From contig PFOM01000021.1 of the NCBI GenBank assembly GCA_002792535.1, forward strand, positions 1-41,990: a DNA stretch of 41,990 bases, given 5' to 3'. Positions 1-41,990 of this stretch are shown here, in pieces (position 1 is the stretch's first letter; each line of letters opens with the position of its first letter). This DNA is from Candidatus Peregrinibacteria bacterium CG_4_10_14_0_2_um_filter_38_24 (lineage in GTDB: Bacteria; Patescibacteriota; Gracilibacteria; UBA1369; LOWO2-01-FULL-3). Below the pieces are notes generated by a model. The model was not told the origin of the DNA. It did not search any database and saw only the letters and a program-made list of their open reading frames with translations. A program made the position numbers and the translations under genes.

Positions 1-1
1 T

Positions 2-751
2 GAGGAAATAGATCTTAAGGCAAATGAGGTGGACTTGGCTCAAGGGAAAGAAGATGCGGCTTGTAAATATAGTCCTGATGGTATTTTGTGTGATGGCTTG
101 AAGAAAAAAACTCTTGAGGCTAAGCAGGCTTTTACTTTGGCTTTTAATCCCGAAGGGTTTGCCGGGAAACTTAAGCCTCAAATAGCTAGTAAAGAGGCTG
201 AGATAACGCAGAAGCAAGCAGAGCTGGATGCGAAAAATAAACAGCTAGATGATTACCTCTCTGGGCTGCTTGGTGGTTCTGGGGCTAATCCTCAAGGACT
301 TAATAATTATGGGAAAGGTGGTACTGTTTTGCCGGATACGGCGTATCAGGAGATTTCTGATTGTGAAGCTATTATGAGGTATGTTGATAGTCATCCTGTT
401 GAGATGGAGGAGGCTATTGGTGGCAGAAATGGAAAGATAAGCAAAATTACTGTGAAAGGAACTAATCCAAGCTATACCGATATACTGGGATGTGCTATTA
501 AGACAGGAGATGTGAAGTTTTGGATGGTGCCTTATTTTGCGAGGTATATTCTGGAATTTATTATTGGAATTTCCGGGTTGGCTTCTGTTGCGGGAATTGT
601 TTATGGAGGATATCTTTATCTTTTTGCGGGACTTTCGGACGATCAGCAGAAAGGGAAAAATGCCATCAAAAATAGTATTATTGCACTTGTGCTTACTTTG
701 TCCGCATGGGCTATAGTGAATATCGTGATTTCTGTTGTAACTGCACTCTAA
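2..751 (+). CDS. Pilin-like membrane protein of T4SS type, 5' partial
   Basis: The reading frame is open to the left edge, and the ORF-track start (GTG at 29) has no ribosome binding site, so the gene probably begins outside the window. The visible ~250 residues hold a polar, partly coiled-coil N-terminal part with Cys residues, followed by two C-terminal hydrophobic segments (around FARYILEFIIGISGLASV and IIALVLTLSAWAIVNIVISV) joined by a short charged loop. This two-helix tail resembles the VirB2/TrbC-like 'type IV secretion system pilin' proteins common in CPR genomes. The family assignment is inferred from hydrophobic layout, not from a catalytic motif. It ends seven bases before the convergent glycosyltransferase gene. 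The ATPase gene at 27885 could be a partner but lies far away. Confidence 0.6.
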   Translation, partial: EEIDLKANEVDLAQGKEDAACKYSPDGILCDGLKKKTLEAKQAFTLAFNPEGFAGKLKPQIASKEAEITQKQAELDAKNKQLDDYLSGLLGGSGANPQGLNNYGKGGTVLPDTAYQEISDCEAIMRYVDSHPVEMEEAIGGRNGKISKITVKGTNPSYTDILGCAIKTGDVKFWMVPYFARYILEFIIGISGLASVAGIVYGGYLYLFAGLSDDQQKGKNAIKNSIIALVLTLSAWAIVNIVISVVTAL

Positions 752-757
752 GGATTT

Positions 758-1882
758 TTAGTAGTATGTCTTTTGCCAGTGTTCCCATTTATCTTTGAGG
801 TAGCTTAGGAATTTATTTTCAAATTCTTGTTCGTCAAATTTTTCTGCGTGTTTTCTGATTTCTTTTGGGTCAAATTTGTTTTTAATTTTTTGATATTCTT
901 CTATTGCCGCTTTTAGATGTATTTCGTTTTGTTTGTCAAAAAATATCCCGGTTGTCCCCTCTTCTATTGAATCTATTGCTCCGCCTTTTTTGTATGCGAT
1001 TACCGGTCTTCCTGAAGCCATTGCTTCGATTGCCGTGATTCCAAAATCTTCCACTTGAGGGAAGATTAAAGCTTCACATTCGCTGTATAAAGTTCTTAAA
1101 GTTTTGTCGTCCGTATTTCCTATGAATTCTATATTTGCTTTTGCGGATGCTTTTAATTCTTTTTCGGCCAAGCCTGTTCCTACTATTTTTAATGGAAGTC
1201 CGATTTGATTGAATGTGTCTACTATTAAATCAAATTTTTTGTAAGGAGTCAGTCTTCCGACTGCCAAATAATATCCTCCGGTTTTTTCGGAGATTTTGAA
1301 ATCTGAGGCTTTTATCATCGGGTGAATGACCGAGGATGGTTTGTTGTAATATTTTTCTATGCGTTGTTTTGTAATAGTGGAATTTGCAACGAAATAATCC
1401 ACTCTTTCTGCTGATAATCTGTCCCACATGCGAAGTCCGTGAATTCTGCGTTTACCGAAAAATTTCAAAATCGGATTCATTTTGTAATTGTCGATGTAGC
1501 TGTGCCAATTGTCCCATGCGTATCTCATTGGAGTGTGGCAGTAACAAATATGCAGGGTTTCCGGTTTTGTGATAATTCCTTTTGCGCATGCATGTGAGCT
1601 TGAAATCACTATGTCAAAATTGCTGAGGTCGAAATTTTCGTAGGCGTAAGGCATCATTCCCAAATATATTTGGTGGTGATTTTTGGCGAATGGAAGATTT
1701 TGTATAAATGAAGTTGTTATTGCGGCCTTTTCAAATCCTTTGATCTTTTTTTCATTAAATATGGATGTAAAAATCGGCGCCTGCGGAAACATTTTATGCA
1801 AAAGCAGGTTTACTTTTTCCGCTCCGCCCGGATTTGTCATCCAGTCGAAGACCAGTGCGATTTTTGCTTTTGCTAAGGACAT
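758..1882 (-). CDS. Glycosyltransferase family 4 (GT-B fold)
   Basis: A 374-residue protein of the usual length for a GT4 sugar transferase. The N-terminal Rossmann half starts with KIALVFDWMTNPGGAEK, the glycine-rich acceptor-side loop of GT-B enzymes. The C-terminal half has YLAVGRLTPYKKFDLIV and the nucleotide-sugar motif EDFGITAIEAMASGRPV near residues 278-294, with the two glutamates of the EX7E signature. It most likely transfers a sugar from a nucleotide-sugar donor to a cell-surface glycan on the cytoplasmic face of the membrane; donor and acceptor cannot be read. It is the last gene of the minus-strand run that follows the PrsW-like gene with a 62-base gap. The ATG at 1882 is chosen because the first beta strand begins directly after it. 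Confidence 0.88.
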   Translation of the reverse strand: MSLAKAKIALVFDWMTNPGGAEKVNLLLHKMFPQAPIFTSIFNEKKIKGFEKAAITTSFIQNLPFAKNHHQIYLGMMPYAYENFDLSNFDIVISSSHACAKGIITKPETLHICYCHTPMRYAWDNWHSYIDNYKMNPILKFFGKRRIHGLRMWDRLSAERVDYFVANSTITKQRIEKYYNKPSSVIHPMIKASDFKISEKTGGYYLAVGRLTPYKKFDLIVDTFNQIGLPLKIVGTGLAEKELKASAKANIEFIGNTDDKTLRTLYSECEALIFPQVEDFGITAIEAMASGRPVIAYKKGGAIDSIEEGTTGIFFDKQNEIHLKAAIEEYQKIKNKFDPKEIRKHAEKFDEQEFENKFLSYLKDKWEHWQKTYY

Positions 1883-1944
1883 GAGGAGGTAAAAAAATCT
1901 TTCCTACATACTATTGTTTTTTACAATTAAATTCAACTGATAAG

Positions 1945-3273
1945 CTATAGTTTGAATGAATCGTCCCCTGCATATTTTGAAAGAATGTCTTTTTCCGGAG
2001 CTTTTATGACTGTTTCTTCCTGTATAAGTTGTGGAGATGTTTGAGTATTCGGCGATTGAGTCGTTCTGTTTTTTTCTTTTTTCGTGACGTATTTCGAAAT
2101 TATATTTTTGTCGTTTACGGATACGTCATCTTTTGTTTTTACGACTGTGCTAAGGATTGTTTTGTAGGTGTCTTTGTCGTCCAAGCGGTCCATCGCTTTC
2201 GCTTTGAATATTTTTATTACGTTGTTGTCGGGATCTCTTTCAAGGAGTCTTTCGCAAATATGTATTACATCGACATAGCGTTTTTCGTTGAACCACATGC
2301 CAAGAAGTTCGACTACCACTTCTTCGTCTTTTTTTGCGAGGGTTGATTTTTGTTTTATGGAAATGTCTTCTGCGAGCACTAAATTTCCCGCTTTTCTGCT
2401 AAGCAGGTATTTCAAATATGCATATCCTAATATTACAAAGATTATTACGGGTAACATTTTGTTGTATTGAAGGAGGTAGTTGTATGTTGCGTGAATAAAT
2501 ACGGCTAGGGCCAATCCTTTCATAACCATTTTTTGCTGGAAGGCTTGGCTTAGAGGTAATCCGAGTATTTTGGAGATCATTCTCTCGAAAATCGAAGCTT
2601 TTGATCCTGTGATTTTGTTCTGGGTGTTTATGTCTATGGCGAATTTTCCAATTCCGTAATGATATCCAAAAATACTTGAGAAAATCATGTGTGCGCAGGC
2701 CGTGAATACGGATCTAAATACGTACATGTTGATCAAATCCCCTGTTGAGATTGTTGCCCAATAGTTTGTCAGGTAGTAAATATTTTCGGCGAATGCGAAT
2801 CCAAGGGCTGAGGCAAGTGCGAATTTTATTGAATCATCGAGTGTTTTTATGAGAAGAGTGCGTTTATCTATGGAAATTATAACGTACATTTTTATAATTT
2901 CTTCGAGTGCGGCGAAGAGAATAAACATCGCGATGAAGCCTGTGTCTTGTCCGGTGAATGTGTTTTCTACGAATTTTGAGAGATTGAATTTTGACGTGAC
3001 TTCAAGTATTTGCTGAAAAATGTGTGGAAGTTGGATGATTGTGTCGGAAAATGGTATTTGAAAAAGGCCTTGTTCTAAAACTTCGAGTGGTGGATCCCAA
3101 ATCCATTGCAGTATTAAAAGTGCCGGCGGGGTCAGGCACCCCAATGCAAAAACAAGGGCTACGATGCCTTTGCCTTGTTCTGTTTTTTTAAAGAATATAT
3201 AGAGCCATACTGCGGCAGGAATAGCCGCGAAGAGTGTCGATACTACTAGAAGGAATGTTGGGTTAGAAAACAT
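1945..3273 (-). CDS. PrsW-family intramembrane protease with C-terminal TPR-like part
   Basis: 442 residues with several membrane spans in the first ~290. The PrsW signature elements occur in order: ALEEIIKMY near residue 122, FAFAENIYYL near 160, a later FTACAHMIFSS with His, and FIHATYNYL. These carry the glutamate and histidine residues of the glutamic-type membrane protease family (RsiW-degrading PrsW, CPBP-related). Residues ~315-380 look like a TPR-like helical repeat (ERLLERDPDNNVIKIFKAKA), and the tail is charged. In Bacillus PrsW cleaves the anti-sigma factor RsiW; here the neighbours are a STAS protein (23 bases upstream) and an RsbW-like ATPase, so a role in regulated proteolysis within a stress circuit is plausible but inferred. 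The substrate is unknown. Confidence 0.82.
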   Translation of the reverse strand: MFSNPTFLLVVSTLFAAIPAAVWLYIFFKKTEQGKGIVALVFALGCLTPPALLILQWIWDPPLEVLEQGLFQIPFSDTIIQLPHIFQQILEVTSKFNLSKFVENTFTGQDTGFIAMFILFAALEEIIKMYVIISIDKRTLLIKTLDDSIKFALASALGFAFAENIYYLTNYWATISTGDLINMYVFRSVFTACAHMIFSSIFGYHYGIGKFAIDINTQNKITGSKASIFERMISKILGLPLSQAFQQKMVMKGLALAVFIHATYNYLLQYNKMLPVIIFVILGYAYLKYLLSRKAGNLVLAEDISIKQKSTLAKKDEEVVVELLGMWFNEKRYVDVIHICERLLERDPDNNVIKIFKAKAMDRLDDKDTYKTILSTVVKTKDDVSVNDKNIISKYVTKKEKNRTTQSPNTQTSPQLIQEETVIKAPEKDILSKYAGDDSFKL

Positions 3274-3296
3274 TTTAAATGGCTCATTGTTTAGGT

Positions 3297-3830
3297 TTAG
3301 CTTTCAAATTTATATGCTCCGTCTGATGTGACCTGTGATGGGTCTGCTGGTGTAACGGGAGCAGGTGCCGGTTCTACGACCGGTGTGGTTGCTGGTTGTG
3401 CAACTGGTGCCGGTTCTACGACCGGTGTGGTTGCTGGTTGTGCAACTGGTGCCGGTTCTACGACCGGTGTGGTTGCGGTAGGCATTGCTGCTTTTGCGGC
3501 GTCGATTGATTCATAATTTTGCATCAATTGTGTAAGTCCAACGACTTGTAAAATGTCTAAAATGTTTGGTTTTGCTGAACAAATTGCGACTTTTCCGCCA
3601 AGTTCAGTGATTTTTCCGTATAAATCTGTCAAATATCCGATTGATTTTGAATTCATGTAGTCTAAACCTTGCATGTCGAAAATCATGCTTAACCCTTTTG
3701 GGGCATTTTCCAAGGCCTTGTAAATTCCTTGGATTTTTTCGTCAACATTGCTTTCGTCCAATTGTCCCGAAATATGGGCGACCTTAAGTGTTGGATTTAT
3801 GTTTTCTACGAGTATAGTTACTTCTGTCAT
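3297..3830 (-). CDS. STAS-domain anti-sigma factor antagonist with Pro/Ala-rich repeat tail
   Basis: 177 residues. Positions 1-115 form a STAS domain as in RsbV/SpoIIAA; the phospho-acceptor region reads LDYMNSKSIGYL, with Ser61 at the position phosphorylated in RsbV (Asn replaces the preceding Asp, and the usual Gly is Ser). The C-terminal ~60 residues carry a low-complexity TTPVVEPAPVAQPA unit repeated nearly three times. It lies 11 bases downstream of the RsbW-like ATPase gene on the same strand, the usual partner arrangement in partner-switching systems. Its expected role is to bind the ATPase when unphosphorylated and release the ATPase's target. The domain call is firm; the partners are inferred from context. 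Confidence 0.85.
   Translation of the reverse strand: MTEVTILVENINPTLKVAHISGQLDESNVDEKIQGIYKALENAPKGLSMIFDMQGLDYMNSKSIGYLTDLYGKITELGGKVAICSAKPNILDILQVVGLTQLMQNYESIDAAKAAMPTATTPVVEPAPVAQPATTPVVEPAPVAQPATTPVVEPAPAPVTPADPSQVTSDGAYKFES
3364..3478 (-). repeat. 42-bp in-frame tandem repeat in the STAS gene
   Basis: A 42-base unit (14 codons) begins at 3364 and 3406, and a partial third copy runs from 3448 to 3478. The copies are identical over the compared bases until the third diverges at its end. The near-perfect nucleotide identity points to recent slippage-type expansion. The unit encodes the Pro/Ala/Val/Glu linker at the C terminus of the STAS protein. Confidence 0.93.
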
Positions 3831-3841
3831 TCTTTTAATTG

Positions 3842-4351
3842 TTATGAATTAAGTACTATGGTTTCTGCTTTTTGAGGTAATCCTGATTTAAATCGAGGAT
3901 CTTTCAGAAATTTTTTAACGCTCACTCTTAGTCCTCCTTCCGCTCTGTCTTCAAATTTGATTTCGTCGCTCCATTCTCCGATGATTTTTACAAGTCCACG
4001 ACCTCTGATTCCTGTGAATTGATAGGCCGGTTCTCTTCTTTCATCGAATAATTTTTGTAGTTCTGCGGCTTTCATTCTGTTTTTTCCTGTTCCTGTGTCT
4101 TCGACGTCTATTTCTAGATAGTCATCTTTTGCATACATGAAAGTGATCCTGATCTCGCTTCCAGGGCTTGATCCATATTCAATTGCGTTATTGCAAAGTT
4201 CATCCACAACTGATTGAAATCTAAATGCCCACTTCTCTTCGAAGTTCGTTGTATTTTTGATCATATTTAGAGTGAAGTCTCTGATTCCCGACATAAAGTA
4301 TGCATTCGTCGGTAGAGTGATCGTTATTTTGGTTTTTGTGTTGTCTTCCAT
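3842..4351 (-). CDS. RsbW/SpoIIAB-like ATP-binding anti-sigma regulatory protein
   Basis: 169 residues with the GHKL (HATPase_c_2) motifs in order: N box VVDELCNNAIEYG (residues 48-60), G1 box DVEDTGTG (82-89) and G2-like GIRGRGLVKI (114-123). This matches serine kinases/anti-sigma factors that phosphorylate STAS antagonists. It is the first gene of a run with the STAS protein 11 bases downstream and PrsW after that. A well-formed promoter lies directly upstream (4373-4401). The length suits the family (about 140-170). Whether it binds a sigma factor or another output protein cannot be told; no SigB-type sigma gene is in the window. Confidence 0.87.
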   Translation of the reverse strand: MEDNTKTKITITLPTNAYFMSGIRDFTLNMIKNTTNFEEKWAFRFQSVVDELCNNAIEYGSSPGSEIRITFMYAKDDYLEIDVEDTGTGKNRMKAAELQKLFDERREPAYQFTGIRGRGLVKIIGEWSDEIKFEDRAEGGLRVSVKKFLKDPRFKSGLPQKAETIVLNS

Positions 4352-4372
4352 TTGTTTGTTTTAAGTTTTAAT

Positions 4373-4401
4373 ATTATAGCATTTTGCATAGCATAAGTCA
4401 A
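4373..4401 (-). promoter_or_regulatory. Promoter of the RsbW/STAS/PrsW run
   Basis: On the minus strand TTGACT (4396-4401) and TATAAT (4373-4378) are separated by 17 bases. The predicted start of transcription leaves a leader of about 15-20 bases before the ATG at 4351. Confidence 0.7.
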
Positions 4402-4413
4402 AGCGTTTGAGGT

Positions 4414-4557
4414 GGAAAAAGTTATAAATACATTCTGAAGCTTAAGCTTTTTTCTATTATTATCAATCTTTACTCTGTTTAGAACGCAATGCGCTTCATA
4501 ATATATTTACAACTTTTTCCAATAAAACATCCTAGCGATACTTACGCAATGCGTTCT
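4414..4557. repeat. Nested imperfect inverted repeats in intergenic DNA
   Basis: Arms 4414-4441 and 4493-4520 (28 bases each) are inverted copies with three mismatches and a 51-base spacer. A second pair, AGAACGCAATGCG at 4481-4493 and its inverted copy at 4545-4557 (one mismatch), interlocks with it. AAGCTTAAGCTT at 4438-4449 followed by a T run could add a small hairpin. The region lies between the end of the chorismate mutase gene and the RsbW-like promoter, so a terminator or a processed RNA structure is possible. Confidence 0.75.
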
Positions 4558-4587
4558 AAAAAATATTCACACATCTTCCATGTGCAA

Positions 4588-4818
4588 TTATTGTAATTTC
4601 CTCGATTCAGAAATGATTTTCTTGAAAATTTGGATTTCGTAGGGAGTTTTTAGTTTTTTTATGATCTCTTTTTCGCGATTTTTGTCTAGAATTGGGGTTT
4701 TTGAGAGTTTTTTTGCTTTTCCTATTCCTAGTGAAATCTTGGCTCTTTCTCTGATTAAATTCAGTATTTTTTCATCTATACGGTTTATTTCTTCTCTGAG
4801 TGGATTTATTGATTTCAT
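4588..4818 (-). CDS. Stand-alone chorismate mutase, AroQ type
   Basis: 76 residues, all helical, matching the core of AroQ-type chorismate mutases (usual core 80-95): LREEINRIDEKILNLIRERAKISLGIGKAKK, then ILDKNREKEI. The positions corresponding to the active-site Arg near the N terminus, the second Arg, the Lys of helix 1 and the D..RE motif of helix 2 are present. The reaction would be chorismate to prephenate. No other shikimate or aromatic amino acid gene is in the window, so it may serve an aromatic pathway encoded elsewhere or a different substrate. The short C terminus ends at SRKLQ. Confidence 0.75.
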   Translation of the reverse strand: MKSINPLREEINRIDEKILNLIRERAKISLGIGKAKKLSKTPILDKNREKEIIKKLKTPYEIQIFKKIISESRKLQ

Positions 4819-4916
4819 GTGTTTTTGTTATTTTGGCTTGCAAATAAGGCCCTTTTCTATTAGATTACTGCTACATTTATTTTATTTCAAGTTTGCTTTT
4901 TAACTCGTGGAATCCT

Positions 4917-4935
4917 GTCCGATGCAAGATCGGAC
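4917..4935 (+). promoter_or_regulatory. Hairpin in the rpsB leader
   Basis: GTCCGAT and ATCGGAC form a perfect 7-bp stem with a five-base loop, 44 bases before the rpsB start. S2 leaders carry autoregulatory structures in several bacteria, so this may be one. I could not match it to a specific described leader motif. Confidence 0.4.
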
Positions 4936-4978
4936 CATGACACGAACTAATATAAAGCGGGCGTAAACCACAAGGATT

Positions 4979-5665
4979 ATGGATAAAAAGCTTGCGCAAG
5001 AAATGTTCGATAATGCAGTTCACGTCGGACATCGCACACAAAAATGGAACCCACGTATGAAGAAATATTTATACGGGGAGAAAGATGGTGTGCATATTAT
5101 TAATTTGGAAAAGACATCTGAGGGGCTTGATAGAGCTCTCGCTTTCTTGGAAAAACTTGTTTCTGAGGGCAAGAATGTGCTTTTTGTTAGCACTAAACCT
5201 CAATCTCTAAAACTTGTTGAGGAGGCCGCAAAATCATGCGGAATGCCTTACGTAGTTTCAAGATGGATTCCTGGACTAATTACAAACTTCTCAACTCTTA
5301 AGAATAGAATTAAATACTTTGTTAATCTAAAGGCCGAAATGGCTTCCGGAGAATTTGATAAATATACAAAGAAAGAAGCGGCGAAACTAAAGAAAATTAT
5401 TGATACTCTTGAGTTGTCTTTAGGAGGTGTGCAGAACCTTAGGGGTGTACCTGATGCGGTTTTCGTTGTTGACACTGTTCGTGATAAAATTGCCGTGAAG
5501 GAAGCGAAAGTTGTTGGAATTCCTATTGTTGCTATTACTGATTCAAATTCGGATCCTACTGTTATCGGTTATCCAATTCCCGGTAATGACGATGCGTTGA
5601 AATCTTTGACCTATCTTGTAGGAAAGATTGTTGCTTCTTTGAATAAAGCAAGAAAAGCACAATAA
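4979..5665 (+). CDS. rpsB: 30S ribosomal protein S2
   Basis: 228 residues with family hallmarks: FDNAVHVGHRTQKWNPRMKKYLYG at the N terminus, VLFVSTKPQ, the RWIPGLITNFSTLKNRIKY segment and the C-terminal PDAVFVVDTVRDKIAVKEA and AITDSNSDPTVIGYPIPGNDDA. S2 assembles late on the small subunit near S1/S8. Start chosen at ATG 4979 because AAGGA sits 6-10 bases upstream. It is followed by tsf after 25 bases, the classic rpsB-tsf pair. The length is slightly short of the typical ~240, due to a trimmed C terminus. Confidence 0.97.
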   Translation: MDKKLAQEMFDNAVHVGHRTQKWNPRMKKYLYGEKDGVHIINLEKTSEGLDRALAFLEKLVSEGKNVLFVSTKPQSLKLVEEAAKSCGMPYVVSRWIPGLITNFSTLKNRIKYFVNLKAEMASGEFDKYTKKEAAKLKKIIDTLELSLGGVQNLRGVPDAVFVVDTVRDKIAVKEAKVVGIPIVAITDSNSDPTVIGYPIPGNDDALKSLTYLVGKIVASLNKARKAQ

Positions 5666-5690
5666 TTTTAGAAATTAATCCAATTTAAAA

Positions 5691-6464
5691 ATGGCTATTT
5701 CAATTGATCAAATAAAAGAATTGCGTGAAAGAACGGGTGTTTCGATGATGGCTTGTAAAAAGGCCTTGGAAGAAGCAAACGGAGACGGCCGTGTTGCAGT
5801 TGATATTTTGAGAAAGAAAGGTGAGGCTAAAGCGGAAGATAGAGCTGATAGAGTTGCTGGACAAGGTGTCGTTGCTATAAAATCAGAAGGTGGAAAAACG
5901 GCTATGGTTACTCTTCTTTGTGAGACTGATTTTGCGTCTCGTGGAGAAGATTTTATTGCGCTTGCTGACAATATTGTAGCGAGGCTTTTGAAAGGTGAAA
6001 TTTCTGTTAATGATAGCGATCTTCCTGAGGTTAAAGATTTTGGACTTAAGTCTGGAGAAAAAATTGAGATTGGAGGAATGGAGCTTATGGAAGGCGGAAA
6101 TGTTGGTTCTTATGTTCACAGTAATAAAAAAATCGGAGTTCTTGTTTCTCTTGAAGGAGGAAACGAAGATCTTGCGAAAGATATTGCTATGCATGTAGCG
6201 GCAATGAATCCGCAATTTATTTCGCCGGAAGAAGTTTTGCCTGAATTAGTGAAGAAAGAAAAGGAAATCTGGGCTGAGCAATTAAAGAATGAGGGGAAAC
6301 CTGCTGAAATTGTTGAGAAAATTATGCTTGGAAAAGAAAAAAAATTCAGAGAAGAAAATGCTTTGCTTAAACAGACTTTCGTAAAGGACCCCGAGAAGAT
6401 TATTGAACAATTACTGCAGGCTGAAAAAGCGAAATTAAAGGCTTTCAAAAGATTCGTAATATAA
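5691..6464 (+). CDS. tsf: Elongation factor Ts
   Basis: 257 residues. The N-terminal UBA-like domain reads IKELRERTGVSMMACKKALEEANGD, followed by the EF-Tu-contacting core with LCETDFASRGEDF (family TDFVARN), a dimerisation-type core with HVAAMNPQFIS, and C-terminal LLKQTFVKDPEKIIEQLL. EF-Ts exchanges GDP for GTP on EF-Tu in the cytoplasm. It is cotranscribed with rpsB and lies 10 bases before ribBA. No Shine-Dalgarno sequence is seen upstream of the ATG, as for many genes here. Confidence 0.97.
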   Translation: MAISIDQIKELRERTGVSMMACKKALEEANGDGRVAVDILRKKGEAKAEDRADRVAGQGVVAIKSEGGKTAMVTLLCETDFASRGEDFIALADNIVARLLKGEISVNDSDLPEVKDFGLKSGEKIEIGGMELMEGGNVGSYVHSNKKIGVLVSLEGGNEDLAKDIAMHVAAMNPQFISPEEVLPELVKKEKEIWAEQLKNEGKPAEIVEKIMLGKEKKFREENALLKQTFVKDPEKIIEQLLQAEKAKLKAFKRFVI

Positions 6465-6474
6465 AGAAACCACA

Positions 6475-7674
6475 ATGTTCGATAAAATAGAAGATGCAAT
6501 AAGGGCTATTGAGGGTGGTGGTTTTGTTGTTGTTCTCGACGACGAAGACAGGGAGAACGAAGGTGATCTTGTTATTTCTGCGGATGGAATCACTCCTGAA
6601 TCTGTTAATTTTATGATGAAAGAGGGGCGTGGACTTATTTGTGTGCCTGTTTCTTCCGAAATTGCGGAGAGGTTGAATTTTCACCCTATGGTAGAGGAAA
6701 ACACTGAGGTTCACAGATGTGATTTTACCGTTTCTGTTGATTACAATAATGGAACTTCTACTGGGATTTCTGCTTCGGATAGGGCGAAAACTATTTCTGC
6801 GATTGCTGAGAGTGGATCTTTGGCTGTCGATTTTGTTAGGCCTGGACATATATTTCCTTTGAGAGCTAAAGATGGAGGAGTTCTTGTTCGTGCCGGACAT
6901 ACCGAGGCTTCGGTTGATTTGGTGAAACTTGCTGGCCTGTCCCCTGCTGCGTCGATTTGCGAAATTACACGTGATGATGGCGAGATGATGCGTAGAGATG
7001 AACTCATTGAATTTGCAAAAAAACATAAATTTCCGGTAATTACCATAAAAGCCTTGATAGCTTATAGACGCGAAAAAGAAAAACTTGTCGAATTTGTTGC
7101 GGAGACGAATTTGCCGACAGAATTTGGTGATTTTTTGATGAAGGTTTATGTTGATAAAGTCGAAAGCAAAGAACATGTTGTCTTAATGAAAGGGAAAATT
7201 GACAATGAAAAAGGTGTTTTACTTAGAGTTCAAAGCGAATGTGTGACCGGTGAAGTTTTTAAATCTTTAAAATGTGATTGTGGACATCAACTTGAGTATG
7301 CTTTGAAAAAAATATCTGAGGAAGGAGATGGAATTGTTTTGTATGTTAGACAAGAGGGGCGTGGAATTGGGCTTGTTAATAAGGTAAAAGCGTATGCGTT
7401 GCAGGAACGGGGTTTTGATACAGTTACTGCAAATGAAGAACTTGGGCTTCCTGCAGATTTGCGTGATTATGGAATTGGGGCTCAGATACTTGCAGATCTT
7501 GGTGTAAAAAATATTAGACTTATGACGAATAATCCGATGAAAGTTGTTGGACTTGAGGCGTATGGCATAAAGATTCTGGAAATACTTCCTATAGAAGTTC
7601 CTCTTAATGATAAAAGTGTTTCTTATATGAAAACTAAGAAATATAAAATGGGACATATCTTAAAACATGTTTAG
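6475..7674 (+). CDS. ribBA: Bifunctional DHBP synthase / GTP cyclohydrolase II
   Basis: 399 residues, the full length of fused RibBA. Residues 1-200 are the 3,4-dihydroxy-2-butanone-4-phosphate synthase: DDEDRENEGDL at 22-32, then HTEASVDLVKLAG. Residues ~205-399 are GTP cyclohydrolase II: SECVTGEVFKSLKCDCGHQL with the three zinc cysteines, and RQEGRGIGLVNK. The two halves make both precursors of riboflavin, from ribulose 5-phosphate and GTP. It follows tsf by 10 bases and overlaps or abuts ribD, so translation of the two is probably coupled. The ribE and ribH genes are not in the window. Confidence 0.96.
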   Translation: MFDKIEDAIRAIEGGGFVVVLDDEDRENEGDLVISADGITPESVNFMMKEGRGLICVPVSSEIAERLNFHPMVEENTEVHRCDFTVSVDYNNGTSTGISASDRAKTISAIAESGSLAVDFVRPGHIFPLRAKDGGVLVRAGHTEASVDLVKLAGLSPAASICEITRDDGEMMRRDELIEFAKKHKFPVITIKALIAYRREKEKLVEFVAETNLPTEFGDFLMKVYVDKVESKEHVVLMKGKIDNEKGVLLRVQSECVTGEVFKSLKCDCGHQLEYALKKISEEGDGIVLYVRQEGRGIGLVNKVKAYALQERGFDTVTANEELGLPADLRDYGIGAQILADLGVKNIRLMTNNPMKVVGLEAYGIKILEILPIEVPLNDKSVSYMKTKKYKMGHILKHV

Positions 7675-8815
7675 TATGGATTTAAATTTAATGCAAAGAG
7701 CGTATGAACTTGCAAAAAATGGCGAAGGATTTACGTCGCCAAATCCTTGTGTTGGGGCGCTTATCGAAAAGGGTGGGATTGTTGTTGCCGAGGGGTGGCA
7801 TAAAGTTGCCGGAGGGCATCATGCTGAGGTAAATGCGATTAACGAATTGATGAAAAAATCTTTCGTAACGAGTGTGGATATCGATAAAACTCTTTTTCAA
7901 AATGCGACACTTTATGTAACTCTTGAACCTTGTTGTTTTCATGGAAAAACTCCTGCCTGCACTGATCTTTTACTGAAGGCTGGTTTTAAAAAAGTTTTTA
8001 TCGGGATAAAAGATCCAAATAAAAAAGTTAATGGTAAAGGAATTAAAATTTTGAAGAAATATGGAGTTGAGGTTGAAGTTTTGGGGGATAAAATTTTAAG
8101 TGAAAAATTACGAGAATTAAATCAACCTTTTATGAAATTTGTAAAAACTGGAATGCCTTATGTCACTCTTAAGGCTGGGGTTAGCTTAGATGGAAAAATC
8201 GCTACGGCTAAAGGAGAATCAAAATGGATCACTTCTGAGATTTCGAGAATTGATGCAAAAAAAAATCGAAGTAAATGTGATGCTGTAATTGTTGGAGGTG
8301 GCACTGTAAAAAAAGATAATCCGGAACTTTCAACTACTCCAAAATATAAAAATAAAAAATTACTTCGGGTGATTATTGATCAAAATTTGTCAGTATCACT
8401 TGATAGTAAAGTTTTTAGAGATGAAAATGTTTTTGTTGCGTGCAGTGATTTGGCTTCTAAAAAACGAAAAGAGGAATTCAAGAAAAATGGAATAAAATTT
8501 AAGTCTTTCGGTGAAAAAGAAATTTCTATAAAAAAACTTTTGCAGTATCTTGGATTTTTAGGAATTTTGAGTGTTTTTGTGGAAGGTGGATCTTTTACTT
8601 TTGGTAAATTTCATGATGCTTTTTTGAAAGAAAAAAACTTGCTGGATAAAATTATTTTTTACATGGCACCAAAAATAATTGGAGGAAATAATTCTTTACC
8701 TGTGGTTGGCGGAGATGGCATAGGAAAGCTGAAAAATGTCATGTCGTTGAAGAATTTTATCTCGGAAAAAAGTGGAGATGATATAAAGGTTTCCGGTGTT
8801 TTGAATTTTTATTAA
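7667..8815 (+). CDS. ribD: Bifunctional pyrimidine deaminase/reductase
   Basis: 382 residues. The N-terminal deaminase carries the zinc site HAEVNAI (His52, Glu54) and PCCFHGKTPACTDLL. The C-terminal reductase begins at GVSLDGKIATAKGESKWIT and ends with FVEGGSFTFGKF. It catalyses the second and third steps of riboflavin synthesis after GTP cyclohydrolase II. The start is either ATG 7667, overlapping ribBA by 8 bases, or ATG 7676, two bases after the ribBA stop; both are in frame. An insert between HAEVNAI and the PCC motif (KSFVTSVDIDKT) is longer than in typical family members. It ends 4 bases into the convergent murJ gene. Confidence 0.95.
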   Translation: MFSMDLNLMQRAYELAKNGEGFTSPNPCVGALIEKGGIVVAEGWHKVAGGHHAEVNAINELMKKSFVTSVDIDKTLFQNATLYVTLEPCCFHGKTPACTDLLLKAGFKKVFIGIKDPNKKVNGKGIKILKKYGVEVEVLGDKILSEKLRELNQPFMKFVKTGMPYVTLKAGVSLDGKIATAKGESKWITSEISRIDAKKNRSKCDAVIVGGGTVKKDNPELSTTPKYKNKKLLRVIIDQNLSVSLDSKVFRDENVFVACSDLASKKRKEEFKKNGIKFKSFGEKEISIKKLLQYLGFLGILSVFVEGGSFTFGKFHDAFLKEKNLLDKIIFYMAPKIIGGNNSLPVVGGDGIGKLKNVMSLKNFISEKSGDDIKVSGVLNFY

Positions 8816-10362
8816 GAGTTTTTTCTTGTGAATTTTTGGGTGAGAAGTTTTAGGCCCGAAAGTTCTTTTGATTTTAGAATCATTGCTGTTAGAAAGAAGA
8901 TTCCAATGGCTAATAATATTCTGATTAACGTCGAGAAACTTGGACTTAATATGTTTTCAAAAGGTTGAGTGTAAAATATTGAAATTGCCATTATTACGTT
9001 TGCAAAAAACATTTTTGTTACGCTTTTTGTGAATTCTTTTATCGAAAATCCTTGCATGTATTTTCCGAGGAAGATCGATTGCATTATTACTAATAAAATA
9101 AATCCGATGCTGTAGTTTATTGAAAGCCACTGGATGCCTTTAAGTGGTGTAATCGTGGCGGTCATTATTGCTATTACTGCGAATGAAATAACTGTTGTGA
9201 TCATTGGAGTTTTCCAATTTTTGAATGCATAAAATCCTCTCGCCAAAATTTGAGTAAGGCTTTCGAATGGAATGGAAATGGCTATAGCAAGCAGTAAAAC
9301 TGACGTTAATTTTGTGGAATTTTCGTTGAATGCTCCCCCTCCTAAGATTAAACTGACTATTTCTTTTGACATTAAAAGTGTTCCAACGCAGGCTGGAATT
9401 GAATAAAATAATATGTTTTGGATGGTTTTTTGCATGCCTTCCGTGAAAGATTTTTGATCGTTGTTACTAACTGCTGTTGTGAGGAATGGAAATACCGCTG
9501 TGGCAAAAGATATGCCGATTAGCGCTGTTGTGAAGCTCTGGATGTTTCTTGCGAAATTGAATGCCGCGAGGCCTCCTGTCATTATTCTCATTCCTATGAT
9601 TGTGAAAACATAAAGATTTATTTGCCACATTATGAGGCTTAAGGTTCGAGGAATCATTAATTTTATTATTTTTTTGAAGCCTTCTTGTTTTAAATCGAGC
9701 GTGAATGAATATCTGTATTTTGTTTTTATTGAATCGAATATCCTGACCGAGCAATGAAGAACTGCTCCGACGAGAACTCCTATCGCGGCGGAATAGATGC
9801 CGAATTTTTCTTTTAACAGTAGAACTCCGGCGATGATTCCTATGTTGTATAAGATTGGGGAAATTGAGTACGCTGTGAAGTGTTTATAGCTCATGAGGAT
9901 GTTGCCAAGGATGTTGCTTACTGCGAAAATCATTGCGGAGGGAAGCATTAGTCTTGTCATTTTGGCGATTTCAAGCTGAGTCGCGGCGTCGAGATTTGGG
10001 AATAAGAAGCCTATTAATGGATTTATGAAAATAAATGCAAGGAGCGCCAGTATAAAAATCATTCCCGTCATAGCGTTCATCATTGTGTTTGCGAGTTTCA
10101 TGGATTCTCCCTCGTTTTTTTCGATATAGTCTGAAAAAACTGGCATAAATGCGGCAGTCAGGGCTCCAGCTACGAACAAATTGAATATCATGTCCGGGAT
10201 CAAAAATGAGGCGTTGTAGATGTCTGTCGAGATTGAAGTCCCAAAATGAAGGGCTATTATTTTGTCTCTTGCTAGGCCTATAAAATTACTCAGAAGCGTC
10301 GTGCCTAGGACTATTGCTGTTGCGGCTCCCATTTTTACGGGTCTGAATATATTTTTTTGCAT
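8812..10362 (-). CDS. murJ: Lipid II flippase MurJ/MviN
   Basis: 516 residues, the normal length for MurJ, with about 14 hydrophobic segments of the MOP exporter superfamily. The N terminus has LGTTLLSNFIGLARDKIIALHFG, the MviN signature region, followed by DIYNASFLIPDMIFNLFVAGALTAAFMPVF, both strongly conserved in the family. It moves the lipid-linked peptidoglycan precursor across the cytoplasmic membrane. Together with murC at 25704 it shows that this cell builds peptidoglycan. It is a single gene between two plus-strand operons; its end overlaps the ribD stop by four bases. Confidence 0.95.
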   Translation of the reverse strand: MQKNIFRPVKMGAATAIVLGTTLLSNFIGLARDKIIALHFGTSISTDIYNASFLIPDMIFNLFVAGALTAAFMPVFSDYIEKNEGESMKLANTMMNAMTGMIFILALLAFIFINPLIGFLFPNLDAATQLEIAKMTRLMLPSAMIFAVSNILGNILMSYKHFTAYSISPILYNIGIIAGVLLLKEKFGIYSAAIGVLVGAVLHCSVRIFDSIKTKYRYSFTLDLKQEGFKKIIKLMIPRTLSLIMWQINLYVFTIIGMRIMTGGLAAFNFARNIQSFTTALIGISFATAVFPFLTTAVSNNDQKSFTEGMQKTIQNILFYSIPACVGTLLMSKEIVSLILGGGAFNENSTKLTSVLLLAIAISIPFESLTQILARGFYAFKNWKTPMITTVISFAVIAIMTATITPLKGIQWLSINYSIGFILLVIMQSIFLGKYMQGFSIKEFTKSVTKMFFANVIMAISIFYTQPFENILSPSFSTLIRILLAIGIFFLTAMILKSKELSGLKLLTQKFTRKNS

Positions 10363-10407
10363 GTGGGTATTTTAGCATTTTTCTAAGTTTTCTATGCCCT
10401 TAAATGA

Positions 10408-10436
10408 TTGCTAATTCACGAAAAGTGTTGTATAAT
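10408..10436 (+). promoter_or_regulatory. Promoter of the HEAT/STAS/PP2C operon
   Basis: TTGCTA (10408-10413) and TATAAT (10431-10436) with a 17-base spacer; the ATG of the first gene follows at 10459, leaving a leader of about 15 bases. Confidence 0.7.
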
Positions 10437-10458
10437 GTATTATAAATAAAAACAAAAG

Positions 10459-12687
10459 ATGTTCAGAAATCTCGGCCAAATTTCGATCTTAAATAAAATT
10501 TTAAATATAGATGATAAGCAGTCTTTGAAGATTTTTCTGTTTTGGCTACTAAAATCAATCTATAGAGTCGGATTTGTCGTGGGGTGGACGGCAACTATGG
10601 CCATGTTCGTGGCCAAATATGGAATTAAGTCTCTCCCCTATCTGTTCATTTTGAATGGTATTTTTACGATTATAGGGACTGTTCTTTATTCTTCAGTTAT
10701 ACATAGAATCAAGAAGAATTTGTGCTTGATTTTGACGATATTTGCTTCAATGGGAACGCTGTTTTTGGCTTATTTGTTTAGGCACAGTCCGTTCTTGTTT
10801 TTTGCGTTTTTAATCACGGCTGTTTCGGTTTTCTTGAGCCAATTTAGAATTGTGCTTAATTTGCTTATTGAAGATTATTTTAGTCCTTTGGAAAGTGAAA
10901 AAGTCTTCCCGATTTTGGAATCTTCTGAAACGGTTGGAGGACTTGTGGCGGGTCTTGTTATTACTTTTTTCGCCGCTTTTATCAAAACATCTACGGCTTT
11001 TATATATTTTTGGGCGGGACTTTTGGTCCTTATTGTGCCGATAATTATGATTGCGTCTGTTGTTTTGGTGCCGCCGGAAGGACATGCGGTTCATGTTAAG
11101 AAAAAAGAAAATCCAGATCTTATCCTGAAATTCAAAACAATTTTTAAGGAAAATAAATATTTTGATTTTGTGAAAGGACTTTCTTTGATTGTGTTTTTGC
11201 AATGGGTTCTTTTTAATCTTGTGGAATTTCAATATACGAAGGCTGTTTATCAGTCTGCTTCACATGTTATTTTGGAGGCAGGTAGCGGTTTTGAGCACGC
11301 CTTCTTTCATGAATTGGGAATTTTGTTCATTATTTTCAGTGCTTCGGCCTTTGTTATTCAGTTAATTATTGGAAGTAGGCTTGTTTATTCTCTTGGAGTT
11401 TTTGGAAGTATGCTTATACATCCGATTCTTACGATTTTGAGTCTTTTCGGGCTTTTATTTTCTTTCAATTTTACGACTGCTGTTTTGATGAGAAATAATT
11501 TTACCGTTACGAATGTGCTTTATGCGAGTTCGCTGGAGAGTTCTTATTATGCGATGAAGGAAGATGCGAGAGCGTATCTTCGTGAATTTCTCGAGGGAAT
11601 TTTACGTCCTGTCGGAGCCATTTTCGGAACATTTTTTTTGATAGTTTTGCAGAATTTCTTTGTTGGTAATTCTTTGATTTTATATATGAATATTGTGATG
11701 TTTGCTTTTGCTATTATTTTGTTTTTTGTTGTTTACAGACAGCAAAGACTTTATACGGAGACTGCTTCGGCTCAGTTTGATTCTAACCATGAAAAAGAAA
11801 AAATTGATGCTGTAGAAATTCTTGCGCAGAAAGGTCATAATGGAAATATAGGCTTTCTTGTCTCTAAATTGCTTGATTCAACTCAGTCTGTTTTGACTAA
11901 GAAAAAAATTATTTTTGCTCTTGGAGAACTTCAAAATATTTCGACTGTCCCCGATCTCGTTAAGTGTTTCGGTGACAAGTGTGAGGCAATTCGAGAGGCG
12001 GCTTTGGATGCGCTGTATAGATTTAGAAACAGAAGTGATTTTGCCCTCAATGTCGTGATAGAATATGAGCTTATTTCGGCTCTTGAGAAATTTTATAAAT
12101 CGGAGAAAAATAGTAATTTGAGGTTTAAAATAATAAATCTTCTCTCAATGCTTAGTAATGTCGAAGCGGCTGATTTTTTACTAAAGATTTTGAAAACATC
12201 TAAGGGGAATTTTAAGGCCGGAGTGCTCTATTCTCTTGGAAATATCAAGGATTCGGCAATCTGCAAGTTTGTAGTCCCTTATTTGAAGTCCGCTGATTTA
12301 CGGCAAAAAATATCTGCCGCAATTGCGATCGGAAGATTTAGGGAATTTTATGACGAATCGAAATATATTATTGATACATTTCTTCATTCTCAAAAAAATT
12401 CCGAAATTGCGCTTGGGATTTATGCAATTGGTGAGTTAAATATTAGAAGTAGAAAAAAGTTTTGCGTAAAATATCTTGATTCAAAAAATTCAGATTTAAA
12501 ATTATCTGCCGCGATTGCTTTGGCGAAAATGGGGGAAGATATTTCGATTCCTGTGGTTGTTGAGGCTCTTACGTCTCGCAATAAATCCCTTTCTTCTGCG
12601 GCGAAAAGAAATCTTGGAAATATTGATGTGCGCATTTCCAAAAATATTGATAAAATTGTGACGCACATAAACTTTAACAAAAAATAA
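10459..12687 (+). CDS. Transporter-like (MFS/NTT) membrane protein with C-terminal HEAT repeats
   Basis: 742 residues. The first ~430 hold about 10-12 hydrophobic segments with an MFS/nucleotide-transporter-like layout (FLFWLLKSIYRVGFVVGWTA, LIEDYFSPLESEKVFPILES, SETVGGLVAGLV). From ~455 to the end are helical HEAT-type repeats (KKKIIFALGELQNISTVPDL, EAIREAALDALYRF, LKLSAAIALAKMGEDISIPVV). Similar transporter-HEAT fusions occur in other bacteria, but the substrate cannot be read and transport itself is unproven. The STAS gene starts one base after its stop, so it shares an operon with a partner-switching STAS/PP2C pair. The HEAT part could dock those proteins at the membrane; this is inference. 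Confidence 0.7.
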   Translation: MFRNLGQISILNKILNIDDKQSLKIFLFWLLKSIYRVGFVVGWTATMAMFVAKYGIKSLPYLFILNGIFTIIGTVLYSSVIHRIKKNLCLILTIFASMGTLFLAYLFRHSPFLFFAFLITAVSVFLSQFRIVLNLLIEDYFSPLESEKVFPILESSETVGGLVAGLVITFFAAFIKTSTAFIYFWAGLLVLIVPIIMIASVVLVPPEGHAVHVKKKENPDLILKFKTIFKENKYFDFVKGLSLIVFLQWVLFNLVEFQYTKAVYQSASHVILEAGSGFEHAFFHELGILFIIFSASAFVIQLIIGSRLVYSLGVFGSMLIHPILTILSLFGLLFSFNFTTAVLMRNNFTVTNVLYASSLESSYYAMKEDARAYLREFLEGILRPVGAIFGTFFLIVLQNFFVGNSLILYMNIVMFAFAIILFFVVYRQQRLYTETASAQFDSNHEKEKIDAVEILAQKGHNGNIGFLVSKLLDSTQSVLTKKKIIFALGELQNISTVPDLVKCFGDKCEAIREAALDALYRFRNRSDFALNVVIEYELISALEKFYKSEKNSNLRFKIINLLSMLSNVEAADFLLKILKTSKGNFKAGVLYSLGNIKDSAICKFVVPYLKSADLRQKISAAIAIGRFREFYDESKYIIDTFLHSQKNSEIALGIYAIGELNIRSRKKFCVKYLDSKNSDLKLSAAIALAKMGEDISIPVVVEALTSRNKSLSSAAKRNLGNIDVRISKNIDKIVTHINFNKK

Positions 12688-12688
12688 T

Positions 12689-13042
12689 ATGCAAAAACAT
12701 TTATCTTTATCGGTTGAAAAAATTGGAGAGACTGGAGATGTCTTGGTTAAATTTAATGGTGAATTCGATAAGGCTGGACATGATGAAATAAAGGAAGAAC
12801 TTGGAAAGGTTGTAGATGATTTTAAAGGTATGACTCTTGTTTTTGACCTAACTGATTTGAAATTCATCAATAGTGAAGGTATCGGATATTTTATGGAAAT
12901 TCGTACACATCTTGTCACTGATGGCAAAAAGCTCGTACTTGTTGCGGCAAATGCTCACGTTGCGGATGTATTTAATGCGATTGGAATAATGGAAATCATG
13001 CCTATATTTAACACTTTGAGTGATTATATAAATAAAAAATAA
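12689..13042 (+). CDS. STAS-domain anti-sigma factor antagonist
   Basis: 117 residues, a single STAS domain of RsbV/SpoIIAA type and normal length. The phospho-acceptor loop reads LKFINSEGIGYF, with Ser62 at the position phosphorylated in RsbV and Asn in place of the common Asp. It starts one base after the HEAT protein gene and its stop shares a base with the ATG of the phosphatase gene (TAATG), so all three are translated together. The phosphatase next door is the natural enzyme to dephosphorylate it. The RsbW-like kinase at 3842 is the only such kinase gene visible. Confidence 0.9.
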   Translation: MQKHLSLSVEKIGETGDVLVKFNGEFDKAGHDEIKEELGKVVDDFKGMTLVFDLTDLKFINSEGIGYFMEIRTHLVTDGKKLVLVAANAHVADVFNAIGIMEIMPIFNTLSDYINKK

Positions 13043-14187
13043 TGAAGTTTATCGATAAGAGTATAACTAGGAAATTTATTTTTAACCTCGTAATTTTGGG
13101 GCTTGTGGTCGCTGGAATTGCAGGATATTTTTTGTTTTTCAAGGACATGAAAACTGTTTCTTTGACTCTTGTGCTTGTTGGAGTTGTTGTGATTTTGGTC
13201 TTGGTTGGAGTTTTTGTTTATTTGAATATTTCAAAACCTTTGAGTTCTGTTCTTTTTCAAGTACAGGCTTTACTTACGGGGAAACCTTATAAGAAAATTT
13301 ATACTGACAGGCTTGACGAAATCGGGGTGCTTGCGTATTTTTTTAATCAAGTTACGAAAGGATTCAAGGAAGTTAGTGGTGATTTGAAAGATCGTGAAAG
13401 AATGATTGATGAGCTTGATTTGGCGGCACAGCTTCAACGGGATATTTTGCCTTTGGAAAGCCCTTTTGTAGATGGTCTTCAGGTTGTTGTTAAAAATAAA
13501 CCGGCAACTGAAGTTGGTGGGGATAATTTTGATATATATACTGCGAAAGATAAAACTTATATTTATCTTGGAGATGTTACGGGGCATGGTGTTGCGGCGG
13601 GATTGATGATGACGATGGTTAATTCGCTTGCGACCGTTTTTGCGGATAGTTGTAATAATGCTTATGAAATAATGGTTAATGTGAATAAGTATATAAAAAG
13701 TCATATAAAAAAGGCTATGTTTATGACTATGGTTATGCTTTGCTTCGACAATAAAACGAAGAAATTGACGTTTGTCGGTGCGGGGCATGAGCATATTTTG
13801 ATTTACAGGCATACGACCGGAGTTGTGGAGGCAATTTTGTCAGGTGGAATTGCGCTTGGAATGCTTCCTGATAATTCGAAAGTTATAAAAGAGCGTGAAA
13901 TTATTCTTGAAGACGGAGATTTTGTTGTTTTGTATAGTGATGGAATTACTGAGGCGAGAAGCTCTACTGAGGAATTATATGGACTTGAAAGATTAAAGAC
14001 GGCCGTAAAGGAATATGCGAGCCAATATTCGGCTGAGGGGGTGAATTATCATATTGCTAAAGATGTAACTACGTTTATGGGAAGCCATAAACAGGATGAT
14101 GACATGACGTTGATTGTAATGAAACGTGATTCGAAAAATACCGCTACTGAGGCCGTGAAAGATCACAGTACTACTTGGGCGGGTTAA
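13042..14187 (+). CDS. Membrane-anchored PP2C-type serine phosphatase (RsbU/SpoIIE family)
   Basis: 381 residues. Two membrane spans (about 13-33 and 38-62) precede a HAMP-like segment (62-112) and the linker AAQLQRDILP typical of RsbU proteins. The catalytic SpoIIE domain follows with VGGDNFDIY (158-166), GDVTGHGVAAGL (177-188), GAGHEHILIY, VLYSDGITEA and QDDDMTLIVMK, which hold the metal-binding aspartates. There is almost no loop between the two membrane spans, so ligand sensing outside the cell is unlikely; the signal probably comes from the membrane or partners. It should dephosphorylate STAS antagonists, the nearest being the gene directly upstream. Confidence 0.92.
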   Translation: MKFIDKSITRKFIFNLVILGLVVAGIAGYFLFFKDMKTVSLTLVLVGVVVILVLVGVFVYLNISKPLSSVLFQVQALLTGKPYKKIYTDRLDEIGVLAYFFNQVTKGFKEVSGDLKDRERMIDELDLAAQLQRDILPLESPFVDGLQVVVKNKPATEVGGDNFDIYTAKDKTYIYLGDVTGHGVAAGLMMTMVNSLATVFADSCNNAYEIMVNVNKYIKSHIKKAMFMTMVMLCFDNKTKKLTFVGAGHEHILIYRHTTGVVEAILSGGIALGMLPDNSKVIKEREIILEDGDFVVLYSDGITEARSSTEELYGLERLKTAVKEYASQYSAEGVNYHIAKDVTTFMGSHKQDDDMTLIVMKRDSKNTATEAVKDHSTTWAG

Positions 14188-14202
14188 AATTTATTTATAT
14201 TT

Positions 14203-15288
14203 ATGAAAGAATACAGGACCAGTGATTTTGATTATGTTTTGCCGAAAAGTTTTATTGCGCAAAATCCAGTAACGCCTAGAGATAGCAGTAAAATGCTTGT
14301 TTATGATACGGCGAATGACAAAATCCATCATAAACATTTTCGCGATTTGCCTGATTTTTTGCATGTTGGAGACACGCTTGTTGTGAATAGATCGAGGGTT
14401 ATTCCTGCGAGAATTCTTTTTGGCGGGCATTTTGGAAAACCGCAAAAGGAAATATTTTTGCTGAAAGAAGAATCTGAAAATATTTTTAATGTTTTGGTTA
14501 AACCCGGAAGATTATTCTTGGATGGGAAGAGTTTTATTATTGCACCGGATTTGCATGGCGAGGTTTTGGAAATTTTGGAAGACGGCACACGGAATGTGAA
14601 ATTTTGGAATCCTATGGCTGAAGACGGTTTTTCGACTGAGGTTTCGGATAGCACGGTTCACGAGTTGCTTGAAAAATATGGTACAGCTCCCCTGCCACCT
14701 TACATAAAGGAGAGCACTGCGGATTTTTCGCAGTATCAAACGGTTTATGCAAAAGAAAAAGGAAGCAGAGCGGCGCCGACTGCGGGTCTTCATTTTACTC
14801 CTGAGCTTATTTCGAAAATTCGCAAGACCGGTATAGATATGCAGGAAGTTTTGCTTCATGTCGGCAGGGGTACTTTTTTGCCTGTGTCTGCGGAGAAATT
14901 GACCGAACACAAAATGCACAGCGAGTTTTTTGTTTTTTCGAAGGAAAATGCGGAGGCTTTAAATATGGCGAAAAGTGATTCTCGAAGAATTATCGCGGTC
15001 GGGACCACTTCGGTGAGGGTTTTGGAGTCTGTTTACGACAATGGATTCGCTCCAAAAAGCGGTGAAACCGATATTTTTATTTATCCCGGGAAACATGATT
15101 GGAATGTCGTTGACGCCCTTATCACGAATTTTCATTTACCAAAAAGTACTTTGATAATGCTCGTTGCGTCTTTTCTTGAGCATAAAGGGGTGAAAGATCC
15201 CGTTGCGAAGATTTTGTCTTTGTATGAAGTTGCAAAGGAAAATGATTATAGGTTTTTCAGCTTTGGAGATGCGATGTATATATTTTAG
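14203..15288 (+). CDS. queA: S-adenosylmethionine:tRNA ribosyltransferase-isomerase
   Basis: 361 residues, within the family range. It starts with YRTSDFDYVLPKSFIAQNP and has the family blocks LHVGDTLVVNRSRVIPARI, SRAAPTAGLHFT, LHVGRGTFLPV, VGTTSVRVLESV and TDIFIYPG...DALITNFHLPKSTLIMLVASF. It transfers the ribosyl part of SAM to preQ1 in tRNA anticodon position 34, making epoxyqueuosine. It follows the phosphatase gene by 15 bases, probably as the last gene of that operon. No other queuosine gene (tgt, queG/H) is in the window. Confidence 0.96.
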   Translation: MKEYRTSDFDYVLPKSFIAQNPVTPRDSSKMLVYDTANDKIHHKHFRDLPDFLHVGDTLVVNRSRVIPARILFGGHFGKPQKEIFLLKEESENIFNVLVKPGRLFLDGKSFIIAPDLHGEVLEILEDGTRNVKFWNPMAEDGFSTEVSDSTVHELLEKYGTAPLPPYIKESTADFSQYQTVYAKEKGSRAAPTAGLHFTPELISKIRKTGIDMQEVLLHVGRGTFLPVSAEKLTEHKMHSEFFVFSKENAEALNMAKSDSRRIIAVGTTSVRVLESVYDNGFAPKSGETDIFIYPGKHDWNVVDALITNFHLPKSTLIMLVASFLEHKGVKDPVAKILSLYEVAKENDYRFFSFGDAMYIF

Positions 15289-15335
15289 AGTTGAATTTTA
15301 TCGTTTGACATATTGCTTCGTTGTAGTTGGCTTCA

Positions 15336-15364
15336 TTGAACGGAATGGGTTTTTGAGGTATACT
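15336..15364 (+). promoter_or_regulatory. Promoter of the surface-protein gene
   Basis: TTGAAC (15336-15341) and TATACT (15359-15364) with a 17-base spacer, 24 bases before the ATG at 15389. A TTGACA at 15305 has no -10 at a workable distance. Confidence 0.6.
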
Positions 15365-15388
15365 ATATTGATTTAGTAATTAGATTAA

Positions 15389-17221
15389 ATGAATCGTTTA
15401 GTGAAAATATTGGTAGGTTTTGTGGGGATCGCTATGTTCGGTTCTTTTGTTGCATTTGCGAATTCTTCTATTTCAGCTACAAAATCGATGGTTCTTCCGG
15501 AATCACAGACTGTAAAAATAAATAAAGAAACTGCGAAGATTACTGTTTTACTTGCTGATGAAAGTGGAAATCCTGTGAGTGGTCACGATGTGAGATTGAT
15601 TTCAAGTTCAAATGATGACCTCATTGTCCCCTTCTTTGGAACGAGTGTTTCCGGTAAAAATGGTGAAGTTGTTTTTGAGGCTACGTCCACGAAAAATGGA
15701 CTTGTGACTTATGTCGCTTTTGATTTGACGGCGAACAGTGTGCTCGATGCAAAATCAAAAGTTGTATATTTCGACAACGGAAATTATCTTTTTGGAAATA
15801 ATAATGTCGGAAATTCATCCGGTCCTGTTTCGGCGTTAAAATTTGATAACGTGCCAAGTACCGTGCCTGCAGGAGATAGCACTACATTCACTCTGACCGC
15901 AACAGATAGCCAAGGGCAGACCGTTACCAATTATCAAGGGACTGTTAAATTTTCAATAAATGGTACGAATGCTTTTTATGCTTCGCTTCCAAATGATTAT
16001 ACTTTCATGACAGACGATGTTGGAGCACATGCTTTTTCGCTTGCATCTGCGTTTAAACAGGCAGGTGCGTATAACGTTGAGGCAAGAGATGTGGATTCGC
16101 CTTTGGTCTATGGAGAATATACTTTTATTGTTGTTCCTAAAACCGGAAATCAAGGAACAACTCAGGTGGTTGGATCCACTTCTTCGATCTCTATTACAAA
16201 TCCGGTCGCAGGAACGTACAGTAATCCTATTCAGGTTGTAAGCGGAAATGCGAAACCGGGGGAAAAATTGAAGGTGTTTGATAATGATATTGCTCTTGGT
16301 TCAGCAGATGCCGATACTTTTGGGGCATTTACTTATACCACGAGTAAACTTTCGGATGGAGCCCATGTCATATATGTGGCTTCTGTCGATGATGTCGGAG
16401 CTGTTTTAGAAAAGAGTAAAACGGTGGCTTTCACTATTGGAAGTGGTACGCCTGAAGTTTCCGGGATTACTATTTTGCCCTCAAATGCGGTTCTTCCAAA
16501 TACAAAAATAAATGTACGATTCACCCCAAAAGATTTGCTTTCTAAGGCTACACTTTCTTTTAATGGAAATCTTTACGACATGTCGGATAGCGGGAAGGGT
16601 TATTATGAGGCTTCGTTTAATGCTCCTGCGGACAATGGGGATTATCCTCTAACCTTTGTGGTTTTGGATCAGCTCGGAAGCGAATCTTTGATTGATGGTA
16701 AGAGTAGTCTTAAGGTTTCGGCAACAGGTTCGGGTGATTTTGAGAATTTACCCGATAAAGGTTTGATTGGTGATGTTGATGGTCTTACGGCAAAAGCATA
16801 TGATCGCAAAGTAACTTTGAATTGGGAGAAGCCTACCGTGAATGCTGATTCTGTGAAAAATTATCGAGTGTATTATGGAATTTCTCCAACTAAATTGACT
16901 GAAGCTATTGATACTTATACGAATTCAACAACTTGGTATATTGCGAATTTAAAAAATGATACTCAGTATTATTTTGCTATCATTGCTGTTGATGCGAAAG
17001 GGGCTACGAGCAGTCATTTTAGTAATATAGTTTCTTCAACGCCAAATCCATCAGTTTTAAGTGTTCCTTCTCCTGATGTACAGCAAGGTCTTGCAGGAAG
17101 TGAGGCTGTAAATGAATTGCCAAAAGATCCTTCTCAGGCTGGTCCGGAGATGCTTTGGATGGTTGTGCTGTCAGCTTTTGGAGGTGCGTTCTATTTGAAA
17201 TCTTCAAAGTTGTTTAAGTAG
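15389..17221 (+). CDS. Secreted, membrane-anchored surface protein with Ig-like and FN3 domains
   Basis: 610 residues. The N terminus is a signal peptide (positively charged NRLVK, hydrophobic core, likely cleavage after VAFA at about 24). Residues 30-130 and 150-255 look like invasin-type Big_1 Ig domains (ITVLLADESGNPVSGHDV; FTLTATDSQGQTVTNYQG), 265-350 and 355-440 like further bacterial Ig domains, and 460-550 like fibronectin type III (KVTLNWEKPTV... YYFAIIAVDAKG). A final membrane segment (MLWMVVLSAFGGAFYL) with a short basic tail anchors it. There is no LPXTG motif. It probably stands on the cell surface for attachment or envelope structure; binding partner unknown. It has its own promoter. 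Confidence 0.78.
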   Translation: MNRLVKILVGFVGIAMFGSFVAFANSSISATKSMVLPESQTVKINKETAKITVLLADESGNPVSGHDVRLISSSNDDLIVPFFGTSVSGKNGEVVFEATSTKNGLVTYVAFDLTANSVLDAKSKVVYFDNGNYLFGNNNVGNSSGPVSALKFDNVPSTVPAGDSTTFTLTATDSQGQTVTNYQGTVKFSINGTNAFYASLPNDYTFMTDDVGAHAFSLASAFKQAGAYNVEARDVDSPLVYGEYTFIVVPKTGNQGTTQVVGSTSSISITNPVAGTYSNPIQVVSGNAKPGEKLKVFDNDIALGSADADTFGAFTYTTSKLSDGAHVIYVASVDDVGAVLEKSKTVAFTIGSGTPEVSGITILPSNAVLPNTKINVRFTPKDLLSKATLSFNGNLYDMSDSGKGYYEASFNAPADNGDYPLTFVVLDQLGSESLIDGKSSLKVSATGSGDFENLPDKGLIGDVDGLTAKAYDRKVTLNWEKPTVNADSVKNYRVYYGISPTKLTEAIDTYTNSTTWYIANLKNDTQYYFAIIAVDAKGATSSHFSNIVSSTPNPSVLSVPSPDVQQGLAGSEAVNELPKDPSQAGPEMLWMVVLSAFGGAFYLKSSKLFK

Positions 17222-17229
17222 ATTTATGA

Positions 17230-17434
17230 GGAAAGAGTAAGATATGCTTTATCTGGCTCGCTTTCTTTTGTTCTATTTTCAATGCTTTTCCTAACAGAAC
17301 AGAATCGCCAGATAAAGCATATCTTACTCTTTCCCTACTCAATCACTACTTAAAAACCACGTTTTCTGATACAACAGAATCGCTAGATATAAGATGATTT
17401 ACTCTTTTTATGACTCAATGCTTACTTAAATAAC
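17230..17434. repeat. Perfect 28-bp inverted repeat plus a degenerate direct copy
   Basis: Arms 17230-17257 and 17307-17334 are exact inverted copies of 28 bases around a 49-base spacer. The right arm with its flank (17299-17356, starting ACAGAATCGCCAGATA) is repeated imperfectly in direct orientation at 17374-17434 (ACAGAATCGCTAGATA), including a shared ACTCAAT and ACTTAAA. No poly-T tract follows the stem, so a standard terminator is unlikely. It fills the gap between the surface-protein gene and the YggT-like gene and may be a mobile-like intergenic repeat. Confidence 0.85.
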
Positions 17435-17439
17435 TTTGA

Positions 17440-17760
17440 TTGTTTGGAGGGGCGTTCTCTGATAGTATTATTTTCGTGGTTATATATTATTTTTCACAAG
17501 CTGTTATTGTTTTTGGGAATTTGATGACTTATGCTATCATCGGACGAATTCTTTTTTCGTGGTTTTCGATGGGAAGTGGCGGGAGATCTACGAATAGATT
17601 TGCGCTGATTTTGAATGATGTCACTGATCCGGTCATGAATCTTGCTAAAAAGATTCCGCATACTGTGGGAATGCTTGATCTTTCTCCTATGATTGCGATT
17701 ATAGGGATTGATTTAATAGTGAGGCTTGCTATATTTTTGTTAGGTAAAATTCCTTACTAA
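17440..17760 (+). CDS. YggT-family membrane protein
   Basis: About 106 residues in one long hydrophobic layout with YggT hallmarks: a first span ending in TYAIIGRILFSWF, the soluble-side NRFALILNDVTDPVMNLAKKIPH (family: TEPILRPIRRxIP), then LDLSPMIAIIGIDLI. Function unknown; YggT proteins are linked to cell division, osmotic stress or envelope maintenance. The start is uncertain: the frame opens at TTG 17440 directly after an in-frame TGA, while a GGAGG lies inside the ORF at 17446 and GTG 17476 is too far from it for a usual spacing. It is 8 bases upstream of cysS and probably cotranscribed. Confidence 0.82.
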   Translation: MFGGAFSDSIIFVVIYYFSQAVIVFGNLMTYAIIGRILFSWFSMGSGGRSTNRFALILNDVTDPVMNLAKKIPHTVGMLDLSPMIAIIGIDLIVRLAIFLLGKIPY

Positions 17761-17768
17761 GGTAGTTT

Positions 17769-19175
17769 ATGAAAATTCACGATACGAAGACTGGAGAATT
17801 GGTCGAATTTGAGCCCATAAATGACGGAAAGGTCGGAATGTATGTGTGTGGACCGACTGTTTATGATTTTGGGCATTTGGGGCACGGCAGAAGCGCTGTG
17901 TGCTTCGATGTGATTCGGAGGTATTTTATTTATAAGGGGTATGATGTGAAATTTGTGTCGAATTATACTGATATTGATGACAAAATGATAAATCGTGCGA
18001 AGGAAAAAGGTATTAGTGTCGAGCAGTTGGCGAATGAGATTATTCCGGAATATGTTCGTGATTATACAGCGCTTGGAGTTATGCCTTCGGATATTTCGCC
18101 AAAAGCGACGGACAAAGACAATATTGCGGAAATGATTGATATTATTGAGAGGCTTGAGAAGAAAGGACATATCTACGTTTTGGATGACGGTGTTTATTTT
18201 GATGTAAAAACTTATAAGGAATATTGCGAATTTAGTGGACAGAAGCTTGAGGATTTGAAAGTCGGGGCGAGAGTTGACGTGAAAGAAGGCAAAAGAAATC
18301 CTTATGATTTTGTGCTTTGGAAGTTCAAAAAAGAAGGAGAACCGGCTTGGCCAAGCCGGTGGGGAGAAGGTCGTCCCGGTTGGCATATCGAATGTAGCGC
18401 TATGAGTTTTCTTCATTTGGGTGAAAAATTTGATATTCATGGAGGTGGGCTTGATCTAGTTTTTCCGCATCATGAATGTGAAGTCGCGCAATCGCTTTGT
18501 GCGTTTGGACCGGATTCGTTTGCAAAATATTGGATGCATAACGGATTTATAAATATCGACAATGAAAAAATGAGCAAAAGTTTGGGGAATTTTTTTACTT
18601 TGAGAAATGTTTTTGAAAGATATGATCCGAAAATCGTGAGATTTATGTTTTTGCAAACGCATTATAGAAATCCGATAAATTTCAGTTTTGATTTGTTGGA
18701 ACAGTCAAAGGCGGGACTCGAAAGGTTGAGAAATTTTGCGAGAAATTTGAAAGTTGGATATGAAAGCTTGTCGAAGGATGTCTATGAAGTTGGGGCTGTA
18801 AAGCTGACTGTTGACGCCAAGCATATGCAAAAAGGATTTGAGGAATTTATGGACAATGATTTTGATTTATCCGGTGCGCTTGGTGTGGTTTTTGATCTGG
18901 TTAAATCTGTGAATGGTTTACGGGATGCCAAAAAACTTACTCAAGAAGACGTAGATGAGGCTGAAAAATTTTTGAAAAATGTTGATGAAGTTTTGGATGT
19001 GATATTTGAAGAAGAGGAAGATTTAGATGGTGATGTAAAGGCTTTGATTGAAAAACGAGAAGAAGCGAGAAAATCAAAAGACTTCGCGATGTCTGATAAA
19101 ATTCGTGATGAGCTCAAGGCAAAAGGAATCGAGCTTGAGGATACGGCAGGTGGGACTATTTGGAAGAGGGTTTAA
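17769..19175 (+). CDS. cysS: Cysteine-tRNA ligase
   Basis: 468 residues, usual family length. Class I signatures are HLGH at 36-39 in YVCGPTVYDFGHLGHGRS and KMSKS in NEKMSKSLGNFFT. Zinc ligands of the active site are present: Cys27, the Cys in GWHIECSAMS, and the His/Glu of FPHHECEVAQS. The C terminus ends in REEARKSKDFAMSDKIRDELKAKGIELEDTAGGTIWKR, the usual tail. It charges tRNA-Cys in the cytoplasm. ATG 17769 is 8 bases after the YggT-like stop. It converges with the csoR gene at 19182. Confidence 0.97.
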   Translation: MKIHDTKTGELVEFEPINDGKVGMYVCGPTVYDFGHLGHGRSAVCFDVIRRYFIYKGYDVKFVSNYTDIDDKMINRAKEKGISVEQLANEIIPEYVRDYTALGVMPSDISPKATDKDNIAEMIDIIERLEKKGHIYVLDDGVYFDVKTYKEYCEFSGQKLEDLKVGARVDVKEGKRNPYDFVLWKFKKEGEPAWPSRWGEGRPGWHIECSAMSFLHLGEKFDIHGGGLDLVFPHHECEVAQSLCAFGPDSFAKYWMHNGFINIDNEKMSKSLGNFFTLRNVFERYDPKIVRFMFLQTHYRNPINFSFDLLEQSKAGLERLRNFARNLKVGYESLSKDVYEVGAVKLTVDAKHMQKGFEEFMDNDFDLSGALGVVFDLVKSVNGLRDAKKLTQEDVDEAEKFLKNVDEVLDVIFEEEEDLDGDVKALIEKREEARKSKDFAMSDKIRDELKAKGIELEDTAGGTIWKRV

Positions 19176-19181
19176 TAATGT

Positions 19182-19451
19182 CTACTTGTTTTTTGAAAGC
19201 TTGTAGATTGCAAGGATTTCTTTTGCCGCCTTTTCGGATTTACCAGATTTTATTTGATCAACAACATGTGTGACCAAATGGTTCTGCAGAATCAAGTCCT
19301 CAACTCCGGAAAGAGCTTGCTTAACGGCTAGGGACTGCGTAATTATATCTATGCAGTATTTTTCCTCTTTTACCATGCGTTGTAGTCCCCTGATTTGGCC
19401 TTCTATAATTTTCAGACGACGTTCGGCTTTGCTTTTTATATCTTTTTTCAT
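19182..19451 (-). CDS. csoR: CsoR-family metal-sensing repressor, paralog 1
   Basis: 89 residues from ATG 19451: KAERRLKIIEGQIRGLQRMV, the conserved DNA-binding helix, then EEKYCIDIITQ and NHLVTHVVDQIKSG. The metal ligands fall at Cys33-His58-His62, matching the spacing of the C-H-C triad of copper CsoR but with His at the third place, as reported for Thermus thermophilus CsoR. The TTG start in the ORF track (19493) would translate the promoter and operator, so I reject it. A CsoR-type box lies directly upstream. It should repress its own promoter until Cu(I), or another thiophilic metal, binds. The sequence is close to paralog 2 at 20265. Confidence 0.9.
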   Translation of the reverse strand: MKKDIKSKAERRLKIIEGQIRGLQRMVKEEKYCIDIITQSLAVKQALSGVEDLILQNHLVTHVVDQIKSGKSEKAAKEILAIYKLSKNK

Positions 19452-19467
19452 AAATTCGCGGTTAGAA

Positions 19468-19482
19468 TACCCCCTAGGGGTG
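19468..19482 (-). promoter_or_regulatory. CsoR box O1 inside the csoR paralog 1 promoter
   Basis: TACCCCCTAGGGGTG is a near-perfect G/C palindrome of the type bound by copper CsoR. On the minus strand it lies between TTGACA and TATTCT, which are 18 bases apart, so repressor binding would block RNA polymerase. The predicted transcript has only about 5 bases before the ATG at 19451. Confidence 0.85.
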
Positions 19483-19501
19483 TTAATTGTCAATAATAAA
19501 C

Positions 19502-20130
19502 TTATTGTGCTGGATGTCGTGGAATTGCCCTGTACCTTGAAGTAATCATTTCATTTCTGTTTCTTCCATCTTGCCAGTCAATATTTCTGAACCATACAAT
19601 CTCATTTATGGATGGTTGATAATCTTTTTCCTTTGGAATGTTATGACTAAGGTATGGGTCTTGTAAAGTAGAAATTCTGCCGTCAGATGTCCCGTAGATT
19701 TTTACGTATGCATCATCGCCTTCAACATATGATTGAATAAAAATGAAGGATGGGGTGTCGTTTGTGAAAATTAAATCCGGTCCTGTGCTAAAAACTGTAG
19801 CATCCAAGCCCTCTCCGAATTTTTTGTAATAAGTGACGTATAGGCTATGAGGTTGACGTTCAGCGATCTGTAATCCTGCAAGGAGTGCAGATCGCTAGAC
19901 CGTAGTCGAGACTTGACATAATCCGCCTCCAAGAGTTTGAATCAAATCTTTCCAGTTATTACCGAGATTCCTAAACTTTCGTATGTTGTTTTTACCTCTA
20001 CTTCACCAATTTTGAGAGAGATTTCCCTGTTTTGTTTTTCAGGTTTTTCTAAATTTTGCTGAGAATTTGCTCCCATTACGGTCAAGATAATGACAACAGC
20101 AACCGTTGCGCCAAAGATGTATTTTTTCAT
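19502..20130 (-). pseudogene. Decayed vanW-family gene (deletion, frame change, amber stop)
   Basis: Two ORF-track pieces belong together. The 5' piece (ATG 20130 to TGA 19942) codes for a membrane/signal segment (KKYIFGATVAVVIILTVMG) and ISLKIGEVEVKTTYESLGIS, which resembles the start of a PG_binding_4 domain of VanW proteins. In another frame the DNA continues with LIQTLGGGLCQVSTTV, an in-frame TAG (19895-19897), RSALLAGLQIAERQPHS, LYVTYYKKFGEGLDATVF and the VanW C terminus to 19502. Intact members read CQVSTTLYxxALLAGL, so the TAG stands where Tyr is expected. The middle of the protein is missing. The 62-residue ORF may still be made. A CsoR box sits upstream. Confidence 0.78.
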
Positions 20131-20142
20131 TTTTGTTTTTTT

Positions 20143-20161
20143 GATACCCCTTAGGGGTATC
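20143..20161 (-). promoter_or_regulatory. CsoR box O2 upstream of the vanW remnant
   Basis: GATACCCCTTAGGGGTATC is palindromic except for the centre. It lies 13 bases before ATG 20130 and just downstream of a -10-like TATACT (minus strand, 20167-20172), so it would overlap the transcription start. The GTG start proposed in the ORF track (20163) would translate this box and is rejected. Confidence 0.8.
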
Positions 20162-20228
20162 ACTTAAGTATAATAACATATTTTTCCGTTATCGTAAGGT
20201 TTGCGAGTTGATTATTTTTTTGGGATGC

Positions 20229-20258
20229 TTGACATTACGTACCCCCTAGGGGTATTTT
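20229..20258 (+). promoter_or_regulatory. csoR paralog 2 promoter with embedded CsoR box O3
   Basis: TTGACA (20229-20234) and TATTTT (20253-20258) are 18 bases apart and enclose TACCCCCTAGGGGTA (20240-20254), a perfect palindrome apart from its central base. The ATG at 20265 is only 6 bases after the -10, so the mRNA is predicted to be leaderless or nearly so. Confidence 0.85.
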
Positions 20259-20264
20259 GGTGTC

Positions 20265-20534
20265 ATGAATTATGCTATTAAAAAGAAAGTAATTCGTAGG
20301 CTTAAAATTATTGAAGGGCAAGTCCGGGGGCTGCGGAATATGGTTGAGAGGGAAGATTATTGTATCGATATTATCAATCAGTCGCTTGCGGCAAAAAGTG
20401 CTTTGTCCGTAGTGGAAGATTTGATGCTTGAAAATCATCTTTCTTGCCATGTTGTCGAACAAATAAAGTCCGGTAATGTTGCAAAGGCCACTAAAGAAAT
20501 TTTGAACGTCTACAAGCTTTCAAAAAATAAATAA
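20265..20534 (+). CDS. csoR: CsoR-family metal-sensing repressor, paralog 2
   Basis: 89 residues, the same length as paralog 1 and clearly related (VIRRLKIIEGQVRGLRNMV; YCIDIINQSLAAKSAL; KSGNVAKATKEILNVYKLSKNK). Ligand positions are Cys33, His58 and His62, with an extra Cys61 in NHLSCHVV next to the expected third ligand. It heads a plus-strand run with the DUF411 gene 17 bases downstream, so it most likely represses its own operon through O3 and releases DNA on binding Cu(I). Metal choice is inferred from the operator type and the DUF411 neighbour; the C-H-H set also occurs in Ni/Co-sensing RcnR proteins. Confidence 0.92.
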   Translation: MNYAIKKKVIRRLKIIEGQVRGLRNMVEREDYCIDIINQSLAAKSALSVVEDLMLENHLSCHVVEQIKSGNVAKATKEILNVYKLSKNK

Positions 20535-20551
20535 TTTATAATTTCACGTAT

Positions 20552-21046
20552 ATGTCTAAGAAAATACTTTTCATTGTTGGTGCAATTGTATTGCTTGTTG
20601 TAGGTGTAGTTGTATTTAGTAATGCAAAGACTAAAGAAAATAGATTACGATTGTCGGCTCTTACGCAGGACGTTAAGGCTGTCGTTGTTGCTGATTCTAC
20701 CTGTGGATGCTGTAAGCTCTATGCTAAATATCTTGAGCAACAGGGGTTTGATGTAGATTTACAGGAAAAATCTCAGGCTGAGGTGGATGCTTATAAAAAA
20801 ACTAATAATATTCCTGATTCTTTGAAAAGTTGTCATACGACTCGCATAGGAAAATATGTTATCGAAGGCCATATTCCTATGGAAGGAATTTCAAAATTGC
20901 TTGAAGAAAAACCTGATGCGCTCGGCATTGGTATGCCTGGAATGCCTTCCAGTTCTCCTGGAATGCCTGGGCCTAAAAATATGCCTTTTATCATGAATCT
21001 TATTACTAATGACGGGCAGAAAGGTGATTTATTCTTAAAAATCTAA
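20552..21046 (+). CDS. DUF411 metal-binding protein, membrane-anchored, Met-rich tail
   Basis: 164 residues. A hydrophobic N-terminal segment (5-24) anchors or exports the protein. The DUF411 core has STCGCCKLYAKYLEQQGF (Cys51, 53, 54), then IPDSLKSCHTTRIGKYVIEGHIP with the conserved Cys and His pair. The last part, IGMPGMPSSSPGMPGPKNMP, places several methionines that could bind Cu(I). DUF411 proteins are found with copper resistance genes in many bacteria. It is the second gene of the csoR paralog 2 run and ends 6 bases before the next gene. The likely role is copper binding or transfer outside the membrane. Confidence 0.88.
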   Translation: MSKKILFIVGAIVLLVVGVVVFSNAKTKENRLRLSALTQDVKAVVVADSTCGCCKLYAKYLEQQGFDVDLQEKSQAEVDAYKKTNNIPDSLKSCHTTRIGKYVIEGHIPMEGISKLLEEKPDALGIGMPGMPSSSPGMPGPKNMPFIMNLITNDGQKGDLFLKI

Positions 21047-21052
21047 ATAATT

Positions 21053-21592
21053 ATGTTGAAAAAATTCTCTGCATTGTTTGCTACGGCCTTTGGAATTAAT
21101 ATTTTGTTTTCGAAAGTCGCACTTGCTCATTGTCCGCTTTGTACAATTGGGGCTGGAGCGGTTGCTGTTGGAGCGATGTGGCTGGGAGTAAGTTCTTTTT
21201 CTGTGGCTATTTTTATTGGAGCCTTTGCTATGGCAATTGGTTTGTGGATTGGGAAGTTGATAAAAAAACAGTATGTTCCGCATCAAACTTTGATAATCGG
21301 GCTGATATCTTTTGTTACAACTGTTTTTCCGCTTGAGCCTTTATTCTACGATAATACTGCGGTTTTTATCTCTCTGACAGGAGATTATGGAACTTGGTTG
21401 AATACGACTTATGTGATTGATAAATTTTTGATTGGAAGCGTTATCGGGGCGCTTATTCTCATTTTTAGTCCTAGAATCAGTAGATCTATTTCCAAGGCAA
21501 GAAAAAATAAAATGATTCATTATCAAGGAATGATTGTTACTTTTTCGACTCTCTTATTGGTAGCTTTATTTTATGAAATATTTTTGAGATGA
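21053..21592 (+). CDS. Unknown membrane protein with HCPLC motif, copper operon
   Basis: 179 residues, not a family I recognise. The N terminus looks like a signal peptide whose cleavage after ALA (residue 25) would leave His26 as the first residue, followed by CPLC and a glycine/alanine-rich span (TIGAGAVAVGAMWLG). Three to four more membrane spans follow, separated by a basic loop (GKLIKKQYVPH) and another (SPRISRSISKARKNK). Placement directly after DUF411 and overlap with the next gene by ATGA indicate joint translation and a copper-related role. The HCPLC cluster at the outer face could bind Cu(I). Alternatives are a thiol-redox or permease role. Confidence 0.7.
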   Translation: MLKKFSALFATAFGINILFSKVALAHCPLCTIGAGAVAVGAMWLGVSSFSVAIFIGAFAMAIGLWIGKLIKKQYVPHQTLIIGLISFVTTVFPLEPLFYDNTAVFISLTGDYGTWLNTTYVIDKFLIGSVIGALILIFSPRISRSISKARKNKMIHYQGMIVTFSTLLLVALFYEIFLR

Positions 21593-22038
21593 ATGATTCT
21601 GTTTTTTTAATTTTTGGGTCAATTACTATATTATTTCTTTTGTTCATTATTTTTAGAGCATTTTTGAAGATAAGAGTTTGCGCTTTGTGTGCGAGTGTTG
21701 GTTTGACCTGGGTTGCATTATTGACTTTATATCGTCTAAATCTTTTCAACAATCCCCTACTTATAGCTTTATTGATTGGAAATAGCGTTGTCGGTTTGTA
21801 TTATTTGGTTGAGAAAAAAATCTCTGAGAAATTTCATGTTTTCAGATTGCCCTTTTTCTTGACTCTACTTTTGGTTGGATATTCTTTGATTGGAATTTTT
21901 GATTTTGCTGAGATTGCTTCGAGTATTGTTCTTGTTTTGGGGTTATGGGGCGTGTTTGGACTTATGTATTTCTATAGGAATAATTCGCGTTTCAAGTCAT
22001 CTGTTTCGCATATAATAGATTGTTGTAAAAATTGGTAA
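21589..22038 (+). CDS. Unknown membrane protein with CALC motif, copper operon
   Basis: 149 residues with about five hydrophobic segments. After the first span comes KIRVCALCASVGLTW, with Cys31 and Cys34 set at a membrane edge like the HCPLC of the upstream protein. The tail reads HIIDCCKNW, a further Cys pair. It starts inside the stop of the preceding gene (ATGA), so the two proteins are likely made in fixed ratio and may form a complex. No family was recognised. The DNA has no Shine-Dalgarno sequence of its own. Confidence 0.68.
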   Translation: MNDSVFLIFGSITILFLLFIIFRAFLKIRVCALCASVGLTWVALLTLYRLNLFNNPLLIALLIGNSVVGLYYLVEKKISEKFHVFRLPFFLTLLLVGYSLIGIFDFAEIASSIVLVLGLWGVFGLMYFYRNNSRFKSSVSHIIDCCKNW

Positions 22039-22062
22039 TTTAAAATTTAACCATATTTATTT

Positions 22063-22977
22063 ATGAAAAAGAAATCTAAAAAATTCTGGAAAAAATATAG
22101 TAGACCGTTTTCTGTTGCTTTATTGGTTGTTTCTATTTTGACTTTTAATTTGTTATTTAGGGTGGAAATTTTTCTACGTTGGAATGTTTCTACTACTGAG
22201 AATACTTTTGAAAATAAAACGGCAAATTTGAAAAAGAATCTTTTTCCTGATGGAGGCAAAGAATTACCTGTAAAATGGGGAGATCTCGGCCAAAAATTGG
22301 TCGCAGATGGTGTGATCGATCAAGATCTTTTTGAGTCTATTTACGTCGAAAGAGGAGGGATGAATGAATATGAAAAAAATCTAATGTATGGTGCTGAGAA
22401 CAATAATCTAAAAATTACGGCCGAAAATGCGGGGTTTTTATTGAATGTCTTTTGGGGATTGGGCCTTTCGAATAAAAACCCCATACTTGAGAAGGGGCCG
22501 ATGCAAGATGTGCAATATGGAGGCGCAGGAAGTTTTGCTTCGACCGGTGGTTGGACTTTGGGGGTTGGAGATGCGATGAATCACTATAGTATGCATAATT
22601 TTATTCCTTTGACTGACGAACAGCAGATTTTGGTTGAGGCGGTCTCTCAAAATATTTATAGACCTTGCTGTGGCAATTCTACGTATTTTCCTGATTGCAA
22701 TCATGGAATGGCAATGCTCGGGTTTTTGGAGTTAATGGCGTCACAAAATGCTACTGAGAAGGAAATGTACGATGCGGCTTTAGCCTTAAATTCCTATTGG
22801 TTCCCGAGTAACTATCTGACTATTGCGAGTTATTTTGAAAAAGAAGGTGTGTCTTGGGGGGATGTTTCTCCGGTTGACGTTTTGGGGTTCAATTATTCAA
22901 GCTCTGTAGGCTTCAGGCAAGTTCTTTCTCAGGTTAATCCAGTACAGACGCAAGGTGGCTCAGGATGCTCGGTTTAG
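22063..22977 (+). CDS. Unknown exported protein with CC-x8-CNHGMAM motif, copper operon
   Basis: 304 residues. One N-terminal span (FSVALLVVSILTFNLLF) anchors it, and the rest is soluble and probably outside. Striking blocks are GGWTLGVGDAMNHYSMHNF and YRPCCGNSTYFPDCNHGMAM (residues about 200-218), which bring together three Cys, one His and two Met, a set typical of copper sites. Tyr/Trp-rich stretches follow, and the chain ends GGSGCSV. I do not recognise a named family. It is the last gene of the csoR run, 24 bases after the CALC protein gene. It may be a copper-loaded extracytoplasmic protein or an enzyme; function open. Confidence 0.72.
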   Translation: MKKKSKKFWKKYSRPFSVALLVVSILTFNLLFRVEIFLRWNVSTTENTFENKTANLKKNLFPDGGKELPVKWGDLGQKLVADGVIDQDLFESIYVERGGMNEYEKNLMYGAENNNLKITAENAGFLLNVFWGLGLSNKNPILEKGPMQDVQYGGAGSFASTGGWTLGVGDAMNHYSMHNFIPLTDEQQILVEAVSQNIYRPCCGNSTYFPDCNHGMAMLGFLELMASQNATEKEMYDAALALNSYWFPSNYLTIASYFEKEGVSWGDVSPVDVLGFNYSSSVGFRQVLSQVNPVQTQGGSGCSV

Positions 22978-23062
22978 TGGGCTTGTATATTGTTTACTGA
23001 CTGAAAATGACAAAAAGCGGAGGATAAATTGATTTAAAAGTGGTTTATTTTGTTGTTCCGTG

Positions 23063-23091
23063 TTGACGAAGGCGAGGTATTGACTTATAAT
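23063..23091 (+). promoter_or_regulatory. Promoter of the 23129 gene
   Basis: TTGACG (23063-23068) and TATAAT (23086-23091) with a 17-base spacer, 37 bases before the ATG. The 151-base gap holding it shows no other clear signal and no terminator for the copper operon. Confidence 0.7.
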
Positions 23092-23128
23092 TATACATTA
23101 AGTTTAGTTTTTATTTAATCTTAATTAA

Positions 23129-24133
23129 ATGTCTCAGACTGATCTTGTGCAGGAAGATGTAACCGTTTCAACTTTGAACCCTGAAAATGTTGACCAAAGG
23201 TTGTTTGCTGAGATTTTTGATGGTATTGGTCGAGGAATCGAGGAGTTGAAAGCTAATTCACTGGTTCGACTTAATTCTGAAAATCTAAAGAAGTTGAGCG
23301 AATTAGATAAGGTTTATTTTCTTTTAGCTCCTGAATTGGCCAAGTATTTGGAGGAGAATCCCGAGGCTATTTCTGCAAATAATGATGTGATTAAAAATTG
23401 CTTTTCGCGTTTGGGCGAAAAATTTCCTTGGAGAAGTGAATTACAAGATTTAGGGGATTTCCATGAATTTGGTATTCTTTCTGAAAATGATGTTTTTTTA
23501 GGAAATTTTCATCTAGTGCCTTATTGGGCGTCTGGGGGGGAAAGTTATACGGCTATTGATTTAGTTGTGTATTTGCACGAGGGGCAGGTCAAAACTAAGC
23601 CGATGGCTAAAAAGGCTATTACCGTTGGGAGTGCTGATCTTGTTGTAAAATCTCATCTTTCTCGGTTAGCGGATTTGGAGCAAAGAGGTATTAAGATTGC
23701 TAAAAATTATGGCGAAAGAGGTGCAGTGATTTTTCAGGACTTGTATCATGATTCCATGCGGCAGGTTATTGAGGCGATAAAGGTCGATCCTATTGCAAAT
23801 AAAGGTTTGTTAGATGGATTAGTGCGTATAGCTTATGTTTTAGATAGTAGCGGCTATGATACTATGAAATTTTTAGATGACATGATTTTTGATGGGCAAA
23901 ATTTTAGATATGTTGATGGTGGACATGATTTGGGAGATAGGCGTGATAAGTCAATTCCTCTAAGTCCATTTCTACGCAGTGTTATTAAGGAATTTCCAGC
24001 TCTAAGCTATCTTACCCAAAAGTTTCCAGATGCGGAAGCTTTGATTAGAGAGTCTTATGGTCAACTTTCTGAATCTGAAGTGGATTCGACTGTGGAGGAT
24101 GTTGCTTATAAAGTTTCTTCTTCTTCTCTGTAG
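23129..24133 (+). CDS. Unknown soluble protein sharing a domain with the convergent 24141 gene
   Basis: 334 residues, no signal peptide or membrane span. It begins with an acidic helical part (to ~100). From ~115 it has GILSENDVFLGNFHLVP, ESYTAIDLVVYL, a Lys-rich stretch KTKPMAKKA, LLDGLVRIAYVLDSSGY and FRYVDGGHDLGDRR. The order of a Lys-bearing strand, a helical middle and a late Asp-Gly motif is reminiscent of kinase or aminoglycoside-phosphotransferase folds, but this is only a pattern resemblance. The C-terminal part of the 24141 protein shows the same blocks. The two genes converge with seven bases between stops. Function is unknown. Confidence 0.65.
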   Translation: MSQTDLVQEDVTVSTLNPENVDQRLFAEIFDGIGRGIEELKANSLVRLNSENLKKLSELDKVYFLLAPELAKYLEENPEAISANNDVIKNCFSRLGEKFPWRSELQDLGDFHEFGILSENDVFLGNFHLVPYWASGGESYTAIDLVVYLHEGQVKTKPMAKKAITVGSADLVVKSHLSRLADLEQRGIKIAKNYGERGAVIFQDLYHDSMRQVIEAIKVDPIANKGLLDGLVRIAYVLDSSGYDTMKFLDDMIFDGQNFRYVDGGHDLGDRRDKSIPLSPFLRSVIKEFPALSYLTQKFPDAEALIRESYGQLSESEVDSTVEDVAYKVSSSSL

Positions 24134-24140
24134 TTGTATT

Positions 24141-25661
24141 TTAATTTGGTATGCGTTTCTTGGCTGCTATGTTTATACTGTGTTTGTTGTATCTTTTTCG
24201 TATTTCGCTGGATAGTTTTGGGTCGTCTCCAAACTTTTGTAGTAAGTCTGCAAGACCTGTGCTTATTTTATTTTCAGATGCGGATTCGATGTTCACACTA
24301 CTGCTTCCGAAGTATATCCATCGTTTGCCATTGTAAAGAAAATTCTCAACGATATTTCTTGATTTTATTCCTTCTGCATCCATTAATGCTGCGGCATAAA
24401 TTAATCCGTCGAGAATGTCGCATCTTTTTCTGACGTCGAAATCAGAATTATTTGCTACACTTAGTACTGTAGCATTACTTGATGGTACATATTCTCTTAA
24501 TAGCGCTGGTGCTCCTTCGTTGTCCGTTGTTGTGCCATACATTTTAGGAGTCCCTGTCTTTAGTCTTGATAAGTGTCGTGTCGGATTTGCTCTTCTTAGT
24601 AGTTTTTCAAATGATTTTGTGCGATTTACTTCTCCTTCAGCTAAAGCTTTATTTATGCCTCCTTCCGTCGTCTCTTCATTGTCAAATGATTTTACTAGAA
24701 ATCTTCTGTGGATTTGTTTACCTTTTTTGTCTATAAGTGAAACAATATATGCTGTGAATGAAGATCCTATGTAACTGATTTTTTGTTTTGGAATGAATTT
24801 TTCTATTGCAAGGAATACTTCTCCGTCTTCCAATATGCCGTTTGCTCTTATTGTTTCCTCTGACATAAATTTGTCCCCTGTTTCGTGAATTTCTAGCATT
24901 TTATCTACCTTTTTACTCATCCATCCTGCTTCGTATTTGATTGCTTCAACTTTTTTCTCCGGTGTGTCTTCGTTGCTACCGTGGCCGACATTTCCTCTTA
25001 TGTCCCAACCATATCTTCCACGAATTGTTTGCCCTGTTGTGTCCTTATCCGGCATTGTAGGTCCAAGTTGTCTTCTCCATTCATCTACGGCTCCTCCTTG
25101 CTCTGAATAAAGAAGTACCATTGTTGTGGCGCCACTTGTCATATATTTTTCGAAACGAGCCCATGCGGTCGTTTTTCCGTTTGTTTCAGCATCCGGCTTT
25201 GCGCTTAACATATCGTAAATACTCGCATAGAAATATTTGACATCACTCGGGGTCATATGTGTAGGCAACGCAAAAAGAACTCTTAATGGAGGTAAAATTT
25301 CTTCACGTATGATTTTGCTTGCTATTGTGCTGTCACTTGATTCACTTTTTCCTTTATGAACTTGTGGTTTAATTAAAGCGACTGTGATTTTTTCTGCTTC
25401 TATTAATTCTTGTAGTTTTGGATTTTTTAAAAGCTGAGATACGAGTCTGACTCTTTCTTTTTCTCTTTCGTGCAGTTGCACTGCATTACATTCAGGGTCT
25501 GTTGTTAATCCTTCCTCTTTTGCAAAATCGTCAGGCCGTACATCACAAAGTCTTGCATTTATGTTTTCACGGCAATGATACGGAGTTGAGATAACCGGAG
25601 AAAGTGTCAAATCTTCCGGAAAGTCCTTTATGTCTTCTGGTAAAGATTCTTTTGTATACAT
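24141..25661 (-). CDS. NDK-like domain fused to a domain shared with the 23129 protein
   Basis: 506 residues. Residues ~90-245 match nucleoside diphosphate kinase: ITVALIKPQ with Lys98, FEKYMTSGATTMVLLY, WRRQLGPTMPD, QTIRGRYG and NVGHGSNE with the catalytic His227 in an N-x-x-H-G-S context. Short inserts make it longer than a usual ~140-residue NDK. Residues ~270-480 repeat the blocks of the 23129 protein (GILEDGEVFLAIEKFIP; SSFTAYIVSLID; ILDGLIYAAALMDAEGI; GKRWIYFGSS), but the late Asp-Gly-Gly is changed to FGSS. An N-terminal ~85-residue Cys-containing extension precedes both. The protein could move phosphate between nucleotides and an unknown target; role inferred only from the domains. 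Confidence 0.72.
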   Translation of the reverse strand: MYTKESLPEDIKDFPEDLTLSPVISTPYHCRENINARLCDVRPDDFAKEEGLTTDPECNAVQLHEREKERVRLVSQLLKNPKLQELIEAEKITVALIKPQVHKGKSESSDSTIASKIIREEILPPLRVLFALPTHMTPSDVKYFYASIYDMLSAKPDAETNGKTTAWARFEKYMTSGATTMVLLYSEQGGAVDEWRRQLGPTMPDKDTTGQTIRGRYGWDIRGNVGHGSNEDTPEKKVEAIKYEAGWMSKKVDKMLEIHETGDKFMSEETIRANGILEDGEVFLAIEKFIPKQKISYIGSSFTAYIVSLIDKKGKQIHRRFLVKSFDNEETTEGGINKALAEGEVNRTKSFEKLLRRANPTRHLSRLKTGTPKMYGTTTDNEGAPALLREYVPSSNATVLSVANNSDFDVRKRCDILDGLIYAAALMDAEGIKSRNIVENFLYNGKRWIYFGSSSVNIESASENKISTGLADLLQKFGDDPKLSSEIRKRYNKHSINIAAKKRIPN

Positions 25662-25703
25662 TGCAAAAATGAGTTATGAATATTCTTATTGCAAGTTGTA
25701 ATT

Positions 25704-27098
25704 TTAACCAGAAATATTACTTTTGTCAAGGACTTTTAGTAGTCCATGAATATTGTAGATGTCCCCTGCTCCCATTGTTACGATTATGTCGTATTTGGAG
25801 TGGTTTTTGAGGATGAATTTTGCTGTTTTTTCGAGGCCGCCACCATCTGTGGCTTTTTGTTTTTTGCAGGCTTTGTTTATTTCTTCTGCGAGGATTTTTG
25901 CGGAGATTTTTTTTATATCTTCGGCTTTGTCGCGGACTTTATAAATATCAGGGATAATTACTTCGTCTACTGCGTGAAATGAGTTTGAGAAACCTTTTAA
26001 GAGTTCTATTGTGCGATTGTGTTGATGTGGCTGGAATACACAAAGGATTTTTGAGTGAGGATTGTCTTCGCGAATTGCGGCGAGGGTTAGCGTGATTTCT
26101 GTTGGATGATGGCCGTAATCGTCGATGATTCTTGTTTTGCCTATGAATGGTTTTTCTTCGAGCCTGCGCCAAGTTCCTTTGAATTTTTTTATTGAAGACT
26201 CTATGTCTTTTGAGGAAATTTTTAGCAAATCCCCTAATATTGCCGCCATTGAGGCATTTAGCTTGTTGAAGGCTCCGACAACGTGTGGAGTAATTTTTGT
26301 TGTGGTGTTTTTTCCGTGCAAAATATTATTTTCCCTGTCGAAGAAAAAGTTAGCGATCTTGTTTCTTTCGCTTAAGGCAATCACTTTATTTTGATTTCCC
26401 GACACGTTTTCCGCCTTATTAGTTGCATCAACTGAATTTTTGTCATCACTATTTATTATTACAATCCCGCCTTTTTTTAGTTTTTCTGACATTTGAGTGA
26501 ATGCACTTTTGTAGTCTTTTAAATCTTTGTAATAATCCAAATGATCAGCTTCTATGTTTGTTATTATGAGAATATTTGGATGAATATTCAAGAAAGATCT
26601 TTTGTATTCGCAGGCTTCTATAACCAGATATTTGGACTTCCCCACTCTGAAATTTTGATTACCAAATTCGCGTATTTTTGTGCCGATTACTACTGTCGGA
26701 TCGAGTCCTGCGTTCTTGAGTAAAAGTGCGGTCATGGCTGTAGTTGTGGATTTTCCATGTGCTCCAGCAACAGCAATTGTAAAATATTCTTTTGAAAGTT
26801 CTCCTAATGCTTGTGGATATGTGATAGTTTCGATCCCTAGTTTTTCGGCTTGCAGAAGCTCCGGATTGTCTTTTGGTATTGCCGGAGAATAGACCACTAG
26901 AGTCGTATCTTTTGTGATATTTTTAGCATCATGACCTATCGAAACTTTTATCCCGCTCTTTTTTAATACAGTGGTAATTTCACTCGCCTCCATGTCTGAA
27001 CCGCTCACTGTGAAGCCTTTTTTCTTCATGATATGAGCGATGGCAGAGGTGCCGATTCCGCCAATTCCTATAAAATGTATATCTTTCTTTTTCAGCAT
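25704..27098 (-). CDS. murC: UDP-N-acetylmuramate-L-alanine ligase
   Basis: 464 residues from ATG 27098, typical for MurC. The start is chosen because KKKDIHFIGIGGIGTSAIAHIM is the normal MurC N terminus; the ORF-track start at 27173 would overlap the divergent gene. The ATP loop is GAHGKSTTTAMTALLL, followed by EACEYKRSFLNI, TNIEADHLDYY and DDYGHHPTEI, all hallmark Mur ligase/MurC segments. It adds L-Ala to UDP-MurNAc in the cytoplasm, the first peptide step of peptidoglycan synthesis. It is divergent from the ftsB/divIC-like gene, a cell-wall and division grouping. Confidence 0.96.
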   Translation of the reverse strand: MLKKKDIHFIGIGGIGTSAIAHIMKKKGFTVSGSDMEASEITTVLKKSGIKVSIGHDAKNITKDTTLVVYSPAIPKDNPELLQAEKLGIETITYPQALGELSKEYFTIAVAGAHGKSTTTAMTALLLKNAGLDPTVVIGTKIREFGNQNFRVGKSKYLVIEACEYKRSFLNIHPNILIITNIEADHLDYYKDLKDYKSAFTQMSEKLKKGGIVIINSDDKNSVDATNKAENVSGNQNKVIALSERNKIANFFFDRENNILHGKNTTTKITPHVVGAFNKLNASMAAILGDLLKISSKDIESSIKKFKGTWRRLEEKPFIGKTRIIDDYGHHPTEITLTLAAIREDNPHSKILCVFQPHQHNRTIELLKGFSNSFHAVDEVIIPDIYKVRDKAEDIKKISAKILAEEINKACKKQKATDGGGLEKTAKFILKNHSKYDIIVTMGAGDIYNIHGLLKVLDKSNISG

Positions 27099-27148
27099 TT
27101 GAGTAAATGTTTTACTTATGATAGAGTTTTTTCGCCTAAAAATGCAAT

Positions 27149-27547
27149 ATGTCTTCACGTTTTTCTCATACATCCAGCCTTACAAGAGCTATTATAATTG
27201 TTGAATTTTTGCTTGTCTCTTACTTGATTTATTCTCTTACGAAGAATGTTTACAATAGTTATAAGATAGATAGCTATATTGATACTTTTCGTGCAGAAAA
27301 TGAGCGGATTGCCCAAGAAAATGCGAAAAAAAATGATGATTATCTTTATTTTACATCTGAGGAGTATATCGATAAAATCGCGAAACAAAGCCTTGGATTG
27401 GTTAATCCCGGTGAGGAAGTTATTGTGCTTTCGGAGGATGTTTTGAGTAAGAACGAAGATCTCTTGGAGGGTGGAACTGGTGATTTTGCTAAAGATGCAG
27501 GACTTTCAAATGCACAAAAATGGTGGAAGTTCTTCTTTGGTGGTTGA
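27149..27547 (+). CDS. FtsB/DivIC-like septum formation protein
   Basis: 132 residues: a short cytoplasmic N terminus, one membrane span (AIIIVEFLLVSYLIYSL), then a coiled coil (YIDTFRAENERIAQENAKK) and the conserved SEEYIDKIAKQSLGLVNPGEEVIVL, where DivIC/FtsB proteins read 'YIEEIARENLGLVKPGEI'. It would sit in the division complex with FtsL and FtsQ. It ends with TGA, supporting the standard code. The gene is divergent from murC with 50 bases between starts, and the tRNA promoter begins just after its stop. Confidence 0.88.
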   Translation: MSSRFSHTSSLTRAIIIVEFLLVSYLIYSLTKNVYNSYKIDSYIDTFRAENERIAQENAKKNDDYLYFTSEEYIDKIAKQSLGLVNPGEEVIVLSEDVLSKNEDLLEGGTGDFAKDAGLSNAQKWWKFFFGG

Positions 27548-27559
27548 AGCGACTTTCGT

Positions 27560-27588
27560 TTGACTTTAGCGATGAATTGCCGTATTTT
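27560..27588 (+). promoter_or_regulatory. Promoter of the two tRNA genes
   Basis: TTGACT (27560-27565) and TATTTT (27583-27588) with a 17-base spacer; the first tRNA starts at 27615. Confidence 0.55.
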
Positions 27589-27614
27589 TTCATGGCTAAA
27601 ATGTTCTTTAATGG

Positions 27615-27689
27615 CGCGGGGTAGAGCAGTGGCAGCTCGTCGGGCTCATAACCCGGAGGTCGGAAGTTCGAATCTTCCCCCCGCAACCA
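27615..27689 (+). tRNA. Initiator tRNA-fMet (CAU)
   Basis: Folds as a full cloverleaf with anticodon CAT in loop CTCATAA. Initiator marks are visible: a C1 x A72 mismatch at the top of the acceptor stem (CGCGGGG/CCCCGCA) and three consecutive G:C pairs at the base of the anticodon stem (TCGGG/CCCGG). The CCA end is encoded (27687-27689). Confidence 0.96.
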
Positions 27690-27717
27690 AAATTGCTTTT
27701 TCGTTTAATTCAAACCT

Positions 27718-27794
27718 GTCAGGGTAGCTCAGCTGGTTAGAGCGTCGGATTCATAACCCGGAGGTCGGGAGTTCAAGTCTCCCCCTTGACACCA
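27718..27794 (+). tRNA. tRNA with CAU anticodon, probably elongator Met
   Basis: Acceptor stem GTCAGGG/CCTTGAC pairs fully with one G.T; the D and T arms are regular and CCA is encoded. The loop is TTCATAA. The anticodon stem TCGGA/CCCGG has an A31 x C39 mismatch next to the loop. Position 1:72 is G:C, so it is not an initiator. A tRNA-Ile read by lysidine modification has the same CAT sequence and cannot be excluded by eye. Confidence 0.88.
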
Positions 27795-27797
27795 ATA

Positions 27798-27828
27798 GAA
27801 AACCTTTTAGAAAGGTTTTCTTCCTTTC
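27798..27828 (+). terminator. Terminator after the tRNA pair
   Basis: GAAAACCTT and AAGGTTTTC form a perfect 9-bp stem with a 5-base loop, followed by the pyrimidine tract TTCCTTTC. It begins 4 bases after the CCA end of the second tRNA. Confidence 0.75.
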
Positions 27829-27884
27829 TAAAACATTCGAGACCCAACGCAAAAAACTAAAGATTTAATCTTATTCTAATTTGA

Positions 27885-30563
27885 TTAAGGCTTTTCAGGT
27901 GGCATTGGAATGTTTGGCGGAGTTGAGCTTTGTGACGGCGGTCCTGCCAATATTTGTGCCATTGCGTTGCCTTCAGGAGGTGCTGAGAGGTTTGGTTGGC
28001 CCGGTATTTTGCTTACGTCGACGGGGTCTGAATTAAGGTCGATTCCTATTCTTGTCTCAATTTCTTCTTCTACGAATTGTCTCTTTCTTCCGTGTTTTAA
28101 TCTCGCAAATTCCCAAATTACCTTTCCTAACTTTGGATTTTTGTCTGTAGTATCCCAAATTGTTGAGACTGAGAATGGGCGCGAAGTTGTATTATTTATA
28201 TTTAATTTGCAGTACATTTTATAATTCGAAATTCCGATAACGTCTTGTTCGGTGAGTGACGGTGCGTATTCTTTTGCCAAATATTCTCCGTCTTCCGCAC
28301 CGACTTTGAAAGAACAAAGTGTACCGACGTTACCAAAGACCGCGTCTCTGATTTGTGTTGATGTTGTGCCGAATTTGCTTGTTACAAGCTGGTTTATATA
28401 CTGATGGGCCATTATCAAATCCAAGTGATATTTTCTGGCTTCGGAAAGGATAGAACAGAAGCTATCTGTCGCGAAGTTCTGGAACTCATCCACGTACAGG
28501 AAGAAATCTTTACGTTTTTCTTCGGGTATGTCTGTTCTACTCATGGCGGCCATTTGTATTCTGGCGACGATAACCAGTCCGAGAAGCTGAGTATTTAAAT
28601 CTCCGATTTTACCTTTTGAAAGCTTTACGAAAAGTATCTTTCCGCTGTCCATTATTTCTCTAAAATTGAATGAAGAATTTTTTTGTCCGATTGTGTTTCT
28701 CATAATCGAATTTGTGATGAACGGACCGAATTTTGCGCTAAAATACGGGATCATTTCTTGTCTTTCTCTGTCTCCTGTTGCGGCGTATTCATGCTCCCAG
28801 AAAGCTTTTACTACTGGGTTTTTGACTTTTGCAACTTTGTATTTTAAGAAGGCGTCATCTGTAAATATTCTTGGAATATCGATAAGGGTGGCTCCTTCTT
28901 CTTGGTCTTCCATCAGCGTTAAACATGCATTTCTAAAATAATGCTGAATACGTGGACCGAAGATTTCGTCACCGAAAAGTTTGATAAAAATTTCCGTTGC
29001 CTGAGATGACGCAAGATCCATATCTGCGGAAGTTTTTGCTTCCAAAATATTTAGACCCATCGGTCTTTCCGTATCACCTGGATCGAAAATTATCACGTCT
29101 TTTGCTCTTTCTTTTGGGACATAATCCATTAAGTCATCGATCAAGTCGCCGTGCGGATCAATCACGCAAATACCTTCTCCATTTTTGATATCTTGTCTTG
29201 CCATGTATGATAAAAGCGCAGACTTACCCGATCCGGATTTTCCTATTATATAATGATGACGCGATCTGTCGAGTTTCTGGAATCTTATTTCTTTTTTGCT
29301 TCCTCGGTATACGTTATGTCCAATGAGTATTCCTTCCGTAGGCATATCTACCGGAGCCGGTAAAACCTTGTAATCAAGCCATCTGATTGCCGGTGTATAG
29401 TTGTATCTTGAATTAGGAAAATGAAAAATAGATGACAGTTCATCTTCTGCGAGTAGGTTCAGATCTTCTCCAAAAAATAGAAATTTTGTGTAAAGAAGTC
29501 TGTGTCTAAAATTAAATAGAAATAATTTGTCATTTATAAAATCTATGAAAAATAATCTTTGTGTGTTGAACCAGTTTGAGCTTGGATCTTTGAACATGCT
29601 TAAACTTACGACGATATTGTTGCTGATTTCTTCCGCTCTTGATTCTGTTTTTGCCGTGGAAAGAAGTCTTATTACTGCATCGTAGCCGGATTGTCCGGAC
29701 TTTTCACCGATTCTTTTTGCAGTTTCTTCTTTACTCTGTAGCATACGAACATATCCACCACCTGTGTCCTTTGTTTCTTCTTTGTCCATTTTTTCATATC
29801 CCATAAATATTCCTCTAAATACATTTAAAATCGGGCCAAAAATAGGGATGTTCCATCCTTCGTTCGCTTTTCCTTTAAAATATTTTTCACCAAAATCTTC
29901 CGCTTTTTTGCTCCAATTGTCATCGCTAGGTCTTACAACCAGTTGAATTACTGCAGTTTCGTCTTCTGTAAGTTTTGAGAAAATATTCGTCATGTCGTTT
30001 AACGGATCGTTTTCCAAAACTTTGAATGTTTTGATAGGGAACCAATATTTTTGTTCTTGATAGGCGTAATATCCTTTCATATTATTATTTGGAAGGATTT
30101 CTTCGTATCTTTGCGTGATTTCAACTTCAGCATCCGGATAGTACGCTGTGATTTGTTTTTCGAGGATGTCCTGATAGTATCTAGGCGTTGTGACGTAGAA
30201 ATTTACAACTTTTTGTTTTGCCACGAGCTCAAAAGAAAAAACGTTATTTCTAAACATCTTTGTTCTTACTATGTTTCCAAAATTTAGTCCTTTGGTTTCG
30301 TATAGATTTCTGAAAAACTGTGACATTATCGCGACTTTCTCTTTAAAATCTTTTTCTGTGGCTTTTTCTTTGTCTTTTGGTGAATCTTCCCTTGGAAGCG
30401 TGATTTTCATGTAAACAAGATTTTTCGAATCCAAATATCTATATGTAAATCGTAGTAGCCAAAGGAATAATTTTACTCCTAAATAAAGCCCCATTGCCCA
30501 CAAAATTATTCCAAGCGGGTGAGCTTTTATGAATTCCCAGAGGTTTGAGGCGAAACTTTGCAT
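27885..30563 (-). CDS. T4SS VirD4/TraD-like membrane ATPase of CPR type
   Basis: 892 residues. A hydrophobic N-terminal segment (GIILWAMGLYLGVKLFLWLL) anchors it, followed by a ~380-residue region without known motifs. The ATPase domain has Walker A IIGKSGSGKSALLSYMARQ near residue 440 and Walker B FFLYVDEFQNFA near 685, with DPHGDLIDDL between them as in VirD4/TraD coupling proteins and their CPR relatives. The C terminus is Pro-rich. It probably forms the inner-membrane hexamer of a DNA-transfer, DNA-uptake or pilus system. The pilin-like gene at the left edge could belong to the same machine. No other T4SS genes lie next to it. Confidence 0.88.
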   Translation of the reverse strand: MQSFASNLWEFIKAHPLGIILWAMGLYLGVKLFLWLLRFTYRYLDSKNLVYMKITLPREDSPKDKEKATEKDFKEKVAIMSQFFRNLYETKGLNFGNIVRTKMFRNNVFSFELVAKQKVVNFYVTTPRYYQDILEKQITAYYPDAEVEITQRYEEILPNNNMKGYYAYQEQKYWFPIKTFKVLENDPLNDMTNIFSKLTEDETAVIQLVVRPSDDNWSKKAEDFGEKYFKGKANEGWNIPIFGPILNVFRGIFMGYEKMDKEETKDTGGGYVRMLQSKEETAKRIGEKSGQSGYDAVIRLLSTAKTESRAEEISNNIVVSLSMFKDPSSNWFNTQRLFFIDFINDKLFLFNFRHRLLYTKFLFFGEDLNLLAEDELSSIFHFPNSRYNYTPAIRWLDYKVLPAPVDMPTEGILIGHNVYRGSKKEIRFQKLDRSRHHYIIGKSGSGKSALLSYMARQDIKNGEGICVIDPHGDLIDDLMDYVPKERAKDVIIFDPGDTERPMGLNILEAKTSADMDLASSQATEIFIKLFGDEIFGPRIQHYFRNACLTLMEDQEEGATLIDIPRIFTDDAFLKYKVAKVKNPVVKAFWEHEYAATGDRERQEMIPYFSAKFGPFITNSIMRNTIGQKNSSFNFREIMDSGKILFVKLSKGKIGDLNTQLLGLVIVARIQMAAMSRTDIPEEKRKDFFLYVDEFQNFATDSFCSILSEARKYHLDLIMAHQYINQLVTSKFGTTSTQIRDAVFGNVGTLCSFKVGAEDGEYLAKEYAPSLTEQDVIGISNYKMYCKLNINNTTSRPFSVSTIWDTTDKNPKLGKVIWEFARLKHGRKRQFVEEEIETRIGIDLNSDPVDVSKIPGQPNLSAPPEGNAMAQILAGPPSQSSTPPNIPMPPEKP

Positions 30564-30589
30564 ACTTTTGTATTTGTTTTTATCTGAGT

Positions 30590-30618
30590 ATTATAGCAGA
30601 AAAAGGGCTTTGGTACAA
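30590..30618 (-). promoter_or_regulatory. Promoter of the VirD4-like gene
   Basis: On the minus strand TTGTAC (30613-30618) and TATAAT (30590-30595) are 17 bases apart, 26 bases before the ATG at 30563. Confidence 0.68.
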
Positions 30619-30647
30619 GGGGGAAGCTCGGGGGGATGAGCTTAAAT

Positions 30648-31445
30648 TTAATTTTGATTTTCTCTTCTCTTTCGTATTAGCAAATTCCATTCTTCTTCTG
30701 TTTTTTCTCCTTCTGTTTTTTCTATTTCATATTTCCATGCTTCCAGATCGCTTTTTTCTTCGAATTCTCTTTCTTCTTTTTCCCTTCTTGTTCTATATTT
30801 CAATCCTTCTTTGCGAACAGCTTCCTTTATTTTTTTAGGGCCACCTTTCAGTTGTTTGAGATACTGTTTGAATTCTGGCGTAAGTGGAAACGTGTCCGAT
30901 TCAAATATGATTTCCTCCTCTCCCCATTCGGGTGTATTGATCTCTATTCCCATTTTTCTGAGATAATTTTTAAAATTTTCCTCTTTTTCTTCTTTCAGCT
31001 TGAGAATGTTTTTAAGTTTTTTGAGAATCGCTTGCTTCATTTCTTCAGGATTTTGCATTGTTTTTAGATAGTTTTCGTAGGCTTGATCCCACAAAATATC
31101 GTGCATTTTTCCGTCTAATTTAATTATGAATTTTTTCTTGCCGTCTATTCTTCTAATCTTTATTCCTGTTGTTTCTTCAAAATACTCTTCGAATTCTTGA
31201 CTGTTCATTTCTTTCGGGTTTGTCTTTTTTTCTATTTCTATTTCTTCGCTTGGTTCTTCCTTTTTCTCTGCTCTTTTATCTCCACACGTCGCAAAAAATA
31301 ATGTTCCGGTAGTTGCCGTTGCAATAGTGGCCACTGCCAATATAATCCTCCTAATATTAAAAGTGGTTTGATCTCGTTTGAACATTTCCAGTCTATCGAC
31401 AGGATTACTTGATATTGGATCTGTGCCAGGTAATCGTTCCAACAT
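30648..31445 (-). CDS. Unknown charged protein with one membrane span
   Basis: 265 residues from ATG 31445 (MLERLPGTDPIS), preferred over the TTG at 31499. A single hydrophobic segment (IRRIILAVATIATATTGTLFFATCG) follows a short basic N terminus. FATC is not a good lipobox because Thr precedes the Cys. The rest is highly charged and helical, rich in Glu and Lys (AEKKEEPSEEIEIEKK; KKLKNILKLKEEKEENFKNY), ending WNLLIRKRRENQN. No family is recognised. It lies upstream of the VirD4-like gene on the same strand, but that gene has its own promoter. A role at the membrane is all the sequence supports. Confidence 0.6.
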   Translation of the reverse strand: MLERLPGTDPISSNPVDRLEMFKRDQTTFNIRRIILAVATIATATTGTLFFATCGDKRAEKKEEPSEEIEIEKKTNPKEMNSQEFEEYFEETTGIKIRRIDGKKKFIIKLDGKMHDILWDQAYENYLKTMQNPEEMKQAILKKLKNILKLKEEKEENFKNYLRKMGIEINTPEWGEEEIIFESDTFPLTPEFKQYLKQLKGGPKKIKEAVRKEGLKYRTRREKEEREFEEKSDLEAWKYEIEKTEGEKTEEEWNLLIRKRRENQN

Positions 31446-31511
31446 AATTGATTTTAACGATGATGATGTACTTGTAACACCTTGGCCGTAAAAAGTCAAT
31501 CTAAACTTGAC

Positions 31512-31733
31512 GTATTTAAAAATGTAATTCTGATTCTAATTCATCATCTTTATCGTCAGCGTTGTCTTTTATTTTGGAATTAGTACAAAATACGCATTAA
31601 TTCTAAAATAAAAGACAATTTGTGGAAAAGTTGACATTATTTGTGCTAATTTTACGGCTTCCTATATGTTTTTCTTTTCTGATTCTTCTGGTGAAAATTT
31701 CTGGAATGCTTTTTTAAATTCTGGATTATCCAT
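31512..31733 (-). pseudogene. Possible remnant of a small gene between glyS and 31445
   Basis: From ATG 31733 the frame reads MDNPEFKKAFQKFSPEESE...NI, a TAG (31662-31664), then EAVKLAQIMSTFPQIVFYF before losing protein character. A different frame near the end reads KIKDNADDKDDELESELHF and stops. The pieces look like a small helical protein broken by an amber codon and a frame change. The 23-residue first ORF alone could also be real. The inverted repeat at 31562-31618 lies inside this stretch. Confidence 0.35.
31562..31618. repeat. 21-bp inverted repeat with 15-base spacer
   Basis: TTGTCTTTTATTTTGGAATTA (31562-31582) and its inverted copy (31598-31618) differ at one base. The stem is A+T-rich and no T run follows on either strand, so termination is uncertain. 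Confidence 0.75.
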
Positions 31734-31744
31734 AAATGATTTTG

Positions 31745-33124
31745 TTAGGCAATTTTATTTAATATGATCCCCTCCAAGTCCTCTATTTTGACTCTCTCTT
31801 GCTTCATGGAGTCGCGTTCGCGGATTGTTACGGTTTGGTCGGCGATCGTGTCGTAATCGACTGTGACGCAGAATGGTGTACCAATTTCATCCTGTCTTCT
31901 GTAACGTTTTCCGATTGCGCCGGAATCATCATATTCGATGTCAAATTTCTTTTTTAGTGTGTCGAATATTTCTTTTGCGATTCCTGTTAATTCGTCTTTC
32001 TTCATCAATGGGAAAATTGCGGCTTTTACAGGTGCGATTTTTGGGTCAAATCTCATTACTGTGCGTTTTTCACCATCAACTTCGTCTTCGTCGTATGCGT
32101 CGATCAATGTGATCAATAAAGTTCTATCTGCTCCAAATGAAGGCTCGATCACGTGTGGAATGTATTTTTCATTTGTGAAAGGATCCAAATATGATAGGTC
32201 TTTTCCTGAAAATTTTGAATGTTGAGTCAAATCATAATCGCCTCTATAAGCCAATCCCATCAATTCTCCCCATCCGAATGGAAATTTATATTCGATATCA
32301 AAAGTCATTGAAGAATAATGCGAAAGTTCGTCTTTTTCGTGTTCTCTAAATCTCAAATTTTCTTTATTTACGCCTAAAGCCAAGTACCATTCCCAACAAG
32401 ATTTTTTCCATTCATCAAAAATTTTCTTTATTTCTGCTTTTTCTTTTGGTGAAACAAAATACTCGATTTCCATTTGTTCAAATTCACGCGTGCGGTATGT
32501 GAAATTTCCAGGAGTTATTTCATTTCTAAATGATTTTCCGATTTGTGCGATTCCAAAAGGAACTTTTGCGCGGCATGTTTGGATTACATTTTTGAAATTT
32601 GTAAAAATTCCTTGTGCCGTTTCAGGTCTTAAATAAATCGCAGTTGATGTTTCCTCGACAACTCCTTGGTGAGTTCTGAACATTAAATTAAACGACCTTG
32701 GTTCGGTGAAATCCATCTTTCCGCATTTTGGACATTTTAATTTATTCTCTTTTATTATTTCTCCGATTTGTTTAAGAGTTTTTCCTGCGGCGGCTTCTAT
32801 TCCAAGACTTTCTTCAATAAGTTTGTCTCCACGAATTCTTTCCTTACAATTTTTACAATCCATCAACGGATCTGAAAATGAAGTAACGTGTCCTGATGCT
32901 TCCCAAACTTTTGGATTCATCAAAATCGCAGAATCAAGTCCAATCACGTCGTCTCTTTCTCTTACAAAAGTATTCCACCAAAAAGCTTTAATGTTTTGTT
33001 TCAGTTGTGCGCCATATGGGCCGTAATCCCAAGTATTTGCGAGTCCTCCATATATGTCTGAGCCCGGAAAAACGAATCCCCTTCTCTTACACAGTGATAC
33101 TATATCATCTAATTTTTTATCCAT
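31745..33124 (-). CDS. glyS: Glycine-tRNA ligase, dimeric alpha2 type
   Basis: 459 residues, class II. It opens with LDDIVSLCKRRGFVFPGSDIYGG and DYGPYGAQLKQNIKAFWW, typical of eukaryote/archaea-like bacterial GlyRS. Motif 2 is PFGIAQIGKSFRNEITP, motif 3 PHVIEPSFGADRTLL. Two CxxC pairs (CKNCKE and CPKCGK) form a zinc insert. The C-terminal anticodon-binding domain has VKAAIFPLMKKDEL and GKRYRRQDEIGTPFCVTVDYD. It charges tRNA-Gly in the cytoplasm. A promoter lies upstream (33143-33170), so it is probably a single-gene unit, divergent from the winged-helix gene. Confidence 0.96.
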   Translation of the reverse strand: MDKKLDDIVSLCKRRGFVFPGSDIYGGLANTWDYGPYGAQLKQNIKAFWWNTFVRERDDVIGLDSAILMNPKVWEASGHVTSFSDPLMDCKNCKERIRGDKLIEESLGIEAAAGKTLKQIGEIIKENKLKCPKCGKMDFTEPRSFNLMFRTHQGVVEETSTAIYLRPETAQGIFTNFKNVIQTCRAKVPFGIAQIGKSFRNEITPGNFTYRTREFEQMEIEYFVSPKEKAEIKKIFDEWKKSCWEWYLALGVNKENLRFREHEKDELSHYSSMTFDIEYKFPFGWGELMGLAYRGDYDLTQHSKFSGKDLSYLDPFTNEKYIPHVIEPSFGADRTLLITLIDAYDEDEVDGEKRTVMRFDPKIAPVKAAIFPLMKKDELTGIAKEIFDTLKKKFDIEYDDSGAIGKRYRRQDEIGTPFCVTVDYDTIADQTVTIRERDSMKQERVKIEDLEGIILNKIA

Positions 33125-33142
33125 TATTTTGTTATTAAAGTT

Positions 33143-33170
33143 CTCATATAGTTTACAAAGCTGTTGTCAA
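33143..33170 (-). promoter_or_regulatory. glyS promoter
   Basis: On the minus strand TTGACA (33165-33170) and TATGAG (33143-33148) are 16 bases apart, about 19 bases before the ATG at 33124. A short inverted repeat, GTTGT-caaattt-ACAAC, overlaps the -35. Confidence 0.55.
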
Positions 33171-33297
33171 ATTTACAACAACACTTTTTTATTCGAAAAA
33201 TGGCTCATTTTAGGCGTTTTTATTTTTCTCGACTTGAAAAAGTTTTAATAAAAATTTTACGTGAGATAGTTTAATCACTTCTTAACCCACTTTGTGT

Positions 33298-33603
33298 ATG
33301 GATATATTAGATTTTAAAAGTTTCACTTTAGATCTTGTTTCTAGAAAACTTTTTGTTTCCGGAAAATATATTTATTTGAGAAATAAAGAATTTTCTTTGT
33401 TGGAATATTTTATAAAAAATATTGGTAAAGTTTTGAGTCGAACAAGAATTCTTGAAGAAGTTTGGGACCGAAATATTCTTTGTCCTACAAATACTGTCGA
33501 TGTTCACGTGAGTTCTTTAAGGAAAAAAATAAAATCATGTAAAAACGTAGATTTCATCAGGACTGTGCCATGCGTGGGCTATGTGTTTGAAAAAAATTAT
33601 TAA
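33298..33603 (+). CDS. Orphan OmpR/PhoB-type winged-helix DNA-binding protein
   Basis: 101 residues from ATG 33298; the TTG at 33292 gives only two extra residues. The whole protein is a Trans_reg_C winged helix: LDLVSRKLFVSGKYIYLRNKEFSLLEYF, GKVLSRTRILEEVW, then TVDVHVSSLRKKIKS and IRTVPCVGYVFE, which match the recognition helix and wing of PhoB-like regulators. There is no receiver domain in frame or upstream, so it cannot be controlled by Asp phosphorylation in the usual way. It may act as a constitutive or protein-controlled regulator. It stands 106 bases upstream of the sigma-like gene. Confidence 0.88.
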   Translation: MDILDFKSFTLDLVSRKLFVSGKYIYLRNKEFSLLEYFIKNIGKVLSRTRILEEVWDRNILCPTNTVDVHVSSLRKKIKSCKNVDFIRTVPCVGYVFEKNY

Positions 33604-33642
33604 TCAACAACCTATTTTGGCAAATGTTACAACACCTTTTCT

Positions 33643-33671
33643 TTGCGTAGATTGCAAAGTGTTTTTATAAT
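33643..33671 (+). promoter_or_regulatory. Promoter of the sigma-region-4/HARE gene
   Basis: TTGCGT (33643-33648) and TATAAT (33666-33671) with a 17-base spacer; the ATG is at 33710 behind a leader with CCTCCTCCCC, which is not a Shine-Dalgarno sequence. Confidence 0.6.
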
Positions 33672-33709
33672 TCACATAAAGTTTTATCTTTACATAACCC
33701 TCCTCCCCT

Positions 33710-34777
33710 ATGGTTAATGGCAATAATGCAAATGTTGTTCAAACGATTCTTGAACTGCCGGATTTAATGAACAACATGCTTCTTTTGTTGTCAGATAAAG
33801 AAAAAGTCGTCATCAATAAAAGATTTAGTCTTGGTGGAAATGGCAAACATACTCTTGAAGATATCGGTCAGGAATTTGCTGTCACTAGAGAGCGAGTTAG
33901 ACAAATCGAAAAAAGTGCTCTAGCAAAAATGAGACGCAATGTTTTTAATTCTACTTTGAGGTATATACATGAATTCGTTGGCGATTGTGTTAATGAAAAT
34001 GGCGGGATTATGAATGAAGAAAAACTTGTTGAGGCATTGATAGATGTAATGCCTGCGAATTTTGCTGTCGACAAAAGCAGTATTCATCTTGCATTAAATC
34101 TTCATGAAAAACTTGAATGTGTCGGTAACACTATTAATTTTCACCCTTATGTAAGGGATAAATCGATTTCAGATTATTCTTTAAAATATGCTTCTGGGCA
34201 ACTTGTGAATCAAATGTATAGATATGGAAATATTAAAAGTATTGAAAAAGTTCACAATGATTTGAAAGATACTTTTGAAGGAATCAGTTTTGATTTAACA
34301 AAAATAAAATCTCTTATCGAAATTGATAAGAGGCTTACTCTTCTTGATAATGAGCTTGTCGGACTTCTTGAGTGGAGACATGTGAATCCTAGAACTCTTC
34401 GCGATAAAATTATGTATATTTTGAGGGGTGAGAAAAAACCAATGCATTTTACTGAGATTGCTGACAGAATTTCTTCTGCAAAATTTGATGGTAGAAGTGT
34501 GAACATGCAAGCTGTTCATAATGAACTTATAAGACACGATCAATTTGTTTTAATTGGAAGAGGTATTTATGCGCTTAAGGAATGGGGATTTGAAAGCGGG
34601 ACTGTTGCTGCTGTTATTGAAGCCATTTTGGCTGATAAGAAAGAATTGTCTCAGGACGAGATTATCGAACAAGTTTTGAAACAAAGACAGGTAAAAAGAA
34701 TTACAATTATGCTTGCGTTGAAGGATGGGGGGAAATTTGAAAGAGTGGGAAGAAAAGTTTATAAACTGCGAAAGTAG
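33710..34777 (+). CDS. Sigma-70 region 4 protein with C-terminal HARE-HTH domain
   Basis: 355 residues. Residues 27-76 are a sigma-70 region 4: LSDKEKVVINKRFSLGG, HTLEDIGQEFAVTRERVRQIEKSALAKMRR, with the -35 recognition helix intact. There is no region 2, so it cannot act as a full sigma factor. Residues ~225-293 (LRDKIMYILRGEKKPMHFTEIADRI ... VLIGRGIYALKEWGF) are a HARE/RpoE-delta-like winged helix, and a second similar unit may follow to the end. Such proteins may bind RNA polymerase or -35 DNA to tune transcription. It has its own promoter and a terminator after its TAG stop. Confidence 0.85.
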   Translation: MVNGNNANVVQTILELPDLMNNMLLLLSDKEKVVINKRFSLGGNGKHTLEDIGQEFAVTRERVRQIEKSALAKMRRNVFNSTLRYIHEFVGDCVNENGGIMNEEKLVEALIDVMPANFAVDKSSIHLALNLHEKLECVGNTINFHPYVRDKSISDYSLKYASGQLVNQMYRYGNIKSIEKVHNDLKDTFEGISFDLTKIKSLIEIDKRLTLLDNELVGLLEWRHVNPRTLRDKIMYILRGEKKPMHFTEIADRISSAKFDGRSVNMQAVHNELIRHDQFVLIGRGIYALKEWGFESGTVAAVIEAILADKKELSQDEIIEQVLKQRQVKRITIMLALKDGGKFERVGRKVYKLRK

Positions 34778-34785
34778 ATTTTACT

Positions 34786-34835
34786 AAAAAGGAAGCATCC
34801 GGAAATACTTCCGAGAAACGGTGCTTCCTTTTTTT
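34786..34835 (+). terminator. Bidirectional terminator between convergent genes
   Basis: GGAAGCA (34791-34797) pairs with TGCTTCC (34822-34828), with an inner GGAA/TTCC stem. T7 follows on the plus strand and A5 precedes it (T5 on the minus strand), so it can end both the sigma-like gene and the TPR-like gene. Confidence 0.88.
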
Positions 34836-34896
34836 GTATACGTTTGTTGTGAAAACTGAACGCAATCATTTCTCGAAAGCATTTCCGGATGCTTCC
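34791..34896. repeat. 28-bp inverted repeat around the terminator
   Basis: The left arm of the terminator (34791-34818) has an inverted copy at 34869-34896 with two mismatches. An outer pair, TAGATTTT (34775-34782) and AAAATCTA (34906-34913), extends the symmetry. The spacer is 50 bases. The long-range stem would compete with the terminator hairpin. Confidence 0.8.
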
Positions 34897-34927
34897 ATAT
34901 ACAATAAAATCTATTTCACGATAAACT

Positions 34928-35851
34928 TTATATGACAGTAAAGTTTTCTTTATTCTTTTCGTATTCGATTTCATCCGTGGAGTTGTTTTTCGTGATTAAG
35001 TCTACTGTTTCGTTGCGGGATTGGTCGAAGAATTTTGATTTTGCTTCTTCTAACGTTCCTTTTACTTCGCTGTTATTGGGGTCTGTCTGTAAAATTTCTT
35101 CGGCTACTTTTATCGCTTCTGAGTATTTATTTATTTTCATCAGTGTCGATAAATAATCTCCTCCTTTGTAAACGAATTCTCCTTTGCTTGCCAGCTGTGA
35201 TTCATGCTGTCTTCTTCTTGTTTGCTCATCTAATTCTTTTATTCTTTGATTTTTGTCGTCTATCTTTTTTAATTCTTCGACGAAATTGTAAATCACGTCG
35301 AATTTTTCTGAGTCTACAAGCTCTTTTTTGTCTTTGATTTTTTTTTCAATAAGTTTATCTCTAAATTCTATTACAAGTTGTTTTGTTACTTCATTGCTGG
35401 AATTATTTGTTTCCAAAAAATACAATTCATCGATCATTCTTTCTGGAGATTCTTGTAATATTTTTGTAAGTCTTGCCCTTTGATTTTTTTCAAAATCTTT
35501 TTTGTATTCTTCAATTTGTTTTTTGTATTTTTCTTGAGCTTCAAGAAAAAGGTCGTTTAATTTTCCGTTATTTCTGGAGAACTGAAGAAGGGGTTCTAGT
35601 TTTTTTAATATTTCCGCATATTTTTTTTCATCCCATAGAGGTTTTAACCCTTCTATTGTTTTTTCCACTATTTTGATATTTTCATCTTCTACGGCTTCTT
35701 CTATTTTTGCTTTTAGCTTCACGAATTTTGGTTCTCCGGGAATCTTGTCGAGAACTTTTACGCACATTTCATATGACTGCTTGAATTTCTTTTCAGAAAG
35801 AAGCATTAATATGTTTTGCTCTAATTGATCAAAATATGGTGAATCTGACAC
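34928..35851 (-). CDS. Unknown TPR-like/coiled-coil cytoplasmic protein
   Basis: 307 residues without signal peptide or membrane span. The first ~100 residues and residues ~235-275 resemble TPR helices (LLSEKKFKQSYEMCVKVLDKIPGEPKFVKLKAKI; INKYSEAIKVAEEILQTDPNNSEVKGTLEEA). The middle is charged coiled coil (EYKKDFEKNQRARL; KIDDKNQRIKELDEQTRRR). No enzyme motif is visible, so a scaffold role is the most that can be said. It is 25 bases downstream of valS on the same strand and probably cotranscribed. The C-terminal TPR-like segment of the PrsW-like protein has similar wording (ERLLERDPDNNVIKIF). Confidence 0.65.
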   Translation of the reverse strand: MSDSPYFDQLEQNILMLLSEKKFKQSYEMCVKVLDKIPGEPKFVKLKAKIEEAVEDENIKIVEKTIEGLKPLWDEKKYAEILKKLEPLLQFSRNNGKLNDLFLEAQEKYKKQIEEYKKDFEKNQRARLTKILQESPERMIDELYFLETNNSSNEVTKQLVIEFRDKLIEKKIKDKKELVDSEKFDVIYNFVEELKKIDDKNQRIKELDEQTRRRQHESQLASKGEFVYKGGDYLSTLMKINKYSEAIKVAEEILQTDPNNSEVKGTLEEAKSKFFDQSRNETVDLITKNNSTDEIEYEKNKENFTVI

Positions 35852-35876
35852 GTTGTTTTTTTATTTGTTCTTTTTA

Positions 35877-38558
35877 TTATACCATATTCTTAGCCATTTT
35901 CGCCAGCTCGGTTTTCTCTTTTGCAAGTCTTTCTTTTTCTTTCTCTATTAATTCTTTTGGAGCGTTTTTTACGAATCCTTGATTTGAAAGTTTTGATTCG
36001 ATCGAAATTATTATGTTTTGTTTTTTCATCATTTCTTCTTTTATTCTTTTTAACTCTTTTTCCATGTCGATCATGCCTTTTAGCGGCAAATATATTTCCA
36101 TGTTTCCTTGCATAATCAATTTTGCGCCTTCTATTTTTTTACCTTTTTCTTCTATTTGTAGATTTTCCAATCTTGCCATTCTTTCAATTATTTCGCGTTT
36201 TTCTTCAAGAAGTTTTACTTGTTTGCCGGCATAAATTATTGCATTTATTTTTTTTGCTGGTTCAACTTTTAGCTCTGACCTTAAGCTTCTTATTTTTGAA
36301 ATCATTTCTTTTAACTCTTTCAAATCTTTTGCTTCTTTTTTGAATACTATGCTTTTGTCCTCTAGTGGCCAAGCTTCGGAGATTAACATTGTTTTTTCGC
36401 CCATTAATTCCCATAATTTTTCTGTGACAAATGGGATAAATGGATGAAGAAGTTTTAATGCTGTTTTTAAAACGTGTAATAAAACGATAGGATTTTTGTG
36501 TTCTCCTTTTGACATTTCAAGAAACCAATCGCAATAATTATTCCAAATAAAATCGTAAATTCTCGTGCCGGCTTCTGAAAAATTGTATTTTTCCATGTCA
36601 GAGTTTGTGGCTTTCACAAGCGCATTTAGTTCTGTCAAAATCCATTTGTCGGCTGTTGATTTTGCCATACTTGATGTGAATTTCTTTTTTAAATCTTCTT
36701 CAGAAACATTCATCAATGCGAAACGAGAAGCGTTCCATATTTTATTAACGAAATTTCTGTAGCCCGCTATTTTTTCTTCAAAAAGACACATATCATTTCC
36801 CGGTGTTCCTCCGATTACGAGACTTAATCTTACCGGATCTGTTCCGTATTTTGCTATCATTTCGAGCGGATCAATTCCATTTCCTGCCGATTTGCTCATC
36901 TTTTTTCCGTTTTTGTCACGAATAAGTCCATGTAAATATACTGTTTTAAATGGAATTTCGCCGAGAGTGTACTCTGTCATTATTATCATTCTCGCGATCC
37001 AGAAAAATAAAATATCGTAACCTGTTTCTAAGACTGATGTCGGATGAAAATATTTAAAATCTTCTGTTTCCTGCGGCCAACCTAGTGTTGAAAAAGTCCA
37101 TAGGCCTGAGGAAAACCATGTATCTAAAGTGTCTGGATCTTGAACATAATGATTTTTGTTATCTGGTTTTTCAATCGAACAAATTGCTTCTTTGTCGCCT
37201 AATAAGTATCTACTTTTTTCCGGATTTTTCTCGTATTCTTTTTTTGAGTTCTCATCCATTTTGTACCAAACCGGTATTTTGTGTCCGAACCAAATTTGTC
37301 TAGAAATACACCAGTCATGAAGATTTTTCATCCAGTTGAAATAGGTCTTATTGAATTTCTCCGGAATTATTTTTATTTCTCCTTCTTTTATGACCTCTAT
37401 GGATTTTTCTTTGATTGATTTTTTCTTTGCCCCATCCTTGATTACCGGCTTATCTACGTCGATAAACCATTGTTTAGAGATTAATGGTTCGATTGTATAT
37501 CCGCACCTATAACAAATAGAAAGATTATGAGTGTAGTCTTCGATTTTTTCAATAAGTCCCATTTTTTCTAAGTCTTCAACTATCGCTCTTCTGCATTCTT
37601 TTGTCGTCATCCCCGCGTATTTTCCGCAGTTGTCTTTCATTCTTCCTTTTTCGTCAATAACTTCTTTAATCGGCTCTATTCCAACTTTCTTGAAAACTTC
37701 TTTGTTTTTTTGTGCCATTTCGAAATCTGCAAAACTGTGGGCAGGCGTTACCTTTACTGCTCCTGATCCGAATTCCATGTCTACTGATTTATCTCCAATT
37801 ACTACAATGTTGTACTCCCCTAGCGCACTTTTTATTGAGAATACTTGTCCGATCATTTTTTTGTACCTTTTGTCTGCCGGATTTACGGCAACAGCTGTGT
37901 CTCCCAGTTTTGTTTCCGGCCTTGTTGTCGCAACAGTGAATGGTCCATATGAAATCCAATATAATTTTTCCCTTGATTCTTTGTAATCAACTTCGTCGTC
38001 GGCAAGTGTAGATTCACATCTAGGACACCAGTTCACAATTCTCGAACCTCTGTATATTAATTCATCTTTGTACATTTTTAAGAAAACCGTTTGCACCGCT
38101 TTTGTAAGCCCTTCATCAAGAGTGTATCTTTCGCGTGTCCAATCGCAACTTGACCCCATTTTTCTGATTTGATTTCTAATCGTTGATTGAGAATTCTTTA
38201 CGAATTTATCGACTTCTTTTAAAAATTCTTCACGGCCAAGGTCGTATTTTGTGATTTTTTTCTGTGCCAAAAGTTGCTCAACTTTATTTTGAGTAGCGAT
38301 TGACGCGTGATCTGTTCCAGGAATCCAAAGTGACGGAATTCCTTTCATTCTATTGTATCTAATCATTATATCTTCAAGTGCAAGCATAACTGCGTGGCCC
38401 AAATGAAGAACTCCTGTCGCGTTTGGTGGCGGCATGGAAATAACAAAAGGTTTTTTCTTTTTATCTATTTTTGGTTTGAAAGCACCGGAAGATTCCCATT
38501 TTTCGTAAATTTTATCTTCGTACTTTTTGGCTTCGTAGGCTTTTTCGATTTCTATCAT
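35877..38558 (-). CDS. valS: Valine-tRNA ligase
   Basis: 893 residues from ATG 38558 (MIEIEKAYEAKKYEDKIYEKWE), the normal ValRS beginning; the upstream ATG at 38594 adds 12 atypical residues. Class I motifs are PPPNATGVLHLGHAV (HIGH form HLGH) and KKMSKSAGNGIDP. The editing domain has FTVATTRPETKLGDTAVAVNP. WCPRCESTLADDEVDYK and CYRCGYTIEPLISKQWFI carry Cys pairs, and the C-terminal coiled coil (MEKELKRIKEEMMKKQNIIISIESKL) is the tRNA-binding arm. It charges tRNA-Val and edits Thr. The TPR-like gene follows. Confidence 0.97.
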   Translation of the reverse strand: MIEIEKAYEAKKYEDKIYEKWESSGAFKPKIDKKKKPFVISMPPPNATGVLHLGHAVMLALEDIMIRYNRMKGIPSLWIPGTDHASIATQNKVEQLLAQKKITKYDLGREEFLKEVDKFVKNSQSTIRNQIRKMGSSCDWTRERYTLDEGLTKAVQTVFLKMYKDELIYRGSRIVNWCPRCESTLADDEVDYKESREKLYWISYGPFTVATTRPETKLGDTAVAVNPADKRYKKMIGQVFSIKSALGEYNIVVIGDKSVDMEFGSGAVKVTPAHSFADFEMAQKNKEVFKKVGIEPIKEVIDEKGRMKDNCGKYAGMTTKECRRAIVEDLEKMGLIEKIEDYTHNLSICYRCGYTIEPLISKQWFIDVDKPVIKDGAKKKSIKEKSIEVIKEGEIKIIPEKFNKTYFNWMKNLHDWCISRQIWFGHKIPVWYKMDENSKKEYEKNPEKSRYLLGDKEAICSIEKPDNKNHYVQDPDTLDTWFSSGLWTFSTLGWPQETEDFKYFHPTSVLETGYDILFFWIARMIIMTEYTLGEIPFKTVYLHGLIRDKNGKKMSKSAGNGIDPLEMIAKYGTDPVRLSLVIGGTPGNDMCLFEEKIAGYRNFVNKIWNASRFALMNVSEEDLKKKFTSSMAKSTADKWILTELNALVKATNSDMEKYNFSEAGTRIYDFIWNNYCDWFLEMSKGEHKNPIVLLHVLKTALKLLHPFIPFVTEKLWELMGEKTMLISEAWPLEDKSIVFKKEAKDLKELKEMISKIRSLRSELKVEPAKKINAIIYAGKQVKLLEEKREIIERMARLENLQIEEKGKKIEGAKLIMQGNMEIYLPLKGMIDMEKELKRIKEEMMKKQNIIISIESKLSNQGFVKNAPKELIEKEKERLAKEKTELAKMAKNMV

Positions 38559-38641
38559 AATATTTTTATAAGAACACTTAAAGATTTTAATCATTAGGTG
38601 TCTGTATCACAATAGAAGATTTTAGATTTGTGTTGGATGGA

Positions 38642-39157
38642 TCAGTTTATTTCATCAAACGGGATGCTTCTCGCCCTGATTGCTTCTCTTAGTTCTCGTT
38701 GGATTTTTGAGGTTATTGTTCCGTGTAAAGATGGTTTTTTTATATGTCTTAGTCTTTGATTTAATCCTAACTTTCTTCCTTGATATGCGTACATTATTCT
38801 TTCGTACATTCCATTGTTTGTAATTTTGTGTAAAAAAACACAGATATTTTCGAGGAATGAGAATAAATTTATTTGAGCTTTTAATTCCCCCCTTGTGTCG
38901 GGAGTTATTTCCCATGTTGTATCGGTCATTGATTCTCTCAGCTCATCCGATGCTCTGATGAGAAATTTTTCGATTTCCGCTCTTAATTCTTGGGGCCATT
39001 CTTGAATTGTTTCCTGAGCTAAAAATTCTGCTTTTTGTGATGTAATTTGTGCAAGTACGGATTTAGCTTCTTTGGATACACCCATTCTTTCCGCTGTTCC
39101 AATTAGATCTTGGTTGAAATATTGGTGGTTGTTGGGTTTTGATTCTACCTTATTCAT
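38642..39157 (-). CDS. Unknown small helical protein
   Basis: 171 residues, soluble, mostly helical by composition, with no motif I recognise. The sequence starts with a polar tail (NKVESKPNNHQYFNQDL), has QEWPQELRAEIEKFLIRASDELRESM in the middle and a basic C terminus (KIQRELREAIRARSIPFDEIN). It is divergent from the 39285 gene, with 127 bases between starts. valS follows it on the same strand after 83 bases. Coding status is supported by length, composition and an ATG; function is unknown. Confidence 0.6.
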   Translation of the reverse strand: MNKVESKPNNHQYFNQDLIGTAERMGVSKEAKSVLAQITSQKAEFLAQETIQEWPQELRAEIEKFLIRASDELRESMTDTTWEITPDTRGELKAQINLFSFLENICVFLHKITNNGMYERIMYAYQGRKLGLNQRLRHIKKPSLHGTITSKIQRELREAIRARSIPFDEIN

Positions 39158-39228
39158 ATTTATTCAGTTATTGTCTTTCACGAGGTTTTTTAGTTTAACT
39201 ATAAAATCGGCCGACTGTCAACCCTAAA

Positions 39229-39257
39229 TTGACATTTTGATTTTATTGAGATATAAT
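39229..39257 (+). promoter_or_regulatory. Consensus promoter of the 39285 gene
   Basis: TTGACA (39229-39234) and TATAAT (39252-39257) with a 17-base spacer, an exact match to the consensus at both boxes. The GTG start follows 27 bases later. Confidence 0.8.
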
Positions 39258-39284
39258 GACATGAGTGATTTAACTAAATAAGCC

Positions 39285-39794
39285 GTGTCAGATAACGCAA
39301 AAATAAGACCGCCTGAATCGTATTCTGCTTCTCCGGAAGCTCAATCTTTGGAGAAATCTCCTCAGAAAGATTCTCGTGAGGTGAAAGAAGCTGCTCGTGG
39401 GGGGAAGGAAGCCCTTCATGCGATTGAATTCGGTGAATCTGTGGAGTCTGTTGGATCTAATGGAGAAGTTTCAGAGGCTAATTCTTCGAGAAAGGATGCC
39501 GGAAGCCAAGGGACTATAAGTGGAATGACCTATTCTCAGGTGAAGGCGGCTTTGCTTAATAATATTCCAGTCGAATCAAAAATGAGAGCACAGATTAAAA
39601 CTGAAATAGAGAAAGAAATAAAATACTTGCATAAAAAAGCTATGAAAATGGTTAGAAAAAGAGATAATTTCTTTGAACTTAATAATGTGATGAAGAAAAT
39701 CAGAGAGCTAAAAGAAATTTTGGCGATGTTGGCAAAAGCTGGGTATGAAGCTATGAAAACTCTTTGGTTGCGTTTTGTGCACGGTGTAATGTAG
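39285..39794 (+). CDS. Unknown protein: disordered N terminus, basic helical C terminus
   Basis: 169 residues. The GTG start is forced by an in-frame TAA six bases upstream, and a consensus promoter precedes it. Residues 1-85 are Ser/Glu-rich and probably disordered (SYSASPEAQSLEKSPQKDSR). Residues 90-169 are helical and basic (AQIKTEIEKEIKYLHKKAMKMVRKRDNFFELN; IRELKEILAMLAKAGYEAMK), ending TLWLRFVHGVM. Proteins of this shape are familiar as hypothetical proteins in CPR genomes, but I know no function. The strong promoter suggests high expression. nadA follows 34 bases later. Confidence 0.65.
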   Translation: MSDNAKIRPPESYSASPEAQSLEKSPQKDSREVKEAARGGKEALHAIEFGESVESVGSNGEVSEANSSRKDAGSQGTISGMTYSQVKAALLNNIPVESKMRAQIKTEIEKEIKYLHKKAMKMVRKRDNFFELNNVMKKIRELKEILAMLAKAGYEAMKTLWLRFVHGVM

Positions 39795-39828
39795 ACTTTT
39801 TTTGTCTTGATATAGTGTAATAATCTTT

Positions 39829-40767
39829 ATGGCTTTTACTACTGAGCAAAAAAAGATAATTGATGAGATAAAAAAGCTAAAAAAGGCAAAAAATGCCATA
39901 GTTTTGGTGCATAATTATCAGAGGCCTGAGATTTATGAAGTCGCGGATTTTATTGGTGATTCCTTAAAGCTCTGCGTAGAGGCACGAAATACTAATGCTG
40001 ATATTATTGTTTTTTGCGGAGTAAGTTTTATGGCGGAGAGCGCGTATATATTGAATCCCGGAAAAAAAGTGATAATCCCCTTCTACGATGCTGGCTGTGC
40101 GATGGCGGATATGTTAAAGCCTTCTGATTTGATTGAATTGAAGAAGAAACATCCGAAAGCGAAAGTTGTAACTTATATAAATTCTTCAGCCGAAATAAAA
40201 GCTCTTTCTGATGCGGTTTGTACTTCTTCAAGTGCTGTTGATGTAGTGAAAGGGCTTGAAGGAAGTGAAATTATTTTTGTTCCAGATAAAAATTTGACGG
40301 ATTATGTCGCGAAACAAGTTTCAGAAAAGAAAATTATTGCTTTTGATGGATATTGTCCTATTCATGACTTCCTTACGCGTGAATCCCTTTATGAAGCCAA
40401 AAAAGAATATGGGAATGCAAAAATTATTGCACATCCTGAATCCAAAGATGAAATCTTGGAATGTGCGGATTATATTTCCAGCACTTCTGAAATGATAAAC
40501 TTAGCTAAAAAAGATCCCGCGAAAGACTTTCTTGTTCTCACTGAGTGCGGAATGGTTGAGAGATTAAAGAAAGAAGTTCCTGACAAGAATTTCCACGGAG
40601 TGTGTAATTTCTGTTTTGATATGAAGAAAAATACGATAGAATCTGTCCTTAAGTGCCTTAAGGAAGAGAAATTCGTGATTACAGTTCCGAAAAATGTAAC
40701 CGAAAAGGCACTAAAAGCGTTTAATAAAATGTTTGAACTTACAAAAAATGGACAGAAAAACGATTAG
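39829..40767 (+). CDS. nadA: Quinolinate synthase
   Basis: 312 residues, the length of the compact NadA type. It carries IVLVHNYQRPEIYEVADFIGDSLKL, VFCGVSFMAESA (Cys63), YDAGCAMADM, INSSAEIKALSDAVCTSS, DGYCPIHDF and VCNFCFDMKKNT. The cysteines in the first, fifth and last of these correspond to the three ligands of the [4Fe-4S] cluster. It condenses iminoaspartate and dihydroxyacetone phosphate to quinolinate. The nadC gene starts inside its end, so the two are coupled. The partner aspartate oxidase (nadB) or aspartate dehydrogenase is not in the window. Confidence 0.96.
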   Translation: MAFTTEQKKIIDEIKKLKKAKNAIVLVHNYQRPEIYEVADFIGDSLKLCVEARNTNADIIVFCGVSFMAESAYILNPGKKVIIPFYDAGCAMADMLKPSDLIELKKKHPKAKVVTYINSSAEIKALSDAVCTSSSAVDVVKGLEGSEIIFVPDKNLTDYVAKQVSEKKIIAFDGYCPIHDFLTRESLYEAKKEYGNAKIIAHPESKDEILECADYISSTSEMINLAKKDPAKDFLVLTECGMVERLKKEVPDKNFHGVCNFCFDMKKNTIESVLKCLKEEKFVITVPKNVTEKALKAFNKMFELTKNGQKND

Positions 40768-41716
40768 AGAATACACACATAAAGTCACGAATTTCCTAAG
40801 TTTGGAAAATAATGCTTACAAACAGTGGGTTTTTAGATATACGTTTTTGGAGCTTGAGAAAGACCTTTCCGGCCGTGGAGACGTTACGACAAATATTCTT
40901 TTTAAAGATTTTTCGAAAGTTAATGCTGTCGTTGTGGCAAAGAGCGATGCGGTTTTAGCAGGAATAGCTGAAATCAAATATTTTCTTGTAGATGCGGATC
41001 CGAATTTTAGACCTAGCCTTAAAGGAGGTTTTGAGGTTGATTTTAAATTTCAGGATGGAGATCTCGTACAAGAGGGTGATGTTATTATGGAGATAAAGGC
41101 TTATTCTCATGATATTTTGGCGGTGGAGAGGACTGTGCTGAATTTATTAATGAGGATGAGTGGAGTTGCGACTTTTATTCGCGAAGTAGTTGAAAAAGTA
41201 AAAGATTATGACGCTTTGGTCTGTCCTACGAGAAAAACTTTATGGGGACTTATTGATAAAAAAGCGGTTTTAGTTGGCGGTGGTGGAACACATAGAATGA
41301 ATTTGGCTGATGCTATTCTTATAAAAGACACACATCTAGATATCATTGGCAGGGATTTTGATGTTGTTTTTGAAAGGCTTAGTGCGGCAAATGTCGATAG
41401 CAGATTTATTGAAATAGAAGTGGAAAATAAAGAAGAGGCGCTAAAGTGCGCTGAGGGTTTTGCGAAATTTTTGGATGGGAGTTCTTCCAAGACTATTGGA
41501 GTAATAATGTTGGACAATATGAGTCCTAACGAAATTTCAGATACTATTGCTGCCTTAAAAGTGGCTGGATTATACGAAAATCTTCTTTTTGAGGCTTCTG
41601 GCGGGATAGATGAGGACAATGTGGTTGAATATGCTAAAAGCGGCGTGGACATACTTTCGATGGGTTGCCTGACGAACGGGGTTAGGAGTGTTGATATGAG
41701 TTTGAAAATTGGGTAA
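40748..41716 (+). CDS. nadC: Nicotinate-nucleotide pyrophosphorylase (carboxylating)
   Basis: 322 residues from ATG 40748, overlapping nadA by 20 bases; the TTG at 40733 in the ORF track is less likely. Motifs: LSGRGDVTTNILF, LLMRMSGVATF, CPTRKTLWGLIDKKAVLVGG, THRMNLADAILIKDTH, IEVENKEEALKCA, GVIMLDNMSP and FEASGGIDEDNV, covering the phosphoribosyl and quinolinate sites. It converts quinolinate and PRPP to nicotinate mononucleotide, the step after NadA. The ~30-residue N-terminal stretch before the core makes it longer than the usual ~280. A GGGTAAG-GA-CTTACCC palindrome overlaps its stop. Confidence 0.96.
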   Translation: MDRKTIREYTHKVTNFLSLENNAYKQWVFRYTFLELEKDLSGRGDVTTNILFKDFSKVNAVVVAKSDAVLAGIAEIKYFLVDADPNFRPSLKGGFEVDFKFQDGDLVQEGDVIMEIKAYSHDILAVERTVLNLLMRMSGVATFIREVVEKVKDYDALVCPTRKTLWGLIDKKAVLVGGGGTHRMNLADAILIKDTHLDIIGRDFDVVFERLSAANVDSRFIEIEVENKEEALKCAEGFAKFLDGSSSKTIGVIMLDNMSPNEISDTIAALKVAGLYENLLFEASGGIDEDNVVEYAKSGVDILSMGCLTNGVRSVDMSLKIG

Positions 41717-41769
41717 GGACTTACCCCTCTCGTCGTCGCTTCAATGGGGCACACCACCTCTCCACTTAA

Positions 41770-41854
41770 TGGTGGGCGGAGAGGGACTCGAACCCTCATG
41801 ACTTGCGCCACTAGCTCCTAAGGCTAGCGTGTCTACCAGTTCCACCATCCGCCC
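41770..41854 (-). tRNA. tRNA-Leu (UAG)
   Basis: An 85-nt class II tRNA on the minus strand: acceptor GGGCGGA/TCCGCCC, anticodon stem CTAGC/GCTAG with loop CTTAGGA (anticodon TAG), a long variable arm (TGGCGCAAGTCA) and T arm GAGGGTTCGAGTCCCTC. The CCA is encoded (41770-41772). Confidence 0.96.
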
Positions 41855-41888
41855 ATAACTTTTTTCACTTGTAAATACAAGCGCTATC

Positions 41889-41916
41889 ATTTTACTTATA
41901 GCCATCTAAATTGCAA
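41889..41916 (-). promoter_or_regulatory. Promoter of tRNA-Leu
   Basis: On the minus strand TTGCAA (41911-41916) and TAAAAT (41889-41894) are 16 bases apart, about 35 bases before the tRNA 5' end. The remaining bases to 41990 show no gene. Confidence 0.5.
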
Positions 41917-41990
41917 CAAGAAAAATTGGCCCACATTCAAGGTTAAAACCGACCACTTTCGATAAGTTGTGAATAAATTTGGTTAGGTGT

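Follow-up and report, generated by a model that had tools for sequence, protein, structure and literature searches.

A CsoR-controlled operon of a Peregrinibacteria genome encodes a candidate extracytoplasmic thiol-redox module with three proteins lacking family matches

Five genes on the plus strand of the window analyzed here, a 41,990-nucleotide stretch that is contig 19 of a 1.10-Mb genome (98.5% complete), form an operon of csoR, DUF411/CopG, P3, P4, and P5 (Table 1). On balance, we favor the view that this is an autoregulated metal-stress operon serving an extracytoplasmic thiol-redox module of CopG, P3/P4, and P5. The operon and its operator are established, as are the conservation of its members, their association with other genes, their fusions, and their invariant cysteines. 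A sequence-only reading of the same DNA had reported this gene order, with gaps of 17, 6, -4, and 24 bases, and had proposed an undescribed system. The gaps are as reported, and csoR-DUF411-P3-P4-P5 is real, conserved and, as far as the searched libraries show, undescribed; a literature search on csoR and copper in Patescibacteria/CPR found nothing relevant. The novelty lies in P3, P4, and P5 as a set, while csoR and DUF411/CopG belong to known families.

Results and Discussion

The operon and its products

The product of the DUF411 gene matched the CopG structure 6wis (3.1e-19), with the CxCC and Met motifs aligned, and the products of genes 3 to 5 (P3, P4, and P5) gave nothing above chance in Pfam or NCBIfam. 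Their cysteine motifs are those previously claimed, i.e., HCPLC in P3, CALC and a CC near the C-terminus (DCCKNW) in P4, and CC-x8-CNHGMAM in P5. The description of all three as membrane proteins suits P3 and P4 better than P5, since the latter is soluble apart from its single N-terminal transmembrane segment. Cysteines number two in P3 and four each in P4 and P5. Cu(I) storage in the manner of Csp, a Cys-rich four-helix bundle, was rejected since these are too few. Elsewhere in the window, a nucleoside diphosphate kinase-like domain (2e-10) is embedded in the 506-aa product of the minus-strand gene at 24141-25661, and an adjoining gene encodes a 334-aa protein for which no match was found.

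Table 1. Coordinates of the operon, its regulatory sites, neighboring features and plasmid homologues of P5.
Feature	Position	Strand	Evidence
Second csoR (Cys-His-His), with its own operator	19182..19451	-	PF02583, 1.9e-23
Second csoR promoter, TTGACA-18-TATTCT, with operator 19468-19482 inside	19464..19493	-	
Small secreted ORF (MKKYIFGA...), divergent from operon	19942..20130	-	no family match
Second operator, TACCCCTTAGGGGTA, ahead of divergent small secreted ORF	20145..20159		exact palindrome
Operon promoter, sigma-70-type, TTGACA-18-TATTTT	20229..20258	+	10/12 consensus matches
CsoR-type operator, TACCCCCTAGGGGTA, between -35 and -10 of operon promoter	20240..20254		exact palindrome
csoR, CsoR/RcnR-family repressor	20265..20534	+	PF02583, 6.5e-23, above cut-off
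DUF411/CopG family, membrane-anchored thioredoxin-like copper protein, CGCC + Met motif	20552..21046	+	PF04214, 3.4e-22
P3, signal-peptide-like start, AxA-HCPLC, multi-pass membrane protein	21053..21592	+	
P4, helical membrane protein, C31, C34, C145, C146 invariant	21589..22038	+	
P5, one N-terminal TM segment + extracytoplasmic domain	22063..22977	+	
P5 homologue, Burkholderia contaminans plasmid (L230)	9860-10810		twin-arginine-like leader
P5 homologue, Paraburkholderia fungorum plasmid (L231)	9848-10765		twin-arginine-like leader

Promoter, operators, and repressors

The CsoR box that the sequence-only reading had placed in the operon promoter was confirmed as an exact palindrome, TACCCCCTAGGGGTA, between TTGACA and TATTTT. 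Since the ATG of csoR lies only 6 bases past the -10, the operon transcript is probably leaderless. Two exact TACCCC-N3-GGGGTA palindromes (20145 and 20240) and a third with one mismatch (19468) occur in the window, where 0.19 would be expected. In the whole 1.10-Mb genome, a search allowing at most one mismatch returned those three sites only, and a reversed-pattern control returned 0. The ORF at 19942..20130 is possibly in the same regulon as the operon. The same palindrome was found just 5' of csoR, or at its start, in many loci that carry P5. The second csoR is apparently monocistronic, such that two related repressors would converge on one tiny regulon; between it and the operon, a minus-strand fragment (19502-19807) has a weak VanW-like match (1e-4, under the cut-off).

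Alignment to solved CsoRs put the ligand positions of the operon CsoR at C33-H58-H62 (Cys-His-His), with an extra C61, and not at the canonical Cys-His-Cys Cu(I) site. Cys-His-His was found in both csoRs of the window and in 30/47 csoRs near P5. The CsoR of Thermus thermophilus, which has a similar ligand set, senses copper among other metals. Since a His at the third ligand position also occurs in the Ni/Co sensors RcnR and DmeR (PMC7055735), the ligand set of the operon CsoR does not prove which metal is sensed.

A copper pump elsewhere in the genome

The operon had been described as having no copper ATPase and as replacing CopA/CopZ in a reduced genome. The first statement holds for the operon and fails for the genome, as contig 37 carries an operon of csoR3, a gene whose DsbD_2 product also has HMA and cupredoxin domains, copZ, and copA (a 783-aa CopA with CPC). 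Replacement is ruled out since the genome encodes both proteins in this separate operon; moreover, P5 of relatives adjoins or is fused to an ATPase. Since the CsoR of the copA operon is a different one with the canonical Cys-His-Cys site, and none of the operator palindromes occurs there, the window represents a separate regulon. Directly 5' of csoR3-copZ-copA on contig 37 (L042, 1995-4881), apparent zinc-type ABC transporter genes and a Fur-family gene were seen by eye. The genome search found no CcdA/DsbD_TM match, no multicopper oxidase match, and no cytochrome c assembly gene (no PF01578). P3, P4, and P5 probably constitute a thiol-based copper-protection module that works beside the usual copper pump and not instead of it.

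The P5 family and its gene neighborhood

P5 is present in 34/379 genomes of the phylum and in at least 571 confirmed loci of a GTDB scan, mostly in Patescibacteria, and has no Pfam, NCBIfam, or PDB match. The closest loci listed are those of Candidatus Peregrinibacteria (L080 and L081; 59-63% in P5) and, together with neighbors from the phylum search, they assign the genome to Patescibacteria. The family motif is RPCC-N-x-T-x-FPDCNHG, followed by a GGCGV-like tail at the C-terminus. R200, C202, C203, N205, F209, P210, D211, C212, N213, H214, G215, and M218 are invariant in 78/78 P5 proteins, and M216 is kept in 77/78.

In the phylum sample, a P-type ATPase lies within 5 kb of P5 at 26/36 loci (two each from three genomes among them). 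The corresponding p value of ~2e-33, calculated from a rough expectation of 2.6% per locus (about two ATPases per Mb), is a guide only, and such p values are overstated because related loci are not independent. Over the same distance, DUF1573 was found at 24 of these loci, CcdA at 22, and csoR at 16. At least one of a P-type ATPase, csoR, and DUF411 is found no more than 5 kb from P5 at 30/36 of the phylum-sample loci and at 62/80 of the GTDB loci, the 80 being drawn from the at least 571 and carrying titles that are mostly patescibacterial and otherwise 'bacterium' bins. At five loci of the phylum sample, neither an ATPase nor csoR, DUF411, or a multicopper oxidase lies close to P5. In one genome (G270), csoR-DUF411-P3-P4-P5 recurs in the identical order, and a CPH ATPase comes next. 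In G035, P5 forms the C-terminal part of a fusion with a CPH-type ATPase, and in G136 it is fused to a rhodanese; longer forms carry a fused membrane CxxC domain, and one of these adjoins a multicopper oxidase.

The conserved residues of P5 bear on a rather unlikely alternative, namely direct Cu(I) handling, where a relay or set of chaperones would bind the metal through Cys, His, and Met and pass periplasmic copper on, the thiols carrying metal and not electrons. The conservation of C202, C203, C212, H214, M216, and M218, the fusion of P5 to an ATPase, and the N-terminal HCPLC of P3, which follows an AxA-like site in most members, all speak for this role. However, the CcdA, DUF1573, rhodanese, and glutaredoxin partners indicate thiol chemistry, CopA and CopZ are already in the genome, and the cysteines would not suffice for storage.

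Homologues of P5 also occur in copper and mercury resistance islands on plasmids of Burkholderia contaminans and Paraburkholderia fungorum; a P5 homologue of the latter has the accession WP_028197075.1. On the B. contaminans plasmid, ~70 bases separate P5 from the P-type ATPase that precedes it, and the island also contains cueR, CcdA, thioredoxin, SCO, and DUF411. The twin-arginine-like leaders of the plasmid proteins would fit export of a folded protein. These homologues adjoin a SAM methyltransferase, and methyltransferase-like genes lie near P5 in some Patescibacteria. No P5 was found in phages. We consider it improbable that the operon responds to another metal (Ni/Co, Ag, or Hg), to reactive sulfur, or to an oxidant, in place of copper; the Cys-His-His sites of both csoRs in the window and of 30/47 csoRs near P5 point in this direction, as do the rhodanese, DsrE, and mer genes that neighbor P5 at some loci, but CopG/DUF411 is a copper family for which a Cu cluster has been solved, most ATPases near P5 are of the CPH or CPC type, and the Burkholderia island contains cueR and SCO.

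Resemblance of P5 to CcmH

The AlphaFold model of P5 (pLDDT 90, pTM 0.82) had no significant match in Foldseek. The only plausible one was the three-helix fold of CcmH (2hl7; prob 0.75, TMt 0.64, 1.5 A over 59 columns, E 2.3), and in the VIA comparison of P5 with CcmH, Z was 4.9 over 77 residues, which is below the chance level for helical models. With the trimmed P5 domain, hhalign gave 67-73% against 11 CcmH/NrfF sequences, a match that needed both the trimming and a CcmH alignment: the whole A2 alignment reached only 11% against the CcmH profile, and with E. coli CcmH alone just a membrane segment of the full P5 alignment was matched. The P5-CcmH profile score was 30.5, while column shuffles had a mean of 11.6 and a maximum of 23.7 (0/300 reached the real score). 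In the hhalign alignment, RPCC of P5 pairs with RCPxC, and DCNHGMA with DSNAxxA, of CcmH/NrfF. The LRCxxC motif of CcmH/NrfF is not kept, RPCC being present in 77/78 P5 proteins and RSCC in one, and the genome, lacking PF01578, does not provide the cytochrome c maturation context of CcmH. Taken as a whole, these data are suggestive of a weak likeness between the C-terminal half of P5 and CcmH, a thiol reductase (PMC12285233), which may reflect homology.

P3 and P4

Strong homologues of P3 adjoin DUF411 in 7/7 cases among the 379 genomes, DUF411 being present in 10 of the 379 (p ~6e-13), and almost all P4 loci also have csoR, CcdA, DUF1573, or DUF411-P3. Together with the counts for P5, these results bear out a co-occurrence of all three proteins with metal genes. 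P4 accompanies either DUF1573-CcdA or DUF411-P3, and some genomes have DUF411-P3-P4 without P5 (L202, L203, and L204). Cleavage by signal peptidase at the AxA site would leave P3 with a mature N-terminus of His-Cys. P3 and P4 were rejected as one family (hhalign 13%). Neither matched the DsbD_TM domain, PDB sequence relatives were absent for P3 and at chance level only for P4, the fold of P4 had no match above chance, and neither protein was found on plasmids.

Weaker P3 homologues, mostly with V for His (AVCPVC), occur in ~40 genomes, and the 20 loci examined lie away from metal genes. At about half of these 20, a secreted glutaredoxin-like gene is immediately 5' of P3 or fused to it. Since DUF411 is thioredoxin-like, the DUF411-P3 arrangement repeats the glutaredoxin-P3 pairing. 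At L210-L229, distant P3 homologues are often accompanied by a secreted glutaredoxin and then by a conserved unnamed protein (DLSSDEDLSIAIMNLISIEEH); this glutaredoxin-P3-DLSSDEDLSIAIMNLISIEEH set is a second widespread unnamed thiol module in patescibacterial genomes. The distant P3 homologues would agree with a role of P3, P4, and P5 as general disulfide machinery co-transcribed with metal genes by chance, which we nevertheless regard as very improbable, as P4, the HCPLC clade of P3, and the majority of P5 loci are linked with metal genes.

Among the 80 GTDB loci with P5, CcdA is present at 56 and P3 at 10, and none has both (p 1.2e-6, a value that shared ancestry inflates). Since CcdA and P3 never share a P5 locus, this suggests that P3 fills the place of CcdA.

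Proposed role of the operon

Of the copper relay or storage system proposed earlier, storage fell with the four cysteines of P5, and a thiol-redox role fits better than a plain metal relay because of the CcmH-like domain, the CcdA and glutaredoxin partners, and the CopG component. We therefore return to the thiol-redox module as the preferred reading. When metal is absent, CsoR would occupy the palindrome between -35 and -10 and block transcription, and metal, most likely copper, would release it from the operator. The products would be CopG/DUF411 (thioredoxin-like and Cu-cluster binding), the dithiol membrane proteins P3 (HCPLC) and P4 (CxxC and CC), and P5, a membrane-anchored, CcmH-like dithiol domain with a vicinal CC and DCNHG. 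P3/P4, taking the role that CcdA has in most relatives, may supply CopG and P5 with reducing equivalents; CopG and P5 in turn could hold copper as thiol-bound Cu(I) or mend copper-oxidized thiols outside the membrane, next to a copper-exporting P1B ATPase. CopG proteins are Cu-thiol oxidoreductases with a cysteine-bridged Cu cluster (PMC7558416; PMC8456105), and ScsB/ScsC are a DsbD/DsbC-like redox pair that bind Cu(I) (PMC8900818); the putative relay from P3/P4 to CopG/P5 is modeled on these proteins, on CcmH, and on gene context. We infer the identity of the metal, the direction of electron flow, the homology of P5 with CcmH, and the substitution of P3/P4 for CcdA.

More tentatively, P5 could be a copper-thiol oxidoreductase of a new class, in which a CcmH-type domain no longer serves cytochrome c maturation, bears a vicinal CC and a Cys-His site, and is fed by CcdA or P3/P4. 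This class would be widespread in Patescibacteria and present on Burkholderia plasmids. P5 is a sizeable family, tied to metal export, in hosts that are hardly culturable. Since Burkholderiales that can be cultured carry homologues on plasmids, the function of P5 can be tested directly. If true, the proposed module would extend the membrane dithiol carriers beyond CcdA/DsbD and would give a CcmH-like domain a part in metal tolerance where cytochrome c maturation is absent from the genome.

Comparison with known systems

The C-terminal half of P5 gives a weak fold and profile match to CcmH/NrfF, with the Cys pair and D-x-N-x-x-x-A in register; P5 differs in having a vicinal CC and not CxxC, an extra Cys and His, and a genome without a cytochrome c assembly gene. 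Gene 2 is a member of CopG/CutG (DUF411) but is here in an operon with csoR and P3-P4-P5, and not with cueO or cus genes. Like ScsABCD (suppressor of copper sensitivity), the operon may encode a copper-linked extracytoplasmic thiol relay of a membrane reductase and a thioredoxin-fold partner; however, P3/P4 have no DsbD-type domain, and the membrane components are CxxC proteins without a family match. Finally, whereas the window operon has no ATPase or CopZ, both being encoded elsewhere under a different CsoR, it shares with csoR-copZ-copA operons CsoR autoregulation via a G-tract palindrome.
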